Of a DNA stretch of 64,000 bases, positions 1 to 64,000 are shown in pieces. Positions within the stretch are counted from its first letter, which is position 1; the number at the start of each line of letters is the position of its first letter. This DNA is from Clostridiales bacterium (GTDB taxonomy: Bacteria > Bacillota > Clostridia > Oscillospirales > Acutalibacteraceae): NCBI GenBank assembly GCA_024684435.1, contig JAIKWV010000037.1:1-64000 (forward strand), in the 5' to 3' direction. The notes under the pieces are model-generated. The model saw nothing but the letters and a program-made list of their open reading frames with translations, had not been told where the DNA came from and made no database searches. The translations under genes and the position numbers were made by a program.

Positions 1-1
1 G

Positions 2-1309
2 GAGGAGACTACTGAGGGATTATTTCCTCACACCGTCGCTACCGACCGCAAGCAGTATACTGCCGTGGAGATACCGGATGTTCCGAATGATCCTTACTGC
101 CGCGTGATACGGGAATACTATCAGCTCGTTCTCGACGAAAGTTCAGACGCACAGGATGACTTGAATTACTTTAAATATATGTTATATGATATCGATGGAG
201 ACGGTACAAAAGAATTGCTACTGTCCGGCATAAAAGCCCGCGAAAACCCGGAAGAAAATAAAAATATTATTTTGAAGCATATTTTTACAATTAAAGACGG
301 CTCCGCCTATGAAGTGAAGCTCCCCACCGATCAGTTCTCCGAGGAGGATCGTCCTGACTTAACGAAAATTACAAACTTTACGGTGTATACCAACGGACTG
401 ATAGCAGTTTCTATGAAGAGAAATTTGTATTATCTCAGATACAAGCAGGGAACCTTGACCTATGTCAAGGACTTGGTTTATAAAGCAAGCGAGACAGATA
501 ATTCGTATGAATATCACTATAAATATTACGGCCCGGACGAAAATGGGAAACGGCAATTTATAGAAGAAATTTCAGAAGCCGATGCGATTAATTTACGTCA
601 GAATCTACAGCAAGGCTCAGGGTGGATAGAATATGTCTGGTTGCCGCTTGAAAGCTACGGACGCGTGAAGCAGGCAAGGGATTATTATTACCTTATTGTT
701 AAGGATTATTATGATCGTTTTCTTAATTCTTATTATAAATTTCATAAAGATGAATCAACTGACAAGAAGGCTTTGGAAGATAATATGAACGGCAATTTTT
801 ATGCATTTTACGATATTGACGGCAACGGAACTGAAGAACTGTTGATCGCCAGGACTGAATATCTTTGGGGATCAGGATATTTTTCAACAAGAGATCCGTA
901 TCTTCCTGTCGAAAGAGGAGTTGTATTTTATGAAATATATTCCTTCGACGGAGAAAGCGTACAAAAAGTGAAGTGTATTCCTTCCTACCGATGGGATCAT
1001 TTTTTCTACAATCTCGGCGGTCGTGACGTGTTAACAAACGGACTTATCCGATATTACGGCGGATCACCGGAGTATGTGAGCTACATATATTTCAAATATT
1101 CGGACGGGGGAATTGAGTTTATAAAAGAACTTTTATGCGGAGAGGAAAAAACGCAGCTCGTAACCGAAACTGATGATAAGGGAAATAATATTTATAAGGA
1201 TATAACGAAGAGTGAGTTTGACCGCATCAAAGCCGAGACCGAGGACGGTGCGAAAATGGTGGATATTGACTGGCAAACGCTGAAAAGCTTTGGAGATAAA
1301 AACAGTTGA
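2..1309 (+). CDS. Surface lipoprotein-type protein with two DxDGDGT loops (5' end outside window)
   Basis: The reading frame is open from base 2 to a TGA at 1307-1309, so the gene begins before the window. The first visible residues (EETTEGLFPHTVATDR) match residues of the next gene just after its Thr-rich linker, so the missing part is probably a lipoprotein signal plus linker. The protein holds two copies of one unit. Each has an EYY/DYY helix, a calcium-loop-like DIDGDGTKELLL or DIDGNGTEELLI motif, and a TNGLI strand. The downstream paralogue has one unit. The D-x-D-G-D/N-G-T pattern is typical of dockerin, EF-hand and FG-GAP-like Ca2+ loops. I recognise no enzyme. A role on the outer face of the membrane is inferred. 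A GTG at 65 is in frame but lies inside the conserved region and is not the likely start. Confidence 0.8.
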   Translation, partial: EETTEGLFPHTVATDRKQYTAVEIPDVPNDPYCRVIREYYQLVLDESSDAQDDLNYFKYMLYDIDGDGTKELLLSGIKARENPEENKNIILKHIFTIKDGSAYEVKLPTDQFSEEDRPDLTKITNFTVYTNGLIAVSMKRNLYYLRYKQGTLTYVKDLVYKASETDNSYEYHYKYYGPDENGKRQFIEEISEADAINLRQNLQQGSGWIEYVWLPLESYGRVKQARDYYYLIVKDYYDRFLNSYYKFHKDESTDKKALEDNMNGNFYAFYDIDGNGTEELLIARTEYLWGSGYFSTRDPYLPVERGVVFYEIYSFDGESVQKVKCIPSYRWDHFFYNLGGRDVLTNGLIRYYGGSPEYVSYIYFKYSDGGIEFIKELLCGEEKTQLVTETDDKGNNIYKDITKSEFDRIKAETEDGAKMVDIDWQTLKSFGDKNS

Positions 1310-1368
1310 AACCGGCTTAATATGGGATTATAATAATTGTTAATGTGAACAGTAAATGGGGTAATATT

Positions 1369-2151
1369 ATGAAAAAAACACTTTCAATATTTCTTTTATT
1401 GATAATAATGTTATGTACTGCCTGCGGAAAAGGCGCTGTCACCGATCCAACCACCGGGACAACGGCTGTAACGACAGCCACAAAAACGACCTCATCAACT
1501 GAAGAAACAACAACCGTTCCTAAAGTTGAGGGTCTGTTCCCGCACTCCGTGGTAACCGACCGAGAACCCTATTCCGCGGTAGATATCGCAAATGATCCCA
1601 AAGATCCCTATTCCGCTGTAATCAAGGAATATTATCAATATGTTCTGGATTCAAGCTCAGACGCGAAGGATATGCTTGATTCGGCTAAATATGCTTTATA
1701 TGATATCGACGGCGACGGAACAAACGAATTGCTTTTGTCCATGCCGCAGTATCTGTACAAAGAAAATAAACGCACCATGTTCCTGGAGCATATTTTTGCT
1801 GTGAAGGATGGCGTTGCTTACGAGGTACAGCCTCCGAAAGACAACTATTCCGACTGGAAGTATCTGGGCGGATTGGGCGTCGATAACCGTGAAATTTTGT
1901 CAAACGGTCTTATCCGCATAACAAGGGATCAAAACGTCTGCTGTTTCAAATATGAGAACGGAGAATTGACCTTTGTAAAGGAATTGGTCGTGGAAGACGG
2001 CAAATTCAAACATGTCTATCCCGCGCAGGACGGAGCGCAGGAAATGAAGGAAGTTTCAAAAAAGGAATTCAACGCTCTGAAAACCGAAGTAGAGGACGGC
2101 GCAAAAGCTGTTAATATTGACTGGAAACCTCTGGAGAGCTACGGGAAATAA
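1369..2151 (+). CDS. Lipoprotein with Thr-rich linker and one DxDGDGT loop
   Basis: 260 aa. The ATG at 1369 is preferred over an in-frame GTG at 1345 because GGGG lies just before it and the signal peptide then starts MKKTLSIFLLL. A hydrophobic stretch ends at CTACGK, a somewhat degenerate lipobox with the modified Cys near residue 19. A Thr/Val-rich linker follows to about residue 50. A globular domain of about 200 aa contains YDIDGDGTNELLL and ends EDGAKAVNIDWKPLESYG. It is a single-unit paralogue of the preceding protein, with a 59-base gap, so the pair looks like a tandem duplication. Location on the outer membrane face is inferred from the signal. Function is unknown; calcium binding is a guess from the loop. 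Confidence 0.85.
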   Translation: MKKTLSIFLLLIIMLCTACGKGAVTDPTTGTTAVTTATKTTSSTEETTTVPKVEGLFPHSVVTDREPYSAVDIANDPKDPYSAVIKEYYQYVLDSSSDAKDMLDSAKYALYDIDGDGTNELLLSMPQYLYKENKRTMFLEHIFAVKDGVAYEVQPPKDNYSDWKYLGGLGVDNREILSNGLIRITRDQNVCCFKYENGELTFVKELVVEDGKFKHVYPAQDGAQEMKEVSKKEFNALKTEVEDGAKAVNIDWKPLESYGK

Positions 2152-2157
2152 AAATAT

Positions 2158-2186
2158 TTGAAATCGTCTCATGTTGCGGTTATAAT
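2158..2186 (+). promoter_or_regulatory. Sigma-A promoter for the rodA/ftsW gene
   Basis: TTGAAA at 2158-2163 and a perfect TATAAT at 2181-2186 are separated by 17 bases. GGAAGGA at 2204-2210 follows as ribosome binding site. Confidence 0.7.
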
Positions 2187-2220
2187 ATAGTAGACTTTTA
2201 AACGGAAGGATATTTTGCCT

Positions 2221-3426
2221 ATGCGTAAATTTTCACCGAATTTACGGCTGCATATAAAAGAAACCGATTGGCTGCTGCTTTTTTTCAGCATTATAGCCTC
2301 TGCTTGCGGTATAATTCTTGTACACAGCGCCACCATGTACAAGCTCACGGAGGGTCATGCGATACTGCGTGATACTATCGTTATGGCGGCGGTGGTCATT
2401 ATCGGCATAGTGGCGGCGATAATACTGTCTTTTATTGACTATGAGATATTTTTCAGGTTCTGGCCCGTTATCGCGATCTTGTGTCTGGGCATGATGTCCC
2501 TGCTGTTCATCTGGGGCGTGGGACCGGACGCACGTTCGGACGCCCGCACCTGGCTGCCCATAAGATTACCCGGATTCAAGCTGTTTATACAGCCGTCGGA
2601 ATTCCTGAAAATCGGTTTTGCCATCACATTTGCGAAACATCTCGCCGCGGTTGAAGACGATCTTAACGATTTCAGAAATATCGTTCTTTTGGGCATTCAT
2701 GCGCTCATTCCCTTCGGACTTGTTGTTGTGACCGGCGACCTGGGTTCCGCGCTTGTTTTCCTTGCGGTCATAATAGGCATGCTCTTCCTGGCCGGGGTAA
2801 AGATATGGTACCTGCTGGGCGCCCTTCTGATAGGTCTTTCCGCGGCTCCCATACTGTGGTTCAAGTTCCTTTCGGATTTCCAGAAACAGCGCATACTTGC
2901 TGTTTATTATCCTTCTGCGCTTTCAGAGAGTAAATTTAAGGAAGTCATATATCAGCAGCAGCAAGCGGTGAACGCCATAGGCTCCGGACAGCTTACCGGC
3001 AAAGGGCTTTTCCACGGTCAGTATACTCAAAACGGACTTGTGCCGGTCAATGAAAGCGATATGATCTTTTCGGTCGTGGGCGAGGAGCTTGGATTTATAG
3101 GTTGTGTTGCAATACTGGCGCTTTTGGCTGTTATAATCGTAAAAATTGTAAATGTCGGCAGGAGAGCGCCGGACAAGCACACCCAGCTTTTCTGCTACGG
3201 TATCGCCCTTACAATAGCAGTTCAGTCAATAATCAACATCGGCGTTTGTATAAAACTTTTGCCGGTCATCGGAATCACACTGCCGTTCCTCAGTTCAGGC
3301 GGAAGCTCGAACCTGTGCGTTTATCTGGCCATCGGTCTGGTTATGAGCGTATATCGGTACAACAGGGAGAGAGACCCAATAAACTACCGCTTGACAGGAA
3401 TAACCACTCCGTTCAACCGCATATGA
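2221..3426 (+). CDS. rodA: RodA/FtsW/SpoVE family peptidoglycan polymerase
   Basis: 401 aa with about ten membrane helices. SEDS-family proteins polymerise lipid II glycan strands at the membrane together with a class B penicillin-binding protein. Visible SEDS signatures are QPSEFLKIGFAITFAKHL, a TGDLGSALVF segment, NGLVPVNESDMIFSVVGEELGF before the last helices, and GITLPFLSSGGSSNL near the C terminus. The loop matches RodA slightly better than FtsW, but I cannot separate RodA, FtsW and SpoVE firmly. An in-frame TTG at 2215 lies only 4 bases from GGAAGGA (2204-2210), while the ATG at 2221 has 10. I chose the ATG with modest certainty. It has its own promoter and terminator, so it appears monocistronic. 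Confidence 0.9.
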   Translation: MRKFSPNLRLHIKETDWLLLFFSIIASACGIILVHSATMYKLTEGHAILRDTIVMAAVVIIGIVAAIILSFIDYEIFFRFWPVIAILCLGMMSLLFIWGVGPDARSDARTWLPIRLPGFKLFIQPSEFLKIGFAITFAKHLAAVEDDLNDFRNIVLLGIHALIPFGLVVVTGDLGSALVFLAVIIGMLFLAGVKIWYLLGALLIGLSAAPILWFKFLSDFQKQRILAVYYPSALSESKFKEVIYQQQQAVNAIGSGQLTGKGLFHGQYTQNGLVPVNESDMIFSVVGEELGFIGCVAILALLAVIIVKIVNVGRRAPDKHTQLFCYGIALTIAVQSIINIGVCIKLLPVIGITLPFLSSGGSSNLCVYLAIGLVMSVYRYNRERDPINYRLTGITTPFNRI

Positions 3427-3440
3427 TCATTCAAATAAAT

Positions 3441-3478
3441 AATCACACCTGATGTAAAAAGTCGGGTGTGATTTTTTA
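3441..3478 (+). terminator. Rho-independent terminator after rodA
   Basis: AATCACACC (3441-3449) pairs exactly with GGTGTGATT (3465-3473) across a 15-base loop and runs into a T tract. Confidence 0.85.
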
Positions 3479-3512
3479 TCGGGACAATTCAACAAAATAC
3501 GCGTGTTCAAGG

Positions 3513-3521
3513 TGCTATAAT
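3513..3521 (+). promoter_or_regulatory. Extended -10 promoter for the small coiled-coil gene
   Basis: TGC precedes TATAAT (3516-3521), giving an extended -10. No convincing -35 hexamer lies at the right distance. GGAGGA at 3534-3539 follows before the ATG at 3547. Confidence 0.5.
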
Positions 3522-3546
3522 AACGGAAAAAACGGAGGAAAAAGAA

Positions 3547-3918
3547 ATGGACATCAAATCAATTCTGCCAATTACCGAACAGGGCTTTGAACCCGAAAAG
3601 ACGGAAAAATACATAAATTATCTGCAGGATGAATATGAAAAAATACGCCGTAGATGTATTGAACTTACGGATAAAAACGAGGCTCTTACTTTTGATAACA
3701 ACAGATTGAACGATGAAATAAGAAATTTAAAAATGAATAAAAACAACATTGAATGCTGCGAAAAGAAACCTGATTTTCCTCCCAGCATTTCCACGGTAAA
3801 CGAACTGTTCATAAGCCGTATGCTTATGGATCTGCTGGAAAATTCAGAACGTATGAGAATAAAAACATCCGAACAGATACAGCGGAGCATAAATGATTTC
3901 CGGCTGAATCTGAAATAG
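3547..3918 (+). CDS. Small coiled-coil protein, DivIVA-like in appearance
   Basis: 123 aa, soluble, start fixed by GGAGGA at 3534-3539. Residues about 20-60 (INYLQDEYEKIRRRCIELT onward) form a strong predicted coiled coil with leucine/isoleucine heptads. After a linker containing two adjacent cysteines and PDFPPS, a second helix (about residues 85-120) follows. The short N-terminal segment, coiled coil and C-terminal helix recall DivIVA/GpsB-type scaffold proteins of cell poles and septa, but I see no clear DivIVA lipid-binding motif. The gene between a SEDS elongation enzyme and the aromatic operon gives only weak context. The next small gene starts 13 bases later and is probably co-transcribed. 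Function unknown. Confidence 0.7.
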   Translation: MDIKSILPITEQGFEPEKTEKYINYLQDEYEKIRRRCIELTDKNEALTFDNNRLNDEIRNLKMNKNNIECCEKKPDFPPSISTVNELFISRMLMDLLENSERMRIKTSEQIQRSINDFRLNLK

Positions 3919-3931
3919 GGGAGAAGCTCCG

Positions 3932-4237
3932 ATGGAAAATTCGCATTTGAAAACGATAGATGAATTGAATGAAAGTTTTCTGCTTGATAATAAAGAAAAA
4001 TCTGATTTCCCTGTCTCTGTTACATATGACGGTGAAGCTTTGGTAAAATCTTTTTGTACAAATAAAGCCGCAACAGATATTAAAAACGCTCATGAACAGC
4101 ATGATATATATTGTGAGATCGCTCCGAAAGAAAAAGGCGCCGCATCATTGATAAAAAGAGTATTCTGCAAAATCAACACCGTAAAGCAACTGTATAATCT
4201 GAATTTGGAAAAATGTGCGAAAAATTTTAAGAAATAA
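3932..4237 (+). CDS. Hypothetical protein, 101 aa
   Basis: 101 aa, acidic first half and lysine-rich C terminus (KCAKNFKK). The start ATG is preceded by AGGGGAGAAG, a good ribosome binding site, and lies 13 bases after the coiled-coil gene, so the two form a unit. No signal peptide, membrane helix or known motif is visible. I do not recognise a family. Coding status is supported by the strong ribosome binding site, the tight spacing and the absence of a better frame on either strand. Confidence 0.6.
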   Translation: MENSHLKTIDELNESFLLDNKEKSDFPVSVTYDGEALVKSFCTNKAATDIKNAHEQHDIYCEIAPKEKGAASLIKRVFCKINTVKQLYNLNLEKCAKNFKK

Positions 4238-4240
4238 GTA

Positions 4241-4270
4241 TTGACAAGTATGACCTTAATGTGCTATATT
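4241..4270 (+). promoter_or_regulatory. Sigma-A promoter of the aromatic amino acid operon
   Basis: Perfect TTGACA at 4241-4246 and TATATT at 4265-4270 with an 18-base spacer. Transcription should start near 4277, about 30 bases before the leader peptide. Confidence 0.8.
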
Positions 4271-4309
4271 GACCTAAATAAATGTACAGTAAGTCACGGA
4301 GACAAACAG

Positions 4310-4417
4310 ATGAAGTTTAATTTGTTCACAACAGCATATTATTACTTTATCAACCTTGCCGGCTATTATCTCGGCAGGGTCTATAGTGTATTTGCTGTGA
4401 ACAGAGCTTTATCATGA
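4310..4417 (+). CDS. Tyr/Phe-rich leader peptide of the aromatic operon attenuator
   Basis: A 35-codon ORF: ATG 4310, stop TGA 4415-4417, with GGAG at 4298-4301 spaced 8 bases. The peptide begins MKFNLFTTAYYYFINLAG and continues YYLGRVYSVF. Six Tyr and four Phe make up 10 of 35 residues, with a YYYF run (codons 10-13) and a YY pair (19-20). This matches a sensing leader peptide whose translation slows when charged tRNA-Tyr or tRNA-Phe is scarce. It sits between a strong promoter and a terminator and ends 102 bases before aroF. The alternative, a small functional membrane peptide, is less likely because its coding sequence overlaps exactly the RNA segments that form the attenuator hairpins. 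Attenuation itself is inferred. Confidence 0.82.
   Translation: MKFNLFTTAYYYFINLAGYYLGRVYSVFAVNRALS
4353..4380 (+). promoter_or_regulatory. Hairpin P1 within the leader peptide, Tyr codons in its loop
   Basis: ACCTTGCCG (4353-4361) pairs with CGGCAGGGT (4372-4380), one G-U pair included. The 10-base loop contains the tandem Tyr codons TAT TAT (4364-4369). It could act as an RNA polymerase pause hairpin that synchronises the first ribosome with transcription. Confidence 0.6.
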
Positions 4418-4451
4418 TCTTATTTTTGTCGGTTTGAGCTCCGCAGTAAAT
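4390..4451 (+). promoter_or_regulatory. Predicted antiterminator of the aromatic attenuator
   Basis: Bases 4390-4399 (ATTTGCTGTG) pair with 4442-4451 (CGCAGTAAAT), G-U pairs included, and GAGCT (4404-4408) pairs with AGCTC (4437-4441). This gives two stacked stems separated by a 4-base bulge. The right arm contains the whole 5' arm of the terminator, so the structures exclude each other. A ribosome at the leader stop (4415) would cover the left arm and favour termination. One stalled at the early Tyr/Phe codons leaves it free. Confidence 0.68.
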
Positions 4452-4475
4452 TTGCTGCGGAGTTATTATTTTATT
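4437..4475 (+). terminator. Attenuator terminator upstream of aroF
   Basis: CTCCGCAG (4439-4446) pairs perfectly with CTGCGGAG (4455-4462) over an 8-base loop, extended by A4437-T4464, followed by a T-rich tail (TTATTATTTTATTT). It lies after the leader peptide and before aroF. Confidence 0.8.
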
Positions 4476-4519
4476 TGCTGTACATTTTTTAGTTGATATG
4501 ATCGAAGGGAGAAAAATAT

Positions 4520-5524
4520 ATGATAGTCTTACTGAAAGAAAACTACAAGGAAGAACAGCTTGAAAATTTAAGAGCCTGGCTTAAAAGCATGTCAGTTGAC
4601 GTTAAAATGTCAAAGGGCAGCCATCAGACGATACTCGGTCTTGTCGGAGATACCTCACAGGTGGACTCCGAGCTGATCCTTGCTTTGGACTTCGTAGAGG
4701 ATGTAAAACGCGTTCAGGAGCCATACAAGAAGGCGAACAGGAAATTCCATCCGGAGGACACCGTGATCGACGTAAACGGGGTAAAAGTCGGCGGAGGCAA
4801 TTTCTCGATAATAGCGGGTCCCTGCTCCGTAGAATCCGAACAACAGCTCTGCACCATAGCGGAGAGCGTAAAGAAATCAGGCGCAACTATGCTCAGAGGC
4901 GGAGCCTTCAAGCCCAGAACATCACCATACGCTTTCCAGGGCATGAGGGGAGAAGGTATCAAACTGCTTCTTAAAGCTAAGGAGCTTACGGGTTTACCCA
5001 TTGTTACCGAGATAATGGATCTGTCTCAACTCGATTTATTTGACGATGTGGACGTTATCCAGGTGGGCGCGAGAAATATGCAGAACTTTGAGCTGCTTAA
5101 GGCTCTGGGCAAAACGGACAAGCCCATACTTCTTAAGAGGGGATTATCGGCAACCATCCAGGAATGGCTGATGAGCGCTGAATACATAATGTCAGGCGGA
5201 AACGATAAGATAATCCTCTGCGAAAGAGGCATAAGGACTTTTGAAACTGCCACAAGGAACACCCTTGACCTTTCCGCTGTACCTGTAATCAAGTCCCTTT
5301 CACATCTGCCTGTCATAGTTGATCCCAGTCATGCTACGGGCTTTTCAAGATATGTAAGACCCATGGCTGTAGCGGCGGCGGCGGTAGGCGCGGACGGACT
5401 TATAATCGAAGTGCACAACGATCCGCCCCATGCTCTCTGTGACGGCGCGCAGTCCCTTACGCCAAAGGATTTTGATGAGCTTGTAAAAGACGTTATGGAT
5501 ATACGCAAGGTAGTTGCGAAGTAA
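4520..5524 (+). CDS. aroF: 3-deoxy-7-phosphoheptulonate (DAHP) synthase, type I-beta with N-terminal regulatory domain
   Basis: 334 aa. Condenses phosphoenolpyruvate and erythrose 4-phosphate to DAHP, the entry step of the shikimate pathway. Residues 1-65 form the ferredoxin-like/ACT-type domain seen in Thermotoga-type DAHP synthases, where it gives feedback inhibition by Tyr or Phe. The barrel follows with IIAGPCSVES (metal and PEP site), RGGAFKPRTSPYAFQG, TEIMD, VGARNMQNFELL, LLKRG and VDPSHATG. Start ATG with AAGGGAG at 4505-4511, spaced 8 bases. First gene of the operon, directly behind the Tyr/Phe leader attenuator, so it should be controlled both by attenuation and by feedback through its N-terminal domain. 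Confidence 0.95.
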   Translation: MIVLLKENYKEEQLENLRAWLKSMSVDVKMSKGSHQTILGLVGDTSQVDSELILALDFVEDVKRVQEPYKKANRKFHPEDTVIDVNGVKVGGGNFSIIAGPCSVESEQQLCTIAESVKKSGATMLRGGAFKPRTSPYAFQGMRGEGIKLLLKAKELTGLPIVTEIMDLSQLDLFDDVDVIQVGARNMQNFELLKALGKTDKPILLKRGLSATIQEWLMSAEYIMSGGNDKIILCERGIRTFETATRNTLDLSAVPVIKSLSHLPVIVDPSHATGFSRYVRPMAVAAAAVGADGLIIEVHNDPPHALCDGAQSLTPKDFDELVKDVMDIRKVVAK

Positions 5525-5543
5525 TTGTTCGGAGGTATAGGAA

Positions 5544-6374
5544 ATGAATATAGGGATAATAGGTTTAGGTCTTATCGGCGGCTCCATGGCAAGAGCCATA
5601 AAACACAATACGCCTCACAAAGTATACGGACGCGATATAAACACATCTGTTGTTCTCAAAGCAAAGCTTCTTGACGCCATTGACGGCGAACTGACTGAAG
5701 ATAATTTAGGAGACTGCGATCTGGTCATAGTGGCTTTATATCCCAAGGACACTGTGGACTTCATAATATCCCACAAGGATAAGTTCAAAGAAGGCGCCAT
5801 CGTTATCGACTGCTGCGGCGTAAAGGCAAGCGTCTGCAAACCATTGTTCGAAATGGTCAATGACTGTAAATTTACCTTTATCGGCGTTCATCCCATGGCG
5901 GGTATGGAATTTTCCGGCTTTGACCACTCAACTACCGCAATGTTTGAAAACGCTTCTGCTATAGTCACTCCCGGTCCCGATGTAGATATTGAAAAGGTTC
6001 GTATACTCAAGGAGCTTTTTGATCAGATCGGTTTCAATCATATGCAGGTCTCGGATTACGAAGAACATGACAAGGTCATAGCCTGTACATCACAGCTGGC
6101 GCACATCGTATCAAGCGCGTATGTAAAAAGTCCTACCGCTTCCATGTACAAGGGCTTTTCTGCGGGCAGTTTCAAGGATATGACAAGGGTCGCCTGGCTC
6201 AACGAGAAAATGTGGACAGAGCTGTTCTTTGAAAACAGAGAAAATCTTATAAATGAGATCGACGGTCTTGTTGATCGTTTGATCGAGTACAGTGAAGCAT
6301 TGAAAAACAACGATGAGGATAAGCTTTATAATCTGCTTTCGGAAGGCAGAATTATCAAGGAATCTCTGAGCTGA
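5544..6374 (+). CDS. tyrA: Prephenate dehydrogenase
   Basis: 276 aa. Oxidatively decarboxylates prephenate to 4-hydroxyphenylpyruvate with NAD(P)+, the Tyr branch. An N-terminal Rossmann fold begins MNIGIIGLGLIGGSMARAI (GxGxxG). The TyrA signature GVHPMAGMEFSGFDHS lies near residue 115, and the catalytic-region CTSQLAHIVSSAY near residue 180. The protein stops after the helical domain, so it lacks the C-terminal ACT domain that makes many Firmicutes TyrA proteins feedback sensitive. Control may therefore rest on AroF and the attenuator. GGAGG at 5531-5535 precedes the ATG, 19 bases after aroF. Confidence 0.93.
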   Translation: MNIGIIGLGLIGGSMARAIKHNTPHKVYGRDINTSVVLKAKLLDAIDGELTEDNLGDCDLVIVALYPKDTVDFIISHKDKFKEGAIVIDCCGVKASVCKPLFEMVNDCKFTFIGVHPMAGMEFSGFDHSTTAMFENASAIVTPGPDVDIEKVRILKELFDQIGFNHMQVSDYEEHDKVIACTSQLAHIVSSAYVKSPTASMYKGFSAGSFKDMTRVAWLNEKMWTELFFENRENLINEIDGLVDRLIEYSEALKNNDEDKLYNLLSEGRIIKESLS

Positions 6375-6384
6375 GGGTGATCGT

Positions 6385-7431
6385 ATGATTTCAATTGGTG
6401 TTGATACTAAACAGAGAGCCTATGACGTGCTTATCGGCAGCGGTTCGGTCAAGGATTTCGGCAGGCTTATTTCAGAGGTCAAAAAGCCCTGCAAAGTTAT
6501 GATAGTAACCGACGATATCGTAAACGGTCTGTATGCCGACAAGGTCACTGAAGCCATTGAAAAATCAGGCTTTACCGTAAGCAGATTCGTCTTTGAAAAC
6601 GGCGAAAGATCAAAGAATATCACAACCTACGCGAACATACTTGAAAGACTCGCGCAGGAACATTTTACCCGTACGGATCTGATAGTTGCTCTCGGCGGAG
6701 GCGTTGTGGGCGACGTTTCCGGCTTTGCCGCGGCGACCTACCTGAGAGGCATTGATTTTGTTCAGCTGCCGACCACATTGCTTGCGGTCGTTGACTCCTC
6801 AGTAGGCGGCAAAACAGGAATTGATCTTATCGCCGGCAAAAATCTTGCGGGAGCATTCTGGCAGCCTGTACGGGTCATTTGCGACACCGATTTTCTTTCC
6901 ACACTTCCCGATGAGAGAAAGGCAGACGGTATTGCGGAGATCATAAAATACGGCGTTATATGCAGTAAACCTCTCTTTGATATCTTCGCCTCAGGCAGGT
7001 TTGAGGAAAAGCTTGACGAATGTATAGCAGAGTGCGTAAAGATAAAAAGCGACGTCGTTTCAAGAGACGAATTTGATACCGGTGAACGCAGACTGCTTAA
7101 TCTGGGACACACCTTCGGTCATGCCATTGAAAAGGCAAGCGGTATGACCATAACCCACGGATACGCGGTGGCGATAGGCACGGTCATAGCCGCGAAAACC
7201 GCCGAAAATATAGGCATATCCTGCCCCTGCAGTCAGGATATAATTGACGCTCTCAAGAAATACGGTCTCCCGGTAAGCTGTGATTACAACAAGGAAACAA
7301 TTATAAATTATGCCCTTACGGACAAAAAACGCACCGGCGTAGACATCGCTTTGATATTGCCTGAAAAAATAGGCAAGTGTATCATTTATCCGATCCCGAT
7401 CGAAAAGCTTAACGATATTGTAAAGCTATAA
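6385..7431 (+). CDS. aroB: 3-dehydroquinate synthase
   Basis: 348 aa, normal length. Converts DAHP to 3-dehydroquinate, second shikimate step, using NAD+ and a divalent metal. Seen: ALGGGVVGDVSGFAAATYLR (NAD and phosphate binding), QLPTTLLAVVDSSVGGKTGI, and the metal ligands in ADGIAEIIKYG (Glu), NLGHTFGHAIE (His) and THGYAVAIG (His). The start ATG follows GAGGGTGAT, 10 bases after tyrA, so it belongs to the same transcript. Confidence 0.96.
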   Translation: MISIGVDTKQRAYDVLIGSGSVKDFGRLISEVKKPCKVMIVTDDIVNGLYADKVTEAIEKSGFTVSRFVFENGERSKNITTYANILERLAQEHFTRTDLIVALGGGVVGDVSGFAAATYLRGIDFVQLPTTLLAVVDSSVGGKTGIDLIAGKNLAGAFWQPVRVICDTDFLSTLPDERKADGIAEIIKYGVICSKPLFDIFASGRFEEKLDECIAECVKIKSDVVSRDEFDTGERRLLNLGHTFGHAIEKASGMTITHGYAVAIGTVIAAKTAENIGISCPCSQDIIDALKKYGLPVSCDYNKETIINYALTDKKRTGVDIALILPEKIGKCIIYPIPIEKLNDIVKL

Positions 7432-7453
7432 GCCTTGACAGTAGGTGTTTGTT

Positions 7454-8728
7454 GTGAATTACGACATTGAAATAACTCCCGGAACCCTGAAAGGTACTGT
7501 TCCCTCCATAACCTCCAAATCAGATCTCCACAGAATACTTATCTGCGCGGCTTTGGCGGACAGGGAAACAAAAATATATGTAAACCGCGGAATATCCGAT
7601 GATATAACCGCAACCACTGAATGTCTGAATGCTTTGGGGGCGGATATCCGCATCGGCGGAGACGTTATAATCGTAAAGCCCATATCCGATAAACGGCAGG
7701 ACGCGCATCTCAACTGCCGTGAAAGCGGTTCTACTTTGCGGTTTCTTCTGCCTGTCGCCTCGGTCGCGGCTGACTGCTTCACCGTGACAGGTGAGGGCAG
7801 ACTGCCCGAAAGACCCCTTGACACACTTATGGATGTTATGGAATCCCACGGCTGTGAGTTCAGCTCCAGGAAACTTCCGCTGTCTTCAAAAGGTGTTCTC
7901 ACACCGGGCACTTATTCGCTCAGAGGGGACGTAAGCTCTCAGTATATTTCCGGACTGCTCTTTGCCTTGCCGTTACTTGACGGTGACAGCGAGATAGTTT
8001 TAACGTCACAGCTGCAATCAAAAAGATATGTTGACATGACAACAAGTACCCTGGCTCGGTTCGGGGTAAAAATAGCGATTACCAACTACGGATATTTCAT
8101 TGAAGGCGGTCAGAAATATGTTTCACCCACCGAAATCAAAGCGGAAGGGGATTGGTCAAATTCCGCATTCTGGCTCTGTGCCGGCGCCCTGGGAAATCAA
8201 TTTTCATGCACCGGTCTTGATATGGATTCAAATCAGGGAGACATGAAAATTTTGCAGATCCTTTTTGATATGGGCGCTGATATCAACTGTACGGGTAATT
8301 CAGTGACTGTAAAGCATAAGCCTTTACACTCTGTTGAAGTAAGCGTATCGGACATACCAGATCTGGTTCCTGTTCTTGCGGTGGTCATGTCTGTCGCCGA
8401 AGGCAGATCGGTCATAAAAGACGCCGGCAGGCTCAGACTCAAGGAAAGCGACAGACTCCATTCTGTCACAAGTTCTCTCAATGCCATAGGAGCGAAAATA
8501 ACGGAATGTGCGGACGGACTTGAGATAGTCGGGGTCAAGAAGCTGGCAGGCGGGATCGCCGACAGTTTCAACGACCACCGTATAGCAATGGCTCTGGCTG
8601 TGGCGTCCACCGTCTGTGAAAACAAGCTCACCGTCACAAACGCTCAGGCGGTAAAAAAATCTTATCCTGAATTTTTCGAGGATTTCAACAAATCGGGAGG
8701 TAAGGCTCATGTCATCTCAAACAGGTAA
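7454..8728 (+). CDS. aroA: 3-phosphoshikimate 1-carboxyvinyltransferase (EPSP synthase)
   Basis: 424 aa from a GTG at 7454. AGGTG at 7443-7447 fits this GTG (6-base spacing) but not the in-frame GTG at 7445. Transfers the enolpyruvyl group of PEP to shikimate 3-phosphate. Two inverse alpha/beta domains; motifs seen are SKSDLHRILICAALA (SKS variant of the N-terminal substrate loop), ESGSTLRFLLPVAS, GEGRLPERPLDTLMD, RLRLKESDRLHSV and FNDHRIAMALAVA. The PEP-binding loop reads ESGSTLRF, unlike the NAGTAMRP of class I enzymes. This is common in Firmicutes and can go with altered glyphosate sensitivity, which I only infer. It overlaps aroC by 20 bases. Confidence 0.95.
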   Translation: MNYDIEITPGTLKGTVPSITSKSDLHRILICAALADRETKIYVNRGISDDITATTECLNALGADIRIGGDVIIVKPISDKRQDAHLNCRESGSTLRFLLPVASVAADCFTVTGEGRLPERPLDTLMDVMESHGCEFSSRKLPLSSKGVLTPGTYSLRGDVSSQYISGLLFALPLLDGDSEIVLTSQLQSKRYVDMTTSTLARFGVKIAITNYGYFIEGGQKYVSPTEIKAEGDWSNSAFWLCAGALGNQFSCTGLDMDSNQGDMKILQILFDMGADINCTGNSVTVKHKPLHSVEVSVSDIPDLVPVLAVVMSVAEGRSVIKDAGRLRLKESDRLHSVTSSLNAIGAKITECADGLEIVGVKKLAGGIADSFNDHRIAMALAVASTVCENKLTVTNAQAVKKSYPEFFEDFNKSGGKAHVISNR

Positions 8729-9806
8729 AATCCTTAAAGTTTCTGTTTTCGGTCAATCACATTCCGAATGTATAGGAGCTGTTATTGACGGTATACCCGC
8801 CGGTGAAGCAGTGGATACAGATAAAATTTTAACCTTTATGAAACGCCGCTCCCCGGGCAATAACAGCTGGTCAACGGGGCGTAAAGAGGCCGATATTCCA
8901 AGGATCGTTTCAGGCGTTGTGGACGGCGTTACCTGCGGTTCTCCCATAACTGTCATAATTGAAAACAAGGATACACGATCTTCAGACTATGATGATCTTA
9001 AATATATCCCCAGACCGTCACATTCCGATTACCCCGCCTTTATCAAATACGGTGAAGCCCATGACATAAGGGGAGGGGGACACTTCTCCGGCAGACTTAC
9101 GGCGCCCCTGTGCTTCGCCGGCGCCCTCTGTATGCAGATATTGGAACGTATGGGCATAAACATAGGCGCCCACATATCATCTGTAGGCTCGGTGGATGAT
9201 ACTGCTTTTGACAATGTAGATCTTAATATTGATGAGCTAAAATCAGCCGCCAAAAAACAGTTTCCGGCTATTGACGACACTGCGGCGGATAAGATGATAG
9301 AGCTTATCGAAAACGCAAGGGAAAAGGGCGATTCTGTAGGCGGTACGGTTGAATGCGGTGTGCTGGGTGTTCCCGCAGGAATAGGTGAACCCATGTTTGA
9401 CGGAATTGAAAACAGGCTGGCAGCCGCTCTGTTTGGTATCCCTGCTGTAAAGGGAATTGAATTCGGCATGGGATTTGAAAGCGGCAGGCTTTACGGGTCC
9501 GAAAACAACGACGGTTACTACTTTGACGGTGAAAAGGTAAAGACCTTTACAAATAACAGTGGCGGTATTGCAGGGGGAATAAGTACGGGAATGCCCTTGA
9601 TCTTCAGGCTTGCATTCAAACCTACGCCCTCAATAGCTTTGCCGCAAAGATCCGTTGATCTGAGGACAATGAAAAATACAGAGCTTATTATTCACGGCAG
9701 ACACGATCCCTGCATCGTGCCACGGGCAGTGCCCTGTGTTGAGGCTGTGACCGCCATAACATTGCTTGATTTAATTTATGAGGATAAGAAATATGGACAT
9801 TGCTGA
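8709..9806 (+). CDS. aroC: Chorismate synthase
   Basis: 365 aa. Makes chorismate from EPSP with reduced FMN. Signatures: FGQSHSECIGAVIDGIPAG (active-site His), RRSPGNNSWSTGRKEAD, RPSHSDYPAFIKYG, RGGGHFSGRLTAPL and the C-terminal HDPCIVPRAVPCVEA. The ATG lies inside the end of aroA (20-base overlap) with GGGAGG at 8696-8701, so translation is probably coupled. No reductase domain is fused, so FMN reduction depends on another protein. Confidence 0.96.
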   Translation: MSSQTGKILKVSVFGQSHSECIGAVIDGIPAGEAVDTDKILTFMKRRSPGNNSWSTGRKEADIPRIVSGVVDGVTCGSPITVIIENKDTRSSDYDDLKYIPRPSHSDYPAFIKYGEAHDIRGGGHFSGRLTAPLCFAGALCMQILERMGINIGAHISSVGSVDDTAFDNVDLNIDELKSAAKKQFPAIDDTAADKMIELIENAREKGDSVGGTVECGVLGVPAGIGEPMFDGIENRLAAALFGIPAVKGIEFGMGFESGRLYGSENNDGYYFDGEKVKTFTNNSGGIAGGISTGMPLIFRLAFKPTPSIALPQRSVDLRTMKNTELIIHGRHDPCIVPRAVPCVEAVTAITLLDLIYEDKKYGHC

Positions 9807-10932
9807 ACTCAGAAAAGAAATAGATAAAACCGACGATGAAATAGTAAAGCTCTTTGAAAAGCGGATGAATACTGTTCTGGAGATAGCAAAATATAAAGTG
9901 CGCACCGGTATGAAAGTGCTGGATAACAGCCGTGAAAAGGATATTCTGAACAGGGTATCAAAAGAAGTGCCGGAAGATATGGCTGAATATGTAAAAACCC
10001 TTTTTTCGACATTGTTCAGTTTAAGCAGATCATACCAACGGTCTTATATCAATAAAGAAACTAAACTTTCACAGCAGATAGAAACAGCCCTTAAAAATAC
10101 AGGAAACGAACTTCCGCAGTCGGCAAGGGTGGCCTGTCAGGGCGTACCAGGAGCTTATTCCCAGATTGCCTGCGGCAGGATATTCAACTCTCCCAATATA
10201 GAATATTTCAAGGGCTTCAGAAATGTTTTTGAGGCTGTTGAAAAGGGGATATGCGACTACGGTATCCTGCCCATTGAAAACAGCTTATACGGCTCTGTGG
10301 TAAATGTTTACGACCTTATGCGTGAATATAAATTCAGTATCGTAAGCAGCACAAAGATCAGGGTGGATCACTGTCTTTTGACCAGCATTGGAACGGATCT
10401 GAAAGATATCAAAGAGATATTTTCCCATGAACAGGCGATAGGGCAGTGCGGCAGATTTATAGACTCACTCGGTGACATTAAGATCACGGTCTGCGAAAAC
10501 ACCGCCGTCGCCGCAAAACTTGTTGCAGACAGCAAACGTTTAGATGCGGCGGCGATATCCTCAGCTGAATGCGCCGACATTTACGGCTTGAACCTGCTGA
10601 AAAAAGGTATACAGAACGCGGACAACAATTACACTAAATTTATCTGTATTTCAAAAGACACAGAAATTTATCCCGGCGCGGACAACATAAGCTTTATGAT
10701 GACCCTTCCCCACAGACCCGGCTCTCTGTTTGAGATCATGTCTGATTTCGCGGCTCTCGGACTTAACCTGACCAAGCTTGAAAGCAGACCGATAGTGGGC
10801 AGTGATTTTGAGTTCATGTTTTACTTTGTTCTTGAAGCTTCGGTAATTTCAAAAGATGTTGTATCGTTGCTCAATGACTTGAATTCAAGATCCGGACAGT
10901 TCGTTTTCCTGGGAAATTATACTGAAAAATAA
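9793..10932 (+). CDS. pheA: Bifunctional chorismate mutase / prephenate dehydratase (P-protein)
   Basis: 379 aa. The ATG at 9793 is preferred over 9778 because GAGGA (9780-9784) is correctly spaced from it; it overlaps the end of aroC by 14 bases. Residues about 1-85 are an AroQ-type chorismate mutase (LRKEIDKTDDEIVKLFEKR). Residues about 105-290 are prephenate dehydratase, with the GVPGAYSQIA start, the ILPIENSLYGSVVNVYDL loop and the catalytic-region NNYTKF. Residues about 295-379 are an ACT domain with HRPGSLFEIM and LESRP, the Phe-binding residues that normally give feedback inhibition. It carries chorismate to phenylpyruvate. Because this mutase also supplies prephenate to TyrA, it serves both branches of the operon. 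Confidence 0.95.
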   Translation: MDIAELRKEIDKTDDEIVKLFEKRMNTVLEIAKYKVRTGMKVLDNSREKDILNRVSKEVPEDMAEYVKTLFSTLFSLSRSYQRSYINKETKLSQQIETALKNTGNELPQSARVACQGVPGAYSQIACGRIFNSPNIEYFKGFRNVFEAVEKGICDYGILPIENSLYGSVVNVYDLMREYKFSIVSSTKIRVDHCLLTSIGTDLKDIKEIFSHEQAIGQCGRFIDSLGDIKITVCENTAVAAKLVADSKRLDAAAISSAECADIYGLNLLKKGIQNADNNYTKFICISKDTEIYPGADNISFMMTLPHRPGSLFEIMSDFAALGLNLTKLESRPIVGSDFEFMFYFVLEASVISKDVVSLLNDLNSRSGQFVFLGNYTEK

Positions 10933-10954
10933 TAAGATTACGGGGGTAGTGCTG

Positions 10955-12184
10955 TTGGAATATGGTTTGATAGGCGAAAGCCTTAAGCACAGCTACTCAA
11001 AAGAGATACACAACAAGCTCAGCGACTACGATTACCGCATAATCAATCTGAGTAAGGATGAGTTTGACGGCTTTATCGGTGAACATGATTTCAAAGGCAT
11101 AAACGTGACCATACCCTATAAGATCAGAGTTATGCCTTTTTGCGCCACGCTTTCAGAAAGAGCAAAACGGGTTGGCAGCGTCAATACCGTTACCGTAGAC
11201 TCAACAGGTAAACTCCACGGCTACAATACGGATTACGGCGGATTTGTTTACATGGCAGAACGTGCCGGAATATCATTTGAGAACAAAAACGTGGTCATTC
11301 TGGGTAGTGGAGGCACATCCCTTACCGCTCAGGCGGTTACTGAGGATCACGGCGCAAAAAACACCGTGGTCGTATCAAGGACAGGCAAATATAATTACGG
11401 TAACATTTCCAAGCTTTATGATTACGATATCATAATCAATACCACCCCGGTGGGTATGTATCCGAAAAACGGTGAAAACCTTATAGACCTGACGAAATTC
11501 GTCAACTGCTGCGGAGTTATCGACGTTATCTACAATCCTCTTTATACGGCGCTTTTACAGTCCGCTCAGCGCATGAATATTCCCTGTACAAACGGTCTTT
11601 CAATGCTTGTGGCTCAGGCAAAATTTGCCCGGGAGATTTTTACGGGCATTGAGACTGATGACAGCGAGATCGAGCGGGTATATAAGGAAATGACAAATGA
11701 ATTTTCAAATATTGTTCTCGTGGGTATGCCGGGCAGCGGAAAGACCACAGTGGGAAAGATGCTTGCAAAAAAAATGAACAGACGTTTTGCGGATATGGAC
11801 GCATATATAGAAGAAAAATGCGGCATGACGATACCGGATATATTTGCAAAACACGGAGAAGATTATTTCCGGGACGCCGAGTCCGAGGCGGCGGCTCAGC
11901 TTGGCAAAGAGCACGGTCTTGTCATAGCCACCGGTGGAGGAGCAGTGATAAGAGAAATAAACAAAAACTCCCTGCGTCAGAACGGAAAAACCGTTTGGTT
12001 AAAGCGCGATATTGAAAGGCTGAGCATGAACGGCAGACCTCTTTCCAAAGACATTGAAGCGGTCAGAAAATTATTCTGCGAACGTGAAAAGTATTACTCA
12101 CAATTCAGCGATATCTGCGTTGACAACAATGGAAAATCACCGGATATCGCGGTAAAAAAGATATTGGAGGAAATACAAATATGA
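10955..12184 (+). CDS. aroEK: Bifunctional shikimate dehydrogenase / shikimate kinase fusion
   Basis: 409 aa. GGGGG at 10942-10946 is 8 bases from a TTG at 10955 and almost touches the in-frame GTG at 10949, so TTG is the likely start. Residues about 1-245 are AroE: GLIGESLKHSYSKEIHNKL (shikimate site), FKGINVTIPYK, GYNTDYGGF, VVILGSGGTSLTAQAV (NADP site) and DVIYNPLYTALLQ. Residues about 250-409 are AroK: VGMPGSGKTTVGKMLAKK (Walker A), ADMDAYIEEK, EDYFRDAESEAAAQL, ATGGGAV and MNGRPLSKD. One chain therefore performs dehydroshikimate to shikimate to shikimate 3-phosphate. No frameshift separates the halves. It overlaps aroQ by ATGA. Confidence 0.93.
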   Translation: MEYGLIGESLKHSYSKEIHNKLSDYDYRIINLSKDEFDGFIGEHDFKGINVTIPYKIRVMPFCATLSERAKRVGSVNTVTVDSTGKLHGYNTDYGGFVYMAERAGISFENKNVVILGSGGTSLTAQAVTEDHGAKNTVVVSRTGKYNYGNISKLYDYDIIINTTPVGMYPKNGENLIDLTKFVNCCGVIDVIYNPLYTALLQSAQRMNIPCTNGLSMLVAQAKFAREIFTGIETDDSEIERVYKEMTNEFSNIVLVGMPGSGKTTVGKMLAKKMNRRFADMDAYIEEKCGMTIPDIFAKHGEDYFRDAESEAAAQLGKEHGLVIATGGGAVIREINKNSLRQNGKTVWLKRDIERLSMNGRPLSKDIEAVRKLFCEREKYYSQFSDICVDNNGKSPDIAVKKILEEIQI

Positions 12185-12606
12185 CTTTGTATATAATCAA
12201 CGGTCCAAACATAAATATGCTCGGTATAAGGGAACCTGAGATCTACGGCTCAAAGACTTATGCTGATCTTGTGAATTTTATCAAAACCGTGTGCATGGAA
12301 AATGAAGTGGAATGCGATATATTCCAATCGAACAGCGAAGGGGATATAGTCACTAAAATACAGCAGGCCTACGGTCACGCCGACGGCATAATCATCAATC
12401 CCGCGGCATATACGCATACAAGCGTGGCAATACTTGACGCATTGAAGGCGGTGGGTCTGCCTGCGGTGGAGGTACATATATCCGATGTGGATTCAAGGGA
12501 GGATTTCAGGCAGATATCCTATGCAGGTATGGCCTGCGAAAAGAGATTTTCAGGTCTGGGATTTGAAGGGTACCGTCAGGCTGTTCTCTACTTAATCAAC
12601 AAATAA
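12181..12606 (+). CDS. aroQ: Type II 3-dehydroquinate dehydratase
   Basis: 141 aa, typical for the type II enzyme that forms dodecamers and makes 3-dehydroshikimate. Motifs: INGPNINMLGIREPEIYG (the flexible lid and catalytic Tyr region), DIFQSNSEGDIVTKIQQA, IINPAAYTHTSVAILDAL (catalytic His region), VEVHISDVDSREDFRQ and FSGLGFEGY. Start ATG overlaps the stop of aroEK by 4 bases, with GGAGG just upstream. It is the last gene of the operon, so all seven steps from PEP and erythrose 4-phosphate to chorismate are encoded together. No convincing terminator follows. Confidence 0.95.
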   Translation: MTLYIINGPNINMLGIREPEIYGSKTYADLVNFIKTVCMENEVECDIFQSNSEGDIVTKIQQAYGHADGIIINPAAYTHTSVAILDALKAVGLPAVEVHISDVDSREDFRQISYAGMACEKRFSGLGFEGYRQAVLYLINK

Positions 12607-12675
12607 TAAGTGCGTTCAACTACATTATGCACAAAAATATTATAAGTTTAATATGAATTTTCTGTTATTACAGGA

Positions 12676-12704
12676 TTTAAAAAACGAGATAGAAATGATA
12701 AAAT
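12676..12704 (+). promoter_or_regulatory. Possible promoter for the ParA-like/2-oxoacid oxidoreductase genes
   Basis: TTTAAA (12676-12681), 17 bases, TAAAAT (12699-12704) lie in the 148-base gap after aroQ. The -35 is only a partial match. Confidence 0.42.
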
Positions 12705-12754
12705 ATATTTATATTCTGTAATTTAACGTCGAAGATCGGTGACGAGGTTACTTC

Positions 12755-13423
12755 ATGGATAAAAGCATAAACATAATATGCGGTCATTACGGCAGCGGCA
12801 AGACCAACTTTTCGCTTAATCTTGCGCTTCAAAAAAAGCGTGAGGGGAAAAATGTTACCGTGGTAGACCTGGATATAGTTAATCCCTATTTCAGGACGGC
12901 GGACTATACTGATTTTCTTATTAACAACGGGATCCGCGTCATAAGTCCTGCCAGCGCGGGTACGACAGTGGACGCACCTCAGCTCACAGCAGAGATGTAT
13001 TCAGTTTTTGACAACGTTGACGGCTATACAGTAATTGACGTTGGCGGAGACGATGTAGGCGCCTATGCTCTGGGCAGATTTTCCGGGATCTTAAAATCAC
13101 TTCCCGAACCTTATGAAATGATTTTCGTTATAAATAAATTTCGCACTATGATAGCGGAACCTGAAGACGCATTGGAGATAATGAATGAGATCCAGGCGGC
13201 AAGCAGGCTCAGTGTCACCGGAATAGTAAACAATTCCCATCTGGCGACCATTACCACGGCTGAGGATATTTTAAGCTCATTGGACTATGCGGAAAAAACG
13301 GCAAAGCTTGCAGGTCTGCCGCTTCTGGCGACCACAGCGCCCTCCCACATAGCTCCGGAGCTTGAGGGAAAAGTGAAAGATCTTTTACCTGTTGACGTGA
13401 TAGTAAAACTGCCATGGAATTAA
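12755..13423 (+). CDS. ParA/MinD-like P-loop ATPase
   Basis: 222 aa, soluble. The Walker A-type loop CGHYGSGKTN is at residues 9-18, followed by the deviant-Walker feature VVDLDIVNPYFRTADY and a YTVIDVGGDDVGAYALGRF Walker B-like strand. NKF and NNSH segments could contact the base. Proteins of this type are often annotated CobQ/CobB/MinD/ParA nucleotide-binding. It lacks the KGGxGKT form of true ParA/MinD. It sits directly before the ferredoxin and the 2-oxoacid:ferredoxin oxidoreductase genes (43-base gap), suggesting a role in that complex, perhaps maturation or cluster loading. That role is inferred from position only. Ribosome binding site GACGAGG is weak. Confidence 0.78.
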   Translation: MDKSINIICGHYGSGKTNFSLNLALQKKREGKNVTVVDLDIVNPYFRTADYTDFLINNGIRVISPASAGTTVDAPQLTAEMYSVFDNVDGYTVIDVGGDDVGAYALGRFSGILKSLPEPYEMIFVINKFRTMIAEPEDALEIMNEIQAASRLSVTGIVNNSHLATITTAEDILSSLDYAEKTAKLAGLPLLATTAPSHIAPELEGKVKDLLPVDVIVKLPWN

Positions 13424-13466
13424 AAGTGTAAGTTAATTTTCAGTTTCAAATAAGGGAGGCTCAATA

Positions 13467-13682
13467 ATGGCTAAAGGTAAAGTAACGGTTGCAGAGAATC
13501 TCTGCAAGGGTTGTGAGCTTTGTGTTGCGGCTTGTCCGAAGCATATCCTTGCGTTGTCAAAAGACAAGCTCAACAGTAAAGGTTACCATCCCGTGGGCAT
13601 GACAGATCCTGAAGAATGCATAGGCTGTGCGGCCTGCGCTACAATGTGCCCTGACTGTGCGCTGACAGTCGAAAGATTTTAA
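13467..13682 (+). CDS. 2[4Fe-4S] ferredoxin, delta subunit of 2-oxoacid:ferredoxin oxidoreductase
   Basis: 71 aa. Two cluster motifs are present: CKGCELCVAACP near the N terminus and CIGCAACATMCP near residue 53. This is the usual size of the separate VorD/KorD-type ferredoxin subunit, which takes electrons from the thiamine centre to free ferredoxin. GGGAGG at 13453-13458 precedes the ATG. Gene order ferredoxin-alpha-beta-gamma matches the 2-oxoacid oxidoreductase operons of many anaerobes. Confidence 0.93.
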   Translation: MAKGKVTVAENLCKGCELCVAACPKHILALSKDKLNSKGYHPVGMTDPEECIGCAACATMCPDCALTVERF

Positions 13683-13722
13683 CTAAGAGAATATTTCAGT
13701 TGCAATTTTCTCGGAAAGGTAA

Positions 13723-14793
13723 ATGGTATTATTTATGGCTGAAAGAGTATTGATGAAAGGCAACGAGGCTCTTGCAGAGGCTGCTATAAGAGCAGGCTGC
13801 CGTAATTTCTTTGGTTATCCCATAACTCCCCAGACAGAGCTTGCCGCATACATGGCAAAGCGTATGCCGAAAATAGGCGGAACTTATCTTCAGGCGGAAA
13901 GTGAACTCGCCGCGATCAACATGGTCCTGGGCGCCGCTTCTGCCGGTGTTCGCGCGATGACATCCTCCTCATCTCCCGGAGTCAGCCTCAAAACAGAGGG
14001 TATCTCATACATGGCAGGTTCGGATCTTCCCGCGCTTATCATTAACGTTCAGCGCGGCGGTCCCGGTCTCGGCGGCATCCAGCCCTCACAGTCAGATTAC
14101 TGGCAGGCAACAAGAGCTCCCGGTCACGGTGATCTGCACATACTGGTGTTTGCTCCCTCATCGGTGCAGGAGATGGTAGATCTTGTAAGCAAGGCTTATG
14201 ATCTTGCGGACAATTACCGCATGCCTGCAATGATCCTTGCCGACGGTATGCTCGGTCAGATGATGGAACCCGTCGTACTCAGCGAGGAATCCGACAAGCC
14301 CCTTCCCAAAAAGGAATGGGCGGCCTGCGGTCACAACAACGAGCGCAAGCACAATATTATAAATTCTCTTTATTTGACAGCGACAGAACTTGAAAGGCTT
14401 GTTAAAGAGCGTTTTGAGCGTTACGCAATAATCGAAGAGAAGGAACCCATGTTTGAAAACTACTGCACAGAGGATGCGGAGTACATCGTCGTCGCATACG
14501 GCGCTACCTCAAGAATCGCTAAGGCGGCGGTCAAAGAAGCCCGTAAAGACGGTATCAAGGTCGGACTTATCCGCCCCATCACTCTCTGGCCCTTCCCAAA
14601 GAAGGCTATGGCGGCTGCCGCTGAGAACGCAAAGGCTTTCCTTTGCGTTGAGATGAGCATGGGTCAGATGATAGACGACGTAAAGCTTGCTATTAACTGT
14701 AAATGTCCTGTCAATTTCTTCGGTCATACCGGCGGTGTGATCCCCACACCCGTGGAGGTACTTGAAGAAATCAAAAAGATGGCAAAGGCTTAA
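13723..14793 (+). CDS. vorB: 2-oxoacid:ferredoxin oxidoreductase alpha subunit (VorB/KorA type)
   Basis: 356 aa. The pyrimidine-binding and transketolase C-terminal-type subunit: RAGCRNFFGYPITPQTELAAY at the N terminus, LQAESELAAINMVLGAASAG, TSSSSPGVSLKTEGISYMAG and NVQRGGPGLGGIQPSQSDYW, followed by a C-terminal domain with VGLIRPITLWPFP. The pattern is that of the enzyme annotated 3-methyl-2-oxobutanoate dehydrogenase subunit VorB. Branched-chain 2-oxoacids are thus the best guess, with 2-oxoglutarate possible. The complex oxidatively decarboxylates the acid to acyl-CoA and reduced ferredoxin. GGAAAGG lies 3 bases before ATG 13723 and 15 before in-frame ATG 13735, so the exact start is uncertain. 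Confidence 0.92.
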   Translation: MVLFMAERVLMKGNEALAEAAIRAGCRNFFGYPITPQTELAAYMAKRMPKIGGTYLQAESELAAINMVLGAASAGVRAMTSSSSPGVSLKTEGISYMAGSDLPALIINVQRGGPGLGGIQPSQSDYWQATRAPGHGDLHILVFAPSSVQEMVDLVSKAYDLADNYRMPAMILADGMLGQMMEPVVLSEESDKPLPKKEWAACGHNNERKHNIINSLYLTATELERLVKERFERYAIIEEKEPMFENYCTEDAEYIVVAYGATSRIAKAAVKEARKDGIKVGLIRPITLWPFPKKAMAAAAENAKAFLCVEMSMGQMIDDVKLAINCKCPVNFFGHTGGVIPTPVEVLEEIKKMAKA

Positions 14794-14805
14794 TTTATTC
14801 TGCAG

Positions 14806-14839
14806 AAAGGATAAGATCATTCGTTGATTCGGATAGATC
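14806..14839 (+). promoter_or_regulatory. Shine-Dalgarno followed by hairpin upstream of vorA-like gene
   Basis: AAAGGA (14806-14811) is followed by a hairpin: GATCATTCG (14815-14823) pairs with CGGATAGATC (14830-14839), with one bulged A and one G-U pair. ATG is at 14852. Folding shortens the 40-base gap to about 15. Confidence 0.4.
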
Positions 14840-14851
14840 ACGGTATTTGAT

Positions 14852-15604
14852 ATGGCTGTTGTTTTTAAAAAACCAAACGCGCTGACTGATATACCTACCC
14901 ATTATTGCCCCGGCTGTACTCACGGTATCATCCATCGCCTCGTGGCTGAGGTCATTGATGAGCTTGGCATTGAAGGCAAAACCGTCGGTATTGCTCCAGT
15001 AGGCTGCTCAGTTATGGCATATAATTATTTCGCCTGCGATATGATCGAGGCTGCTCACGGAAGAGCTCCCGCCGTTGCCACAGGCGTTAAGCGTTCTCTT
15101 CCCGGAAGCGTTGTTTTCACATATCAGGGTGACGGCGACCTTGCCGCTATCGGTACTGCCGAAACGGTCCACTCCGCTACAAGAGGAGAAAATATAACAG
15201 TTATCTTTGTAAATAACGCTATTTACGGTATGACAGGCGGTCAGATGGCTCCCACTACTTTGCCCGGTCAGGTCACTCAGACCACACCTTACGGCAGAGA
15301 CGTTAAGATCGCCGGCTATCCCGTCAGAGTCTGTGAAATGGTTTCCACTCTTGACGGTACCGCGTACGCGGAGAGAGTTGCCGTTGACTGTGTTAAGAAC
15401 GTAAACCGAGCTAAAAAGGCTATAAAGAAAGCTTTCCAGACACAGCTTGAGGGCAAGGGATTTTCAATAGTTGAAGTCATTTCCGCGTGCCCCACCAACT
15501 GGGGACTGGCACCCAACGAAGCCCTTGAATGGCTCCGCAATAATATGCTTCCTTATTATCCTCTCGGCGTCTATAAAGATAAGACAGAGGAGGTAAAGGA
15601 ATAA
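14852..15604 (+). CDS. vorA: 2-oxoacid:ferredoxin oxidoreductase beta subunit (thiamine-pyrophosphate binding)
   Basis: 250 aa. Carries the thiamine site: CPGCTHG near residue 20, [11 protein letters not shown] (GDGD) near residue 90 and [11 protein letters not shown] about 30 residues later. It pairs with the preceding alpha subunit and the following gamma subunit. No Shine-Dalgarno lies directly before the ATG; AAAGGA is 40 bases upstream with a hairpin (14815-14839) between. An in-frame TAG just upstream excludes an earlier start. Its TAA overlaps the gamma gene start by one base (A15604). The subunit letter in the symbol follows common usage and is not certain. Confidence 0.92.
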
Positions 15605-16137
15605 TGAAAGATATGAATGCAATTCTTGCCGGCTTCGGCGGACAGGGCATCTTATTCATGGGCAAGGTCATCGCATATGCGGGTCTGTTTGATAACAGAG
15701 AGGTCTCATGGCTTCCCTCATACGGTCCCGAGATGAGAGGCGGCACGGCAAACTGCAGCGTATGTATCTCAGATGAACCCATATGCTCGCCCCTTGTAAA
15801 CAATCCAAACGCTCTTATCGTTATGAATCTGCCTTCCTTTGACAAATTCATAGATAAGGTCGTTCCCGGCGGAATAGTGATAATCGACAGCACTCTTATA
15901 GACAAGAAAGTAGAGCGCGACGATATCACCGCCTATTATGTTCCCGCCACCGCTTTGGCAGAAGAAAACGGTCTTAAGGGCCTGGCAAACATCATTCTTA
16001 TGGGCAAGATGATGGCAGTAACGAATTTCTGCACAAAGGAAACAATGCAGAAAACTCTGGAAAAGATCATACCTCCTAAAAAGCAGCATCTTATCCCCAA
16101 AAACATGAACGCTGTTGAGATCGGTATAAATGCCTGA
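15604..16137 (+). CDS. 2-oxoacid:ferredoxin oxidoreductase gamma subunit
   Basis: 177 aa, full length for the family. Rossmann-like start [20 protein letters not shown], then [19 protein letters not shown], which is the conserved segment of the POR/KOR gamma domain, and [15 protein letters not shown]. It closes the oxidoreductase unit. The ATG shares A15604 with the TAA of the beta-subunit gene, so translation is coupled. Confidence 0.93.
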
Positions 16138-16170
16138 CGTTAAAAATAACAAGTAAAGGGTGTGTCTGTA

Positions 16171-17220
16171 ATGAAATTCAGTAGATGGATTTTCGCCACA
16201 GGCACACTTTTTATTGTATTTGCTTTGATCTTTACATTTAATTTTTCCGCCTTCTCCGTAAATTTGGACGGTTTGATAGCTCCCGCCGAGTGGAAGGGCA
16301 GCAGAGAATATCTGATTTTCAGAAACACTGACGAGAGTAAATGCGCTGTATCATGGGCTTACTTGCGTATTCTTGAATCGCCTTCGACAAATGAGATATT
16401 CTTTGCGCTTGAAGTTACCGACAACGAGTTTAATCATCATTATTTTAACGTAGACAGCCCGTATTACAAGGAAAATTCTCCGACAGCGGTCAGACTTACT
16501 GTAAACGGTACAGAATTATATATTGGTATGAACGGGGAAAAGGATTACGACTGGGAACCTTATCACGTGACTGCATCCTTTAAAGAAAATAAAAGTGTGA
16601 GCGGTTATACCGCGGAGATACGTATAGGTGTAAAATTAAGCTTTAATTACATAAACACTTACAGTCTCAGACTGGTAGATTCCGTCGGCGAACCTTCAGC
16701 GCTCTACAGCGTCACCGTTGACAATACTCCCGAAACCGCCACGGTTCAGGCTCCCGCAGTAAAAACGACCGTTCCGACAACCGCCCGGAATACTTCCGCC
16801 GCAAAACCTTATTCTTCAGATACCACAAGGCGTTGGACAGTCAAAAACGACGTAAAAACAACCGAACCCAAAACAACAAAATCTACAACCGAAAATGCTT
16901 CAGTAACCGATAAAAATACGAAAAATGCTCCAAAACCAAATACTGCAGAAACTACAACTTATACCGCAGAAACCGAACCGAGCATAACACAAACCGAGAC
17001 TCAGCAAAAACAGACCGAAACAAAATATATCATTGTCAGCGCTTCAACAGGCAGTGATGATAACGGGCACATGAAAACCTCACATAAGATCGTTCTCGCG
17101 GGATCTGTTTCTGTATTTGCCCTGTTCGTAGCCTACGGATATTATCTGCAAAGAAAAAAGAACACCAAAGTACAGCAGGAAAAACCGAATTCCGGGGGAG
17201 AGGGGGATACGCGTGAATAA
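16171..17220 (+). CDS. Exported protein anchored by a C-terminal membrane helix, Thr-rich stalk
   Basis: 349 aa from ATG 16171 (AAAGGG upstream; an in-frame GTG at 16162 is less well spaced). A signal peptide of about 28 residues (hydrophobic IFATGTLFIVFALIFTF) precedes a beta-rich domain starting NLDGLIAPAEWKGSREYLIF. That opening resembles CBM9-like/DOMON carbohydrate- or haem-binding sandwiches (DG-x-I-x-x-x-EW), but this assignment is tentative. Residues about 190-285 are a Thr/Lys/Glu-rich stalk. A hydrophobic helix near residues 303-322 is followed by a basic tail (QRKKNTK), so the protein should stand on the outer face with a short cytoplasmic end. It overlaps the GtrA gene by 8 bases. 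Confidence 0.75.
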   Translation: MKFSRWIFATGTLFIVFALIFTFNFSAFSVNLDGLIAPAEWKGSREYLIFRNTDESKCAVSWAYLRILESPSTNEIFFALEVTDNEFNHHYFNVDSPYYKENSPTAVRLTVNGTELYIGMNGEKDYDWEPYHVTASFKENKSVSGYTAEIRIGVKLSFNYINTYSLRLVDSVGEPSALYSVTVDNTPETATVQAPAVKTTVPTTARNTSAAKPYSSDTTRRWTVKNDVKTTEPKTTKSTTENASVTDKNTKNAPKPNTAETTTYTAETEPSITQTETQQKQTETKYIIVSASTGSDDNGHMKTSHKIVLAGSVSVFALFVAYGYYLQRKKNTKVQQEKPNSGGEGDTRE

Positions 17221-17752
17221 GTTATCTGAGATAGATAAAAAGACAGCGGCAAAGGGTTCCGGCATAGAAACATTATGGCAGTTTATAAAATTCACCGTTG
17301 TCAGCCTTGGAACGACCATCGTTCAGGTCACAACTCTTGCTGTTTTGTATAATATTCCTCCGGTAAAGAGCTTAAGCACCACCGCATTTCACTGGTTCGT
17401 GTTCCATTATCCGGTAATAGAAGGGGAGCGGTGCGGTCTGGCTTTATTCATAGCCAGCAACACAGCAAACATAATCGCTCAGATCTTCTCATTCTTTGTC
17501 AATAAAGAAAAAACCTTCAATTCGGCTGCCAGCACAAAGATCGTTCTTCCGATCTATATGCTTTTTACAGTGGGTCTTATCTGTTTCTCGGCGTGGTTAA
17601 ACCCGGTTATCTTTACACTTATGGTCAATCAGTTTTCTCTCGGCAGCGGTCTGGCGCTGACCATAGCGACAGCTTTTTGCAGCGGTATGCAGTTTTTGCT
17701 TTATTTCCCTGTCTCAAAGATACTGTTCCGCAAGAAAAAAGTCGAAGAATAA
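17213..17752 (+). CDS. GtrA-family membrane protein
   Basis: 179 aa, GTG start with GGGGGA at 17202-17207, overlapping the preceding gene by 8 bases. Four hydrophobic helices with the GtrA/DPMS pattern: FIKFTVVSLGTTIVQVTTLAVL, an internal FIASNTANIIAQIFSFFVNKE with the typical N-F/Y-x-x-x-x-x-F-x-F motif, and YFPVSKILFRKK at the end. Family members are proposed to flip or stabilise lipid-linked sugars in cell-surface glycan synthesis. Substrate here is unknown. The overlap with the stalked surface protein suggests joint function or expression. Confidence 0.82.
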   Translation: MNKLSEIDKKTAAKGSGIETLWQFIKFTVVSLGTTIVQVTTLAVLYNIPPVKSLSTTAFHWFVFHYPVIEGERCGLALFIASNTANIIAQIFSFFVNKEKTFNSAASTKIVLPIYMLFTVGLICFSAWLNPVIFTLMVNQFSLGSGLALTIATAFCSGMQFLLYFPVSKILFRKKKVEE

Positions 17753-17770
17753 TTATCTGAAACATCAAAT

Positions 17771-17817
17771 AATATCACCCGTCTTACAAATTCAGGTTTT
17801 GTAAAGCGGGTGATTTA
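17771..17817. terminator. Bidirectional terminator between gtrA and the amidase gene
   Basis: ATCACCCG...TTACAAA (17774-17790) pairs with TTTGTAAAGCGGGTGAT (17798-17814), with only a small internal mismatch. A/T-rich flanks serve both convergent genes. Confidence 0.75.
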
Positions 17818-17839
17818 AATTTATCGGATATTCACTTTG

Positions 17840-20800
17840 TTAATACTTCTTGATATAATCCTGTATTCCCAATACAGTAGCGTCCGCCAGAACGTTCTGG
17901 GTACTGTCAGACTGCAGTTCAAGACATTCTCTGATATTTGATGAAAAGCCGTATTCCAACAGTATCGCGGGGCACTCATTTACCCTTGTAACATGGAATG
18001 GATAATATTTTGTGTAGCGATCGACATATTTAATAATTTCTGAATAGTCAGCCGCATACTTAGGTTTTTTGTAGATAGTATCCTTATACGCGCTTACTAT
18101 TCTGTTGTGGATGCATGATGAAAGGGGATAGGACTGGGCGTTATAATAGAACGCCGATGTACCGATCACCGTTGAATCCGTTACCGAATCACAGTGAACG
18201 CTTATAAACATATCCGGATCGGCACTTCTGAGCTTTGCAACTCTTTCTACCAGCAAAATGTTCTTGTCCGTATCCCTTGTCATTAACACAGTGGCTCCGG
18301 CTTTTTCCAGCCGCTCCTTGATCTTAAAGGAAAGCGTAAGATTTAACTTCGACTCCCAGTTGAATTTAGGATCTTTGACTGCGCATTCCGATCCCGCCTC
18401 GGTGCCGCCGTGTCCGGGATCAAGCATGATGGTGTATCCGGAAAGGGAAGATGAGGGCTTATTCTTTATGGTTATAACAAGATTATCATTCTTATCATAT
18501 TTTACGGTATAACCGTAGAATTTGCCGGCGGAGCGGAACGTGAGTTTAAGCGTTGATGTTTTTTTGTCACTGTTTGTTGTCCACTGCGCGTCGCCTATGA
18601 TTCTGCTGTCTGACAAATTGAATTTACCGGAAGCCTTTGTTGTGTGGTAGAATATGAATTCAATTCCCGTTGCAGTAAAACTCTTTATACTATACGGAAG
18701 ATCGTTATATCCTTTACTGTAACTCTGTCCCATAAATTCTGAAGTAAAAGGTACCTTCCATTTTGGGGAAACGGTTATTGCCAACTGAGAATCGACAATG
18801 TCCGAGGTGCTTTGAATATTGTTGGCAGGCAGCATATATCCCTTGTCGATAACCTTTACATTCTTTCTATGTATGCGCAAGCCTGACGCAAGGTTATAGT
18901 AGTAATATTTACCGTCATCATCCTCATATGAAGATTCGCTCACAATATAATCAAAAGTTCCGCTCAACTGGGGTGTACACATGGGAACAGAGCTTTCATT
19001 GAGGGTTGATGCAGGCATACATTTTGCGTAGTTTTCGGTGACCTCACACATCCTTGCCGTTCCGCTTATACCGTTAAATGAATAGGGCGTCAGTTTTTTT
19101 GTAGTCAGGTATGCCGGAGTGGAGGTCGTTTCCTGTTCGGTAGTGGTCTCTTCACCCTCGGAAGCACTTTGATCTGTCAATGTTGTTTCAGTACTGGTAT
19201 ACGTCGGTCTTGTCCATTGAGAGCGTGTGGTGGTGATCTCAGTTGTTTCCTCCGGAGCCTCTTCTGTGACCAATACAAATTTTTTGTCGACCTTTATTAC
19301 GCCGCCTTTCATGCTTTTGGTCATGTTGTTGATTGTAGCCGTGACGGTAAAACTGCCTAAATTCAGCACTTTATCTGAGGCAGGCGGGACTTTGTATAAG
19401 CATGAAAAATTCGTGTAATCCGAGCTTTCATCTGGGGTAGCTTCGGAATTATCCGATGCAAGAAGACCCTCCGTCATATTTATAGTCGATCCGTTTATTT
19501 TTACCGTTACTTTTGAACCTTTAAGCGCAACACAGGAAAGCTGTATCTCCGAATCGCCCTGAACAAGGCTTTCCGTCTTTGGAGTAACTGACTTTATCAG
19601 ATTTACGTCATATGTTACCGTGTACTCATATTTCTTTCCGTTCTGCTCAAAAACGATCGTATTTTTTCCGGTTTCAAGCTTATAATCAAGGGCAAAATCT
19701 CCGCTTGGACTGTATTCGACCTCATTGCCGTTGCAGAGCAGGGGATAGCTGGGGGAGCAGGTGCCGCGAAATACTATCTTTGACTCGTTTGTCGTTATCT
19801 CATTTTTATCATAGTTGGTAACGGCGAACTCCTTGAAAAGAAATGAAGTATCCACAGCAGACGACAAATAGCTGTTTATCAGCTGAATACCCGGCGCCTC
19901 TGTGCGGAACGCTGAAAGGGGATAGAAAATGAAGCCGATTTTTGAGGCGTTATCCTCCGCATATTTAAGATTCTTGATACATATATCGGCGTTTTTCCTG
20001 TCATCCACACCGAAAGAAATGTCATAGTTTATTATGTAATCATCCGAAAATCCGACCAGATCCTTATTGATGTCATCAATAAATAATTTGAATCCTTCCT
20101 CCGTGGAAATATCCTCCTGAGGGGGATCTATCAGCAATGTGTCTGTTGTGCGGTCCTGAAGCGTTTCCGAAGCGACGCTGAAATAATCGTTTTCCTCGTA
20201 ACTGTAGGAACTCTCCAACATGATCTCGACAGGGCTGTGAAGCTCATCTACAGCAGTTCTTACAGCTGTAACACATTCTTTAATTTTGGCTTCAAGATCG
20301 ACTTCCGCCGTTATTTTGGGTATGACCACTGCGTCAAAGCAGGCTGTATCTATAAGAGAACGGATACAGTTATTGTATTTTTCGGCGGAAATAAAAGCGG
20401 TGTTGTTATTGTGATTCAATGATATTATCACATAAAGACCCTTCTGATGCGCCGTGTCAACACAGTATTGCAGCAGATTGACAGTATTTCCGTTTTCGCC
20501 CTTGACCGTGACCGCAGTCATGTTTGAAAGGCAGTCAAAATAAACGGTATTGACGCCTGACATCAACGCCGATTCAATGGCTTGATCAATGCTCTGACAA
20601 GCCTCCTCGGCGGACAGATTATTATATTGATAATCCTCATCCTGTCGTATATACATACCCGAAATATTCGCAGGACGTGTTACGGGACTTTCTTTGCGTA
20701 CATATACGGTCTCAGCCTCGTTATTACCGTTATGATCCGGCAGTATCAGCTCCCGAAAGCTTTTACTGAACACCAGACCGCAGCAAACTGTTATCACAAC

Positions 20801-20851
20801 TGCAATAGTGCAGCACAATGCTATTATTATTCCTTTTGTTTTTTTATTCAC
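17840..20851 (-). CDS. Membrane-anchored GH10-like domain plus N-acetylmuramoyl-L-alanine amidase
   Basis: 1003 aa, GTG start with GGAGG. An N-terminal membrane helix (about residues 8-30) precedes a TIM-barrel-like region (about 60-330: NISGMYIRQDEDYQ, VNTVYFDCLSN, GLYVIISLNHNNN) related to the GH10-like putative glycosidases. Two beta-rich stretches and a Thr/Glu-rich linker (about 545-600) follow. The C-terminal 190 residues are an Amidase_3 domain with zinc ligands in MLDPGHGG (His), NWESKLNL (Glu) and ISVHCDS (His), and the catalytic Glu in ILLEYGF. The amidase should cleave the stem peptide from muramic acid outside the cell. The glycosidase part may bind or cut a glycan, but its catalytic acids are not clear. 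The upstream lipoprotein in the same operon carries a related barrel. Confidence 0.87.
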   Translation of the reverse strand: MNKKTKGIIIALCCTIAVVITVCCGLVFSKSFRELILPDHNGNNEAETVYVRKESPVTRPANISGMYIRQDEDYQYNNLSAEEACQSIDQAIESALMSGVNTVYFDCLSNMTAVTVKGENGNTVNLLQYCVDTAHQKGLYVIISLNHNNNTAFISAEKYNNCIRSLIDTACFDAVVIPKITAEVDLEAKIKECVTAVRTAVDELHSPVEIMLESSYSYEENDYFSVASETLQDRTTDTLLIDPPQEDISTEEGFKLFIDDINKDLVGFSDDYIINYDISFGVDDRKNADICIKNLKYAEDNASKIGFIFYPLSAFRTEAPGIQLINSYLSSAVDTSFLFKEFAVTNYDKNEITTNESKIVFRGTCSPSYPLLCNGNEVEYSPSGDFALDYKLETGKNTIVFEQNGKKYEYTVTYDVNLIKSVTPKTESLVQGDSEIQLSCVALKGSKVTVKINGSTINMTEGLLASDNSEATPDESSDYTNFSCLYKVPPASDKVLNLGSFTVTATINNMTKSMKGGVIKVDKKFVLVTEEAPEETTEITTTRSQWTRPTYTSTETTLTDQSASEGEETTTEQETTSTPAYLTTKKLTPYSFNGISGTARMCEVTENYAKCMPASTLNESSVPMCTPQLSGTFDYIVSESSYEDDDGKYYYYNLASGLRIHRKNVKVIDKGYMLPANNIQSTSDIVDSQLAITVSPKWKVPFTSEFMGQSYSKGYNDLPYSIKSFTATGIEFIFYHTTKASGKFNLSDSRIIGDAQWTTNSDKKTSTLKLTFRSAGKFYGYTVKYDKNDNLVITIKNKPSSSLSGYTIMLDPGHGGTEAGSECAVKDPKFNWESKLNLTLSFKIKERLEKAGATVLMTRDTDKNILLVERVAKLRSADPDMFISVHCDSVTDSTVIGTSAFYYNAQSYPLSSCIHNRIVSAYKDTIYKKPKYAADYSEIIKYVDRYTKYYPFHVTRVNECPAILLEYGFSSNIRECLELQSDSTQNVLADATVLGIQDYIKKY

Positions 20852-20891
20852 AAATATACCTCCGTAAGAGATAAATATTTTAATAAATAAA

Positions 20892-22106
20892 TTATAACAC
20901 AGATAAGAGATTTTTCAACTCATTGTTGTAATTTCCATCAGTTTCCTCGACAAAAAGACTGTTATATGAATACAGGCAAAATCCGCTGTAATTATGTCTA
21001 TTTCTTATGTCTGTTATTTGCCGGGAAATTATGTCGTCATTCTCTATCCACTCATTCTGACCGCTTCGGGCGTATTTATCGACGGTATTCGTCTTGTAAA
21101 AAGCAAGCCCGCAAACAAGCTGTACCGCGGAATTTTCATGCATTTTATCCCATTGCTCCGCCACCGTAGAAAACGGCAGTTTATCATGTTCAAATCCGAA
21201 ATATATCTGCGGGATAATAATATCTGTGTAACCCTCCTCGCAGGACCATTTCTGTACGTCGGCATACATTTCGGAATAGTCTTTTTCTATGTTCGACGAG
21301 GGACTTATGCTGACAATGACATTTTTATCACAGGCTTTGACGGTGTCATACATACCGCTGACAAAGGCGCTTATATTCGCTCTCCGCCAATCTTCAAGAG
21401 AAAGCGTCCCGCCGCTGTCAATATACCTACAGTACTGCGCCGAATCGATATATTCCTCCGTTGAGGGATAAAAATAGTCGTCGATATGCAGACCGTCAAC
21501 ACGGTAGTTGTTGATTATTTCCCGGATACCGTCATATATAAGCCTGTGAACGTCGGAAAGAGTGGGATTGAAATATATCCTTCCGTCACATACAAATACT
21601 TTTTCCTGTTCTTCTTCGCTGCCGTTTTTCCATTTTTTAGCAATATTGTCATCGGAAAGCTTTTCAAAATCATCACTTTTTGAAACGCGGAAAGGATTTA
21701 TCCATGCGTGTATCTTCAAGCCTCTTTCGTGGGCCCGGGTTACCATAACGGAAAGCGGATCAAAACCCGGATCCTTACCCTGGGTGCCTGTAAGGATCGA
21801 GGACCACGGAAAATAAGCGGATTTATAAAAAGCGTCGGCAAAGGGACGAACATGGACAAAGACATTGTTCAGTCCTATTTTCTTAACGTTATCAAACATT
21901 TTGCAAATCTCGGAATCAAAGTATTCTTCGCTCTTGTCACTCATATCAAGGTCATAGAAACTGAACCATACGCCCCTGAATTCCTCTGTATTATTTTGCG
22001 ATGACTGAGTATTGCCGGTAGTTTCCTCAGGCGATCCACTGTTGCGGGCGCACGCGCAGAGGATGCAAATAACAAAGATCAGTATTATCGCTGTAATTTT
22101 TTTCAT
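20892..22106 (-). CDS. Lipoprotein with GH10-like (DUF187/YngK-type) glycosyl hydrolase domain
   Basis: 404 aa. The signal peptide ends in a lipobox CILCACARN. After a short Ser/Thr/Gln linker the domain opens EEFRGVWFSFYDLD and continues VFVHVRPFADAFYKS, FPWSSILTGTQGKDPGFDPL, KIHAWINPFRVSK, DGLHIDDYFYPS and ISPSSN. These are hallmarks of the GHL10/YngK family of putative peptidoglycan or polysaccharide glycosidases. HIDDYFYP matches the part carrying a candidate catalytic Asp. It lies 40 bases before the amidase gene on the same strand, so both likely act on the cell wall. GGGGTGAT precedes the ATG. Confidence 0.88.
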   Translation of the reverse strand: MKKITAIILIFVICILCACARNSGSPEETTGNTQSSQNNTEEFRGVWFSFYDLDMSDKSEEYFDSEICKMFDNVKKIGLNNVFVHVRPFADAFYKSAYFPWSSILTGTQGKDPGFDPLSVMVTRAHERGLKIHAWINPFRVSKSDDFEKLSDDNIAKKWKNGSEEEQEKVFVCDGRIYFNPTLSDVHRLIYDGIREIINNYRVDGLHIDDYFYPSTEEYIDSAQYCRYIDSGGTLSLEDWRRANISAFVSGMYDTVKACDKNVIVSISPSSNIEKDYSEMYADVQKWSCEEGYTDIIIPQIYFGFEHDKLPFSTVAEQWDKMHENSAVQLVCGLAFYKTNTVDKYARSGQNEWIENDDIISRQITDIRNRHNYSGFCLYSYNSLFVEETDGNYNNELKNLLSVL

Positions 22107-22125
22107 CAGATCACCCCGCGCTTAA

Positions 22126-22152
22126 ATTATATGTATAACAGGCTCCCGTCAA
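22126..22152 (-). promoter_or_regulatory. Possible promoter of the GH10-like lipoprotein/amidase operon
   Basis: On the minus strand TTGACG (22152-22147) and TATAAT (22131-22126) are separated by 15 bases, shorter than ideal. TAATTT with a 17-base spacer is an alternative. It is back to back with the plus-strand promoter. Confidence 0.45.
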
Positions 22153-22159
22153 TGCGGAT

Positions 22160-22189
22160 TTGACAAGCCCGGTCGATTCGGGTTATAAT
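22160..22189 (+). promoter_or_regulatory. Consensus sigma-A promoter of the phosphopantetheinyl transferase gene
   Basis: Perfect TTGACA (22160-22165) and perfect TATAAT (22184-22189) with an 18-base spacer. Confidence 0.8.
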
Positions 22190-22223
22190 TAAATCACTTT
22201 CCGAGCAAATGAGAGGTCAAAAA

Positions 22224-22820
22224 ATGCAGGTCTATTTATTTGATAAGCTTGAAAAATTCAATTATGAAAACGTATTTGAGCTGCTGTCCGCCGACAGACA
22301 GAAAAAAGTAATGAATTTCAAAAGCGACGAATCAAGAAACCTTTCCGCCGCCGCGTATATGCTCTTAAAATATGCCGTCAGGGATTTTGCCTGGCTTGAC
22401 GCAGTTCCGGAAATGAGCCTTAACGGTCACGGAAAACCATATTTTAAAGATATCGGCAATCTGTATTTTAACCTCAGCCACTGCAAATACGGTGTTGTCT
22501 GCGGCATATCCGATAAAGAGATCGGAGTGGATATTCAGGACGTCAGAAAGTTTTCGGACGGAACCGTTAAAAAGGTCATGTGTCCCGCAGAAAAGGCAAT
22601 AATTGAAAAGTCAGATGCTCCGGAACGCGCCTTTGCAAAAATATGGAGCATGAAGGAGAGCTATGTCAAGCTCAGCGGCGAAGGCATCTCCTTCGGTCTG
22701 CAAAACGTTGACACAACACAGATCAAAAATATACGGACGTTTGAATATGAACGGTACTTTGTTTCCGTTGCGGGAAACGGTGTTGATCTGATAAATGAAC
22801 CTAAGATCATAGAATTATGA
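22224..22820 (+). CDS. 4'-phosphopantetheinyl transferase, Sfp type
   Basis: 198 aa from ATG 22224 (GAGAGG at 22211-22216, spacing 7; the in-frame ATG at 22209 lacks a ribosome binding site). Sfp-type enzymes move the phosphopantetheine arm of CoA to carrier proteins. Motifs: GHGKPYF, FNLSHCKYGVVCGIS, EIGVDIQDVRKF (Mg-binding Asp), and FAKIWSMKESYVKLSGEG (WxxKES). The domain is complete although slightly short for Sfp. No NRPS, PKS or carrier protein is nearby, so it may serve fatty-acid ACP or a distant cluster. It ends 6 bases inside the convergent metalloprotease gene. Confidence 0.9.
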   Translation: MQVYLFDKLEKFNYENVFELLSADRQKKVMNFKSDESRNLSAAAYMLLKYAVRDFAWLDAVPEMSLNGHGKPYFKDIGNLYFNLSHCKYGVVCGISDKEIGVDIQDVRKFSDGTVKKVMCPAEKAIIEKSDAPERAFAKIWSMKESYVKLSGEGISFGLQNVDTTQIKNIRTFEYERYFVSVAGNGVDLINEPKIIEL

Positions 22821-23501
22821 AAAATATTTCACATATACGCCGATCCTTTTCTGCAGTGCGATAAGTTCTTTTTGTCGCTTGCGATAGTCCGGCAGAACGC
22901 TTTCGACCACAGCCCAGAATCTGTTGCTGTGGTTATGTTCTTTTATATGCGCCAATTCGTGTACCACGACGTAATCTATTATTTCATCCGAGCCCAGCAC
23001 AAGATACAATGAAAAATTCAGGCTGTTTTTGCCGCTGCAGCTGCCCCAACGGGTCTTTGCGGAATTTATTTTGACATTGGAAGGGGAGAGGGCCATGATT
23101 TTTGAATACTCCCTTACCCTTTGTTTTATGAGCTTTTCCGCAAGTTTTTTATAAACTTTTATCAGGGATTCTCTTATGATCTCGCTGTCCGCAAATTCAG
23201 GAACATAAAATTTTTCTCCGTCGAAGCCCGCTGTTGAATATTCACTTTTGTAAAGCTGATATACTTTACCTCTGAACATAAGATCACCGCCGATATCAAG
23301 GCTGAAGTTATCGCTCTGACGGCGGCTTTCGAGCTTATCCTTAAGATGCTTTTCGATCCATTTTTCCTTACTGAGAACCAGTTTTTCGATTTCACGGTCG
23401 CTCATTTTTAACGGCGCCCGGACCTCAATCCGGCAATCATCCTTGATTGCGATCGATACCGTTTTTCTGTCGCTTCGCAATATATTATAATCGTACTTCA
23501 T
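22815..23501 (-). CDS. YgjP-type zinc metallopeptidase (M48/SprT-like)
   Basis: 228 aa. Residues 1-90 form the beta-rich YgjP N-terminal domain. The catalytic zinc motif VVHELAHIKEHNHSNRFW (HExxH with a further His) follows at about residue 175, and the family signature TRWGSCSGKNSLNFSLYL lies about 30 residues before it. The C-terminal helix contains LPDYRKRQKEL. Family members are cytosolic and their substrates are uncertain. The ATG is preceded only by a weak GGTGAC. The 3' end overlaps that of the phosphopantetheinyl transferase gene by 6 bases. Confidence 0.9.
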   Translation of the reverse strand: MKYDYNILRSDRKTVSIAIKDDCRIEVRAPLKMSDREIEKLVLSKEKWIEKHLKDKLESRRQSDNFSLDIGGDLMFRGKVYQLYKSEYSTAGFDGEKFYVPEFADSEIIRESLIKVYKKLAEKLIKQRVREYSKIMALSPSNVKINSAKTRWGSCSGKNSLNFSLYLVLGSDEIIDYVVVHELAHIKEHNHSNRFWAVVESVLPDYRKRQKELIALQKRIGVYVKYFS

Positions 23502-23515
23502 TTTAAGTCACCGCA

Positions 23516-23698
23516 TCAATTCTGTTTTTCTACGATCTTATATTCGTTGTTGATCATGAAATACGGACAGTTCCTGACAGTTCCGTTGATGAAACGTTCC
23601 TGTTCATCCATATCGAGATCCACAGAACAGACATAGTAATCGTACTCATCATCGTAAACATAGTTGAGACAATACTCACAACTGTTTTGATCTGCCAT
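23516..23698 (-). CDS. Small cysteine-rich DUF6472-like protein
   Basis: 60 aa starting MADQNSCEYCLNYVYDDEY; AAAGGAG precedes the ATG with 10-base spacing. CEYC (residues 7-10), a central Cys in YYVCSVDLDMDEQ and a Cys in RNCPYFM could bind a metal. This compact acidic pattern matches the DUF6472 family widespread in Oscillospiraceae. Its function is unknown. The frame is open further upstream, but those residues lack a ribosome binding site. It lies 14 bases upstream of the YgjP protease on the same strand and is likely co-transcribed. Confidence 0.8.
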   Translation of the reverse strand: MADQNSCEYCLNYVYDDEYDYYVCSVDLDMDEQERFINGTVRNCPYFMINNEYKIVEKQN

Positions 23699-23833
23699 AA
23701 TAAAATTACTCCTTTTAAAAAATTGAAAAGAAATTATCAAATAAAAATCCATGATGCAATTTACAAGCTTTAACCTGAAGAGCATCAGCAAATAAATGAA
23801 ACCGCACAAATAAATCCTTAATTAAAATAAGTT

Positions 23834-23990
23834 AAAGGAATCCCGCAAATATCCTTTAAATAAAGAAAACTATGCAAAACCCATTTCAGACCCCGTTTTC
23901 TTTGAATTTTGCCTTTTCTTATCCCCTTAACTTCGTAAAACTTTTCTTTTACGAAGTTAGTGTCAAAATCAGAGGGAGGGGTCCCCTTTG
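23834..23990. repeat. Candidate intergenic repeat element with nested inverted repeats
   Basis: This stretch after the Cof-type gene holds a perfect 12-bp inverted repeat, AACTTCGTAAAA (23929-23940) and TTTTACGAAGTT (23947-23958), with a 6-base loop, an 11-base GC palindrome AGGGGTCCCCT (23977-23987), and an AAAGGA/TCCTTT pair at its other end (23834-23857). No T tail follows the main stem. The element supplies the last codons and stop of the Cof-type gene. That it is a dispersed repeat is a guess from its structure. Confidence 0.35.
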
Positions 23991-24826
23991 AGATTTTCTG
24001 TTTTTTCAAGGTAAGCCTCAATGAATTTTGCTACCCCGTCATCGTTGTTTGAGCCTATAACTCCCGTTGCTCTGCTTTTTACGGTATCACTTGCCGAGCT
24101 TACTGCGTAACATTCATCGCAGGCTTCAAATAACGGCAGATCATTCATGTTGTCGCCGAATCCGATGATCTTATCAAACCCGCAGGTCTCTTTCAACATT
24201 CTGACGGCATTGTATTTGGAAGCATTGCTTGAACAGACTTCCATGTATGTGTAACCCTCATTGTATGTGTCTGTGTAAAACTCCACATGCAGCCCTTCAC
24301 ATTGGCGCAATTCATCGTACGCCGGACGTAGTTTTTCTGATTTATCCGAAACTGAAAAATAAACTATATTTCTTGATGAGCAATCCGAAAAATGCGTTAT
24401 CTTCTGAAACGTCTTGTTGTACCTCTTCACCCGCTCTTTTATGAACTTTTGGGCCACCGGAGATATCGCGTCTTCATAATAAGTTGACAGGTTCCCGTTA
24501 TCTATGCAGTACAAGAACCCGGAGATCCCATATTTCTTCAAAGCACTGAACAAATGTTCTTTTTCGGCTTTATTGATGTATTCTACATTTACATATGAAT
24601 TCTTTTCAAGGTCAAAAACCGCCGTGCCGTTCATCAGTATTACGGGAGCGTTTATATTTATATCTTCGATTATTTTATGTACAGAAGCTATGGTCCTTGC
24701 CGTGGCAACGGTAAAATACACTCCCCTGCTTATAGCGCGGTTTACAGTATCAATTGAATAGTCTGAAATAAAAGCATCGTCGTTGAGCAGTGTACCGTCA
24801 AGATCGGAAACAAAGAGTATTTTTAT
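23969..24826 (-). CDS. Cof-type HAD hydrolase with apparent AUA start
   Basis: 285 aa if started at the ATA complementary to 24824-24826. The HAD nucleophile motif FVSDLDGTLLNDD is in frame immediately after it (I/M-K-I-L), but no ATG, GTG or TTG lies between this motif and the promoter. GGGGAG sits 9 bases before the ATA. The next usable start (GTG at 24721) would remove the nucleophile Asp. Further motifs are ATARTIASVHKII, MNGTAVFD, the SSNASKYNAVRMLKE Lys motif and IGFGDNMNDLPLF (metal Asp). The cap is the type IIB of Cof phosphatases, which act on sugar phosphates, FMN or PLP. The last residues (KGDPSL) come from the adjacent repeat-like element. Substrate unknown. Confidence 0.8.
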   Translation of the reverse strand: MKILFVSDLDGTLLNDDAFISDYSIDTVNRAISRGVYFTVATARTIASVHKIIEDININAPVILMNGTAVFDLEKNSYVNVEYINKAEKEHLFSALKKYGISGFLYCIDNGNLSTYYEDAISPVAQKFIKERVKRYNKTFQKITHFSDCSSRNIVYFSVSDKSEKLRPAYDELRQCEGLHVEFYTDTYNEGYTYMEVCSSNASKYNAVRMLKETCGFDKIIGFGDNMNDLPLFEACDECYAVSSASDTVKSRATGVIGSNNDDGVAKFIEAYLEKTENLKGDPSL

Positions 24827-24858
24827 GACCGACCACTCCCCTCTTTTTGCTAAAAATA

Positions 24859-24887
24859 ATTTTAAAGGCTTTGTGACAGGTTGTCAA
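24859..24887 (-). promoter_or_regulatory. Sigma-A promoter of the Cof-type gene
   Basis: On the minus strand TTGACA (24887-24882), 17 bases, TAAAAT (24864-24859). The predicted transcript starts near 24852, so the AUA codon at 24826 lies in a 25-base leader with GGGGAG. Confidence 0.72.
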
Positions 24888-24918
24888 TATAATAGAGTAT
24901 ATTTCTCTACACATATAC

Positions 24919-24950
24919 ACGGCTGCCGCGAAGTTAAATGCGGCAGCCGT
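24919..24950. terminator. Strong hairpin after the DUF6273 protein gene, probable terminator
   Basis: ACGGCTGCCGC (24919-24929) pairs perfectly with GCGGCAGCCGT (24940-24950) over a 10-base loop. On the minus strand it follows the stop of the DUF6273 gene but lacks a clean U tract there. On the plus strand ATTTTT follows after 4 bases. Confidence 0.6.
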
Positions 24951-24968
24951 AACGATTTTTATTAATTT

Positions 24969-26591
24969 TTAATACCAGATCCAACCGAACAGAAAAATCT
25001 TTATAAGCACCTGCCAGAAGGTCAGCTTTACCTTGACCGTACAGGTATCGGTTACTGTGTTTCCGCAACTGTCAATAACGGTTACTGTCACACTGTACGA
25101 GCCTGTCTTCAAACCATTAGCATTGCCGTCATTATCTACGGAAACGCCCTTTGGATTTGACGATGTATATGTGACGGTATACTTTGTTCCCGGATCGCAG
25201 GTAATTACCGGATTTATTGCGGCGGATTTTTTGTATGTAACTTTAATGTCATCTATCTGAACGCTTTTTACGGTAGGTTCAAGTTTTGGTACCACATCTG
25301 TACGCAAAGCCTCGCCGCAAACAGAGCAGTACAGCGTTTTTATACCGGTCTCCGTCAATGTAGGCTGTTTGGTTACTACCCATTTACCCTCGGTGTGACC
25401 CTTTGCGTCAATATATTCAACATAACTGTCTCCGCAATCGCAGACATAGGTATAATATCCTCTTTCAGTACAGGTTGGCGGCGTTTCTTCTGCGATATAT
25501 ATGTGTGTGTGCTCAGGCTCACCTATTTCGCTTCCTGCAAGGTCAGATTTTAACTCCTGTAATTTTAACGCCGGACAAATACCGCCGCTGGTACTGCTGA
25601 CCCCGCCGCTTCGGTGCGCACGACCGTTACCGTCTATACCGCTGGTATCATTTGAACTTTCATATGGAGAACGCAGCCGCCAATCGGAAACTTTGTTGTA
25701 TGCACTACCGGAGTTTGTGTATACCCACAAACCTTGACATATCGCATATTCGCTTATCTTAAGCTGCTTTGCCGCGTCAGGACTTGATTCTGACGAATTA
25801 AAGCCGTATGCGCTGTTTGTCATTTCTGCCCACGAGAGAAGAAATACTTTATCGCTCGTTAACGGCGCGTCATATTCTTTTTTGCTTGCATCTCCGTTTA
25901 ATGTAGCCCAGCAATCATTGTTGACTGTGGTCATTTTTATATTTGCCTTCTGTTCGTTGGAAAACGCCGTATTGTAAAAATCAATATTGAGCCACAGTCT
26001 TATGCTGCTTTTTGCGTAATTGTTCGCGTAGTACGTCTTGTTGGTATCACCCCAGTATTTGCCGTCAGCATAGACAATATAATTATTGTATGCCTGACTG
26101 TCGATAATTGAGTTGCACATTATAAATCCGGTCGACGGATCAAGCACCCGCCACTTAATAGTATCATATTTGAACCAATAAACCTTATCGGTAAAATAGT
26201 TATTATCATCTTGAAAACTATTGTCCGCCGCTAAAGTATATCCTGAACGATGCGGTCTGTAGTCGTCAAAAATCACTCCCCGATACTTTTCGCCGTTGTA
26301 CAGCACATCCTTATACCTCATATAATCAGAAGCTGTCATCTGACCGTCATAATTCTCGCCCGTACCGGAGTAGTAGCCGTAGGATCTCCACTCGCCGCTC
26401 TGTTGATCCAAAACTTCGCCGAGCTCAGCGGTAACATCGCTCTGTGGATATGTGCCGTATTCTATTATATCTCCTAATTTATAATCAGCTGCCTCGGATC
26501 TTATATTTAGAAATCCGGCAAAAGGCGCCGCGCCGCCGATCATAATGACCGCCAACAGCATTGCCGTAACACGTTTGATATGATTTTTCAT
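24969..26591 (-). CDS. Exported DUF6273 (C-type-lectin-like) protein with Ig-like C-terminal domain
   Basis: 540 aa from ATG 26591 (GGAG 9 bases upstream). A signal peptide (about residues 1-34, AMLLAVIMIGGAAPFAGF) precedes a DUF6273-like domain, about 40-350. Its landmarks are GDIIEYGTYPQSDV, IKWRVLD, SSIRLWLNIDFYNTAFS, KVFLLSWAEM, WRLRSPYESSND and ICPALKL. Two short repeats follow; the first has paired Cys (CDCG) and the second reads LTETGIKTLYCSVCGEAL. An Ig/BIG2-like domain (about 455-520, TYTSSNPKGVSVDNDGNA) comes next, then a hydrophobic C terminus rich in Trp and Phe. The domain resembles the lectin-like fold used by some DGR target proteins. Adhesion or ligand binding outside the cell is inferred. 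Confidence 0.8.
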   Translation of the reverse strand: MKNHIKRVTAMLLAVIMIGGAAPFAGFLNIRSEAADYKLGDIIEYGTYPQSDVTAELGEVLDQQSGEWRSYGYYSGTGENYDGQMTASDYMRYKDVLYNGEKYRGVIFDDYRPHRSGYTLAADNSFQDDNNYFTDKVYWFKYDTIKWRVLDPSTGFIMCNSIIDSQAYNNYIVYADGKYWGDTNKTYYANNYAKSSIRLWLNIDFYNTAFSNEQKANIKMTTVNNDCWATLNGDASKKEYDAPLTSDKVFLLSWAEMTNSAYGFNSSESSPDAAKQLKISEYAICQGLWVYTNSGSAYNKVSDWRLRSPYESSNDTSGIDGNGRAHRSGGVSSTSGGICPALKLQELKSDLAGSEIGEPEHTHIYIAEETPPTCTERGYYTYVCDCGDSYVEYIDAKGHTEGKWVVTKQPTLTETGIKTLYCSVCGEALRTDVVPKLEPTVKSVQIDDIKVTYKKSAAINPVITCDPGTKYTVTYTSSNPKGVSVDNDGNANGLKTGSYSVTVTVIDSCGNTVTDTCTVKVKLTFWQVLIKIFLFGWIWY

Positions 26592-26628
26592 TTTCCAACA
26601 CTCCACTGTTATATTTTAAAGCGCATTA

Positions 26629-26657
26629 AGTATAGCACACACATATAAAAATGTCTA
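26629..26657 (-). promoter_or_regulatory. Promoter of the DUF6273 protein gene
   Basis: On the minus strand TAGACA (26657-26652), 17 bases, TATACT (26634-26629), with TGC directly before the -10 (extended -10). Confidence 0.65.
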
Positions 26658-26699
26658 TATTAAAACAACTATATAATTTATGCGTTTTTCACTTTTTCG

Positions 26700-26728
26700 T
26701 TTACATCTCCCGATTATTATGTTAAAAT
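26700..26728 (+). promoter_or_regulatory. Promoter of the ABC-F gene
   Basis: TTTACA (26700-26705), 17 bases, TAAAAT (26723-26728), divergent from the DUF6273 gene promoter. Confidence 0.6.
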
Positions 26729-26766
26729 AGCCTTTGTAAATAACAAGAAACGAGGATAATACAGGC

Positions 26767-28368
26767 ATGATCCAAACTGTTAATGTAGGCTTGCAATACG
26801 GCGGAAGAGCGCTTTTTGAGCATGCGGACGTCAAATTCACTCCCGGCAACTGTTATGGGCTTATAGGCGCCAACGGCGCGGGAAAGTCCACTTTTCTTAA
26901 GATATTATCAGGAGAGATCGAGCCCAACAAGGGTGAGGTTATAAAGACCCCCGGAGAGCGCATCTCCGTTCTCCGGCAGGATCACTTTGCCTTTGACGAA
27001 TACGACGTTATCCGTACCGTACTCATGGGCAACCAACGTTTAGTTGACATAATGGACGAAAAAGAAAGGCTCTACGCTCTGGAAAATATGAGCGAAGAGG
27101 ACGGTATGCGTCTGTGCGAGCTGGAGGAAGAATTTGCCGAAATGGACGGCTGGAGTGCTGAAAGCAACGCAGAGATATTGCTCAACGGCCTTGGCATAAC
27201 CAACGAGTTCCACTATATGCTCATGAAGGATCTGACCGGCGATCAGAAGGTCAAGGTGCTGCTGGCTCAAGCTCTTTTCGGCAATCCCGATATCCTGCTC
27301 ATGGACGAGCCCACCAACCACCTAGACGTTGAGGCCATCGAATGGCTTGAGGAGTTTCTCATCGACATGGACAGTACGGTCATCGTCGTCTCCCATGACA
27401 GACATTTTCTCAACAAGGTCTGCACCCATATCGTTGATATTGATTACGGCAAGATAACTACCATAGTGGGCAACTACGATTTCTGGTACGAATACACTCA
27501 GATGGCGCAGCGCCAGCTCAAGGAACAGAACAAGAAAGCTGAGATCAAGATCAAAGAGCTGCAGGAATTTATCGCCCGATTCAGCGCCAACGCGTCAAAA
27601 TCAAGGCAGGCCACCAGCAGAAAGAAGCTGCTTGACAGCATTAACGTTGAGGAGATACCCGTTTCTTCAAGGCGGTTCCCCTTTGTAAACTTCAAGCCGG
27701 AACGTGAGATAGGCAACGAGCTGCTGACAGTCACCGGTCTGTCCAAAACCGTGGGCGGCCGCAAAGTGCTGGATAACATAAGCTTTGTTCTCAGGCCCCG
27801 TGAAAAGGTGGCTTTTGTGGGTACGGACGCGGTGGCAAAGACTACCCTGTTCAAGATTTTGATGGGAGAAATGGAGCCGGATGAAGGCACCTTTAAATGG
27901 GGTGTCACCACTTCTCTTTCCTATCTTCCCAGCGATAATTCCGCGTTTTTTGACGGGTGTCAGGATTCACTTTCGGATTGGATAAGAAGATATTCCGATC
28001 TTGTTTTTGAGACGGATGTAAGAGGCTGGCTGGGCAGGATGCTGTTCTCCGGCGAGGAAGCCACTAAAAAGGCCTGCGTGCTTTCCGGCGGCGAAAGAGT
28101 GCGCTGTATGCTCTGTAAAATGATGCTCTCCTATGCCAACGTTCTGATCCTTGACGAACCCACAAACCACCTGGATCTGGAATCCATAGCCTCCCTCAAT
28201 GACGGACTTATCAAGTTCAGCGGATCAGTCCTGTTCACCTCCCACGACCATCAGTTCGTACAAACTATAGCCGACAGGATAATCGACATCACCACCGGTC
28301 AATTCTACGACAAGAAGATCACCTACGACGAATATCTGGCGGAAATGCAGGAGAAACAGCAGGCTTAA
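26767..28368 (+). CDS. ykpA: ABC-F family ATPase, YkpA/YbiT-type
   Basis: 533 aa, two ATP-binding cassettes with no membrane helices, as in ABC-F proteins that act on the ribosomal E site. NBD1 has an intact Walker A (GANGAGKST), a modified signature LTGDQKVKVLLAQ, and Walker B LLMDEPTNHLD. The linker (about residues 245-310) is helical and charged. NBD2 has an atypical P loop VGTDAVAKTTLF in which the usual GxGKT is AxAKT, but a clean signature LSGGERVRC and LILDEPTNHLD. From memory the altered second P loop with WGVTTSLSYLPSDNSAFF is typical of the YkpA/YbiT branch rather than damage. A housekeeping translation role is likelier than antibiotic resistance. Confidence 0.9.
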   Translation: MIQTVNVGLQYGGRALFEHADVKFTPGNCYGLIGANGAGKSTFLKILSGEIEPNKGEVIKTPGERISVLRQDHFAFDEYDVIRTVLMGNQRLVDIMDEKERLYALENMSEEDGMRLCELEEEFAEMDGWSAESNAEILLNGLGITNEFHYMLMKDLTGDQKVKVLLAQALFGNPDILLMDEPTNHLDVEAIEWLEEFLIDMDSTVIVVSHDRHFLNKVCTHIVDIDYGKITTIVGNYDFWYEYTQMAQRQLKEQNKKAEIKIKELQEFIARFSANASKSRQATSRKKLLDSINVEEIPVSSRRFPFVNFKPEREIGNELLTVTGLSKTVGGRKVLDNISFVLRPREKVAFVGTDAVAKTTLFKILMGEMEPDEGTFKWGVTTSLSYLPSDNSAFFDGCQDSLSDWIRRYSDLVFETDVRGWLGRMLFSGEEATKKACVLSGGERVRCMLCKMMLSYANVLILDEPTNHLDLESIASLNDGLIKFSGSVLFTSHDHQFVQTIADRIIDITTGQFYDKKITYDEYLAEMQEKQQA

Positions 28369-28386
28369 AAATTCAATAAAAATTCA

Positions 28387-28425
28387 CAGCACCCGGATCG
28401 GTACGCCGAAACGGGTGCTGTTGTT
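28387..28425. terminator. Terminator between the ABC-F and AGCS genes
   Basis: CAGCACCCG (28387-28395) pairs with CGGGTGCTG (28412-28420), a T-rich stretch follows, and CGG/CCG can pair inside. It lies between convergent genes and may serve both. Confidence 0.7.
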
Positions 28426-28435
28426 ATATATTCAG

Positions 28436-29950
28436 TTATTTTTCCATGTTTTTCAAATCTTTAATGAAATCTCTGTTCTGTTCCGGATAGGCGGAAAGCA
28501 TGGGCTTAACGTCTATCCCCTTCTTTCTGTCATAATAGTTCTTTGTGATCTTGACGATCTGTCCGCTGAGCAGAACGACAGCTATAAGGTTCGGCAGAGC
28601 CATAAGACCGTTGAAAGTGTCGTCAAGAGCCCAGATCAGGTCTCCATGTATGACTGCGGAGGCGACAATGAGCAGAACATAAATTATTTTAAATACGATA
28701 ACAGCTGCCTTTTTGCCGCCGTTTTTGAGCCAGCCAAAACAGAATTCAGTGGCCTTTTCGCCGTAATATGACCAGGCAAGAATGGTCGTAAAGGCAAACA
28801 GCGGAAGGATGATCGAAAAGATGATCTTTCCGGCTATACCGAGATTATCCGAGAACACCGACAAAGCCACCGCCGAGTCATTTGCAGAAGCGCCGAACGC
28901 CTCGGTGTAGAAAACGCCGCTGTGGATGTTGGTGGAGATAACGACAAGAGCCGTCAGAGTACAGATAACAAACGTGTCAAAGAAAACCTCGAATATTCCC
29001 CAAAGGCCCTGCTTGACAGGTTCCCTTGTCTCTGAAGCTGAATGAGCGATGACCGAGGAGCCGAGACCCGCCTCGTTTGAGAAAACGCCTCTCGCCATAC
29101 CTTTCTTGATTATCTGAGAGAACACATAGCCGCCCACACCGCCGGTAAGAGCCTTGGTGGAAAATACGCTTGTGAAAATGACCTTGAAGGTTGCGGGAAT
29201 AGCAGAAATATTCATTATGATTATAACGATGGACATTATGATAAAAAGAAGAGACATAAAAGGAACAAGCATTGAGGCGATCTTGCCAATTCTCTTGATC
29301 CCTCCTATAATGACCACGCAGGTCATCAATGCCACAACTATACCCACGATGATTTTAAATGTATTATTATCCTGATTGAACGCCGACGCCATTGTACCTG
29401 ATATCTTATTTGTCTGCACACCGCTCATGCCTATAGCGGCAAGCATACAGAAAATAGCGGCAAGATAACCCAGCCATTTCTGTTTGATACCGTTAGCTAT
29501 ATAGTAAAACGAACCGCCGGAAAAATTGCCGTCCTTGTCCCTTTTGCGGTAGTAAAGACCAAGAACGTTTTCTGCGTAGTTCGTAAGCATACCGAAAAAT
29601 GCGGATATCCACATCCAAACAACAGCGCCGGGACCGCCTGTGAGTATCGCCGATGTAACGCCGATAATATTGCCCGTACCCACCGTTCCGGATATTGCCG
29701 CGGAAAACGCTTCAAACTGTGATACAGACTTCGCTGTGCTGTCCTTCTTTTTTGGCTTACCGATCTCTTTGATAGTCGGGACTATTGTGGTGTTTATGGA
29801 ATCGCCGAATTTTCTTATCTGCATAGCCTTCAGCCGTACAGTGACGATAATGCCTGTGCCGAGTATCAGTATGATCATCGGCCAGCCCCACACGATACCG
29901 TTGAGCCAATCGTTGGCATTGGTGATAGTTTCGATAATTTTGTTCCACAT
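28436..29950 (-). CDS. Sodium:alanine/glycine symporter, AGCS family
   Basis: 504 aa with about 11 membrane helices. AGCS signatures: GTGNIIGVTSAILTGGPGAVVW, WISAFFGMLTNYAENVLGLYYR, GGSFYYIANG, RGVFSNEAGLGSSVIAHSAS, and AWSYYGEKATEFCF near the C terminus. Imports small neutral amino acids (alanine, glycine) with Na+. It has an AGGAGG ribosome binding site and is preceded by a tandem glycine riboswitch with its own terminator hairpin, which indicates glycine is a physiological substrate or signal. Length and motifs are normal. Confidence 0.95.
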   Translation of the reverse strand: MWNKIIETITNANDWLNGIVWGWPMIILILGTGIIVTVRLKAMQIRKFGDSINTTIVPTIKEIGKPKKKDSTAKSVSQFEAFSAAISGTVGTGNIIGVTSAILTGGPGAVVWMWISAFFGMLTNYAENVLGLYYRKRDKDGNFSGGSFYYIANGIKQKWLGYLAAIFCMLAAIGMSGVQTNKISGTMASAFNQDNNTFKIIVGIVVALMTCVVIIGGIKRIGKIASMLVPFMSLLFIIMSIVIIIMNISAIPATFKVIFTSVFSTKALTGGVGGYVFSQIIKKGMARGVFSNEAGLGSSVIAHSASETREPVKQGLWGIFEVFFDTFVICTLTALVVISTNIHSGVFYTEAFGASANDSAVALSVFSDNLGIAGKIIFSIILPLFAFTTILAWSYYGEKATEFCFGWLKNGGKKAAVIVFKIIYVLLIVASAVIHGDLIWALDDTFNGLMALPNLIAVVLLSGQIVKITKNYYDRKKGIDVKPMLSAYPEQNRDFIKDLKNMEK

Positions 29951-29973
29951 AAAAAATACCTCCTGAAAAAATA

Positions 29974-30004
29974 AACGGAGCCAAACAAAAAGTTCAACTC
30001 CGTT
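29974..30004 (-). terminator. Intrinsic terminator of the glycine riboswitch expression platform
   Basis: On the minus strand AACGGAGTTGAAC pairs with GTTTGGCTCCGTT (13 pairs including G-U) across a T5 loop and is followed by TATTTTTT, just before the AGGAGG of the AGCS gene. Confidence 0.82.
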
Positions 30005-30048
30005 GTTTTACATATAAACGGGCAAATACCCGATCATACTCATTAAAA

Positions 30049-30212
30049 TCTCCGTCCTTTTGCCTGAGAGATTGACAGCGTTCACCGTCTTGCACCTTCG
30101 GCATCCTTTCGGACTTCTCCGGAGTGCCATCTAAGATCAGTACCCGCCGGATATCCGGCACCTGAGAGTGTTACTCCTTCGGTCGCGTCGCCGCATCTCC
30201 TGACCTCGTCAT
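30049..30212 (-). promoter_or_regulatory. Tandem glycine riboswitch (gcvT type) upstream of the AGCS transporter
   Basis: Read on the minus strand, the first aptamer runs from AGGAGATGCGGCG through GACCGAAGGAGTAA and ACTCTCAGG. The second runs from CTCCGGAGAAG through GATGCCGAAGGTGCAA and AATCTCTCAGGCAAAAGGAC, ending CGGAG. These are the conserved cores of the glycine riboswitch, in the usual tandem order. The expression platform is the terminator at 29974-30004. Direction of control is not shown by sequence. For an uptake transporter, reduced expression in high glycine is the simpler guess, but glycine-activated export or catabolism is also known. Confidence 0.92.
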
Positions 30213-30243
30213 ATGGCTTCATATTAAATTTACAGTATAAATT

Positions 30244-31395
30244 TTACCACAGATCTATATATATCTTTTCTATATCCTCCACCGTTGGCGTTCTGGGATT
30301 GGATGCAGTACAGGAGTCCTTTATGGCTCCCTCCGCCATTTCCGGTATCGCCGCGAAATATTCCTCCCTTGAACACACATTCATGGAGGATATGCATAGG
30401 GGCATATCCATCTCTTTCATCATAAACTCAACCCAGCTGACAAAGGCTCGGATAGTTGTAATGGTATTGAAATTCTGCAAGCCCAGAAGACGGGCAAGAG
30501 TAACGTACTTCCTCACCTGCTTCGGATATTCCTTTTTGCTGCGGCTGTGCTTGTTTATATCGGAATTGTACTGTATGACCAGAGGCAGCAGCATGGCGTT
30601 TGCCCTGCCGTGTGGAATATGGAACTTTGCGCCCAGCTGGTGAGCCATACCGTGATTAAGTCCCAGTGAAGAATGGTTGAAGGCGATACCCGCCAGGCAG
30701 GACGCACACATCATTTTGCTCCTTGCGTGGATATCGTTATTATCAAGATATGAACGAAGCAGAAAAGAGCCCACAATCTCAACAGATTTTTCCGCAAGCG
30801 CCGCGGAAAACTCATCGTTATCAACGCTCACATACGCCTCTATAGCGTGGGTGAGCACATCCATTCCTGTATCCGCAGTGATCGCCGGAGGCACGGTTTT
30901 GACAAGTTCAACGTCAAGTATGGCCTCATCAGGCAGAATAGAGTCTGAAATAAGCGGATATTTGGTATGATTTTCCGGATCGGAAATAACCGAAAACGAA
31001 GTGACCTCAGAGCCTGTGCCGCTTGTTGTAGGGATCGCCACAAGCTTTATATGCCTGCCGGAATAGCCGTCCATTTTGGAGACTACCTCACGCATTGCCT
31101 TTGCGGAATCGATGGCTGAACCTCCGCCTACGGCAATTATAACGTCCGCCCGGCTTTCAATAAGAGCCGCCACGCCGACTGAGATCTTCGGCACCGGAGG
31201 ATCTGGAACGACATCGTCAAACAAATCGTACTTTGTGCCCTTTGAGTCAAGCCTTGTCGTGACATGATGAATAAGTCCGCTTTTTATCACAAACGGGTCA
31301 GCTACTATCAATATTTTTTCGCAGTCGTAATCAAGCACCCTGTCAAGGGAGCTTTCACCGAAAAATATTTTGGTTCCCAATTCAAAGCTTTTCAT
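30244..31395 (-). CDS. Iron-containing alcohol dehydrogenase (PduQ-like)
   Basis: 383 aa, group III alcohol dehydrogenase. NAD-binding half with IIAVGGGSAIDSAKAM and IPTTSGTGSEVTSFSVI. Metal-binding half with ADTGMDVLTHAIEAY (Asp and His), LNHGMAHQLG (His) and IPHGRANAMLLP (His). Family members interconvert aldehydes and alcohols with NAD(P)H. The sequence looks closest to 1-propanol/butanol dehydrogenases, but substrate cannot be fixed by eye. AGGTC precedes the ATG. It lies upstream of the glycine riboswitch on the same strand but has its own promoter, and no microcompartment genes are nearby. Confidence 0.92.
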   Translation of the reverse strand: MKSFELGTKIFFGESSLDRVLDYDCEKILIVADPFVIKSGLIHHVTTRLDSKGTKYDLFDDVVPDPPVPKISVGVAALIESRADVIIAVGGGSAIDSAKAMREVVSKMDGYSGRHIKLVAIPTTSGTGSEVTSFSVISDPENHTKYPLISDSILPDEAILDVELVKTVPPAITADTGMDVLTHAIEAYVSVDNDEFSAALAEKSVEIVGSFLLRSYLDNNDIHARSKMMCASCLAGIAFNHSSLGLNHGMAHQLGAKFHIPHGRANAMLLPLVIQYNSDINKHSRSKKEYPKQVRKYVTLARLLGLQNFNTITTIRAFVSWVEFMMKEMDMPLCISSMNVCSREEYFAAIPEMAEGAIKDSCTASNPRTPTVEDIEKIYIDLW

Positions 31396-31430
31396 GACCT
31401 GACCTCATCAGCACAAGTTGATTATTTATT

Positions 31431-31460
31431 ATTCTACTATACTTATATCTAATATGTCAA
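31431..31460 (-). promoter_or_regulatory. Promoter of the alcohol dehydrogenase gene
   Basis: On the minus strand perfect TTGACA (31460-31455), 18 bases, TAGAAT (31436-31431). Confidence 0.68.
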
Positions 31461-31559
31461 TACCCGTCGAATAATATCTTGTGTAATTTGCCACTTCAAA
31501 ACATACTGAAAAAGTAGTATTATTATTGTAGTATATAATTTCATCAGGGAGGGATAAGC

Positions 31560-32447
31560 TTGCAGAAAAAAGTCGCTGTGTTTAATGATATTTCCGGTCT
31601 GGGCAGATGCTCACTTTCAGTCCTCATGCCTGTTATATCGGCGCTTGGCGTTCATGTCTGCCCTATCCCCACCGCCGTTCTGACCAATCAGACTGGTTAC
31701 GACAGTTATTATATTTGCGACTGTACGGAAAACATCCCTCACTACGCTGAAGAGTGGAAAAAAATAAATTTTGTACCGGACGGCATTTATACCGGCTTCT
31801 TTTCAAGCACACAACAAATAGACAGCACGGAAAGATTTATAGCGGATTTTCGCAATTCCGATACACTGGTTGTAGTTGACCCAATAATGGCTGATCATGG
31901 CAGGATCTACGATACCTTCTCCCTTGCACTGTGCGAAAGGATAAAAAAACTTGCTTTGAAGTCAAACATCACAACTCCGAATCTTACGGAGTTTTCCATT
32001 ATCTCAGGTATGGATTATAATGAGATCATCGGTATGCAGAACGATCCCGATTATATCGACCGTATATGCGGCGCCGGCAAAAGATTACTCAACGATTCAC
32101 TCAAAACTATCATAGTTACGGGAATCCCCATGCCGGTCTCCAAAGGGCAAGAGCAAAAACTGTGCAATTTAGTCATAAACGAAAACGGTTCGTTTTCCGC
32201 AGAAAACGTTGCTTTCGGTTCATATTACTCCGGAACGGGAGATATCTTTTCCTCTATAATATGCGGTTGTCTTTTGCAGGGGTGCAATATAGAAATGTCT
32301 GTTGACCTGGCAGTCGATTTCATTTCGAAAGCAATAGAAGGTTCATGCAAAAACGGCGTTCCCGGCAATTCCGGCACTGAATTTGAACCTCACCTCGGTA
32401 TTCTCACTGATTTTTACAGGAAGGAGATATTACATCATGACATCTGA
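31560..32447 (+). CDS. Pyridoxamine kinase
   Basis: 295 aa, TTG start with AGGGAGGG at 31546-31553. Ribokinase-like fold of the PdxK/PdxY type that phosphorylates vitamin B6 vitamers. Seen: VAVFNDISGLGRCSLSVLMP at the N terminus, TNQTGYDSY, VVDPIMADHGRIYDTFS (Mg and phosphate site), ITPNLTEF-like TTPNLTEFSI, IVTGIP, and the anion-hole/catalytic YYSGTGDIFSSIICG (GTGD). The next gene encodes an ECF substrate-binding membrane component and overlaps by 11 bases, which points to uptake plus phosphorylation of a B6 vitamer. Confidence 0.9.
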   Translation: MQKKVAVFNDISGLGRCSLSVLMPVISALGVHVCPIPTAVLTNQTGYDSYYICDCTENIPHYAEEWKKINFVPDGIYTGFFSSTQQIDSTERFIADFRNSDTLVVVDPIMADHGRIYDTFSLALCERIKKLALKSNITTPNLTEFSIISGMDYNEIIGMQNDPDYIDRICGAGKRLLNDSLKTIIVTGIPMPVSKGQEQKLCNLVINENGSFSAENVAFGSYYSGTGDIFSSIICGCLLQGCNIEMSVDLAVDFISKAIEGSCKNGVPGNSGTEFEPHLGILTDFYRKEILHHDI

Positions 32448-32967
32448 AACTCAAAATAAAAAAGCTTTATATTATTTGTGCCTGTCCGCCGTTTTTACGG
32501 CTGCCATCACAGCGGCAACATTTATTCATATCCCCGCTCCCATGTCCAACGGCGGCTATATCCATATCGGAGACATATTCGTATATCTTTCCGCCTGCTT
32601 CCTCCCCGCCCCCTATGCGGCTGTTTCCGCGGCTATCGGCGGAGGACTTGCCGACGGGCTTTCGGGCGCAGTACTGTGGGTGATCCCCTCTGTTATCATC
32701 AAAGCGGCAATGACCCTGTTTTTATCGAACGCAAGCTCAAAAATTATTTCAAAGCGAAACATTGCGGGGGTTATCATCGGTATGGTAATTACCGTTGCAG
32801 GATATTATTTCGCTGAGGTAATAATATTCCGCTGCGGTTTTGCGGTCCCTCTGGCGTCTGTCCCCTTTAACATAATACAGGCTGTGGGAAGCGCAGTATT
32901 ATTTATACTCGCAGGCATAGCCCTTGACCGTACCAAAATAAAAGATTCCCTGCATAAATTGCTTTAA
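32437..32967 (+). CDS. ECF transporter S component (TIGR04002-like), probably vitamin B6
   Basis: 176 aa from ATG 32437 (AGGAAGGAG upstream). Five to six hydrophobic helices with S-component features: ALYYLCLSAVFTAAITAATF, IHIPAPMSNGGYIHIGDIFVYLSA (the substrate-side loop with GD) and AAVSAAIGGGLADGLSG. The Ala-x-x-x-Ala-type helix that contacts EcfT is plausible in helix 1. S components supply specificity, and the shared EcfA/A'/T module is not in this window. Translation overlaps the pyridoxamine kinase gene, so a B6 vitamer is the likeliest cargo (inference). Confidence 0.85.
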   Translation: MTSETQNKKALYYLCLSAVFTAAITAATFIHIPAPMSNGGYIHIGDIFVYLSACFLPAPYAAVSAAIGGGLADGLSGAVLWVIPSVIIKAAMTLFLSNASSKIISKRNIAGVIIGMVITVAGYYFAEVIIFRCGFAVPLASVPFNIIQAVGSAVLFILAGIALDRTKIKDSLHKLL

Positions 32968-32973
32968 AAACTC

Positions 32974-33000
32974 AGAAAGGAGTCGATACCGCAGGTATCG
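32974..33000 (+). promoter_or_regulatory. Shine-Dalgarno followed by a 7-bp hairpin before the radical SAM gene
   Basis: AGAAAGGAG (32974-32982) is directly followed by CGATACC (32984-32990), GCA, GGTATCG (32994-33000). The ATG is at 33012. Without folding the spacing is about 29 bases; with the hairpin closed it is about 12. Confidence 0.55.
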
Positions 33001-33011
33001 GTAAAATAAAA

Positions 33012-33614
33012 ATGGCTGATATAGTTTACACATACGGCGGCAAGGTTTATCTTAATATCACAAACAAATGCCCCTGTAACTGCACCTTTTGCATCCGCGC
33101 AAACGGTGACGGCGTAGGTTCCGCGGAAAATCTCTGGCATAAATCAGACCCGACCCTTGAGGAGATCAAAAAAGCCATAGATTCTTTCGATTTTTCCCAA
33201 TATGATGAGGTCACGTTCTGCGGTTACGGCGAACCCACATACGCCCTTGATAACCTTATAGCCGCCTGCAAATACATCCGTTCAAAATACAAGATATGCA
33301 TCAGGCTGAACACCAACGGTTTAAGCGACCTTATAAACAAACGGGAAACAGCCAGGGAGATCTGCGAGAATTTTGACGTTATCTCAATAAGTCTGAACGC
33401 CCCTACCCCGGAAAAATATCTTGAGATCTCCCGCCCCGTGTTCGGCATACAGTCTTTTGATGAAATAATAAAATTCACCAAGACTTGCAAAAAGTACACA
33501 AACTGTGTTAAAATGTCAGTAGTCGATGTTATTCCTCAGGAAGATATTGACGAATGCCGTAAAATTACGGACAAACTCGGCGTTGAACTGCGTGTGAGGG
33601 AATATACTGATTAA
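33012..33614 (+). CDS. Radical SAM protein of the TatD-associated type
   Basis: 200 aa. A compact radical SAM domain: NKCPCNCTFCIRANGDGVG holds the CxxxCxxC motif for the [4Fe-4S] cluster, followed by EVTFCGYGEPTY (GGE-like), IRLNTNGL and ISISLNAPTPEKYLEISRP. Short proteins of this kind are annotated TatD-family nuclease-associated radical SAM proteins. Here no TatD gene is beside it. There is no extra Cys-rich SPASM domain. Substrate unknown. It follows the ECF gene by 44 bases with an unusual structured ribosome-binding region. Confidence 0.86.
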   Translation: MADIVYTYGGKVYLNITNKCPCNCTFCIRANGDGVGSAENLWHKSDPTLEEIKKAIDSFDFSQYDEVTFCGYGEPTYALDNLIAACKYIRSKYKICIRLNTNGLSDLINKRETAREICENFDVISISLNAPTPEKYLEISRPVFGIQSFDEIIKFTKTCKKYTNCVKMSVVDVIPQEDIDECRKITDKLGVELRVREYTD

Positions 33615-33632
33615 AATTTGAGGTGTTTGCTT

Positions 33633-34316
33633 ATGACAATGGCTTTATCGATTTTCGATATGATCAAGAAAGGCGTAGTCGAAAACTTCAGTTCCGGAGT
33701 TACTATGCTTCAGATGCTGGTATCAATAGCGGCAGCTTTCGGTTTAGGCTTGTTTATACTGTTCATTTATAGGATCACTTTCAGAGGGGTCATTTTCTCA
33801 AAAGGTTTTGCCTATTCTCTTGTGCTCCTCGCCATGGTGACCGCTTTGATAATCAGGACGATCTCCTCAAGCCTTGCCTTATCTTTAGGTATGGTGGGCG
33901 CCTTGTCCATAGTAAGATTCAGGACTGCGGTAAAGGACCCGGTTGATACTATCTTCATGTTCTGGGCGATATCCTCCGGCATAATGATGGGCGCCGGTAT
34001 ATATCTTGTAGGCGCTGTCGCCTGCGGAGCAACAGGCGGTCTTTATTACCTCATAACGCTTATCATGAAGAAAAAAGCTTCGCCCTATCTGCTTATAATC
34101 AGATATGATCCTAATTATGTCAAAAACGTCAAATGGATACTTTCAAAGCTTCCGACATATAAAATAAAGTCTAAAACCGTCACAAAGACCGGCGCGGAGA
34201 TCGCAGTCGAGCTTAACATTGACGATAAAACAAGCAGACTGGTAGATTCGATTCTTGAAGTCGACGGTATAAATGACGCCAGCCTCGTAAGCTACGAAGG
34301 TGAATTCGGACTTTAA
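33633..34316 (+). CDS. DUF4956 membrane protein
   Basis: 227 aa from ATG 33633 (GAGGTG spaced 7; an in-frame TTG at 33618 is less likely). Three or four N-terminal helices (about residues 25-150) contain SLALSLGMVGALSIVRFRTA, the most conserved segment of DUF4956. A soluble C-terminal domain of about 75 residues with alternating beta/alpha pattern (SPYLLIIRYDP; DDKTSRLVDSILEVDGIND) resembles an ACT/ferredoxin-like fold. DUF4956 proteins often lie next to polyphosphate polymerase (VTC-like) or CotH genes, which are absent here. It is followed after 27 bases by a mechanosensitive channel. Function unknown. Confidence 0.85.
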   Translation: MTMALSIFDMIKKGVVENFSSGVTMLQMLVSIAAAFGLGLFILFIYRITFRGVIFSKGFAYSLVLLAMVTALIIRTISSSLALSLGMVGALSIVRFRTAVKDPVDTIFMFWAISSGIMMGAGIYLVGAVACGATGGLYYLITLIMKKKASPYLLIIRYDPNYVKNVKWILSKLPTYKIKSKTVTKTGAEIAVELNIDDKTSRLVDSILEVDGINDASLVSYEGEFGL

Positions 34317-34343
34317 TATATTTATTAGGGAGTGACTGTATCA

Positions 34344-35156
34344 ATGGATAAGCTGCAGAAGATACTTAAAACATCAATTGCCGGCTTTACCCTGGAAAAC
34401 CTTTGCCTTGCGATAGTCGTATTTGTCATAAGCTTTATCCTGATAAAAGCCTTGATGAAGTTTGTGGGCAAATTACTGGAAAAATCCAAAATCGAGAAGA
34501 CACTTCACAGCTTTATAAAATCGTGTCTGAAAATACTGCTCTACGCTTTGGCGATCATTATTTCCGCTGACAGTCTTGGCATTCCGATAACCTCCCTCGT
34601 TGCGGTCTTCAGCGTAGCCGGTCTTGCTGTTTCTCTTGCGGTACAGGGTACGCTCTCCAATCTTGCAAGCGGTATAACAATACTTATCTCAAAGCCTTTT
34701 AAAGTAAACGATTATATAGAAGTCGCAGATGTAAGCGGCTTTGTAAACGAGATCGGACTGATATATACAAAGCTGCTCACCATAGACAACAAGGTCGTTT
34801 TCCTGCCAAACAGCGAAATTTCCGCGACAAAGATCGTTAACTACACATCACAGACGTCAAGAAGAATTGACATGACTGTCACAGCTTCTTATAACTGCGG
34901 GATAGATGATGTAAAAGCCGCTATACGTGAGGCTATTTCGGATGTTCCGGAATTTCTGTCAAATCCCGAGCCCTTCGTCAACGTGTGGAGTTACGGAGAA
35001 AGCAGTATCGAATATATGATCCGCGCATGGGTAAAAACCGCTGATTACTGGCCCGCCTACTTTGCTCTGCTTGAAAACATCAAGCACTCATTTGACAGAA
35101 ACGGAATAGAAATGACTTATAATCATCTTAATGTTCATTTTGACAAGCAAAACTAA
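34344..35156 (+). CDS. mscS: MscS-family small-conductance mechanosensitive channel
   Basis: 270 aa from ATG 34344 (AGGGAG 11 bases upstream; the in-frame GTG 34332 overlaps that site). Three membrane helices: about 20-40, 60-85, and the pore helix with the Ala/Gly pattern SVAGLAVSLAVQGTLSNLASG. The conserved KPFKVNDYIEV, GFVNEIGLIYTKLLTIDN and FLPNSEI segments of the beta domain follow, then an alpha/beta C-terminal domain. The channel releases solutes on osmotic downshock. It is likely co-transcribed with the DUF4956 gene. Confidence 0.93.
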   Translation: MDKLQKILKTSIAGFTLENLCLAIVVFVISFILIKALMKFVGKLLEKSKIEKTLHSFIKSCLKILLYALAIIISADSLGIPITSLVAVFSVAGLAVSLAVQGTLSNLASGITILISKPFKVNDYIEVADVSGFVNEIGLIYTKLLTIDNKVVFLPNSEISATKIVNYTSQTSRRIDMTVTASYNCGIDDVKAAIREAISDVPEFLSNPEPFVNVWSYGESSIEYMIRAWVKTADYWPAYFALLENIKHSFDRNGIEMTYNHLNVHFDKQN

Positions 35157-35180
35157 ATAAAAAATTTTTTGTTAAAAGCA

Positions 35181-35209
35181 TTGATTTTCTGAATAATATG
35201 TGTTAATAT
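35181..35209 (+). promoter_or_regulatory. Promoter of secG
   Basis: TTGATT (35181-35186), 17 bases, TAATAT (35204-35209), 33 bases before the secG ATG. Confidence 0.6.
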
Positions 35210-35242
35210 ACTCAGGTACATAATATCAGTGGAGGTTCACAA

Positions 35243-35494
35243 ATGGAAGTTTATGAGATAGTTTTAGGAATATCGCTTATAATTACAGCTATTTCTATAG
35301 TAATTCTTGTCCTTTTACAGGAAAGCAAATCAGAGGGACTTTCCGGTGCTATCGCCGGCGGTGCCGAGACATTTTTCGGAAAGAACAAAGGTCGTACCAT
35401 GGAGAAAAAGCTTGTTAATCTCACAAAGATATTTGCTGTTCTTTTCTTCGTTCTTTCTCTCGTCACTACATGCCTTCTTCTTTTCCTCAAATAA
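35243..35494 (+). CDS. secG: Preprotein translocase subunit SecG
   Basis: 83 aa with two hydrophobic helices (about 4-22 and 58-80) joined by the conserved loop [20 protein letters not shown] and [15 protein letters not shown]. SecG assists SecYE at the membrane during export. Good GGAGG ribosome binding site, own promoter and strong terminator, so monocistronic. In many Firmicutes secG is next to rnr and smpB; those genes are absent here. Confidence 0.93.
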
Positions 35495-35514
35495 TTCAGG
35501 ATCAGGCTTATCAA

Positions 35515-35547
35515 GACAGTCGCTAAATTTCAGCGGCTGTCTTTTTT
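35515..35547 (+). terminator. Terminator after secG
   Basis: GACAGTCGCT (35515-35524) pairs with AGCGGCTGTC (35532-35541), one G-U, followed by six T. Confidence 0.88.
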
Positions 35548-35550
35548 GTG

Positions 35551-35579
35551 TTGCAAAACATCTCTTAAAAGGGTATAAT
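35551..35579 (+). promoter_or_regulatory. Promoter of the M42 peptidase operon
   Basis: TTGCAA (35551-35556), 17 bases, perfect TATAAT (35574-35579). Confidence 0.68.
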
Positions 35580-35602
35580 AATTTGTTGTATAAAAACATT
35601 AT

Positions 35603-35637
35603 GAAAGGAAAAGCACCGCAGTATTTGTAAGACGGTG
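35603..35637 (+). promoter_or_regulatory. Shine-Dalgarno and hairpin before the first M42 gene
   Basis: GAAAGGAA (35603-35610) is followed by CACCG (35614-35618) pairing with CGGTG (35633-35637); the ATG is at 35641. Folding reduces a 30-base gap to about 6. A nine-codon frame at 35601-35630 lies inside. Confidence 0.4.
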
Positions 35638-35640
35638 TCA

Positions 35641-36660
35641 ATGTCGCTAATGGATAATTTATCGTCACTTATTCTGTCTTTGTCCGGGAAATACGGTGTT
35701 TCTGGCTGTGAAGCTTCCGCAGCTGAAGCCGCAAAGAATGAGCTTGCAAAGTATATGAAAGTCCGCTCCGACGCCTTGGGCAGCATAATCGGTGAAACGG
35801 AAAGCGGAGAGATCAGCGTTCTGTTGGACGCCCATATAGATCAGATCGGAATGGTGGTCACTGAGATCACCGACAAGGGTTTTATAAAAGTATGCAAATG
35901 CGGCGGAATGGACGCAAGGGTGCTTGCCGCCCATGAGGTAATAATCCTCGGTAAAGAGAAGGTCTTCGGGGTCGTCACCTCTACCCCGCCCCACCTTAAG
36001 GGCGATGACGACAGCAACAAGGCGGCAAAGATCGAAGATATCGCAATAGATGCAGGCTTGACAAAAGAACAGGCTCAGGAGCTCATCTCAATGGGAGATC
36101 GGGTAGTCCTTAAGGGAGCTCAGAATGAGCTGCTCAACGGAAATATAAGCTCACCTTCGCTGGATGATCGCTGCGGTGTCGCCGCCATCCTGCGCTGTCT
36201 TGAAATATTGAAGGATAAAAAACACAGGTGTAAACTGACCGCTCTGTTCTCCGTACAGGAGGAGACCGGCGGGAGCGGCGCCCGTACAGGCTCCTTTGCG
36301 GCAAATGCCGACATCTCCATTGCGGTAGACGTCAGCTTTGCCCGCGCTCCGGGTATTAAAGCGGAAGAGAGCGGTACATTGACCGGAGGCGCAATGATAG
36401 GCTTCTCCCCTGTTCTTGACCACGAACTGAGCCGTAAGCTTAAGCAAATCGCTGAGGATAAGGGCATAAGCCATCAGATAGAAGCCATGGGCTCAAGGAC
36501 CGGCACCAATGCCGATTCTATCCAGAATTCCGGAGCGGGTACGAGGATGTGCCTTATATCCATTCCCCTGCGCAATATGCATACCGGCGTTGAAATGATA
36601 AATGTTGCTGATATTGAAGCGACCGCACAACTGATGGCTGAATTCATACAGAGCCTTTGA
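35641..36660 (+). CDS. M42 family metallopeptidase (first of two)
   Basis: 339 aa. Dinuclear-zinc aminopeptidase or cellulase-M-like fold: LLDAHIDQIGMVV (His ligand and catalytic Asp), SSPSLDDRCGVAAI (bridging Asp), SVQEETGGSGARTGSF (catalytic Glu and Glu ligand), AVDVSFA (Asp ligand), and NMHTGVEMI (His ligand). Cytosolic oligomeric enzymes that trim peptide N termini. The start is uncertain among GTG 35635, ATG 35641 and ATG 35650. 21 bases before a second M42 gene with similar length, so the pair may form hetero-oligomers or split substrate range. Confidence 0.88.
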   Translation: MSLMDNLSSLILSLSGKYGVSGCEASAAEAAKNELAKYMKVRSDALGSIIGETESGEISVLLDAHIDQIGMVVTEITDKGFIKVCKCGGMDARVLAAHEVIILGKEKVFGVVTSTPPHLKGDDDSNKAAKIEDIAIDAGLTKEQAQELISMGDRVVLKGAQNELLNGNISSPSLDDRCGVAAILRCLEILKDKKHRCKLTALFSVQEETGGSGARTGSFAANADISIAVDVSFARAPGIKAEESGTLTGGAMIGFSPVLDHELSRKLKQIAEDKGISHQIEAMGSRTGTNADSIQNSGAGTRMCLISIPLRNMHTGVEMINVADIEATAQLMAEFIQSL

Positions 36661-36681
36661 TCTGAACGGAGGAATATTCTA

Positions 36682-37695
36682 ATGGAAAGATTATTGAAAG
36701 AATTGTGCCTTCTCAACGGGACATCCGGACGGGAAAACGAGGTACGTGACTATATAATAGAAAAAATTAAGGGACACGGGGAATTCGACGTTGATCCTCT
36801 GGGAAATCTCATTGTATCAAAAAAAGGTAAAAATCCCTCAAAGAACAAGGTCATGCTTGCCGCACATATGGACGAGGTGGGTATGATGATCACATATATC
36901 ACCGATGACGGTTTTCTAAAATTCACAACAGTCGGCGGTATCGACTCAAGGGTACTTTTGGGCAGAGCGGTTCTGATAAACGGTATAAACGGCATTATCG
37001 GGATAAAGCCAATTCATTTGCTCGATAAAAGCGAGGAGCATGATCTTCCGAAAAACGACTCTCTTTATATCGACATCGGGGCCAAGGATAAGGCGGACGC
37101 GGAAAAATATGTAAATATCGGCGACTGCGCCTATTTCCAATCGGATTTTGTTCCCTTCGGCGACGGATTTATAAAGTCCAAGGCTATCGACGACAGAGCC
37201 GGCTGTGCCATACTCATAGATATGATCTGCCGCGAGCAGGACTATGATCTGACTTTCGCCTTTACGGTACAGGAGGAAGTCGGTCTCAGAGGCGCAAAGT
37301 CGGCGGCCTTCGAAATCGCTCCGGATTACGCCATTGTTGCTGAAAGCACCACTGCGGCGGATATCGAGGGTGTAGAAGGCTCAAAGCAGGTCTGCAAGCT
37401 CGGCAGCGGCGCTGTTATTTCCTTTATGGACAGGACAACGATTTACGATAAAGAACTCTACGATACAGCGTTTGAGCTTGCAAAAGAGAAAAATATCAAG
37501 ATGCAGCCCAAGACCTATGTGTCCGGCGGAAATGACGCAGGCTCCATCCATCAAAGCAGAAGCGGAGTTAAAACCATCACCGTTTCCCTGCCCTGCAGAT
37601 ATATCCATTCCCCCTCCTGCGTGATAAAGCTTGAGGATATGTACGAAGCCGCAAAGGCAGTACAGGCGCTGGCGGATAATTTTGCCGGCAGATAA
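36682..37695 (+). CDS. M42 family metallopeptidase (second of two)
   Basis: 337 aa, start fixed by GGAGGA. Same fold as the preceding protein but clearly diverged: MLAAHMDEVGMMI, KAIDDRAGCAILIDM, FTVQEEVGLRGAKSAAF, VAESTTAADI and RYIHSPSCVI carry the two-metal site and catalytic Glu. The tetrahedral M42 aminopeptidases (YsdC/YtoP/FrvX types) are the best match. Operon mates are the first M42 gene and a GNAT gene 21 bases downstream. Confidence 0.9.
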   Translation: MERLLKELCLLNGTSGRENEVRDYIIEKIKGHGEFDVDPLGNLIVSKKGKNPSKNKVMLAAHMDEVGMMITYITDDGFLKFTTVGGIDSRVLLGRAVLINGINGIIGIKPIHLLDKSEEHDLPKNDSLYIDIGAKDKADAEKYVNIGDCAYFQSDFVPFGDGFIKSKAIDDRAGCAILIDMICREQDYDLTFAFTVQEEVGLRGAKSAAFEIAPDYAIVAESTTAADIEGVEGSKQVCKLGSGAVISFMDRTTIYDKELYDTAFELAKEKNIKMQPKTYVSGGNDAGSIHQSRSGVKTITVSLPCRYIHSPSCVIKLEDMYEAAKAVQALADNFAGR

Positions 37696-37716
37696 CAAAC
37701 CGTAAGGAACACAGCT

Positions 37717-38469
37717 ATGATAAAGCTTGTTGATGACGATAAATTATTATATGACTTTTGTGCCAAAGACCCTTTCGGCGCTCATATTGCGGCTTACCGC
37801 AAGGCTTACGGCGACAGTGTTTCCGAAATAATGTTCTGGGTACAGCTCATTGACGGCGTTCCACGGGGAGCTATATCAAGAGTAGACGGAGCTGTCACTG
37901 TCTGTGCTGACGCAGGAGCCGATCATGATGAACTCAGGGAATTTCTTGATTTCATGGGATTTTCAAGCCTGAAATGCGAGCTTTCGGTAATGTGCCGGCT
38001 TGGTTATAATCAAGCTAAGACAGGCTCTGTAGTGCGTTTTATAGGCAGAAAGAATTACTGCAACACCGCTTTAAAATGCGATTTTACGGATGATTATAAA
38101 ACTGTATTTGACATATTAAAAAAGTGTGGATTTGACGGTCTTGATAATTATTCCCTGTGGATTGCGGACATTTCTCACCGCTGCCGTCACAATGTTACAA
38201 AGATAATGCTTGGCTGTGCGGAGGGGAAAAAAGTCACCTGCGCCTCTGCCCTGTTCGTTACTGATAATATCGCATTTTTGGGCGCTGTGGGAACACTTCC
38301 GGAATACCGGGGTCACGGCTTTGCCTGTGAAATCGTGGGTACGCTGGCGGATATTTTTAAAAATGAGGGCAAAAATGTTTATCTGTTCTGTAAGGACAAG
38401 CTTGTGCCGTTTTATGAGAAAGTCGGTTTTATAAAAGACGGAAGCTGGGCTATAGCGGAGAAAATCTGA
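37717..38469 (+). CDS. GNAT-family N-acetyltransferase
   Basis: 250 aa. The C-terminal half has the GNAT core: FLGAVGTLPEYRGHGFACEIVGTL (acetyl-CoA loop R-G-x-G-like RGHGFA), then NVYLFCKDKLVPFYEKVGFI. The N-terminal half (about 1-125) is a separate, weaker domain that may also be GNAT-like, as in two-domain acetyltransferases. Substrate unknown. It lies in the operon between the second M42 peptidase and a PLP enzyme (12-base gap). Confidence 0.82.
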   Translation: MIKLVDDDKLLYDFCAKDPFGAHIAAYRKAYGDSVSEIMFWVQLIDGVPRGAISRVDGAVTVCADAGADHDELREFLDFMGFSSLKCELSVMCRLGYNQAKTGSVVRFIGRKNYCNTALKCDFTDDYKTVFDILKKCGFDGLDNYSLWIADISHRCRHNVTKIMLGCAEGKKVTCASALFVTDNIAFLGAVGTLPEYRGHGFACEIVGTLADIFKNEGKNVYLFCKDKLVPFYEKVGFIKDGSWAIAEKI

Positions 38470-38481
38470 AAGGATACCGGT

Positions 38482-39750
38482 ATGAAATTTTTTAACTTTG
38501 ACGACAGAATATTAAAACTTGCCGAAAGCAACATGCTGAAGGTACGCGGCAGGTTTGATGAGATCGATAAAATAACGGAATATAACCAGCAAAAGGTCCT
38601 CGCCGCATTCATAAAGAACAGCGTCAGCGAGATCCATTTCGGTGAAAGCACAGGCTACGGCTATGGGGATATCGGCAGAGAGACCCTTGACAAAGTCTAC
38701 GCGGATGTTTTCCACACCGAAAAGGCTCTTGTGAGGCACAATTTCACCTGCGGTACCCACGCTCTGACGGTGGCGTTGTTCGGCATCCTGCGACCGGGAG
38801 ACACCATGCTCTGCGTGACAGGCACGCCATATGATACCATTCATCCCATAATCGGCCTGTCCGGCGGTGAAAATCACGGTTCGTTAAAGGATTTCGGCGT
38901 TATATATAAGCAGGTAGATCTGCTGCCTGACGGCAAAATCGACCTTGAAGGTATAGCCAATGCAGTCAAAAGCAACCCGAAAATGGTATATATCCAGCGG
39001 TCAAGAGGCTACAGCCTGCGTCCCAGCCTTTCTGTTAATGAGATCGGAAAGATCATAAAAACCGTGCGTAAAAATTCCGATTCAATAGTAATGGTGGACA
39101 ACTGCTACGGTGAATTTGTGGAAAAAGAGGAACCCACCGATGTTGGAGCGGATATCATGGCAGGCTCCCTGATAAAGAATGCAGGCGGCGGCATAGCCAA
39201 AAACGGAGGCTACATAGCAGGCCGGGCTGAGCTTGTCGATCTTTGCGCTTACAGGCTCATTGCCCCGGGAATAGGTACCGAGGTAGGCGCCACGCTTGGG
39301 CAGAACAGAGGTCTGTTTATGGGCTTTTTCAACGCTCCTCACGTTGTAGGAGAAGCTGTCAAAACAGCGGTATTCACCGCGGCTTTATTTAAAGCTCTGG
39401 GCTTTGAGGTCACCCCGGACGATAAGGAAGAACGCAGCGACATAGTTCAATCCGTTCTGCTGAAAAATTCCGAAAATCTGATCGCCTTCTGTCAGGGTCT
39501 GCAAAAGGGCGCTCCTGTTGATTCCTTTGTTGTACCGGAGCCATGGGATATGCCCGGCTATGACTGTAAGGTAATAATGTCCGCTGGCACATTCATAATG
39601 GGGTCGTCAATAGAGCTTTCCGGCGACGCTCCCCTGCGCGAACCTTATGCGGTTTGGATGCAGGGCGGACTTAATTTTCACAGTGCTAAAATAGGAATAC
39701 TCTCCGCGGCGCAGAATATGTTGGAAAAAGGGCTGATACTCAATGAGTGA
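38482..39750 (+). CDS. Methionine gamma-lyase family PLP enzyme (aluminium-resistance-protein type)
   Basis: 422 aa. Fold-type I PLP protein of the Cys/Met metabolism-like family often annotated aluminium resistance protein. Seen: FGESTGYGYGDIGRETLDKVYADVF, HNFTCGTHALTVALFG (PLP phosphate region), IQRSRGYSLRPS, MVDNCYGEFVE (PLP Asp region) and MAGSLIKNAGGGIAKNGGY with the likely PLP Lys. The reaction is not well established in this family; carbon-sulfur lyase activity is inferred from homology. It overlaps the following phosphohexomutase gene by 8 bases. Confidence 0.88.
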   Translation: MKFFNFDDRILKLAESNMLKVRGRFDEIDKITEYNQQKVLAAFIKNSVSEIHFGESTGYGYGDIGRETLDKVYADVFHTEKALVRHNFTCGTHALTVALFGILRPGDTMLCVTGTPYDTIHPIIGLSGGENHGSLKDFGVIYKQVDLLPDGKIDLEGIANAVKSNPKMVYIQRSRGYSLRPSLSVNEIGKIIKTVRKNSDSIVMVDNCYGEFVEKEEPTDVGADIMAGSLIKNAGGGIAKNGGYIAGRAELVDLCAYRLIAPGIGTEVGATLGQNRGLFMGFFNAPHVVGEAVKTAVFTAALFKALGFEVTPDDKEERSDIVQSVLLKNSENLIAFCQGLQKGAPVDSFVVPEPWDMPGYDCKVIMSAGTFIMGSSIELSGDAPLREPYAVWMQGGLNFHSAKIGILSAAQNMLEKGLILNE

Positions 39751-41254
39751 TAAATATTTAAACTTCAAAAGCGGCAGTGATATCCGGGGCTTTGGTATTG
39801 CCGACGAAAGTGAACCGCTATACCTGAGCGATGAAAAAGTTATGTGGTTTACACTGAGCTTTTTGAAATGGCTTTGCCAAAAAACATCTGTCAAAGCCGA
39901 TCAGCTCACCGTTTCCGTTGGACACGACAGCAGGCTTTCCGCCCACAGGATCAAAACGGCCGTCATATCCGCTTTATTGCACAATGGCGTGAATGTTATC
40001 GACTGCGGCATGGAATCCACCCCTGCAATGTTTATGACCACAGTAAAATTAAATGTTGACGCGGCAATTCAAATCACCGCAAGTCATCACCCCATGGACA
40101 AAAACGGTCTTAAGTTTTTTACAAAAGACGGGGGGCTTGACGGCAGTGACATCGAGTGGATACTCCTGAACGTAACAGAAGAAAACATCCCGCTTATCCC
40201 CTCTCCTGACAATGTTGTAAAGCAACATTTTTTACAGATATATTCCGATATTCTGCGTAAAAAAATATGTAAAGGCACAGGCATTTACAATGAACCTTTG
40301 AAGGGCTTGAAAATCGTGGTTGACGCGGGGAACGGCGCCGGCGGCTTTTTTGCAGATCAGGTCCTTGCGCCTTTGGGAGCGGATGTCAGCGCCAGCCAGT
40401 TTCTTGAACCGGACGGCAATTTTCCCAATCACATACCTAACCCCGAAAACGCAGAGGCCATGAGATCCGTTTGCGACGCCGTAAAAAACAGTAACGCGGA
40501 TTTCGGTATAATATTTGACACCGACGTTGACAGAGCCGCCTGTGTGGGCAAAAACGGTTATCAGATCAACCGCAACAGGCTCATAGCCCTTGCCTCCTCA
40601 ATAGTTCTTGACGAACATAAGGGAGCCACGGTAGTTACCGACTCCGTGACCTCAGACGGACTTTCAAAATTCATCGAAGCTCACGGCGGAGTACATCTCA
40701 GGTACAAGCGGGGTTACCGTAACGTCATAAATAAGCAGATCGAGCTTATCTCCAACGGGATAGACTGTCCCCTTGCCATCGAGACCTCCGGTCACGCCGC
40801 GTTTTCGGAAAATTATTTCCTTGATGACGGCGCCTATCTGATTACAAAAATTATCATAAAGCTTGTCAATCTCAGAAATCAGAATATAGATCTTGAGGAT
40901 TTTATTTCCAATCTTGAGGAGGCAGTTGAGGAACGGGAGCTTCGGTTTGATATTAAAGTCAAAGATTTTAAAAGCTACGGTGAAACTGTTATAGAAAAGC
41001 TGAAGGACTATGTAAAACATTGCGGCGGCTGGTCCCTTGCCGACAACAGCTATGAGGGAGTACGCATTTCGGCCGATACGGACAACGGCAACGGCTGGGC
41101 GCTGCTTAGATTAAGCGTCCACGATCCTGTCATGCCGCTTAATGTTGAAAGCCTTGAAAAAAGCGGCGCAGATAAGATATTGCGCAGATTGAAGGCCTTC
41201 CTCGCCGATTTTGACGGACTTGACTTGAGTGATTTTAATAAATACGGTGTGTGA
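39743..41254 (+). CDS. Phosphomannomutase/phosphoglucomutase family protein
   Basis: 503 aa, alpha-D-phosphohexomutase superfamily. The phosphoserine loop is QITASHHPMDKNGLKFF (Ser in TASHHP), the metal loop is FDTDVDRAACV, the sugar loop is ETSGHAAFSENYFLDDGAY, and the C-terminal phosphate-binding region has YEGVRISADT. The enzyme moves a phosphate between C1 and C6 of a hexose, feeding cell-wall or capsule sugars. Sugar specificity cannot be read. It ends the M42-GNAT-lyase operon. Confidence 0.9.
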   Translation: MSDKYLNFKSGSDIRGFGIADESEPLYLSDEKVMWFTLSFLKWLCQKTSVKADQLTVSVGHDSRLSAHRIKTAVISALLHNGVNVIDCGMESTPAMFMTTVKLNVDAAIQITASHHPMDKNGLKFFTKDGGLDGSDIEWILLNVTEENIPLIPSPDNVVKQHFLQIYSDILRKKICKGTGIYNEPLKGLKIVVDAGNGAGGFFADQVLAPLGADVSASQFLEPDGNFPNHIPNPENAEAMRSVCDAVKNSNADFGIIFDTDVDRAACVGKNGYQINRNRLIALASSIVLDEHKGATVVTDSVTSDGLSKFIEAHGGVHLRYKRGYRNVINKQIELISNGIDCPLAIETSGHAAFSENYFLDDGAYLITKIIIKLVNLRNQNIDLEDFISNLEEAVEERELRFDIKVKDFKSYGETVIEKLKDYVKHCGGWSLADNSYEGVRISADTDNGNGWALLRLSVHDPVMPLNVESLEKSGADKILRRLKAFLADFDGLDLSDFNKYGV

Positions 41255-41266
41255 TAAAATATTTTC

Positions 41267-41306
41267 AGCCTGTACGCTCCTATTTGGTGCGAACAGGCTT
41301 GATTTC
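41267..41306 (+). terminator. Terminator after the phosphohexomutase gene
   Basis: AGCCTGT (41267-41273) pairs with ACAGGCT (41293-41299), and CGC/GCG pair inside. The downstream T tract is short and interrupted. Confidence 0.6.
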
Positions 41307-41311
41307 ATATG

Positions 41312-41340
41312 TTGACTTAATAGGCATATTATTGTAAAAT
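41312..41340 (+). promoter_or_regulatory. Promoter of the glycosyltransferase gene
   Basis: TTGACT (41312-41317), 17 bases, TAAAAT (41335-41340). Confidence 0.68.
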
Positions 41341-41372
41341 TGTATTATAGTTTTCTCTGCGGAGGTATACAA

Positions 41373-42422
41373 ATGCCTGAAGTAAGTATTATAGTCCCTA
41401 TATATAATGCGGAAAAATATCTTAAGAAATGTCTGGTCTCCATACTTAACCAGACGTTTACTGATTTTGAGCTTATTCTTGTAAACGACGGTTCAAAGGA
41501 CAGCAGTCTTTCCATCTGCCAACAATATGCGGCAACCGACAATCGTATACGTGTTATCGACAAGGAAAACGAAGGAACAGTCAAAACAAGAGCAAGAGGT
41601 CTCCGCGAAGCTTTGGGAAACTATGTTTTATTTATAGATTCCGATGACTGGATCGCTCACAATACAATTGAACTTTTATACAATTCCGCAAAAACGACCG
41701 ATTCAGATATCTGCGTCGGCAAAATCGTTCAGGTGATATCCTCTAAGGGTCTGTGGAAAAGGGATATGAACGCAAACTTTGATTTTCATCTTGGTCATTC
41801 CGATCTTTTTCTGAATGATGACGTATATTTTATCATAGAGTCCTTTCTTTCGTCAGGCTGTTTTCCCTGCGGTCTGCACGCAAAGCTTTTCAAAAGGTCG
41901 ATTTTTGAGGGCTCATATGATTATATCGGCGGCATAAAGTTTCTGGGAGACGATCAGTATTGGAACATCGGTCTTTTCGGAAACGCGAAAAGAGTATCGC
42001 TTATTGATAAGCCGTTATACTACTACCGCAGTCTTTTCGGCGGAACGTCAAAATATATGCCATACTTTTTTAACGACGTTATATGCGGCTGGGAAAACAA
42101 GATAAAAGCCGCCAATGATTTTTGCGACGATCCTAAAAGCTATTATGGCAGTATTGCCCAGTCTCAGATAGATCTGCTGGAATCCTGTATGGCAAATCTC
42201 TTTTATTCGGACATGACCGATGATGCGATAAAATCAAAGATAGAAGAGTACATATCAAATAAAACCGTAAAGGAAATTTTAAAATGGCAGATCGACGGGT
42301 TCTCCGTTGAGTTTACAAATGCCCTGAGAAATAACGATACTGATTTCATCTTTGAACACGCCAAAAATATTGCAAACAACCAAAGCTATGTACATAAGAT
42401 CCTGAACCGGTTTATTAAATAA
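41373..42422 (+). CDS. Family 2 glycosyltransferase
   Basis: 349 aa from ATG 41373 (GGAGGT 6 bases upstream; the frame is open earlier but has no ribosome binding site). GT-A fold: EVSIIVPIYNAEKYLKKCL, LILVNDGSKDSS, and the DxD-like FIDSDDW near residue 88. After that comes a C-terminal region of about 230 residues typical of EpsJ/CapM-like glycan transferases. No membrane helix. It transfers a sugar from a nucleotide donor, probably to a surface polysaccharide. Sugar and acceptor unknown. It stands alone, with own promoter and terminator. Confidence 0.9.
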   Translation: MPEVSIIVPIYNAEKYLKKCLVSILNQTFTDFELILVNDGSKDSSLSICQQYAATDNRIRVIDKENEGTVKTRARGLREALGNYVLFIDSDDWIAHNTIELLYNSAKTTDSDICVGKIVQVISSKGLWKRDMNANFDFHLGHSDLFLNDDVYFIIESFLSSGCFPCGLHAKLFKRSIFEGSYDYIGGIKFLGDDQYWNIGLFGNAKRVSLIDKPLYYYRSLFGGTSKYMPYFFNDVICGWENKIKAANDFCDDPKSYYGSIAQSQIDLLESCMANLFYSDMTDDAIKSKIEEYISNKTVKEILKWQIDGFSVEFTNALRNNDTDFIFEHAKNIANNQSYVHKILNRFIK

Positions 42423-42435
42423 ATAATGACATGAC

Positions 42436-42470
42436 AAGGAGCTGCGCAAAACTATTTGCCGCAGCTCCTT
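42436..42470. terminator. Bidirectional terminator between glycosyltransferase and acyltransferase genes
   Basis: AAGGAGCTGCG (42436-42446) pairs perfectly with CGCAGCTCCTT (42460-42470), and GCAAA/TTTGC can extend the stem. TTGTTG follows. Confidence 0.75.
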
Positions 42471-42497
42471 GTTGCAGTGTTATCTTATTTAACAAAG

Positions 42498-43628
42498 TCA
42501 GCTCCCGAAAATTATATTTTTAACAAAAATATATATTGACCTGACCGAGTGAAACAAAGTGTCCGAATAATTATTTACAAGCTTCATATATGGCTTTTCA
42601 AATATCTGCTGTCTTATAAGATCAATCACTGTACAAACCGCATATACAAGCAATCCTACGCCGATAGAATATAAGATCAGCATATTGCTGTCCTGATATG
42701 CCGCGTTTTTGAATATATCTCCCCACAGGAGATAACGTACGAACGGACTGTCATGGATAAGGTATACGCCGAAGGCTGCCGAAGCAATTATATTTATCCA
42801 TTTGCGATGACCTATATCGATATTCTTGAACACCATAAAAAGATTCAAGGCGCTCAAAAATGTCAGAACTGAGTTTATGCTGTAGAAGAACAATGTATGC
42901 TCATAGGCTATGGACAGCTGTGTTCCCATCAGCATAAGCATTACGCATGACAAGTATCTCAAAAACGAAAATACGATCCACAATATCAGATAATGCTTCG
43001 TTTTGATCTTGCTGTTTAGACCGTAGAGCTTTATATATCCTGCTGTACAGTACAGGGTCACGAACCAGAGCAAATTATTCGATTCATACCATTTAGTCAG
43101 AAAAGTCGGAATTATGCACCACATTATTATCAGCAGTGTCAACAGCTTTTGAAACGCCGATTTATCAAGCCTGTTGAGCAGGATATTCAGGAACGGGTGG
43201 ATCAGGTACAAAACAAAATAAGTGCTGGCAAACCACCATGAGCCGAACGTTATCGGAAATACCGTCTTGATAAACACGGTCAGATCCAAAGGGATCCTGC
43301 CGGAAAACAGGAATGCGCAATACAAGACAAAAGAATAGAAAAACACCTGACCCCAGAATTTAAGTATGCGTTTAAAACTGAAAAATGACTTATTGTCATT
43401 TACAAGAAAATATCCGGAGATAAGGACAAAAACATCAACGCCGAAATTTCCGCCCATCTCAATAAAATTCCACCAAAATCTCGGAAGAGACAGATCATGT
43501 GCGCCGTAATTAAAACCGCCGTGAGTAGCAAAGTGGCAGAAAACTATTGCAAGCATCGCGATTATCCGCAAAAGCTCAATGGAAGAATTTCTGACCGTCT
43601 TACTTGAAGCGTTATTTTCTGCTGTCAT
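42498..43628 (-). CDS. Membrane acyltransferase, acyltransferase-3 family
   Basis: 376 aa from ATG 43628 (GGAAGG 8 bases upstream). About ten membrane helices. N-terminal signature NSSIELLRIIAMLAIVFCHFATHGG carries the conserved Arg and His of OafA/WecH-type O-acyltransferases, followed by FGVDVFVLISGYFLV and SFFSFKRILKFW. Such enzymes acetylate exported sugars or peptidoglycan. Start overlaps the end of the upstream membrane-protein gene by 17 bases, suggesting coupling. Acceptor unknown. Confidence 0.88.
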   Translation of the reverse strand: MTAENNASSKTVRNSSIELLRIIAMLAIVFCHFATHGGFNYGAHDLSLPRFWWNFIEMGGNFGVDVFVLISGYFLVNDNKSFFSFKRILKFWGQVFFYSFVLYCAFLFSGRIPLDLTVFIKTVFPITFGSWWFASTYFVLYLIHPFLNILLNRLDKSAFQKLLTLLIIMWCIIPTFLTKWYESNNLLWFVTLYCTAGYIKLYGLNSKIKTKHYLILWIVFSFLRYLSCVMLMLMGTQLSIAYEHTLFFYSINSVLTFLSALNLFMVFKNIDIGHRKWINIIASAAFGVYLIHDSPFVRYLLWGDIFKNAAYQDSNMLILYSIGVGLLVYAVCTVIDLIRQQIFEKPYMKLVNNYSDTLFHSVRSIYIFVKNIIFGS

Positions 43629-44124
43629 TTTCATCACCTTCCCGTATGATTTGTGCATCCGCCTCTTTTTTGTGCATAAGATGTATACCTATATGTCCCA
43701 CGCCCAAAATCAAGGTTGCAAAGGCAAGGGCAATATTTTCTCCGTAAACCGCCAAAAGCAAAAATGCGCAAACCGGCAACGTTGCCCCCGCCACAGGTAC
43801 GCCCAGCAGACTTATGTAAAAGTCCTTCATGGTCTTTTCGCTTTTGAAATACCTGACCCAGAATACTTCATAAAGCAACATCAATAAAAAGGCTGTTATC
43901 AGCCACCATGACCGATTTGACCAGGGTTTGATATTAAAATCCGTGAAAATAAGCGCCAGACAAGAGACCGAGACTTCCCCTATTTTCTCCATAGCCAAAA
44001 GAATTTTATTCTCGTTTGCGGCGTATTTCTCATAATCCCGGGGCTTGTTCTTTGTCCACAGTAAATTCGGCAGCATAAGCATTATAAGAAAAATCAGCCC
44101 CACATAGGAAAATCCGAAATTCAT
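43612..44124 (-). CDS. Small integral membrane protein of unknown function
   Basis: 170 aa with about five hydrophobic segments (residues about 5-20, 47-62, 73-90, 104-122, 126-150). Recognisable features are FSYVGLIFLIMLMLPNLLW, DFYISLLGVPVAGATLP and GVGHIGIHLMHKKEAD. It resembles hypothetical membrane proteins of Firmicutes; I cannot assign a family with confidence. GGGTGATG precedes the ATG. It is sandwiched between rlmD (37-base gap) and the acyltransferase (17-base overlap), so it may assist the acyltransferase. Confidence 0.8.
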   Translation of the reverse strand: MNFGFSYVGLIFLIMLMLPNLLWTKNKPRDYEKYAANENKILLAMEKIGEVSVSCLALIFTDFNIKPWSNRSWWLITAFLLMLLYEVFWVRYFKSEKTMKDFYISLLGVPVAGATLPVCAFLLLAVYGENIALAFATLILGVGHIGIHLMHKKEADAQIIREGDENDSRK

Positions 44125-44161
44125 AGCTTTACATCACCCGATGACCATTATATTTTATCCG

Positions 44162-45517
44162 TCAAGCTTTATCCCTTGACAGCAGTGCGACTGTCTCCAC
44201 ATTCCCCGTTCTCGGGAACATATCAACCGGCGTCACTTTATGTATCGCATAATTCATCTGCGCCAAGCGCTTACAGTCTCTGGCAAGAGTGGCGCTGTCA
44301 CAGGACACATATACTATCCTGTCAGGAGACATGCGGGCAAGGGTGGTAAGCAATTCTTCATCGCATCCCTTTCTCGGAGGGTCAAGGATGACAACATCAG
44401 CCTTTATTCCCCTTTCGGACAGCTCTTCCGCCGCCTTTGAGGCGTCCCCGCATATAAATTCCGCATTTGTTATTCCGTTCATCCCCGCGTTTTCCACGGC
44501 GTTTTCTATGGCCTGAGGCACTATTTCAACGCCTATAAGCTTCTTTGATTTATCAGCCATGGTTAAACCTATAGTCCCAGTACCGCAGTAAAGATCAACG
44601 ATGGTCTCTTTGCCGGTAAGAGCCGCATATTCCTTTGCTTTGCCGTATAGAACTTCGGCGCAGTCGTGATTGACCTGATAAAATGAATGAGGTGAGATCT
44701 TAAACTCAAGACCGCAGAGCCTGTCAACGATGTAATTTTTGCCGTAAAGCATTTTATCTTTACGCCCCAGGACCACATTCGTTTTTTCCCGATTTATATT
44801 AAGAACGACTCCTACTATGTTTTTTACAGCGCTCAATGCGGATACAAGCTCATCCGCAAAAGGCAGGTTTGAGGCATTTGCCACCACACAGACCAAGAGC
44901 TGTTCCCCCGCGGCGGCCTTTCTGATATATATGTGCCGCAGTAAGCCCTTATGGCTCTCCTCATCATAGACCTCTATATTGTTATCTGTTATCCATTTGC
45001 GGAAAATTTCCGTTATCTCCCTGAACTCCTCGGGCTGTAAAATACAGTCGGTACAGTCAATTATGCGGTGACTCATGGGAGCGTAAAAGCCTATCGCGAC
45101 AGAACCGTTCACTTTTCCCACAGGATACTGTGCTTTGTTGCGGTATCTTTCAGCCGAAGGCGACGGTATTATCGGATCGACCTCAACGTCAAGCCCTCCG
45201 ATACGTTTGAAATTATCCGCGACCTGCCGCTGTTTTATCTCCAGCTCTGCATTATAATCTATCTGCGCAAAACAGCAACCTCCGCATTTTTCAGCAACAG
45301 GACAGCGGCTTTCTATCCTGCTCCCGGACTTCACGATAAATTCTTTGATTATACCTACCGCATAGCTGCTTTTCACCTTGATGATGTGCGCGAGTATTTC
45401 ATCCCCGACAAACGCGCCTCTGACAAAGACGGTCATACCGTCATAAATGCATACTCCGCTTCCCTGCAGAGTACAGCTTTTGACTGTGAGGCGTATATCG
45501 TCATTTTTCTTTATCAA
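44162..45517 (-). CDS. rlmD: 23S rRNA (uracil-5-)-methyltransferase RlmD/RumA family
   Basis: 451 aa, TTG start preceded by GGCGGTGATC. An N-terminal TRAM domain (about residues 1-60) is followed by an Fe-S motif CPVAEKCGGC with a further Cys near DCTDCI. The SAM methyltransferase fold has VDLYCGTGTIGLTMA, GVEIVPQAIENA, VILDPPRKGCD and IVYVSCDSATLARD (catalytic Cys). It methylates a uracil in 23S rRNA (U1939 or U747 in E. coli numbering). Position specificity is not decidable; RlmCD in Firmicutes can do both. Confidence 0.93.
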   Translation of the reverse strand: MIKKNDDIRLTVKSCTLQGSGVCIYDGMTVFVRGAFVGDEILAHIIKVKSSYAVGIIKEFIVKSGSRIESRCPVAEKCGGCCFAQIDYNAELEIKQRQVADNFKRIGGLDVEVDPIIPSPSAERYRNKAQYPVGKVNGSVAIGFYAPMSHRIIDCTDCILQPEEFREITEIFRKWITDNNIEVYDEESHKGLLRHIYIRKAAAGEQLLVCVVANASNLPFADELVSALSAVKNIVGVVLNINREKTNVVLGRKDKMLYGKNYIVDRLCGLEFKISPHSFYQVNHDCAEVLYGKAKEYAALTGKETIVDLYCGTGTIGLTMADKSKKLIGVEIVPQAIENAVENAGMNGITNAEFICGDASKAAEELSERGIKADVVILDPPRKGCDEELLTTLARMSPDRIVYVSCDSATLARDCKRLAQMNYAIHKVTPVDMFPRTGNVETVALLSRDKA

Positions 45518-45546
45518 GTGATCACCGCCTAAAATATAGCTTAATC

Positions 45547-45575
45547 ATTTTAACATAATGATCCTGTAAAATCAA
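45547..45575 (-). promoter_or_regulatory. Promoter of rlmD
   Basis: On the minus strand TTGATT (45575-45570), 17 bases, TAAAAT (45552-45547). Confidence 0.62.
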
Positions 45576-45670
45576 TGATTTGCCCGCTTTAAGGCTTGCG
45601 ATAGGCATATTTTTGCAATGCAGGCAGATTTTTAAAATTTTTTTGATATTTTATTTGTGAGCAATTACAT

Positions 45671-45736
45671 AGAAAAAACGAGAAAAACTGAGAAAAGACG
45701 ACATATCACCGAAATAGATTAAAAAATCAAAAAATT
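45671..45736 (+). promoter_or_regulatory. Phased A-tracts upstream of the rplM promoter
   Basis: Three imperfect 10-base units (AGAAAAAACG, AGAAAAACTG, AGAAAAGACG; A-tracts at 45673, 45683, 45693) are followed by A6 tracts at 45721 and 45729, directly before TTGACA 45741. They could act as curved DNA or an UP-like element. Confidence 0.5.
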
Positions 45737-45740
45737 ATTG

Positions 45741-45769
45741 TTGACAGCCCAAAAAGGTTGTGGTATTAT
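45741..45769 (+). promoter_or_regulatory. Promoter of rplM-rpsI
   Basis: Perfect TTGACA (45741-45746), 17 bases, TATTAT (45764-45769), with AGGAGG at 45791-45796 before the rplM ATG. The leader is too short for an elaborate autoregulatory structure. Confidence 0.82.
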
Positions 45770-45804
45770 ATGCGAGCACGAAAAAATATCAGGAGGTAAA
45801 AGCT

Positions 45805-46233
45805 ATGTCAACTTATATGCCTAAGATGGGCGACATTTCCCGTAAATGGTATGTTATTGATGCCGCAGGCAAGCCGATGGGCAAGGTTGCTGTTGAAGCT
45901 GCTGTTCTTCTCAGAGGTAAGCATAAGCCCACATTCGCACCTCATGCGGATTGCGGCGATCACGTTATCATCATCAACGCAGAAAAGGCTGTTCTCACAG
46001 GTAAGAAACTCGACCAGAAAATGTACTATCATCACACCGGTTATATCGGCAACATGAAGAAGGTCAAGTACAGCACTCTTATGAAGGATAAGCCCGAGTT
46101 CGCAATGACCCTTGCCGTTAAGGGCATGATCCCCGACACAGTGATAGGCCGTAAGGCTCTCACAAGACTCAGGGTCTACAGAGGCAGCGAGCACAACCAC
46201 GCAGCACAGAAGCCCGAAGAATGGGCATTTTAA
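45805..46233 (+). CDS. rplM: 50S ribosomal protein L13
   Basis: 142 aa from ATG 45805. The AGGAGG at 45791-45796 fixes the start; the frame is open from 45760 but upstream residues are not L13-like. Core features: RKWYVIDAAGKPMGKVAVEA, LRGKHKPTFAPHADCGDHVI, YYHHTGYIGNMK, and the C-terminal LRVYRGSEHNHAAQKPEEW. L13 is an early-assembling protein of the large subunit. Followed by rpsI in the universally conserved pair. Confidence 0.97.
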   Translation: MSTYMPKMGDISRKWYVIDAAGKPMGKVAVEAAVLLRGKHKPTFAPHADCGDHVIIINAEKAVLTGKKLDQKMYYHHTGYIGNMKKVKYSTLMKDKPEFAMTLAVKGMIPDTVIGRKALTRLRVYRGSEHNHAAQKPEEWAF

Positions 46234-46251
46234 TGAAGGGAGGCAAATTTA

Positions 46252-46650
46252 ATGTACGATTCTAATCCTTATTTTTACGGTACAGGCCGTAGAAAAAAGT
46301 CAGTAGCAAGAGTTCGCGTTTATGCCGGTACAGGCAAGATCACAATCAACGACAGAGACATCGACGATTATTTCGGTCTTGATACTCTCAAGCTCATCGT
46401 TCGTCAGCCTCTCGTTCTTACAGGCAATGAAAACAAGTTCGATATCGTTTGCCGCGTCAACGGCGGCGGCGTAACGGGTCAGGCAGGCGCTATCCGCCAC
46501 GGTCTTTCCCGCGCGCTTCTCCAGTACGATGAAAACATCCGTGCGACCCTCAAGAAGGCAGGTTTCCTTACCAGAGACCCCAGAATGAAGGAAAGAAAGA
46601 AGTACGGTCTCAAAGGCGCTCGTCGCGCGCCCCAGTTCTCAAAGAGATAA
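46252..46650 (+). CDS. rpsI: 30S ribosomal protein S9
   Basis: 132 aa, GGGAGG ribosome binding site, 18 bases after rplM. Motifs: [40 protein letters not shown], and the basic C-terminal tail [17 protein letters not shown] that reaches the P-site tRNA. A strong terminator follows. Confidence 0.97.
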
Positions 46651-46673
46651 TCTTTTATATCAAAGCCTCAAAG

Positions 46674-46702
46674 GTCCCGGTTTTGCCGGGACTTTTGTTT
46701 TT
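46674..46702 (+). terminator. Terminator after rpsI
   Basis: GTCCCGG (46674-46680), TTTTG, CCGGGAC (46686-46692), followed by TTTTGTTTTTA. Confidence 0.88.
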
Positions 46703-46706
46703 ATAC

Positions 46707-46736
46707 TTGATTATCTGTTGATATTTATGATATACT
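46707..46736 (+). promoter_or_regulatory. Promoter of the zinc-ribbon gene pair
   Basis: TTGATT (46707-46712), 18 bases, TATACT (46731-46736). CAGGAGGG lies before the ATG at 46776. Confidence 0.58.
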
Positions 46737-46775
46737 GAAATTGCAAAAAAGAAAACACTCTCAGGAGGGATATAT

Positions 46776-47522
46776 ATGCTACACGCTTTTACTAAAAACT
46801 ACAACGACCTTTCCACGGACGCCGGTTTCCAGTTTGAGTTTTTCTGCGACTGCTGCGGGAACGGCTTCAAAAGCACGTTCCGTGAATCTTCCACCTACGG
46901 TCAGCATCAAAAATCTCAGCGCTTCGGCCGCATGGCATCCACCATTGGCGGATTTCTCGGCGGTAAGGTGGGCGATCTCGGTTGGGCGGTTGAACGGGGA
47001 AGCGATTTTATCAGCGACCGTTTTTCCGGTCAGTCACCTGAATGGCGCAGGGAATACGAGAAGGCATTTGACGAGGCTCAGGAAGAGGTTCGCTCCAAAT
47101 TTACCAAGTGCCCTTCCTGCAACAGATGGGTATGTTCCGATTGTTGGAACGAGGACGACGGGCTGTGTACTGAATGCGCCCCCCGTGAGGCAAGCTATGT
47201 AGCGCAGGCAAGAAACCGCGCCATGCAGCGCAACATCGACGAAGCCGCGGAGACCGCAACTGTCTGGCAGGGAAAGCTTGAGACCCGCACGACTATTTGT
47301 CCGAAATGCGGCAAGCCCGCCGGAAACGGTAAATTCTGCAACAACTGCGGCGCGCCTCTTGGCACTAACCGTTGCCCCAACTGCGGCGCGGAGGTCGCTT
47401 TAGGGCTCAAGTTCTGCGGTGAATGCGGTTCCCCCATGGAAAAGAGCGGCAAATGTCCCAGCTGCGGATATGAAAATGAGCCCGGCATGAAATTCTGCGG
47501 CGAATGCGGCACTAAATTATGA
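46776..47522 (+). CDS. Multi-zinc-ribbon protein
   Basis: 248 aa, cytosolic. N-terminal CDCCGNGF near residue 25 is a lone Cys cluster. Residues about 45-75 are Gly-rich (ASTIGGFLGGKVGDLGW), then a charged helix. A second cluster KCPSCNRWVCSDCW...CTEC near residue 110-132 suggests a two-zinc treble or B-box-like unit. The C-terminal 80 residues are three tandem CxxC...CxxC zinc ribbons (CPKCGK/CNNCGA, CPNCGA/CGECGS, CPSCGY/CGECGT). Such proteins usually mediate protein or nucleic-acid contacts. Function unknown. Ends in ATGA overlap with the next gene, so they are translationally coupled. Confidence 0.82.
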   Translation: MLHAFTKNYNDLSTDAGFQFEFFCDCCGNGFKSTFRESSTYGQHQKSQRFGRMASTIGGFLGGKVGDLGWAVERGSDFISDRFSGQSPEWRREYEKAFDEAQEEVRSKFTKCPSCNRWVCSDCWNEDDGLCTECAPREASYVAQARNRAMQRNIDEAAETATVWQGKLETRTTICPKCGKPAGNGKFCNNCGAPLGTNRCPNCGAEVALGLKFCGECGSPMEKSGKCPSCGYENEPGMKFCGECGTKL

Positions 47523-48436
47523 GTTACCGTGGGCGGGCGCTCGGAGCTGATACCGAGCTTCATATTGAACGGGAGGGTATTCGTATCGGCAGTCGTTTTC
47601 TCGACTACGCCGACGTAAAAACGATCATTCCCATGAATCACCGTGTGCTGGTGGATACCCTGGACGGCGAACAAATTGAAATATCCATGCTCGGCTTTTC
47701 CTACGACGGATTCTGGGAAGAGCTTTCGGGCAGTTTTACCGCGCGCACTTTGGAGGCGCTGTTTGTTGAAGGAACGCCGATAATGTCCGTGGAGGGCGAA
47801 TACGAAACCCCTGAGGAAAAAGGAAGAGCCCGGATCGACCTGTATCCCGACTCCGTATGCATCCTTCCACCCACCTGCGGCGCGGTGCGTATCCCCCTTT
47901 GTTTTATCCGGGAAATACGGCTTGACGGCTATCTTATAAATATCACCTCAAACGACGGCACGAATTATGTCGTGGGGCGCATGGGCTACGATACCATCCC
48001 CTTTGCGGAGCGGGCTCAGAAGGCAGCCGACAAAATAAAAAAGGAACGAGCCGCGCTGCTTGCAAAGCTTAAGCTCACTCCCCCGTTTGCCCATATCGGT
48101 CTTTTCCGCACTACAACGCCGGAGCTTTATTGGCAGGCCGGATTCGGTAAGGGCTGCTGTGCCGTTGAGCTTTTCACGCAGGAGGACGCCGCAACGTATC
48201 TTTACAGATTTTCCGAACCGCAGTCGGTATTCACCCTGCGGCTGGAGGAAGCGTTGGAGGCAATGGGACCGCACCGTGAGATTATATACTGGACTGACGA
48301 ACAGCTTAATCAAAAGTCCCTTTACCGTATGGCGGCGGCACGCTGCGGCGCGGTGCGCTATTTGCGCGCCCGGGCTGACGGCAGACTGATACACAATCAG
48401 ACCCACTCGGATAGGCTGGCTGAGTTTTTGGCGTAA
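47519..48436 (+). CDS. Conserved protein with PH-like beta-rich region, partner of the zinc-ribbon protein
   Basis: 305 aa, no signal or membrane helix. The first 180 residues look like two beta-rich PH-like modules (LHIEREGIRIGSRFLDYADV and IDLYPDSVCILPP, each followed by short strands and a helix). A charged helix (about 170-185, KAADKIKKERAALLAKL) leads to a C-terminal alpha/beta domain with CAVELFTQEDAATYLYRF. I do not recognise a named family. ATGA overlap with the zinc-ribbon gene implies a functional pair. The codons are more GC-rich than those of many neighbours. Confidence 0.72.
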   Translation: MSYRGRALGADTELHIEREGIRIGSRFLDYADVKTIIPMNHRVLVDTLDGEQIEISMLGFSYDGFWEELSGSFTARTLEALFVEGTPIMSVEGEYETPEEKGRARIDLYPDSVCILPPTCGAVRIPLCFIREIRLDGYLINITSNDGTNYVVGRMGYDTIPFAERAQKAADKIKKERAALLAKLKLTPPFAHIGLFRTTTPELYWQAGFGKGCCAVELFTQEDAATYLYRFSEPQSVFTLRLEEALEAMGPHREIIYWTDEQLNQKSLYRMAAARCGAVRYLRARADGRLIHNQTHSDRLAEFLA

Positions 48437-48451
48437 AATAAATTAAATCTC

Positions 48452-48492
48452 AAAACGGGCGAAGGCTACACAAGCAACTTTCACCCGTTTTT
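48452..48492. terminator. Terminator between the PH-like gene and cotJC
   Basis: AAAACGGG (48452-48459) pairs with CCCGTTTT (48484-48491); GAAG/CTTTC can extend the stem. Runs of T and A on either side suit both convergent genes. Confidence 0.68.
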
Positions 48493-48519
48493 TGTCGTTT
48501 ATAGAATATTTTAATTTGT

Positions 48520-49128
48520 TTATTTCCCGCAGTTCTTGTCAAACGCCGGGTTGCACATATAGTAGTTCCTGCTGTCAAGCCTGTCAGTCGCAAGTCTCAG
48601 ACCCTCGCCGAATCTCTGGAAGTGAACGACTTCCCTTTCACGCAGGAATTTGATGGGTTCCCGCACGTCGGGATCGTCCACAAGGCGAAGGATGTTGTCG
48701 TATGTCGTCCTTGCCTTCTGTTCAGCTGCAAGGTTTTCAGAAAGGTCGGTTATGACGTCGCCCTTGCTCTGCATACCGGCAGCCGACCATGGCGTTCCGC
48801 TTGCCGCCTGTGGGTAAATGCCGGTGGTATGATCGACAAAATAATCCTCAAAGCCGGCTTTCTTGATCTCGTCAATGCTCAGGTTGCGGGTAAGCTGATA
48901 AACAATAGTGCCGATCATTTCAAGATGCCCGAGTTCCTCTGTCCCGATATCTGTCAGCAAGCCTTTAAGCTCCGGGTAAGGCATGGCGAAGCGCTGGCTC
49001 AGATAGCGCAGAGACGCGCCCAACTCCCCGTCCGGGCCGCCATATTGTGTTATGATTATCTTTGCGTATTTCGGATTAGGATTTGTGATCTTTACAGGGT
49101 ATTGCAGTTTCTTCTCATATACAAACAT
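48520..49128 (-). CDS. cotJC: Spore coat protein CotJC, manganese-catalase-like
   Basis: 202 aa from ATG 49128 (GAGGGGTG upstream; the frame is open to 49176 but lacks conserved residues). Ferritin-like four-helix protein related to Mn catalase: TDIGTEELGHLEMIGT, AEQKARTTYDNIL and EREVVHFQRFGE carry the dimetal Glu/His ligands. The FVYEKKLQYPVKI start and GGPDGELGASLRYLSQRF are CotJC hallmarks. Coat component, possibly with peroxidase or catalase activity. Last of cotJA-B-C. Confidence 0.94.
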   Translation of the reverse strand: MFVYEKKLQYPVKITNPNPKYAKIIITQYGGPDGELGASLRYLSQRFAMPYPELKGLLTDIGTEELGHLEMIGTIVYQLTRNLSIDEIKKAGFEDYFVDHTTGIYPQAASGTPWSAAGMQSKGDVITDLSENLAAEQKARTTYDNILRLVDDPDVREPIKFLREREVVHFQRFGEGLRLATDRLDSRNYYMCNPAFDKNCGK

Positions 49129-49130
49129 TC

Positions 49131-49385
49131 TTATTCGCACCCCTCTATATCCCAGGGCCACGGATTTTTCAGCCATTCCGCGCCCTCTGCGTTGAAGCCC
49201 GTCAGCGCGCCGTAGTTTTCCTCATACTCGCTGACAAGGGCTGTGTACTTTGCGTGACATTTTTTAAAGAGAGCCACAGCTTGCAGGTCGCCCGGATGTG
49301 TATCAAGATACAAGTGAAGCTCCCAAAGCGTAAACTGTGCCGCCGACAGCTTTTTCAGCGCCGACTGCCTGCATGATGTACTCAT
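49131..49385 (-). CDS. cotJB: Spore coat protein CotJB
   Basis: 84 aa, helical. ALKKLSAAQFTLWELHLYLDT and the C-terminal WLKNPWPWDIE are typical for CotJB. It begins inside the end of cotJA (ATGA overlap) and ends 2 bases before cotJC. Structural partner of CotJC in the coat; the family is widespread in Clostridia. Confidence 0.92.
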   Translation of the reverse strand: MSTSCRQSALKKLSAAQFTLWELHLYLDTHPGDLQAVALFKKCHAKYTALVSEYEENYGALTGFNAEGAEWLKNPWPWDIEGCE

Positions 49386-49624
49386 TTACAGCACCCCGAT
49401 CCTGCCATGAAGGGCTTATTGAGGACAGGAAACAGTGTTCCCTCTTCCAGAGCCTTCATATCATCGTAAACCGTGGTGTCCGTCTGAAACGGCACATACA
49501 TCATAGTAGGCGATATTTTTTTCGGCAGTTCAGACGTGGGATCAAACACGGAACATCTGTCGCCGGGATTCATCTGTCTGTTGAATCTGCCGTATCCCTG
49601 CTCATAATTGTAGTTCACATTCAT
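49382..49624 (-). CDS. cotJA: Spore coat-associated protein CotJA
   Basis: 80 aa, Tyr- and Pro-rich: SPTMMYVPFQTDTTVYDD, LEEGTLFPVLNKPF. Matches CotJA size and pattern. AAAGGAG lies only about 1 base before the ATG at 49624, so the third codon GTG (49618) with 7-base spacing may be the real start. In Bacillus the operon depends on sigma-E; I found no clear sigma-E promoter here by eye. Confidence 0.9.
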   Translation of the reverse strand: MNVNYNYEQGYGRFNRQMNPGDRCSVFDPTSELPKKISPTMMYVPFQTDTTVYDDMKALEEGTLFPVLNKPFMAGSGCCK

Positions 49625-49718
49625 TCTCCTTTGCTGTTATTTTGTAGTTTGAGCATGATAAAAGACCAAACTCTACTATATGATATGAAATTTTTTGATT
49701 TTTGACATCATAATCCCT

Positions 49719-49746
49719 TTTATATTTTAAATATTTGTGATACAAT
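49719..49746 (+). promoter_or_regulatory. Possible promoter of deoB-polA operon
   Basis: TTTATA (49719-49724), 16 bases, TACAAT (49741-49746). Moderate match only. Confidence 0.4.
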
Positions 49747-49774
49747 ATAATTTGAAAAAATTGGAGGGTATGTT

Positions 49775-50947
49775 TTGGGTAAGGTTAAGAGGGTCTTTAT
49801 AATTGTGCTTGACAGCTTCGGTATCGGCGAATTGCCGGACGCCGAAGCATTCGGTGATTCCGGCAGCAATACCCTTGCCGCCGTTTGCGGCTCCGAACAT
49901 CTCTCCCTGCCAAACATGACTGGAATGGGACTGTTCAACATAGAAGGGACCTGTTTCGGACGTTCCGTATCCTCCCCCTGTTCCGCATTTGGAAGGCTTG
50001 CGGAAAGATCCGCAGGCAAAGATTCCGTGATCGGTCATTGGGAAATATCCGGCATAATTTCCCGTCAGCCCCTCCCCACCTACCCTGACGGATTCCCCGA
50101 TGAAATACTTGACAAATTCAGGAGCGAGACCGGCAGAGATATCCTGTGCAACAAGCCATATTCAGGTACAAAGGTCATCGAAGATTACGGACTTGAGCAT
50201 ATCAGGACAGGAAAGCTTATCGTATATACTTCCGGCGACAGCGTTTTTCAGATCGCCGCCCATGAAAAGATCGTACCCGTAGAACAGCTTTATGAATATT
50301 GCCTTATCGCCCGTAAGATACTCTCCGGCAGGCACGGCGTGGGAAGAGTCATTGCAAGACCCTTTGACGGAGAATACCCCGACTTTTTCAGGACAGAAAA
50401 CCGGCATGATTTTTCCGTTGATCCCCCGGAGAAAACCATGCTCGACTATCTGCATGAAGCGGGATACGATACCCTGAGCGTGGGAAAAATATATGATATT
50501 TTCAACGGCAGAGGTATATCAAAGGCGATCAAAAGCAAATCTAATGATGAGGGCAAGGCTGAAACGCTGAACGCTCTCAGGCTTGATTTCAACGGTCTAT
50601 GCTTTACAAACTTAGTTGACTTCGATATGAAATTCGGTCACAGGAACGATATTGACGGATATGCCGCGGAGCTGAGCCGCTTTGATAAATGGCTGGGTGA
50701 TTTTCTGAACGCAATGAACGGTGACGACATTCTGATGATAACAGCGGATCACGGCTGTGATCCCTCCACCCCCAGTACGGATCATTCGAGAGAATATATC
50801 CCACTGTTAGTTTACGGCAAAGCCGTAAAGAATGTTGATTTAGGTACTCTTGATTGTTTTTCCGATATTGGAAAGACCGTGCTGGACATATTCAATGTTA
50901 AAAATAATATCTGCGGTACAAGCTTTAAAGAAAGGATGATCCTTTGA
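49775..50947 (+). CDS. deoB: Phosphopentomutase
   Basis: 390 aa, TTG start with GGAGGG 6 bases upstream (49763-49768); no in-frame ATG fits. Alkaline-phosphatase superfamily enzyme that interconverts (deoxy)ribose 1- and 5-phosphates in nucleoside breakdown. Seen: FIIVLDSFGIGELPDAEAFGD (metal Asp), DSVIGHWEISG, YTSGDSVFQIAAHE, VDFDMKFGHRND and TADHGCDPSTPSTDHSREY (metal ligands). Its partner deoC lies at 58.2 kb on the other strand. The stop shares a base with the polA start. Confidence 0.94.
   Translation: MGKVKRVFIIVLDSFGIGELPDAEAFGDSGSNTLAAVCGSEHLSLPNMTGMGLFNIEGTCFGRSVSSPCSAFGRLAERSAGKDSVIGHWEISGIISRQPLPTYPDGFPDEILDKFRSETGRDILCNKPYSGTKVIEDYGLEHIRTGKLIVYTSGDSVFQIAAHEKIVPVEQLYEYCLIARKILSGRHGVGRVIARPFDGEYPDFFRTENRHDFSVDPPEKTMLDYLHEAGYDTLSVGKIYDIFNGRGISKAIKSKSNDEGKAETLNALRLDFNGLCFTNLVDFDMKFGHRNDIDGYAAELSRFDKWLGDFLNAMNGDDILMITADHGCDPSTPSTDHSREYIPLLVYGKAVKNVDLGTLDCFSDIGKTVLDIFNVKNNICGTSFKERMIL
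50931..50945 (+). promoter_or_regulatory. Hairpin sequestering the polA Shine-Dalgarno
   Basis: AAAGGA (50931-50936), TGA, TCCTTT (50940-50945) form a perfect 6-bp stem; the left arm is the ribosome binding site of polA (ATG 50947). A ribosome finishing deoB (stop 50945-50947) would open it. Confidence 0.5.
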
Positions 50948-53529
50948 TGAAGATCCTTGCTATTGACGGCAACAGCATAATCAACAGGGCTTTCTACGGC
51001 ATAAAGCTGCTGACGACCAAGGACGGACGTTTTACCAACGGAATATACGGATTTTTGAACATCCTGTTAAAGCTTAAGGAAGATATCGGACCCGACGCTG
51101 TGGCGGTGGCGTTCGATCTGAAGGCTCCCACCTTCCGGCATAAGATGTATGACGGCTACAAGGCGGGACGCAAGGGTATGCCCGATGAGCTTGCGCAGCA
51201 AATGCCTGTGCTGAAAAAGCTGCTTGACGCAATGGGATATACTATCATTGAAGCCGAGGGCTGGGAGGCAGACGATATCCTCGGGACCATTTCAGGTCTG
51301 TGCCGCGGCGAAGACAAATGCTTTATTGCCACCGGCGACAGAGACTGTCTTCAGCTGATAAACGAAAACACCTTCGTCTGCCTTGCTTCAACTAAGATGG
51401 GCAGAGCGATCACCACGACTTACGATATTGAAAAAACAAAAGAAGATTACGGCGTTTCCCCGGAAAAGCTTATTGATATAAAAGCTCTCATGGGAGACAG
51501 TTCGGACAATATCCCCGGCGTAGCGGGTATAGGTCAGAAAACCGCAACAGAGCTTATTCAGCGTTTTGATAACATTGACAAAATATACGCGGAGCTCGAT
51601 ACCATAGATATCAAGCCCTCTGTCCGTTCAAAGCTTGAGGCGGACAAGGATATGGCATACCTGAGCCGGGATCTGGGCAGGATCTCAAAATCCGCCCCCA
51701 TCGACACAGATCTTACGCATTATATTCCCTCCGAAGCAAACGCATTTGAGGTCACAAAGATACTTGCGGATCTTGAGATGTTCAAGATGATCGAACGGCT
51801 GGGCATTAAAAATGAGCCTGTCAAAACAGATGAGGCTCAGGGCAAAGCTTATACTGTTACAGCCTATGACGAACAGGACTATGACGCTTTTTTAAATCGG
51901 CTCGAAGCTGACGGAGAGGCATACTTCACCTTTGATTTTTCCAGCGGTTATATTGAAGAAATGCGCTTTGCGGTGGATGATAAGATCGCTGTTGTCCTGT
52001 GCGGCAGTCTTGCCTTCCCCGGATTTGTAAAAGACTTTCTCGAAAACAAAAACATCAAAAAATATACTTTGAACACAAAACAGCTCTATTCCTACGCCAT
52101 CAAGAATCAGATCAACGCTGTGGAAATAGCTTTTGACGCCGTGCTTGCGGGATATATCCTCAATCCCTCCTCAAACAACTATGAGCTTTCAAGGCTCATT
52201 CAGGAATACGGCATTATTTTCCCAGAAAACGAGGATGAAAAGATATCATGCACCGGCGCGCTGCCGGCTCTGTGCAAGGCTCTTTCCGCCCTTATTGAAT
52301 CAAACGGTCAGAATGGGCTCTTATATGACATTGAAATGCCTCTTGCCCGTGTTCTTGCCTCAATGGAGCTTGTGGGCTTTGCCGTTAACGAACAGGGCAT
52401 AGAACAGTTCGGAGAGGAGCTTGACGGACGGATCGGTGATCTGACGGCTCAGATCTATGGTTACGCCGGAGAAGAATTCAATATAAACTCTCCCAAGCAA
52501 CTTGGCGAGATTCTTTTTGAAAAGCTGAATCTTCCCGGCAAGAAAAAAACGAAAAGCGGATATTCCACCAATGCGGAAGTATTGGAAGGTCTTGCGGATG
52601 AACATCCGATCATTGAAAAAATACTGGAATACCGTACCCTCACAAAGCTTAAAAGCACCTACTGTGACGGTCTGCTCAAGGTCATTTCTCCTGACGGGAG
52701 GATACACTCCACACTGAATCAGACCGAAACACGAACAGGCAGGATATCCTCCACCGAACCGAACCTGCAAAACATCCCCGTCCGTTCGGAGCTTGGGTCA
52801 CAGATGCGCAAATTCTTCATTGCCGATAAGGGCAATGTACTTGTGGACGCAGACTATTCGCAGATCGAACTGCGTGTGCTGGCTCACATTGCAAACGACG
52901 CCACCATGATAGAGGCGTTCAACAATAACGACGATATCCACACCATAACCGCCTCACAGGTCTTCAATATGCCCATTAACATGGTAACTCCCCTTATGAG
53001 GAGTCGGGCAAAGGCGGTAAATTTCGGCATCGTTTACGGCATAGGCGCATTCTCCCTTGCAAAAGATATCGGCGTTACCAGGGCACAGGCGGACAGATAT
53101 ATCAAGGACTATCTTCTCCACTATTCCGGCGTTGATGAATATATGCACCGGGTGGTAGAGCAGGCAAAGGAAAAGGGCTATGTGGAGACCCTGTTCGCCC
53201 GACGCAGATATCTGCCGGAGCTCACCGCGTCAAACGCCATGCTCCGCGCCTTCGGGGAACGTGTGGCAAGGAATATGCCCATACAGGGAACAGCCGCGGA
53301 CATAATAAAGATCGCCATGATAAGAGTTTGGGAACAATTTGAGCAGAACGGTCTCAAGGCTCGCCTTATAATGCAGGTACACGATGAGCTTATAGTTGAA
53401 GCTCCGAATGACGAAGCTGAAACCGTTAAAAATATTCTTAAGGAAGAAATGGAGTCCGCCGTGAAAATGAAGGTCAATCTTACCGCCGACGTTCACTGCG
53501 GTCCCTCCTGGTATGACGCGAAAGGATAA
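50947..53529 (+). CDS. polA: DNA polymerase I
   Basis: 860 aa. N-terminal 5'-nuclease domain (about 1-290: IDGNSIINRAFYG, EAEGWEADDILGT, TGDRDCLQLI, ALMGDSSDNIPGVAGIGQKT). Middle domain (about 300-460) keeps the fold but the exonuclease site is not recognisable (FTFDFSSGYIEE replaces the DTET-type motif), so proofreading is probably lost. Polymerase domain (about 460-860) has motif A VDADYSQIELRVLAHIA, motif B RAKAVNFGIVYG and motif C MQVHDELIVEAP. Removes RNA primers and fills gaps. Next gene starts 5 bases later. Confidence 0.96.
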   Translation: MKILAIDGNSIINRAFYGIKLLTTKDGRFTNGIYGFLNILLKLKEDIGPDAVAVAFDLKAPTFRHKMYDGYKAGRKGMPDELAQQMPVLKKLLDAMGYTIIEAEGWEADDILGTISGLCRGEDKCFIATGDRDCLQLINENTFVCLASTKMGRAITTTYDIEKTKEDYGVSPEKLIDIKALMGDSSDNIPGVAGIGQKTATELIQRFDNIDKIYAELDTIDIKPSVRSKLEADKDMAYLSRDLGRISKSAPIDTDLTHYIPSEANAFEVTKILADLEMFKMIERLGIKNEPVKTDEAQGKAYTVTAYDEQDYDAFLNRLEADGEAYFTFDFSSGYIEEMRFAVDDKIAVVLCGSLAFPGFVKDFLENKNIKKYTLNTKQLYSYAIKNQINAVEIAFDAVLAGYILNPSSNNYELSRLIQEYGIIFPENEDEKISCTGALPALCKALSALIESNGQNGLLYDIEMPLARVLASMELVGFAVNEQGIEQFGEELDGRIGDLTAQIYGYAGEEFNINSPKQLGEILFEKLNLPGKKKTKSGYSTNAEVLEGLADEHPIIEKILEYRTLTKLKSTYCDGLLKVISPDGRIHSTLNQTETRTGRISSTEPNLQNIPVRSELGSQMRKFFIADKGNVLVDADYSQIELRVLAHIANDATMIEAFNNNDDIHTITASQVFNMPINMVTPLMRSRAKAVNFGIVYGIGAFSLAKDIGVTRAQADRYIKDYLLHYSGVDEYMHRVVEQAKEKGYVETLFARRRYLPELTASNAMLRAFGERVARNMPIQGTAADIIKIAMIRVWEQFEQNGLKARLIMQVHDELIVEAPNDEAETVKNILKEEMESAVKMKVNLTADVHCGPSWYDAKG

Positions 53530-53534
53530 GGCAA

Positions 53535-53972
53535 ATGAAGATAAAATATACTGTATATTTCGTATGCACCGGCAACACCTGCAGAAGCCCTATGGCGGAA
53601 GGAATATTCCGTAAAATGCTTGATGAAAAAGGTATAAATTACATTGAAGTAAAAAGCTGCGGAATAAACGCAGATGAGGGTACCCCTGTTTCCGTTAACG
53701 CCGTGATCGCGGCAAAGGAATACGGAGCCGATATTTCTGCGCATACCGCTGTCCCCTTTACTCCGGAAATCGTTTCTTACTCAACGATATTTGTCTGCAT
53801 GACCTATTCTCATCTGCTGAGTTTACTTGGAACCATACCGCGCGAACAGCTTTTCGTTTTAGGCAACGGTATACCTGATCCGTATATGGGTGATGAGGAA
53901 ACCTACCGCAGATGCGCAAAGGCTATATATAATGCCCTGCCGGAGCTGATGAACACTCTTAAGATCGAATAA
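53535..53972 (+). CDS. ywlE: Low-molecular-weight phosphatase, YwlE-like protein arginine phosphatase
   Basis: 145 aa. Catalytic loop VCTGNTCRSPMAE (C-x5-R) near the N terminus and the general-acid region GIPDPYMGDEETY. The Thr in CTGNTCRS (Ile in tyrosine phosphatases) is the residue known to select phosphoarginine in YwlE/ArgP. I therefore favour protein-arginine phosphatase over tyrosine phosphatase. A cognate McsB kinase is not in the window. Probably co-transcribed with polA. Confidence 0.85.
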   Translation: MKIKYTVYFVCTGNTCRSPMAEGIFRKMLDEKGINYIEVKSCGINADEGTPVSVNAVIAAKEYGADISAHTAVPFTPEIVSYSTIFVCMTYSHLLSLLGTIPREQLFVLGNGIPDPYMGDEETYRRCAKAIYNALPELMNTLKIE

Positions 53973-53990
53973 TAACAGAGGTCAACATAT

Positions 53991-54440
53991 ATGACTGTCG
54001 TTCCGTTTTGCAAAGAACATATTGATGATATTGCACGTCTGGAAAATGAATGCTTCTCTACGCCATGGTCAAAGCAGGCGCTGACGGATGAACTTGAAAA
54101 CCCCAACGCCAATTTTCTTACCGCGTTTGACGGTGAAAAGCTTGTCGGTTATTTAGGGCTTTATGATATTTCCGGCGAGTGCTATATAACAAATATCGCC
54201 GTTTTTCCCGAATTCAGACGTATGGGCGTTGCGGATATGCTTCTGAGCCGCGGTGAAAGCGAAGCCGTAAAACGAGGCTGTATTTTCATTTCTCTTGAAG
54301 TAAGGCAAAGTAATTCCCCCGCAATAGATCTGTACAAAAAACACGGGTATGAGATCGCAGGGGTTCGTAAAAATTTTTATTCCCGTCCGGCAGAGGACGC
54401 TTATATCATGACAAAAATATTAAGGACTGATCCTGCTTGA
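53991..54440 (+). CDS. rimI: Ribosomal-protein-alanine N-acetyltransferase RimI
   Basis: 149 aa GNAT enzyme. NECFSTPWSKQAL near the N terminus is RimI-like, as are YITNIAVFPEFRRMGVADMLL (acetyl-CoA loop), LEVRQSNSPAIDLYKKHGYEI and RKNFYSRPAEDAYIMTK. Directly before tsaD, as in many Firmicutes (tsaE-tsaB-rimI-tsaD), but tsaB and tsaE are not adjacent here. Overlaps tsaD by 4 bases. Confidence 0.92.
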   Translation: MTVVPFCKEHIDDIARLENECFSTPWSKQALTDELENPNANFLTAFDGEKLVGYLGLYDISGECYITNIAVFPEFRRMGVADMLLSRGESEAVKRGCIFISLEVRQSNSPAIDLYKKHGYEIAGVRKNFYSRPAEDAYIMTKILRTDPA

Positions 54441-55453
54441 AAATTCTTGCTATCGAATCCTCCTGTGACGAAACAGCCGCGGCTGTTGTGGAGGACGGCA
54501 GAAAAGTACATTCAAATATAATAGCATCCCAGGTAAAGGAACACATCATATACGGAGGCGTTGTACCCGAAATAGCTTCACGAATGCACATTGAGGCTAT
54601 TTCAGGGGTCGTATCTCAGGCGCTTGATACGGCGGACTGTACATACGCTGATATTGACGGGATAGCCGTCACCTACGCTCCGGGGCTTATCGGCGCCCTG
54701 CTGGTAGGCGTAAACTTTGCAAAGGGGCTTGCCCTTTCATCAGGGTTGCCGCTTATCCCCGTACATCATCTCCGTTCCCACATCGCCGCGAATTACATAT
54801 CTCATCCTGAGCTTGAGCCCCCTTTCCTGAGCCTTGTGGTATCAGGCGGTCACAGCCATATCGTGGAGATAAAGAGCTATACCGATTTCAACATAGTAGG
54901 TCAGACCCATGATGACGCCGCGGGTGAATGCATGGATAAGGCTGCCCGAGCCTTGGATCTGCCATACCCCGGCGGTCTCAATCTTGATAAGATCTCCGTT
55001 GACGGAGATCCCCGGGCATATGATTTCCCTCACCCCAAAGTAACCGGCAGTACATATGACTTCAGCTTTTCCGGATTAAAGACCGCCGCGGTAAATAAAA
55101 TACACAACGCCGGACAAAAGGGTGAAAGTATAAATATCCCGGATTTCGGCGCATCTTACATAAACGCTGTTGTGGATTGCCTTGCTGGAAACACTCAGCT
55201 TGCCGCAAAGGATCTCGGATATACAAAAATCGTGCTTGCAGGAGGCGTTTCGGCTAACTCGGTACTCAGAAGACGGTTCACGGATATCTGCAGAAAAAGC
55301 AGCTGGGATCTGTTCATGCCTGAGCTTTCCCTCTGCGGCGACAATGCCGCAATGGTTGGCGCGCAGGGCTTTTATGAATTCTCGGCGGGAAACACGGCGG
55401 ATATGTCTTTGAATGCCCGGGCAAGCCTGTCCATAGACAAATACGGCTTTTAA
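54437..55453 (+). CDS. tsaD: tRNA N6-threonylcarbamoyladenosine transferase subunit TsaD
   Basis: 338 aa, TTG start (54437) with AAGGA upstream. ASKHA fold: AIESSCDETAAAVVEDGRK, GGVVPEIASRMHIEAI, HHLRSHIAANYI (metal His), SGGHSHIVEI, DDAAGECMDKAARALDLPYPGG and the C-terminal CGDNAAMVGAQG. Works with TsaB and TsaE to make t6A at position 37 of ANN-decoding tRNAs. Normal length. Confidence 0.96.
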   Translation: MKILAIESSCDETAAAVVEDGRKVHSNIIASQVKEHIIYGGVVPEIASRMHIEAISGVVSQALDTADCTYADIDGIAVTYAPGLIGALLVGVNFAKGLALSSGLPLIPVHHLRSHIAANYISHPELEPPFLSLVVSGGHSHIVEIKSYTDFNIVGQTHDDAAGECMDKAARALDLPYPGGLNLDKISVDGDPRAYDFPHPKVTGSTYDFSFSGLKTAAVNKIHNAGQKGESINIPDFGASYINAVVDCLAGNTQLAAKDLGYTKIVLAGGVSANSVLRRRFTDICRKSSWDLFMPELSLCGDNAAMVGAQGFYEFSAGNTADMSLNARASLSIDKYGF

Positions 55454-55479
55454 TTATAACAGCAAGGGAGTTTTTGTTC

Positions 55480-56562
55480 ATGAAAGAAAAAACGACATAT
55501 AAAAAGCCTAAAAAAAGAAGAAGCAAAAAGTCAAAAATCATAATAATATTCTGTATATTACTTGCAATAATCATCGTTCCCATCACTACATTGTTTATTG
55601 TAACAAATAAATATCTGGGGTACCTGGATTATACACCGATAGATGAATATCCGGAGCTTGAAATAAATCCGGATTACAGAAAAGACGCGCCTATCGTTAT
55701 TCCGGAGGATGACACGGAAAAGATAGAAATATTCAACAAGGCCGATGACGCCATTGAAGAAAACGTCAAGGATACCTTTATTTTTGACGATTCAAATGTT
55801 ACAAATATTCTGCTTGTGGGCTGCGACTACGGAAGCATATCAAAGTATTATCCGCGTTCAGACGCCATGCTGATCGCTTCAATCAACAATGTGGCAAAAA
55901 CGATCAAGTACCTTTCTCTCTCCCGCGCGACCTATGTATCTATCAAAGGTCACGGCAATATGCGTCTTAACGCGGCATATGAATTCGGAGGTCCAAAGCT
56001 GCTTGTTGAAACAATAGAGAGCAACTACAAGATAAAAATAGACAACTATATTGCAGTGGATTTCACCGGATTTTCAAAACTTGTGGACATTATGGGCGGA
56101 GTTGATATAACTTTGACCGAGGCTGAATTTGAAGTCCTCGCCCCTGAGCTTGAAAAGAGCGGGATCGATCATTCAAAGGGACCAGGAGATTATCATCTTG
56201 ACGGACGCTGCGCTCTGGCATATGCCCGTCTGAGAGAAATAGACTCCGATAGGCAAAGAACTCAAAGACAGCGTAATATAATGAAACAGCTCACCGGCAA
56301 CGCAAAGAACATGAATCTGGCTCAGCTTCGCGCCGCCGCTACCAAGATCTTTCCTCTGGTAAAAACCGGTTTTAAAAAGAGCGAAATATTTTCTGAAATA
56401 GTAAAAGCTCCCGACTATATCACATACCGTGTAAGTGAAGCCATCGTACCGAGAAAAGGTACGAATCTTGTAACAGTCAACGGAACGGAAGTGCTTATCT
56501 ACGATTGGAACGAGGTCCGTGCGGATATCCGTGAACAGATATACGCCGGAATAAATACTTAA
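55480..56562 (+). CDS. LytR-CpsA-Psr (LCP) family cell-wall ligase
   Basis: 360 aa from ATG 55480 (AAGGGAG 9 bases upstream). A short cytoplasmic, very basic N terminus (KPKKRRSKKSK) precedes one membrane helix (about 22-45), then an external domain. LCP landmarks: NILLVGCDYGS, YYPRSDAMLIASINN, KYLSLSRATYVSI (with R/D residues of the phosphate site), NAAYEFGG, DNYIAVDFTGFSKLVDIMGGVDI and CALAYARLREIDSDRQRTQRQ. It attaches teichoic acid or capsule glycans to peptidoglycan. Operon mates upstream are unrelated housekeeping genes. Confidence 0.93.
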   Translation: MKEKTTYKKPKKRRSKKSKIIIIFCILLAIIIVPITTLFIVTNKYLGYLDYTPIDEYPELEINPDYRKDAPIVIPEDDTEKIEIFNKADDAIEENVKDTFIFDDSNVTNILLVGCDYGSISKYYPRSDAMLIASINNVAKTIKYLSLSRATYVSIKGHGNMRLNAAYEFGGPKLLVETIESNYKIKIDNYIAVDFTGFSKLVDIMGGVDITLTEAEFEVLAPELEKSGIDHSKGPGDYHLDGRCALAYARLREIDSDRQRTQRQRNIMKQLTGNAKNMNLAQLRAAATKIFPLVKTGFKKSEIFSEIVKAPDYITYRVSEAIVPRKGTNLVTVNGTEVLIYDWNEVRADIREQIYAGINT

Positions 56563-56621
56563 TACTTTACGGTTTTTAAATCACAAAAATACTATTCAAT
56601 ATTCAGGATCGGAGGAATATC

Positions 56622-58202
56622 ATGTCAGTTTTAATTTCAAAAGAATTGCCTCAGGCAAAATTTCCCGAAGAAGTGGGAGTTTCATCCGAAAAGCTGTTGG
56701 AGCTCTATGAGAAAATGGAGGAAACGGAAAACCACGGCTTTATGGTGATCCGTCACGGTAAGATCGCCGCGCAGTGGTTCAGGGAGCCATATTCGGCAAC
56801 AACGCCGCACATAATGTATTCGGTAAGCAAAAGCATATCGGCTCTTGCCATCGGGTTCGCTGTAAATGAAGGCATTATCTCACTGGATGACAAGGTGGTG
56901 GATTACTTCCCGGAATACGTGCCGAAGCACTGCGACGAAAACTTGAAGAAGCTTACCCTGAGGCATCTTATAACCCTGACCGCAGGCAGGAACGTTTCCC
57001 CTGTTATGAGCAAAGTTAAAAACGACTGGATAAAGATATATATGAAATCCAAGTCTGATTATGCTCCGGGAGAAAAATTTTCCTATGTAAATGAAAATTT
57101 CCACATGGCGCTGGCAATGCTCCGCAAGGCGACCGGCGTAAGCGCGGTGGAATTTCTCACCCCACGCCTCTTTGATCCTCTGGGAATCCCCGTTCCTTTC
57201 TGGGAAACGGATCACAAAGGCGTTGAAGCCGGCGGCTGGGGAATATATCTTTCGGCAACAGACCTTGCGAAAATCGCCCTTTGTTTCCTCAATAACGGCG
57301 TATATGAAGGCAAACAGATAATACCCGCAAGCTGGATATCCGACGCTACGGTAAATCATAAGGGACCAAAAGCTCCGGTAGATAACGGAAACGACTACGG
57401 TTACGGTTACGGAATATGGTTCAGAGCCAACGCAAATCACCCCCTGAGATTTGACGGTCTGTTCGGTCAGATAGCCGAGATATACAGGGATCATGACGCT
57501 GTAACGGTAATAATCGGTGGAGACGCTCCCGCAAAATCCCGCCAGCTGATATTCGATTATTTCCCCGACGCCTTCATTGACGAAAAGCCAACGGCAAAAG
57601 GATCCGTAAAGATCCCCGCCGGCAAACCCTATGAGATCCTGTTTTCGGAGTTCCGCAGTTCTCTTGAAAAAGAGATAAACAATAAAACCGCCGTGTTCCG
57701 CAGATGGAATTATCTGAATCTTATCGGCTTCCCGCTGAGCGTCATGCCCTCCGCCGCTACATATATGTCCAGGATCAAAGGCGGAGACATCAACGACGTC
57801 AGCTTTGAGTTTTTCCCAGACTATCTGAGATTTTCTTGGAGAGAGCATCAGTACCGTTACACCGTGGACTGCGGAATGGACGGGAAATGGCGCATTACAG
57901 AGCTTATCCTCACCGGCATACCCAGCCATGCGTATTCCTCCGCCAAATGGGAAAACAATAACACCCTCCTTCTGGACATTCGTACCTCGGAGAGTGTTGG
58001 CGCGCGTATTCTTGAATTTAAAATAAACGGCAGAAAAATAAATATGAAGCCGTCGTCTCAGCCGGATGTAGGGATCATCATTGACGGCGTGAGATTCGCC
58101 CTCAAGACATTTGTTAAGTCTGATTTCCTGACCGATCTGATAATCGCCTTTTTGAAAAAAGTCGTTGAACCCACATATCACGGGCATTTCAGAAGGTTTT
58201 AA
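56622..58202 (+). CDS. Serine hydrolase, class C beta-lactamase family
   Basis: 526 aa, no signal peptide, so probably cytosolic. Residues about 15-350 are the beta-lactamase-like domain: [17 protein letters not shown] holds the SxxK motif, [16 protein letters not shown] holds YxN, and [17 protein letters not shown] is the third region. It is related to esterases or D-aminopeptidases as much as to AmpC. A C-terminal domain (about 370-526) is beta-rich, lipocalin-like, as in many family S12 enzymes. GGAGGAATATC precedes the ATG. Its stop overlaps the convergent deoC stop by 4 bases. Substrate unknown. Confidence 0.86.
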
Positions 58203-58864
58203 GCTTTAAGCGCCTTGACAATGGAGCTTGTCCCCAGTCTGTCAGCGCCCGCACTAATAAAGTCGTAAGCGTCCTCAAGGGTCTTTATTCCCCCGGCGGC
58301 TTTGATCTTTAAATGGGGAGCCTTATGCTCCGCAAACAGTTCAATATCCTTTAACGTTGCTCCACCGGTTGAAAAGCCGGTGGATGTTTTTATGTAGTCC
58401 GCTCCCGACTGAGAAACGATCTCGCACATTTTTATTTTTTCCTCATCTGTGAGCTGACAGGTCTCAACAATGACCTTGAGCAATTTACCGTTACACGCCT
58501 GCTTCACAGCCTTAATTTCCTCAAGGATATCGTCAAACTTTTTATCCTTGACCCATCCGAGATTTATGACCATATCTATCTCTCCGGCTCCGTTTCCGAC
58601 CGCGTCCGCCGCCTCGAAGCATTTTGCGGCGGTGGTGGAATACCCGTTAGGGAAGCCTATTACGGTACATACGGTTATTCTGCCGTTCACATATTCCGCC
58701 GCCTGTTTCACATAGGACGCGGGTATGCAGACGCTTGCGGTGCGGAATTTTATCCCGTCATCACAAATTCCTTTGATATCCTCCCACGTGGCTGTAGTTG
58801 ACAGCAAAGTATGGTCTACCCTGCTTGTGATCTCATCAACATTGATACGGTCTTTTTTATCCAT
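58199..58864 (-). CDS. deoC: Deoxyribose-phosphate aldolase
   Basis: 221 aa from ATG 58864 (GAGGAG 8 bases upstream; the in-frame GTG 58870 is too close). Class I aldolase splitting deoxyribose 5-phosphate to acetaldehyde and glyceraldehyde 3-phosphate. Seen: [63 protein letters not shown] (Schiff-base region, Lys), [15 protein letters not shown] (Lys) and [13 protein letters not shown]. End of the ftsK operon. DeoB at 49.8 kb supplies its substrate. Confidence 0.94.
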
Positions 58865-58879
58865 TTTCACATCTCCTCT

Positions 58880-59101
58880 TCAATCGTCGAACAACATATC
58901 CTGCAGTCTCAGCATTTCATTGATCCTTTTCTTTGTTGCGGAATTGTCAAGAACATAACTGCCATCTGACAGCACAAGTATTATACTGCCCTCTCTTGTT
59001 TTTTCAGGCAGCTCGTTGAGCTCTATCTGAAAAAGCTCTCCGTTATCGGCCTCGCACAATGCATATTTATCTTCTATTCTGTCCACTGTAATTTTTTTCA
59101 T
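58880..59101 (-). CDS. DUF3006 protein
   Basis: 73 aa from ATG 59101 (GGAGGT 8 bases upstream), typical DUF3006 length. ITVDRIEDKYALCEADNGELFQ forms a small beta barrel, followed by a helix ending DMLFDD. DUF3006 genes often sit beside ComEC-like metallo-beta-lactamase hydrolases, as here (25 bases from the MBL gene). Function unknown; it may modify or partner that hydrolase. Confidence 0.88.
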   Translation of the reverse strand: MKKITVDRIEDKYALCEADNGELFQIELNELPEKTREGSIILVLSDGSYVLDNSATKKRINEMLRLQDMLFDD

Positions 59102-59126
59102 ATTAAATACCTCCACAGCGGCAAGG

Positions 59127-60071
59127 TCACACTATGACCTGTGATTTTTTACCGTATGTAACAACAAGATCGTTGCCGTCAGAGCCTATGATAACAGTGC
59201 CGGTATCATATGTTATAAATGTGGAGACCTTATATCTATCCAACCTTTTAACTATCTTTTTATGGGGATGACCGTAATCGTTTTCCTTAGCACAGGATAT
59301 GGCGGCGGCCATGGGAGATACAGCTTTTATGAACTCCTCGCTGCTGGAAGTACTGCTGCCGTGATGTCCCACTTTTATAAAATCGGAATCAACGGTAAGT
59401 CCGGAAGCAAGAATATCGCGTTCTTCTTCCTTTTCCGCGTCCCCCATGAACAGGAAGGATCTTTCACCGTAGGTCATCCGCACAACAACAGACATATTGT
59501 TAAGACCTTCGTTTTGAGAAATTGGTCCCAGCACGGTAAATTTAAGCTTTCCCATACTGTAAGTATTACCGCTTTTCGCTTCAATACGCCCTGCTCCCGA
59601 ATTTTTAACAGCCAACAGCATTGTCTGATACATACTTGTGGTCGGCATGTTGATATCGCTGTATTTTGTAAGAATAACATTACCTATCTCAAAGCTTTTA
59701 AGGACCGCCGTCATTCCTCCGATATGGTCGCTGTGAGCATGGGTGGGAATAACATAGTCAAGCTTTTTTATCCCCAAGCCTTTTATATAATTTATTACCG
59801 TTTTGCCATCCGGATCAGCGCCTGCGTCGATAAGGATATTGCCCTTCGGAGAAGTGACAAGTATGCTGTCCCCCTGCCCCACATCTATTACGTGAACATT
59901 GAAGGGATAGGGCGACTGTTGTTCATTATAAAGCGCTTCAAACTCTTTGGCAATATTTTTAAATAAGGTTCTGACCGGCGGAACAAAAATGCAGGCAGCC
60001 ACCAAAACCAAAGAGACTGCAAGGGCAATAACAAGCTTTTTAACGTTTATTTTTCGTTTTTCCTGCTCCAT
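59127..60071 (-). CDS. ComEC/Rec2-like metallo-beta-lactamase hydrolase, membrane-anchored
   Basis: 314 aa. One N-terminal membrane helix (about 12-34) anchors an external MBL domain: VIDVGQGDSILVTSPKGNILIDAG, PTHAHSDHIGGM (HxHxDH), VVVRMTYGERSFLFMGDAEKEEE (Asp ligand) and IKVGHHGSSTSSSEEFI (His). This is the ComEC C-terminal MBL arrangement without the channel domain, so DNA uptake is unlikely on its own. Nuclease or phosphodiesterase action outside the membrane is inferred. Overlaps ygiQ by 32 bases. Confidence 0.9.
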   Translation of the reverse strand: MEQEKRKINVKKLVIALAVSLVLVAACIFVPPVRTLFKNIAKEFEALYNEQQSPYPFNVHVIDVGQGDSILVTSPKGNILIDAGADPDGKTVINYIKGLGIKKLDYVIPTHAHSDHIGGMTAVLKSFEIGNVILTKYSDINMPTTSMYQTMLLAVKNSGAGRIEAKSGNTYSMGKLKFTVLGPISQNEGLNNMSVVVRMTYGERSFLFMGDAEKEEERDILASGLTVDSDFIKVGHHGSSTSSSEEFIKAVSPMAAAISCAKENDYGHPHKKIVKRLDRYKVSTFITYDTGTVIIGSDGNDLVVTYGKKSQVIV

Positions 60072-61905
60072 AATTACCCTTTCCCCTATTGCCGTTCTTT
60101 CCGTGGTCCGCGCCGAAGCGGGGCTTTATAAGGCACTTGTCGCCGCTGCCTATCAGATCATATCTTCCGGCTTTTTTCAAAGCTTCCTCCACCAGTTTGT
60201 AATTCTTAGGATCAAAATATTGCAGCAAAGCTCTTTGCAGAGCTTTTTCGTGAGGATCTCTCGCAACGTATATCTCTTTCAGCGTGTAAGGATCGAGCCC
60301 TGTGTAAAACATACAGGTCGAAACCGTGCCCGGTGTGGGATAAAAATCCTGTACCTGTTCAGGTCTTATGCGTTCTCTTTTAAGAAAAAGCGCAAGCTCC
60401 ACTGCGTCCTTAAGCGTACTGCCGGGATGGGACGACATAAGGTAGGGCACAAGGTACTGATCCTTGCCCGCCTTTTCCGAAAGTCTGCGGTATTTTTCCG
60501 CAAACTTCAAATAGGCTTCAATGTGGGGCTTGCCCATGGCGTCAAGCACAGCGGCAGAGCAATGCTCCGGCGCCACCTTGAGCTGACCGCTGACATGATT
60601 TTCAACAAGCTCCCTGAAAAACGTATCGTCCTTATCCTGCATAAGGTAATCAAAACGTATGCCGGAACGGATAAAGACCTTTTTTATTTTCGGCAGGCTT
60701 CTGACCTCGCGCAGTATGTCAATATATTCTTCGTGATCCGCTATAAGACTGGGACAAGGTGTGGGAGCCAGACACTTTTTGCCCTTGCACAGACCGTTTT
60801 TCAGCTGATTGTCACAGGACGGTCTGCGAAAATTTGCGGTAGGTCCGCCAATGTCGTGGATATAGCCCTTGAAGCCCGGTTTTTCGGTGAGCATTTTTGC
60901 TTCTTTTACGATCGATCCCTTGCTTCTTGACGTGATAAACCTGCCCTGATGAAAGGCAAGGGAGCAAAAATTACAGGCGCCGAAACAGCCCCTGTTATGG
61001 GTAATGGAAAACTCCACCTCTTTTATTCCCGGCACCCCTCCATCAGCCTTATATGAAGGATGGTACATTCTTGTGTAAGGCAGCGAATAGATATAATCAA
61101 GCTCCTCTGTCGTGAGGGGCGGCATAGGCGGATTCTGCACAATCATTTTGGAACCGTGACGCTGTTTTATTAGCTTTCCACGGATATGATCCTGCTCGTT
61201 CATCTGTATTCTGCAGGCAGCGGCATATTCCTTTTTGTTTTGGCTGACGTTTTCAAAGGACGGGCACTCAGCCCCCATAAGCGGAGTATTCACCACGTCA
61301 ACGGCATAGCAAGTACCTCTTATGTCAGTAAGGCTTGAAACCGATTCCCCCGCCGCAAGTCTTTTGGCAATTTCAACCGTTTGATTTTCCCCCATACCGA
61401 AGGACAGTATATCAGCCTTTGATTCAAATAGAATCGACGGACGCACCTTATCATCCCAATAATCATAATGGGCGAACCTGCGCAATGAGGCTTCCAGTCC
61501 GCCGATTATTATCGGGATATCTCCGTATATCTCACGGATCTTATTGCAGTATATTATCACCGCTCTGTCCGGTCTTTTTCCGGCTTTTCCTCCGGGAGTG
61601 TATGCGTCCTCGCTGCGCTTTTTCTTAGCGGCAGTGTAGTGGGCGACCATGGAATCTATATTTCCCGAGGACACCATAAACCCCAATTTAGGTCTGCCGA
61701 AGGTTTTGAAATCATCATCCTTTTTCCAATCGGGCTGTGAAAGAAAGCCTACCCTGAAACCGGAAGCCTCAAGCACTCTTGTGATAATAGCCGCGCCGAA
61801 GGCGGGGTGATCCACATACGCGTCGCCGGAAACATAGACGAAATCGACCCCGTCCCAGCCACGCATCTGCATATCGGCTCTGTTTACCGGCAGAAAATCA
61901 TTCAT
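60040..61905 (-). CDS. ygiQ: YgiQ family radical SAM protein
   Basis: 621 aa from ATG 61905 (GGAAGGGG upstream). Large radical SAM protein of the B12-binding-like YgiQ group: N-terminal [25 protein letters not shown], then [20 protein letters not shown] with CxxxCxxC for the cluster, [27 protein letters not shown] and VAPEHCS. C-terminal [19 protein letters not shown]. Reaction unknown in the family. Overlaps the ends of ftsK (8 bases) and the MBL gene (32 bases), so all are one transcript. Confidence 0.93.
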
Positions 61906-64000
61906 AATTATCCCCTTCCGACGGATCGTCAAAGGGATCGTCAGTATGGTCAGGAACATCTGATGAAAGGGCGTTCATCTCCATCCACTGCTGTTTTGTT
62001 ATAAGCACCTTCCTCGGCTTACTGCCTTCAAATGGTCCTACTATCTTTCTCTCCTCAAGCTCGTCCACAAGCCTTGCCGCGCGGGCGTAGCCCAGTTTAA
62101 GCTTCCTTTGAAGCAGCGTTGTTGACGCCATCTGAGCCTCAACCACAACTTCAATAGCCTTAGGCAGCATCTCGTCAGAGTCTCCGTCAGCCTCAACTGC
62201 CGCCGTACTGCTGACGCTGCTGTTTTTCTTGTTGCCCATGGTCTGCGCGTTCTTTTCGATCTCCTCCATAACGTCGGAGTTATATTCAACGCCATCGCTC
62301 TGATTTTTAAGGAAGGTCACAACATTTTCGACCTCCTCCTCGGAGACGTAGCAGCCCTGTACCCTTAATGGCTTTGATATATCAACGGGATTGAACAGCA
62401 TATCGCCGTTGCCCAGGAGCTTTTCGGCTCCCGCCATGTCAATGATCGTTCTTGAATCTATCTGAGATGAAACGGAAAGGGAAATTCTGCTGGGTATATT
62501 CGCTTTGATAACACCGGTAATGACGTTTACCGAAGGTCTCTGTGTGGCTATTACAAGATGCATACCCGCGGCGCGCGCCATCTGCGCCAATCTGCATATG
62601 GAGTCCTCCACCTCATCGGGAGCCGCCATCATAAGGTCGGACAGCTCGTCAATGAAAATCACGAACTGGCTCATGCGTTCCATACCTTCCACAGTGTCCG
62701 CAAGATTATTGTAGCCGGTGATATTTCTGACGTTCTTCTCCGAAAAAAGCTTGTAGCGCTTGAGCATTTCGGAAACAGCCCAGCTCAGGGCGCCTGCCGC
62801 CTTCTTGGGATCGGAAACCACCGGGATCTCCAGATGAGGTATGCCGTTGTAGATCATAAACTCAACCTGTTTAGGGTCGATCATAAGGAGCTTGACCTCT
62901 TCCGGAGTAGCGTTGTACAGTATGCTTATTATCATCGTGTTAAGGCAGACCGATTTACCGGAACCTGTGGTACCGGCAATAAGCAGATGGGGCATTTTTG
63001 CAAGGTCAGCGCAGATTATGTTGCCTGTGATATCCTTGCCGAGAGCTACGTTCAGCTTGCTTTTCGCTGTCTTGAATTTAGGTGTATCAATGATCTCGCG
63101 CAAAGAGACCATTGATTTTGTCTTATTGGGGACCTCAATACCTATTGCCGCCTTGTTGGGTATGGGAGCCTCTATCCTGACGCCGGAAGCCGCAAGACGC
63201 AGGGCAATATCATCGGCAAGGTTTGTGATCTTGCTTATCTTTACTCCCTCCGCAGGTTGGAGCTCATATCTTGTAACGGTGGGTCCACGGTAAACGTCAA
63301 TGATCCTTGCCTCCACGCCAAAGCTTTTAAGGGTTTTTATCAATTTTTCGGAATTTATGTCTATTTCGTTCTGATCCTGACGGGCGGCGGATTTATCCGG
63401 CAGCATAAGGCAGTCTATGGGCGGTTTCCTGTATCTTTTGCTCTTAGGCTTTGCTTCCGGTTCTTTTATTTCCGGTTTATTCTCCTCTTTTTTATCGTCA
63501 GCCGATTTCTTGGGCTTTTGCTCCGGTTCCGCTTCTTTCGGCACGGTTTCAACAGGCATTTCCTTCTTTTCAGGCACGGGAGTTTCAATGCCGTGCTTTC
63601 TGTTAAAAATAGCTATCAGATCATCATTGTCAAGATCTCTATATGATCCGTCCGGGAAATCCGGCTTGGGAGGCTCCGTTTTGAAAGGCTCGGGTTTTTC
63701 CAGGCTTTCCGGGTCAATGAAGTCATACGGAAAGCTGTCGTCCGGCAGTTCATGATCCATGACCGGAGGCGGGACAGGTGTTGAACCGATGGGAATATCG
63801 TCGATCTTCTTGTTCTTTCTCGGTCTCACTGATATCTCAGCGGTCACGCCGTCATCTCTCCTCCCGGCGCTGACGGGAGGTCTGTCGTCATCGGTGTCAA
63901 AATCATCGTCTCCCCTTGAGGCGATCCTTTCCGCCCGCCTTGAGGATATTCCGTTTATCAGCCTTTTGAACAGCCCGTAAACAGCATTAACGGAGATACC
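61898..64000 (-). CDS. DNA translocase FtsK/SpoIIIE, 5' end outside window
   Basis: The frame is open to the window edge, giving 700 visible residues; the membrane domain is missing. The visible part begins in the linker (acidic and Pro/Lys-rich, about 1-215). The alpha and beta motor domains follow with [17 protein letters not shown] (Walker A), [23 protein letters not shown] (Walker B) and [14 protein letters not shown] winged-helix gamma domain ([22 protein letters not shown]) recognises oriented DNA. It pumps chromosomal DNA through the septum at division or sporulation. Near other spore genes (cotJ) a SpoIIIE role is plausible; FtsK and SpoIIIE cannot be separated on the visible part. 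Confidence 0.93.

Follow-up and report, generated by a model that had tools for sequence, protein, structure and literature searches.

How is a complete aromatic amino acid operon controlled when a short Tyr/Phe-rich open reading frame and a terminator stand between its promoter and its first gene? The question is raised by positions 4241-4520 of the window (the whole 64,000-nucleotide stretch of Clostridiales DNA analysed here), where a strong promoter is followed by a Shine-Dalgarno (SD) sequence, a leader ORF, an intrinsic terminator and aroF. A preliminary description of this DNA had proposed a leader-peptide attenuator, and we have analysed its parts, their conservation in related genomes and their folding with the ribosome at different positions.

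The aroF operon and the parts of its leader

The promoter (TTGACA at 4241-4246, TATATT at 4265-4270, 18-base spacing) has 11/12 matches, and the transcript presumably starts near 4277. The aroF gene heads a complete shikimate/tyrA/pheA operon, with all eight pathway genes on the same strand. The features of the leader and operon are the following (G002 is a genome of the same genus).

4241..4270, + strand: sigma-70-type promoter, TTGACA-N18-TATATT with extended -10 TG (from the sequence; kept in G002)
4298..4301, + strand: SD GGAG of the leader ORF, 8 bases before the ATG at 4310 (from the sequence; kept in G002)
4310..4417, + strand: ORF of the leader peptide, 35 codons (6 Tyr, 4 Phe), ending in TGA at 4415-4417 (peptide conserved in G002)
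4322..4336, + strand: region 1, putative anti-antiterminator, pairs with region 2 (MFE fold; cognate-swap test across relatives)
4337..4348, + strand: candidate sensing codons TAT TAT TAC TTT, Tyr-Tyr-Tyr-Phe (from the sequence; identical in G002)
4353..4380, + strand: predicted 10-bp hairpin within the leader ORF, two Tyr codons in its loop (MFE fold)
4389..4410, + strand: region 2, 5' arm of the antiterminator, overlapped by the footprint of a ribosome at the leader stop (pairing search; swap test)
4436..4452, + strand: region 3, 5' arm and loop of the terminator and antiterminator partner of region 2 (pairing, swap test, covariation)
4437..4474, + strand: intrinsic terminator (regions 3:4) plus T-rich tail (independent scan)
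4520..5524, + strand: aroF, DAHP synthase, first gene of the operon (NCBIfam PRK08673, above cut-off)
5544..6374, + strand: tyrA, prephenate dehydrogenase (NCBIfam search, as for all genes below)
6385..7431, + strand: aroB, 3-dehydroquinate synthase
7445..8728, + strand: aroA, EPSP synthase
8709..9806, + strand: aroC, chorismate synthase
9778..10932, + strand: pheA, chorismate mutase / prephenate dehydratase
10949..12184, + strand: aroE-aroK fusion, shikimate dehydrogenase and shikimate kinase
12181..12606, + strand: aroQ, type II 3-dehydroquinate dehydratase

The coordinates assigned to the promoter, ORF and terminator by the preliminary description held on re-check, the terminator being found by an independent scan as a hairpin at 4437-4464 that ends 55 bases ahead of aroF; the complete operon with tyrA and pheA, which had been placed behind the leader, was identified as eight genes at 4520-12606. 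A second strong terminator-like hairpin (13 pairs) was detected elsewhere in the window at 3441-3473, downstream of the 2215-3426 gene.

The leader ORF encodes MKFNLFTTAYYYFINLAGYYLGRVYSVFAVNRALS, in which 10/35 residues are aromatic. With its SD, and kept in the same-genus genome, the Tyr/Phe-rich ORF described earlier between promoter and aroF can be accepted as real; it is translatable and carries a cluster of end-product codons, as expected for a ribosome-mediated attenuator. In the window alone the codons are not extreme, five Tyr/Phe within 10 codons being present in ~10% of shuffled AT-rich upstream regions. Because a single-site codon cluster is only moderately unusual, the comparison with relatives is decisive, and the support for an attenuator comes from structure plus conservation rather than from the codons of a single site.

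The folding z-score of 4277-4520 was -6.9, with zero shuffles as stable. A search blind to its position recovered the antiterminator that had been suggested to exclude the terminator, region 2 pairing with the terminator 5' arm at -17.7 kcal/mol; 2% of shuffles were equally good, and the predicted antiterminator of the window, taken alone, is only modestly unusual. Two elements overlooked by the preliminary description are region 1, TTGTTCACAACAGCA, located directly before the Tyr-Tyr-Tyr-Phe run, and the hairpin at 4353-4380, possibly a pause hairpin. The terminator lies between the ORF and aroF, pairing 2:3 and pairing 3:4 are mutually exclusive, region 1 can pair with region 2, and region 2 is located at the leader stop codon, so the modelled pairings 1:2, 2:3 and 3:4 correspond to the anatomy of a classical ribosome-mediated attenuator.

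Sequence AAATGTACAGTAAGT at the 5' end of the transcript (4282-4296) is complementary to ATTTGCTGTACATTT (4474-4491), a stretch beyond the terminator with further T behind it. The resulting helix is present in the MFE fold and is conserved on both sides in G002; possibly it acts as a second terminator that closes off the leader as a whole. As a general feature across relatives this pairing is weak (z -3.2).

Conservation and coevolution among relatives

The aroF upstream regions (131 distinct) were collected from whole genomes of the order and from contigs of named genomes; many of these relatives are metagenome-assembled, so that mis-binning may lie behind their names and a few phylum labels (Treponema, Victivallales). 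At least six Tyr/Phe within 10 codons were detected in 74% of the 131 regions versus 2.1% of shuffles, while the reverse strand gave 1/131 and most control residue pairs were far lower. About one quarter of the aroF copies, often solitary ones, had no recognisable leader in this score-threshold search, by which some leaders may be missed or misplaced, and this fraction counts against the attenuator reading. Leader-bearing loci with long flanks have pheA downstream in 35/40 cases and aroC in 38/40. A terminator was found behind the leader in 106/110 leaders by the later finder, a stricter finder having missed 46/110, mostly plain by eye.

Within the genus (G002), conservation extends over the promoter, the SD, the peptide and every pairing region. 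Many further families of the class carry a Tyr/Phe leader, present at 42/67 class loci at a strict threshold, and Tyr/Phe leaders with terminators before aroF were detected in other classes of the phylum as well, among best-matching aroF copies that are no random sample. The preliminary description had named a lack of leader ORF conservation in relatives as an observation that would speak against its proposal; the ORF was found in most of the order and in other orders and classes. By sequence comparison, the same switch appears to be present in the majority of the Clostridia relatives studied. A broader proposal has in our estimation an even chance of being correct: Tyr/Phe attenuation at the aroF operon would be an ancestral regulatory family that extends through the phylum, in Clostridia and neighbouring groups, has gone largely unreported, and controls this pathway independently of the T-boxes of the same genomes.

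Clostridial-type aroF genes with a Tyr/Phe leader were also observed in contigs labelled Treponemataceae, Victivallales, Kiritimatiellae and Lentisphaerae (L095, L070, L080, L039), reflecting either mis-binning of these contigs or a horizontal transfer in which the operon took its attenuator along.

The average leader in the relatives contains 4.0 Tyr, 5.7 Phe and 0.2 Trp. At least two Tyr and at least two Phe are present in 86/93 leaders, with Trp almost absent, which suggests that dual sensing is general and that Trp is apparently unread; the joint Tyr and Phe sensing proposed earlier for the one leader is in agreement with these counts.

In the swap test, the pairing of every region 2 with its own terminator arm was compared with its pairing to the arms of 92 non-redundant relatives. 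The own partner in pairing 2:3 was better (-17.8 vs -12.6 kcal/mol swapped, z -17.6), and the same was observed for pairing 1:2 on non-overlapping segments (z -11.2), while the control pairing 1:3, which is unpredicted by the model, had no cognate preference (z -0.3). An independent set of loci, outside the order but within the class, gave z -12.5 for 2:3, z -6.9 for 1:2 and z -0.9 for the 1:3 control. According to base-level covariation with crude anchors, 0/500 shuffles reached the observed pairing and slid registers were far worse. Region 2 is centred at the stop-codon ribosome footprint in 63/93 leaders versus 34% of shuffles. The hairpin exclusivity described for the window is thus kept in relatives, both 2:3 and 1:2 coevolving, with replication outside the order.

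These data bear on two other explanations of the ORF. It could encode a small functional protein, for instance a membrane peptide, that the terminator merely separates from aroF, and the peptide is indeed hydrophobic and conserved within the genus; however, beyond its Tyr/Phe content the peptide sequence is unconserved across relatives and has no NCBIfam match, and the ORF keeps a fixed position ahead of aroF and of a terminator whose RNA pairings coevolve, leaving this explanation extremely unlikely. Alternatively, the nascent peptide itself could arrest the ribosome in the style of TnaC or ErmCL, with the same RNA switch downstream. We consider such arrest improbable: in its favour, a motif such as FYFSAGYxFCK is common to the leaders of several other clostridial families, but Tyr and Phe are freely interchanged between leaders, which suits codon counting over a fixed arrest sequence, the non-aromatic residues vary within the order studied, and some of them are located in RNA-pairing segments (in the window, FTTA in region 1 and FAVN in region 2).

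The FYFSAGYxFCK-like motif was observed in L182, L183, L189, L195, L196, L201, L207 and L208, where it is more conserved than the Tyr/Phe content requires; it could be explained by RNA pairing or by a nascent-peptide effect.

Ribosome position and the proposed mechanism

For the attenuator reading, masked folding was performed on a transcript ending just short of the terminator 3' arm, with a ribosome placed at the Tyr/Phe run or at the stop codon. Antiterminator pairing was 0.67 with the ribosome stalled at Tyr/Phe, 0.40 at the stop and 0.46 ribosome-free, and in shuffled leaders it was 0.51 stalled and 0.48 at the stop. The corresponding values for the window were 0.86 stalled, 0.27 at the stop and 0.37 ribosome-free, in line with the earlier suggestion that a ribosome at the stop codon would cover the antiterminator left arm and that stalling at the early codons would free it. 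Folded at equilibrium, the full-length transcript gave no distinction between the ribosome states, and only the co-transcriptional version told them apart. Since the completed terminator wins at equilibrium in every state, the regulation must be kinetic; kinetic control is assumed for the classical attenuators.

Taken together, the leader is very probably a ribosome-mediated transcription attenuator sensing Tyr and Phe together. This reading of sequences and folding models is based on the parts of the leader and how they are conserved, on two coevolving pairings, on a region 2 that lies at the stop, and on codons for Tyr and Phe but not Trp; ribosome stalling, its dependence on tRNA charging and the actual termination are what we infer from it. 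The ribosome would load on the leader ORF once it is transcribed. When charged tRNA-Tyr or tRNA-Phe is scarce, it would stall at 4337-4348 and mask region 1, leaving region 2 to pair with the emerging region 3; the terminator would then not form, and transcription would proceed into aroF and the rest of the pathway. With both charged tRNAs ample, the ribosome would reach the stop at 4415 and cover region 2, pairing 3:4 would form, and transcription would halt before aroF. If the leader were untranslated, regions 1 and 2 would pair and the terminator would form as well.

T-boxes and known attenuation systems

The window leader, scanned with Rfam at gathering and permissive thresholds, gave only chance matches below the cut-off; no Rfam family, T-box (RF00230) included, was detected at the 31 related aroF loci scanned, and no T-box was found at the leader-less aroF loci. 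The absence of a T-box at this leader, which the preliminary description had noted, is thus supported, but its statement that T-boxes or TRAP are the usual control of clostridial aromatic operons does not agree with our aroF survey, in which leader peptides are the common arrangement. Elsewhere in the window, a glycine riboswitch aptamer (RF00504, 54 bits) was detected at 30042-30132 on the - strand.

The same genome (G000) has six matches to the Rfam T-box model, four of them above the Rfam cut-off, in front of genes that, from their translations, we take to be the following.

L031, C8:16142: pheS
L032, C30:19734: leuA-like gene
L033, C3:85192: XRE regulator with AMP-ligase
L034, C33:75388: thrS
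L035, C10:24365: TrpX-like ABC solute-binding protein
L036, C9:33086: aspS

The XRE regulator with AMP-ligase is an unusual T-box neighbour. T-boxes are available in the same genome but unused at aroF. Control of the operon by a T-box or by a Tyr/Phe-binding riboswitch would be in keeping with these T-boxes, including the one before pheS, but with no Rfam family in the window leader or at the 31 related loci we give it hardly any probability. The T-boxes of pheS and the amino acid genes resemble the proposed attenuator in sensing tRNA charging and controlling a terminator, and differ from it in that they bind tRNA directly, have no leader ORF and are absent at aroF. The aroF leaders offer a ready comparative set for the question why, in one genome, Phe would be sensed via a T-box at pheS but via the ribosome at aroF.

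The enterobacterial leaders trpL, pheL, hisL, thrL and ilvL combine a leader peptide with codons for the product, three alternating hairpins and a terminator. The clostridial leader is similar in its product-residue codons, alternating hairpins, terminator before the first gene and the predicted position of the stop-codon ribosome over region 2, whereas it would sense Tyr and Phe jointly and govern the whole shikimate pathway, and the enterobacterial systems belong to Proteobacteria. No sequence relation to the enterobacterial leaders was found, and no Rfam leader family was matched.

The uORFC-13-1 motif, a short Phe-codon ORF with a terminator upstream of Acholeplasma aroF, was proposed to act by attenuation; its 24 examples are only from Acholeplasma and environmental sequences, and only Phe is mentioned (PMC8632094). 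Compared by description, both systems have a Phe-coding short ORF and a terminator upstream of aroF, while the clostridial leader has both Tyr and Phe and a class-wide spread. Leader-peptide attenuators of his genes were proposed in place of T-boxes in a few species of Firmicutes, including Peptostreptococcaceae (PMC9413887), and hisS/hisZ leader attenuators were proposed in Firmicutes (PMC2965389); these likewise have a leader peptide replacing a T-box, but they belong to histidine genes, with no aromatic operon. No prior report of a Tyr/Phe leader in Clostridia was found in the open-access literature, subscription journals being outside the scope of the search; the Acholeplasma aroF motif was the one related report.

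Ribosome-mediated attenuation, familiar from E. coli, is probably the normal control of the aromatic pathway in many gut and anaerobic bacteria that are commonly regarded as T-box users, and the leader specificity (Tyr, Phe or both) would be readable straight from the codons. The proposed mechanism is that of textbook trp, phe and his attenuation and its logic is not new; the points of interest are its breadth and the dual sensing.
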